Assembly: GCA_025774205.1 (NCBI GenBank)
Contig: JALGWK010000128.1
Span: forward strand, 1 to 5,878
DNA from: a bacterium
Lineage (GTDB): Bacteria > Blakebacterota > Blakebacteria > Blakebacterales > Blakebacteraceae
DNA length: 5,878 nucleotides
Reading direction: 5' to 3'
Below are positions 1 through 5,878 of this stretch, piece by piece (positions within the stretch are counted from its first letter, which is position 1; each line of letters begins with the position of its first letter). Position numbers and translations under genes: made by a program. Under the pieces are notes generated by a model. The model searched no databases, had not been told where the DNA came from, and was given only the letters and a program-made list of their open reading frames with translations.

Positions 1-492
1 GCGGCGATGAATACGGTCGATCAGGGACTCATACCACTCAGCCGGGTCTGTTATCTCGGACCGCAGGACATCCTGTTCCGGCGGAACGGTTCCCTGACCA
101 TGCCGGCGTGGGAGTTGCCGGACTTTGTCCGTCCCGAACAGGTCGGCTTCTATACCCATAACGGCAATGGCGATTCGAGTGAGAACAACCATCGCTGGTT
201 CTACCTCGGCGGTGAACTCGATGGCGACCTTGTCCGGGGGGGGATCGGCGGCCTCGGGCCTTTTGCGGTTCTGGCTGATACAACCCGGCCTGAACTCAGG
301 CTCCTTTCGCCGCGGGATGGAGCCGTCCTTACCAGTGGCCGGCCCCGGATACAGTTCGAACTCGACGACAACGCCACCGGGATCTCCAACGAATCGCAGA
401 TCGTCCTCCGACTGAACGGAACCCGTATCGTGGCGCAGTACGATCCCCAGCCGCACGCATCAACAGCCGGTTTACAGTACAATCACACGATC
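1..492 (+). CDS. C-terminal Ig-like part of a probable secreted protein (5'-truncated, no stop, in frame with selB)
   Basis: The frame is open from the first base of the window, so the ATG at 7 is probably internal and the real start lies to the left. The translated part has a region (about residues 28-90, counted from that ATG) with the pattern 'LTMPAWELP...VGFYTH...WFYLGG...LGPFAVLADTT', then an Ig-like module opening with 'PELRLLSPRDGAVL', followed by 'PRIQFELDDNATGI' and 'LRLNGTRIVAQYDPQ'. From family memory, this order (a beta-sandwich ending in FA-LADTTPP, then an Ig-like domain with an LDG...EYDP strand) is typical of the C-terminal tails of secreted M23-type peptidases in uncultivated bacteria. 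The catalytic part, if any, is outside the window. No stop occurs before selB, so a gene caller will report one ORF through 2430. Function is inferred; the reading frame itself is convincing because adjacent frames give no recognisable protein. Confidence 0.6.
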
Positions 493-2430
493 ATGGACGG
501 TAAGTCGAAGCATCTCCTTATCGGTACCGCCGGTCACGTGGATCACGGCAAGACCGCGCTGATCGGCGCCCTCACCGGTGTCGACACCGATCGCCTTGAG
601 GAAGAACACGACCGGGGGATCAGTATCGTCCTCGGATTTGCTGCCTACCAGCCGATGAGCGAACTTGACGCCCAGGTAGGGATCATCGACGTACCGGGCC
701 ATGAACGCTTCATCAAGACGATGGTGGCCGGGGCGACGGGTGTGGATGTTGCCCTCTTTGTGATCGCCGCCGACGAGAGCGTGAAACCGCAGACCCTCGA
801 GCACCTGGATATTCTCACCCTGCTGGGGGTCGAGCACGGTGTGATCGCGCTGACCAAGGTCGACCTGGTCGAGGATCACGAACTGGTTGAACTGGTCACC
901 GAGGAGGTCAAGGACCTCGTCGCCGGAACCTTCCTGGCCGGTGCACCGATCGTGCCGGTCTCGGCCATCTCGGGCGAGGGACTCGATACGTTGCGGGGCG
1001 AACTCGAAGCGCTACTCTCGATGATCCCCGAGCGGACCACCGGAGCCGGTTTCCGACTCCCGATCGACCGGTCATTCTCGATCAAGGGGATCGGTACCGT
1101 TGTCACCGGCAGTGTTTGGACCGGTGGTGTGAAGGTGGGCGATCCGCTCGAGATCCAGCCATCCGGCATCTCAACCCGGGTACGCGAAATACAGCAGCAC
1201 GGCGAATCAGCCAAGCAGACGGCCCCCGGAACCCGGACTGCCGTGGCGATCCACTCGGTCCCGGTAAGTGAGGCAATTCCCGGTTCCTGGCTGGTCTCGC
1301 CGAAGAGCATCCAGCCAACCAGGACGGTCGATCTCCAGATCGATTACCTGAAGAGCGCTCCCGGTCCGCTGAAGCACAACCAGCGGGTGAGGATCCATCA
1401 CGGGACGAAGGAGACCTTCGGGCGGCTGCGCCTCCTGGGAATCGATGCCTTCCTGCCGGGTGATGAGGGATTCGCCCAGCTCCACCTGGAGGAACCGCTG
1501 GTAGCGGTGGTGGGAGACCGGATCCTCATCCGTCAGTACAGCCCCATGCGAACTATCGCTGGCGCGACCATCCTCGATATCAATCCCACCCGGCATCGTC
1601 GGAGTGATGAGGGCGCCCTCAAGCGGCTCGAAGTCCGTGCCCAGGGTGATCCTCTCGAGATCGTCTCATCGATGGTCTCTGACGCGGGTCTCCCCGGGGT
1701 GGCACTGAAAGAGGCGGTCAGGCGCGCGTCATTGAGCCTGGAGCAGCTGCGTGAGGAGGCAGAAGATCAGGCCTGGCGTGTTCTCGCGGATCGAATCGTT
1801 GACGGTGACCGGATCGATCAGGCGGTCGGACAGGTTTCCGGCGACCTCGAAGCCCAGCATGCCGCGCATCCCCTCAAACGCGGCCTCTCGTCGGAGGAGA
1901 TCGCTTCGAATCTCAGGCTACCTGCCGGGGGAACGGTCCTCGAAGTGATTCTGTCACAGGCCGAAGGTGACGGACTCATCGAGAGGGATCCACCATTCTG
2001 GCGGCTGAACGGCTTCAAAGTCACCTTCGAGGGCTCCTTCGGGGAGGCTCTGTCGGAGATCACCACGACTTCGGAGGCCCGCGACATCACTCCCCTCAAC
2101 CAGTCCGAACTCGAGGAACTCGTCGCGGCGGCCATGTCGAAAGCAGGGATATCGGGAAGTGATACCGGTGAACTGATCGATGCCCTCATCCACCAGGAAC
2201 GATTGATCAGGTATCCGGGCGGATTCTTCCAGAGCGCGAAGGGGCATCAGAAACTGATCTCTCTGTTGAAACAGCACTTCGAAGACCATGAATCGCTCTC
2301 CGTCCCTGAATTCAGGGATCTGACCAGCGGTCTGACCCGGAAATACGTGATCCCTATCCTGGAGTACATGGATGGCGCGGGTGTCACGACCCGGGAAGGT
2401 GACGTCAGGCTCCCCGGCCCCTCGATGTAA
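493..2430 (+). CDS. selB: Selenocysteine-specific translation elongation factor SelB
   Basis: SelB is a GTPase that carries selenocysteyl-tRNA to the ribosome and recognises the SECIS hairpin in selenoprotein mRNA, so UGA is read as selenocysteine. Numbered from the ATG at 493 (645 residues, normal for SelB): G1 GHVDHGKT at 14-21, switch I 'DRGISI' near 40-45, G3 DVPGHE at 66-71, G4 TKVD at 121-124 and G5 SAIS at 157-160. Beta-barrel domain 2 follows with 'LPIDRSFSIKGIGTVVTGS' (about 189-207), then domain 3. The C-terminal half has the SelB winged-helix repeats, ending in the diagnostic 'TRKYVIPILEYMDGAGVTTREGDVR'-type element (split here by the 20-residue rule: TRKYVIPILEYMD, then GAGVTTREGDVR). 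EF-Tu lacks this extension. I chose this start because SelB proteins begin a few residues before KHLLIGTAGHVDHGKT. There is no Shine-Dalgarno upstream and the frame continues to the left edge, so an N-terminally fused product is equally allowed. Confidence 0.93.
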   Translation: MDGKSKHLLIGTAGHVDHGKTALIGALTGVDTDRLEEEHDRGISIVLGFAAYQPMSELDAQVGIIDVPGHERFIKTMVAGATGVDVALFVIAADESVKPQTLEHLDILTLLGVEHGVIALTKVDLVEDHELVELVTEEVKDLVAGTFLAGAPIVPVSAISGEGLDTLRGELEALLSMIPERTTGAGFRLPIDRSFSIKGIGTVVTGSVWTGGVKVGDPLEIQPSGISTRVREIQQHGESAKQTAPGTRTAVAIHSVPVSEAIPGSWLVSPKSIQPTRTVDLQIDYLKSAPGPLKHNQRVRIHHGTKETFGRLRLLGIDAFLPGDEGFAQLHLEEPLVAVVGDRILIRQYSPMRTIAGATILDINPTRHRRSDEGALKRLEVRAQGDPLEIVSSMVSDAGLPGVALKEAVRRASLSLEQLREEAEDQAWRVLADRIVDGDRIDQAVGQVSGDLEAQHAAHPLKRGLSSEEIASNLRLPAGGTVLEVILSQAEGDGLIERDPPFWRLNGFKVTFEGSFGEALSEITTTSEARDITPLNQSELEELVAAAMSKAGISGSDTGELIDALIHQERLIRYPGGFFQSAKGHQKLISLLKQHFEDHESLSVPEFRDLTSGLTRKYVIPILEYMDGAGVTTREGDVRLPGPSM

Positions 2431-2440
2431 TCGCGATCTG

Positions 2441-2473
2441 TGTGATCGATTGCGACCGGTGTGATCGATAGCG
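2441..2473 (+). repeat. Tandem direct repeat TGTGATCGATNGCG in the selB-comF spacer
   Basis: TGTGATCGATTGCG at 2441-2454 recurs as TGTGATCGATAGCG at 2460-2473, with one mismatch and a 19-nt period. It starts 10 nt after the selB stop and fills most of the 71-nt spacer. Each copy contains the palindrome ATCGAT. Two close copies could be a protein-binding site or a small local duplication; nothing in the sequence decides. Confidence 0.6.
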
Positions 2474-2484
2474 GTTTAACACAC

Positions 2485-2501
2485 GCCCCCGGGAAGCGGG
2501 C
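2485..2501 (+). promoter_or_regulatory. comF ribosome-binding region, possibly folded into a hairpin
   Basis: The best Shine-Dalgarno match before the comF ATG is GGGAAG at 2491-2496, five bases from the start codon and only moderately strong. GCCC at 2485-2488 can pair with GGGC at 2498-2501, enclosing this site in a short stem immediately before the ATG. The stem is small, so a regulatory role is only a possibility. Confidence 0.35.
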
Positions 2502-3176
2502 ATGCGCGTTCCCATCCTCACTGATCTCCTGGACCTCTTCTTCCCCCGGGAATGTCCGGCCTGTGAAGAATTCATGCGGGATGAGGATCTCATGACGGGA
2601 TCTCTCGTCTGTCAGATCTGTCTCTCCAGACTTGCCGGCCTGCGGCTGCCGCCGGAGGTGGTGAGGGTCCTCGACCTGCCGGTCCTGTCGGCCTGGGACT
2701 ATGCCAACCCCCTCGATCGGATCATCCCGGTGGCGAAAGCGAAGAACCAGCCGCGGCTCTTCGACCACCTGGCAGGCGGCATGGTGACCGCGCTCCGGGA
2801 GGCCGGACTGATAGATTACCCGCGGCTGATCGTTCCGGTGCCGCTCCATCCGTCCCGACGCAGAGAACGGGGTTTCGACCAGGCGTTCCGGCTGGCCAGC
2901 TCGGTCGGCGGGATGATCGGTGTGCCGGTGACGAGGCGGGGTCTCAGGCGGATCCGATCGACACCGCCCCAGAAGATGGAGTCGCGGGAGCGCCGGCTCG
3001 AGATCCTCCACGACGCTTTTTCGCCAGGTCATGACGCCGCCCGGATCACCGGTCAGCGCATCATTCTCATCGATGACGTGGTGACGACCGGAGCCACCCT
3101 GGCCGCGGCCGTCCGGGCGCTGCAGCATGCCTCTCCGGCTGGCGTACTCTGTCTGACCGCGGCCCGGACCGGGTAG
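2502..3176 (+). CDS. comF: ComF family protein (phosphoribosyltransferase-like)
   Basis: This 224-residue protein has the full ComFC architecture. An N-terminal zinc-binding module has CPAC at 18-21 and CQIC at 37-40, matching the paired CxxC ribbon of the family. The conserved 'VPVPLHPSRRRERGFDQA' element follows at 111-128, then 'RSTPPQKMESRERR' at 152-165, and finally the PRPP-loop motif 'IILIDDVVTTGATL' at 187-200, which includes the DD pair and TTGAT phosphate-binding turn. ComFC/GntX proteins are cytoplasmic; in competent bacteria ComF is needed for handling incoming single-stranded DNA, but family members also occur in bacteria with no known competence, so the label alone does not show transformation. 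The start at 2502 leaves a normal short lead of 17 residues before the first CxxC. It lies 71 nt after selB and 148 nt before gap, and has no visible functional tie to either. Confidence 0.92.
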   Translation: MRVPILTDLLDLFFPRECPACEEFMRDEDLMTGSLVCQICLSRLAGLRLPPEVVRVLDLPVLSAWDYANPLDRIIPVAKAKNQPRLFDHLAGGMVTALREAGLIDYPRLIVPVPLHPSRRRERGFDQAFRLASSVGGMIGVPVTRRGLRRIRSTPPQKMESRERRLEILHDAFSPGHDAARITGQRIILIDDVVTTGATLAAAVRALQHASPAGVLCLTAARTG

Positions 3177-3183
3177 TGCCACT

Positions 3184-3199
3184 GGGACCCGTGGTTCCC
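3184..3199 (+). terminator. Weak hairpin after comF, possible terminator
   Basis: GGGACC at 3184-3189 can pair with GGTTCCC at 3193-3199, leaving one bulged T and a three-base loop, seven bases after the comF stop. No T-tract follows, so it is not a standard intrinsic terminator. It may help end the comF transcript, or protect its 3' end, only together with other signals. Confidence 0.25.
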
Positions 3200-3218
3200 T
3201 GGGGAGAATCATAAATCG

Positions 3219-3236
3219 GCCTTCTGAGTAGAAGGC
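3219..3236. repeat. Perfect 7-bp inverted repeat upstream of gap
   Basis: GCCTTCT at 3219-3225 and AGAAGGC at 3230-3236 are exact reverse complements around a GAGT centre. As RNA it would form a four-base-loop hairpin, but no T-tract follows. As DNA it is a dyad lying over the proposed -35 region of the gap promoter, where a repressor operator could sit. The two readings cannot be separated from sequence alone. Confidence 0.55.
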
Positions 3237-3250
3237 GCTGCATTTATACT
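3222..3250 (+). promoter_or_regulatory. Possible sigma-70-type promoter for gap-pgk-tpiA
   Basis: TATACT at 3245-3250 matches the -10 consensus at five of six bases. Seventeen bases upstream, TTCTGA at 3222-3227 matches the -35 consensus at only three of six. Transcription would begin near 3257, giving a leader of roughly 68 nt before the gap start codon. This is the most AT-rich stretch in the comF-gap gap, which favours it, but the -35 is poor and the -10 call rests on one hexamer. Confidence 0.35.
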
Positions 3251-3282
3251 ACCCCTGCATCACCCCTCATCCATTCACATAC
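3241..3282 (+). other. C-rich, nearly G-free leader upstream of gap
   Basis: Within 3241-3280 I count 17 C and one G, a strong departure from the G-rich surroundings. It contains ACCCCT twice, at 3251-3256 and 3262-3267, an 11-nt period. Such C-over-G stretches are the usual character of Rho loading (rut) sites, so this may serve Rho-dependent termination of the comF transcript or attenuation ahead of gap. The composition is seen; the role is inferred. Confidence 0.4.
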
Positions 3283-3284
3283 GA

Positions 3285-3316
3285 GCCGGGGGATCGAGTC
3301 CCGGCAGCCCAAGGAG
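3285..3316 (+). promoter_or_regulatory. gap 5' leader: hairpin followed by strong Shine-Dalgarno
   Basis: GCCGGG at 3285-3290 pairs exactly with CCCGGC at 3300-3305 around a nine-base loop. Five bases later comes AAGGAG at 3311-3316, eight bases before the gap ATG: the best ribosome-binding site in the window and the reason for choosing the start at 3325. The hairpin leaves the Shine-Dalgarno free, so it could stabilise the mRNA 5' region or be part of a regulatory leader. Confidence 0.55.
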
Positions 3317-3324
3317 TAACGGGA

Positions 3325-4323
3325 ATGAGTATTCGTATCGGCATCAACGGATTCGGACGCATCGGAAGACTGGTTTTCCGGGCAGGCTGCGGACGCGACG
3401 GATATGAGTTCGTGGCTGTCAACGACATCAGTGATCCTGCCACCATGGCACACCTGCTCAAGTACGACTCGGTCCACGGTCGTTTCCAGGGCTCGATCGA
3501 ATCCACCGATGAGGGCTTCCTCATCAATGGCTCACCGGTGAAGGTTCTGAGTGAGCGCGATCCCGGCGCCCTGCCGTGGGGTGACCTGGGAGTCGATGTC
3601 GTCGTCGAGGCGACCGGGATCTTCCGGAAGCCGGAAGAAATCCAGAAACACCTCGATGCCGGCGCGTCGAAGGTCGTGCTGACCGTGCCTCCGAAGGGCG
3701 ATCTGGACGCAATGGTGGTGCTGGGAGTGAATGATGATGTACTGACTCCCGATGTGAAAACCGTCTCGAACGCCTCCTGCACGACGAACTGCGTCGCGCC
3801 GATGGCGAAGGTGCTGCACGATGCCTTCGGGATTCAGCACGGCGTGATGAATACGATCCACGCTTATACCAATGACCAGCGGATCCTCGACCTGGTCCAC
3901 TCCGATCTCCGCCGGGCGCGGGCCGCAGCCATCAACATGATCCCGACCACGACCGGAGCCGCGCGGTCAGTCGGCAAAATCATTCCTGATCTCGACGGCA
4001 AGCTCGACGGTCTTTCCCTCAGGGTCCCGGTACCTGCGGGATCGATCGTGGACCTGGTCGCGACCCTCGGTGAGGACGTCACCATCGAGAGCGTGAACGC
4101 CGCCTTCAAGGCCGCTGCCGACGGCGGACTGAACGGGTACCTGGAGTACTCCGATGAGCCGCTCGTCTCGAGTGACATCGTCGGCAACCCGCACTCCTGC
4201 ATCTTCGACAGCCTCGCCACCATGGTCATCGGCGGGAACCTCGTGAAGATCCTCGGCTGGTACGATAACGAGTGGGGTTACAGCAACCGGGTGGTCGATC
4301 TGGTCGGCCTGATCGCCGGGTGA
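3325..4323 (+). CDS. gap: Type I glyceraldehyde-3-phosphate dehydrogenase
   Basis: The enzyme oxidises and phosphorylates glyceraldehyde 3-phosphate to 1,3-bisphosphoglycerate with NAD in the cytoplasm. The 332-residue length is normal. The Rossmann NAD-binding domain opens with INGFGRIGR (7-15) and 'AVNDISD' (31-37). The active site SNASCTTNC (148-156) carries catalytic Cys152, and 'TIHAYTNDQ' (177-185) carries the base His179. 'SDLRRARAAAINMIPTTTGAA' spans about 193-213 and binds phosphate and substrate. The C terminus has 'WYDNEWGYSNRVVDL' (312-326). Where NAD-dependent enzymes usually have Leu-Pro before H-x-DLRR, this protein has Leu190-Val191, a small departure in a position linked to cofactor preference; NAD remains the likely cofactor. 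It has a strong Shine-Dalgarno and is followed 20 nt later by pgk, whose product uses its product, so the two are almost certainly one operon. Confidence 0.98.
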   Translation: MSIRIGINGFGRIGRLVFRAGCGRDGYEFVAVNDISDPATMAHLLKYDSVHGRFQGSIESTDEGFLINGSPVKVLSERDPGALPWGDLGVDVVVEATGIFRKPEEIQKHLDAGASKVVLTVPPKGDLDAMVVLGVNDDVLTPDVKTVSNASCTTNCVAPMAKVLHDAFGIQHGVMNTIHAYTNDQRILDLVHSDLRRARAAAINMIPTTTGAARSVGKIIPDLDGKLDGLSLRVPVPAGSIVDLVATLGEDVTIESVNAAFKAAADGGLNGYLEYSDEPLVSSDIVGNPHSCIFDSLATMVIGGNLVKILGWYDNEWGYSNRVVDLVGLIAG

Positions 4324-4331
4324 CCTGAAAC

Positions 4332-4340
4332 GGTGGTGGA
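4332..4340 (+). promoter_or_regulatory. pgk ribosome-binding site
   Basis: The spacer between gap and pgk holds two overlapping purine-rich near-matches, GGTGG at 4332-4336 and GGTGGA at 4335-4340, seven and three bases from the ATG at 4344. The match is weaker than at gap or tpiA. With a 20-nt spacer, ribosomes finishing gap may supply much of the initiation. Confidence 0.45.
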
Positions 4341-4343
4341 CTG

Positions 4344-5552
4344 ATGGCGTTCAACAAACTCACGATTGATGATATCGAGGTCGGCGGTCGTCGCGTCCTG
4401 ATGCGGGTGGATTTCAATGTTCCGCTCAAGGATGGTGCGGTTGCTGACGATACGCGTATCAATGCCTCGCTGCCCACGATCCGCTCCCTGCTCGATCGGG
4501 GAGCGCGCGTCATCCTGATGAGCCACCTGGGGAGGCCGAAAGGCGAACGCGTCACCGCGATGAGTCTCCAGCCTGTCGCCGGCAGGCTCGAGGAACTCCT
4601 CGGCTCTCCGGTCGCCTTCGTGGAGGATATCCACGGGGAGCGCGCGGTGGCTGCCGTGGAGGCCCTGGACGACGGTGAAGTTCTGCTGCTGGAGAACCTG
4701 CGGTTCGATCCGGGTGAAGAGGCGAACGATACGGCGTTCTCCGAAGCGCTGTCCGGCCTTGGTGAGGTCTATGTGAATGACGCCTTCGGGTCGGCGCATC
4801 GCGCGCATGCCTCTACCGCCGGTGTCACCAGGCAGTTCGAACGGTGCGTGGCGGGGTACCTGATGGCTCGTGAGCTGGAGTACCTCGGCAACGCTCTGGC
4901 CGATCCAGCCCGACCGTTCGTGGCGATCCTGGGGGGAGCGAAGATCAGCGGAAAGATCGACGTGATCGCCGCCCTCCGCTGGAAAGTGGATCACATTCTC
5001 ATCGGGGGTGGCATGGCCTTCACCTTTCTGGCAGCACGTGAGGCCAGGATCGGCAAGAGCCTGGTGGATGAGGAACGCATCGAAATGGCGGGTAACCTGC
5101 TCGAGGCCGCGGCCAGGGGAGAAGGGGCTCCGCTTCACCTGCCGCTCGACGCGGTTGTGGCCGCGAAGCTGGAACCGGGCCAGGAGACGCAGACGGTGCC
5201 CGCCGATGCCATTCCGGGGGATATGGCAGGCTACGATATCGGCCGGCAGACACTCGACCAGTGGCAGGAACTCCTCACCGGAGCGCAGACGATCGTCTGG
5301 AACGGACCCGTGGGTGTCTTCGAGATCCCTCCGTTTGATGAAGGGACCACCGGGGTTGCCCATATGATTGCCGAAGAGACCGACCGGGGGGCCGTCAGTA
5401 TCATCGGCGGTGGAGACTCGGCCGCCGCGATCGCCAGGATCGGGATGACCGACAAGATCAGTCATGTATCCACGGGTGGCGGGGCAAGTCTTGAGTTTCT
5501 GGAGGGTAACGAGCTTCCCGGAGTATCAGTATTGACTGATAAAGAGCAATAA
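4344..5552 (+). CDS. pgk: Phosphoglycerate kinase
   Basis: The enzyme transfers the acyl phosphate of 1,3-bisphosphoglycerate to ADP, giving 3-phosphoglycerate and ATP; it acts in the cytoplasm directly after GAPDH. The 402 residues cover the whole two-domain fold. N-terminal substrate-binding elements are RVDFNVP (21-27), Arg38 in [13 protein letters not shown] (60-67), LENLRF (116-121) and [13 protein letters not shown] (145-157, with Arg153). The nucleotide-binding domain has GGAKISGK (197-204, with Lys200 and Lys204), GGGMAFTF (221-228), WNGPVGVFE (319-327), GGGDSAAA (355-362) and [12 protein letters not shown] (377-388). No key residue is missing. The start at 4344 puts the first motif at the usual distance from the N terminus. 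It follows gap by 20 nt and precedes tpiA by 19 nt. A long open frame opposite it on the minus strand is a codon-usage shadow. Confidence 0.98.
5524..5541. repeat. 7-bp inverted repeat inside the 3' end of pgk
   Basis: TATCAGT at 5524-5530 and ACTGATA at 5535-5541 are exact reverse complements around ATTG, overlapping the codons for the last ten or so residues of Pgk. The stem is AU-rich and hence weak. It lies about 20 nt before the tpiA Shine-Dalgarno, so it could affect mRNA processing or tpiA expression, or be chance in an AT-rich pocket. Confidence 0.45.
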
Positions 5553-5555
5553 CAT

Positions 5556-5571
5556 CTAATAAGGACTAATA
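5556..5571 (+). promoter_or_regulatory. tpiA ribosome-binding site framed by CTAATA repeats
   Basis: CTAATA at 5556-5561 and again at 5566-5571 flank AGGA at 5562-5565. Together with the preceding A this gives AAGGA, six bases before the tpiA ATG, a good Shine-Dalgarno in an unusually AT-rich and thus unfolded stretch. It supports the start at 5572. Confidence 0.6.
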
Positions 5572-5878
5572 ATGCGCAGATATATCATCGCCGGTAACTG
5601 GAAGATGCACACCTCGCGGGAAGAAGCGGCGGCCCTGGCCCGATCGCTCGTACCGATGGTCTCCGATATCTTCAAGACCGACATCGTGCTCTGCCCGCCG
5701 TTCACGGCGCTCGGAAGGGTGGAGAAGGTGCTCGAGGGGACCGGCATCAAGCTGGGAGCCCAGAACATGTACCACGCGGAGAAGGGGGCCTTCACCGGCG
5801 AGATCTCACTGAACATGCTGAAGGATGTTGGCGTCAGTCACGTTATTGTTGGCCATTCCGAGCGACGGCAGTACTTTA
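5572..5878 (+). CDS. tpiA: Triose-phosphate isomerase (N-terminal 102 codons, cut by window edge)
   Basis: The enzyme interconverts dihydroxyacetone phosphate and glyceraldehyde 3-phosphate, supplying the substrate of Gap. The visible part is the first two fifths of the TIM barrel. It starts with 'RYIIAGNWKMH', placing substrate-binding Asn9 and Lys11 at their usual places, continues with 'VLCPPFTAL' (39-47), LGAQN (61-65) and 'GAFTGEIS' (72-79), and reaches VGHSERRQYF (93-102) with the catalytic electrophile His95. The numbering agrees closely with the canonical enzyme, which supports the chosen start. The catalytic glutamate and flexible loop 6 lie beyond the right edge. It sits 19 nt after pgk with a good Shine-Dalgarno and is the third gene of the operon. 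In many bacteria secG follows tpiA, but that is outside the window. Confidence 0.97.
   Translation, partial: MRRYIIAGNWKMHTSREEAAALARSLVPMVSDIFKTDIVLCPPFTALGRVEKVLEGTGIKLGAQNMYHAEKGAFTGEISLNMLKDVGVSHVIVGHSERRQYF

Follow-up and report, generated by a model that had tools for sequence, protein, structure and literature searches.

The window analyzed here is a stretch of 5878 bases, the first part of the 6750-base contig C389 in draft genome G000, and it carries a long open frame that joins the last part of an M23 peptidase gene to selB. This frame is very probably the product of two ordinary, neighboring and overlapping genes that have been run together through 88 missing bases, either by a recent deletion or by an assembly error. 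In the normal state, the peptidase gene and selB would share 11 bases, so placed that the peptidase stop falls just inside selB. Loss of 88 bases close to its 3′ end would let the peptidase gene bypass its stop and continue in the frame of selB, creating an accidental frame of 1431 codons, while SelB itself would be made from its own ATG at position 493. The gap would be recent, if it is not an error of assembly. The features to which we refer are as follows.

1..450, + strand: 3′ part of the M23 peptidase gene (C-terminal region and first half of the Ig-like domain), assigned from the overlap with contig C68 and the continuous frame
451..455, + strand: junction, 5 bases where the relative has 93, from BLASTN segments and anchors
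456..503, + strand: remnant of the 3′ end of the peptidase gene in its old frame, RINSRFTVQSHDHGR, with TAA at 501–503, untranslated in the fused frame; from comparison with the sister gene
493..503, + strand: ATGGACGGTAA, the selB start codon overlapping the old stop of the peptidase by 11 bases, in the same layout as ATGGACGATAA of the sister; from comparison with the sister
493..2430, + strand: selB, complete, 645 codons from ATG 493, from a TIGR00475 match above cut-off and comparison with the sister

An open frame from an M23 peptidase into SelB

ORF reading gives bases 1–2430 as a single stop-free frame of 809 codons that is open at the left edge. An earlier note on this DNA had described an uninterrupted frame running from that edge into a complete SelB, and the profile searches bear this out: the TIGR00475 selB profile matches with 341.5 bits (cut-off of 242.25), and the EF-Tu GTPase (PF00009), SelB β-barrel (PF25461), and winged-helix 3 (PF09107) domains all score above their Pfam cut-offs, with a further winged helix, PF09106, falling just under (21.6 vs. 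22.3). The protein resembles other bacterial SelBs in its G-domain motifs (GHVDHGKT, DVPGHE, and TKVD), its β-barrel and C-terminal winged helices, and in having selA, selD, and tRNA-Sec as companions in the same genome. It differs solely in the accidental upstream extension of its open frame, the native start presumably being ATG 493. Downstream, at 2502–5878, the window holds a phosphoribosyltransferase-like (ComF-type) ORF, gapA, pgk, and the start of tpiA, all named by eye.

The left part of the frame is less readily recognized. In a Pfam search, its 164 codons gave one sub-threshold Ig match only (Big_7, E-value of 0.055). However, bases 1–114 of the window exactly match the final 114 bases of contig C68 (4852–4965) of the same genome, and the last ORF of that contig, 660 codons long, enters the window in the same frame. 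The two contig ends thus share an exact 114-base overlap inside the peptidase gene that was left unjoined in the assembly. When C68 and C389 are joined, one frame of 1431 codons extends from the start of the peptidase to the end of SelB. We base this join on the exact overlap and on the continuity of the sister gene, not on reads; it is supported by the peptidase gene of a same-genus relative, G001, which is likewise split over two contigs (C264 and C262) and is continuous across the corresponding point. In that genome, the end of C264 (L049) and the start of C262 (L046) align over 298 bases with a score that implies approximately 13 mismatches, which looks like strain variation.

The ORF on C68 contains an M23 domain (PF01551) at 53.2 bits, well above the cut-off of 28.7, and begins with a hydrophobic, signal-like N-terminus as judged by eye, so that the peptidase is apparently exported. 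Of the earlier suggestion that the upstream gene encodes a secreted M23 peptidase, the family assignment is thus borne out by a profile match on C68, while secretion is suggested by the appearance of the N-terminus. The Ig-like reading of the left part also stands, on the strength of sub-threshold matches: the complete tail of the sister protein matches BiPBP_C (1.7e-4) and Big_13 (3.3e-4), both below the curated cut-offs. In its M23 domain, its signal-like N-terminus, and its presence in the relative, the gene therefore resembles an M23 peptidase with a C-terminal Ig-like domain. It differs in that 88 bases (approximately 29 codons) are absent before its last 16–18 codons and in that its frame is shifted. 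The window itself lacks a complete Ig-like C-terminal domain, as the domain breaks after DPQ at base 450.

The genes are separate in a relative of the same genus

Our comparison within the genus covers one other genome, G001, in which the corresponding locus lies on contig C262 (JALGVQ010000183.1, from MAG Meg19_1012_Bin_119). A search of the public genome collection for further relatives returned this same record only. The order of genes is that of the window, namely the peptidase tail, selB, a phosphoribosyltransferase-like gene, gap, and pgk. Here, the peptidase and selB are adjacent and separate. The peptidase completes its Ig domain and ends in ...LRLNGTQVVPQYDPQRDRLTWQPREPLEPGEYWLLLEVTDGAGNTGRINSRFTVQSQGNGR with a TAA at 992–994, and selB starts at an ATG at 984 in a different frame, the two genes overlapping by the 11 bases of ATGGACGATAA. 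The earlier note had held that a fusion would be contradicted by relatives in which the upstream gene has a stop of its own ahead of selB, and it is a stop of this kind, placed at selB, that G001 contains.

The 150 peptidase codons at 1–450 align to the sister gene with dN of 0.15 and dS of 1.10, and the two selB genes, whose products are 82% identical, give dN of 0.10 and dS of 1.26. These values indicate that both flanking genes, the peptidase tail and selB, are under purifying selection.

The 88-base gap and the remnant of the old frame

BLASTN aligns window positions 301–450 to sister positions 704–853, and 456–518 to 947–1009. Anchors flanking the site are 17 bases apart in the window versus 105 in G001, for a net loss of 88 bases. 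The break in homology at 451–455 lies somewhat to the left of position 490, near which the junction had previously been placed and close to which we find the selB ATG (493) instead. The junction sequence is clean and without N. Judged from the sequence of the relative, the missing codons fall within the latter half of the Ig-like domain, and the gap splits that domain. Neither protein nor DNA searches found an intact second copy of the missing segment elsewhere in G000. We take the direction of change to be a loss in G000 rather than a gain in G001 from the frame of the remnant and the completeness of the Ig domain in G001.

As 88 cannot be divided evenly by three, the peptidase frame shifts, and it does so into the frame of selB. 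A loss of this kind would lead into that frame about one time in three, and in G001 no stop interrupts the selB frame over the 68 codons that precede the GHVDHGKT motif; the long open frame is therefore unsurprising.

Beyond the junction, the end of the peptidase is still legible in its old frame, reading RINSRFTVQSHDHGR followed by TAA in the window and RINSRFTVQSQGNGR followed by TAA in G001. The first 10 residues of the remnant are identical in the two genomes, and all 4 codon differences among them are synonymous. Over the whole remnant, the old frame renders five of eight codon differences synonymous and the fused frame none of seven, in a small sample drawn from 16 codons. This contrast suggests that the stretch diverged as the peptidase's own end. 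Across the linker, we detect no selection in the fused frame, and that frame appears to have no history of selection.

The overlap also bears on how selB is normally translated. Upstream of selB, pairing to the anti-Shine–Dalgarno sequence is weak in both genomes, which makes coupling to termination of the peptidase plausible. Coupling by termination–reinitiation requires overlaps or very short distances, and the usual overlaps of coupled genes are 4 or 1 bases (PMC10666635). As in such pairs, the stop of the first gene here lies just inside the second. The 11-base overlap is less typical, and in this assembly the stop is no longer in the frame of the peptidase. From this arrangement, we infer that translation of selB is probably coupled to peptidase termination under normal circumstances.

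Deletion or assembly artefact

The proposal in the earlier note that a deletion joined the two genes holds as a description of the sequence, from which 88 bases are missing; whether they are missing from the organism or from the assembly is about an even choice. One account, to which we give slightly less than an even chance, is that the sequenced strain, or part of its population, really did lose the 88 bases recently. The Ig domain of the peptidase would then be cut short, and selB would be without the upstream stop where reinitiation would occur. A young deletion is consistent with the N-free junction, the intact sequence on both sides, and the undecayed remnant, and no long repeat offers an easy route to an assembly error. 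On the other hand, the deletion would probably disturb the only selB that we find, in a genome that has selA, selD, and tRNA-Sec, and no second genome carries it.

The other account, whose probability likewise falls just below one half, is an assembly or chimeric-read artefact, by which the organism has the 88 bases and the draft omits them. G000 is a fragmented draft of 527 contigs (completeness of 85.85%, contamination of 4.84%), and approximately 450 bases separate the site from a contig end that was left unjoined despite its overlap with another contig. Short repeats occur near the junction, such as CAGCCG at 448–453 and 464–469, but we find no large direct repeat there and none of a length that would confuse a k-mer assembler.

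Were the gap real, ribosomes translating the peptidase would produce a peptidase–SelB polypeptide destined for export; functional SelB would then depend on independent initiation at 493. It is improbable that the deletion is both real and fixed, with the peptidase–SelB polypeptide tolerated or processed and SelB also made from ATG 493.

A functional protein in which a peptidase with an Ig-like domain is fused to SelB is more doubtful still, even though the frame is open over all 1431 codons from the peptidase start on C68 to the end of SelB. The genes are separate in G001, the differences in the linker follow the old frame, and an exported N-terminus conflicts with the cytosolic function of SelB. 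The Ig fold is moreover cut in half, for which reason we do not regard the frame as a domain fusion. We accordingly rejected an evolved domain fusion, and with it the genuine Ig–SelB fusion that had been entertained earlier. A programmed frameshift or read-through that linked the genes in an ancestor and was later fixed by fusion is the least credible account: the overlap layout is common to both genomes, but an ordinary gene overlap explains the 11 bases, and inspection by eye, rather than a dedicated search, revealed no evident slippery motif in them.

Two overlapping genes joined through 88 missing bases thus remain our reading of the locus. As a protein, the 1431-codon product matters little. 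The locus illustrates clearly how proteins from opposite compartments can look fused when a draft genome lacks a short stretch of sequence, and one congeneric genome together with the remnant of the old frame was enough to expose the false join. An automatic annotation pipeline could give this SelB a spurious N-terminus.

Selenocysteine machinery and other SelB loci

The surrounding genome encodes SelA (the gene is split over contigs C467 and C490), a tRNA-Sec (65.9 bits, on C455), and SelD, found as gene fragments with an in-frame TGA, and this selB is the single one among the G000 matches. Given SelA, tRNA-Sec, and a TGA-containing SelD, an ordinary working SelB is expected. Among the other SelB loci (L009–L025), the in-frame stretches upstream of the G domain range from 10 to 81 codons, and none contains a recognizable peptidase or Ig-like extension. 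A literature search, confined to titles, returned none that reports a SelB fusion or N-terminal extension.

In-frame TGA codons occur in selD of G001 (L070, C273 7717–8634) and at two loci of G000 (L071 and L074, on C412 and C32, respectively), and the SelD of this genus is therefore probably a selenoprotein itself. A third genome, G003, has a selD with a TGA (L073) as the second of two; its other selD match (L069, C304 1949–2872) lies within an open frame of 741 codons and is possibly a SelD fused to another domain.
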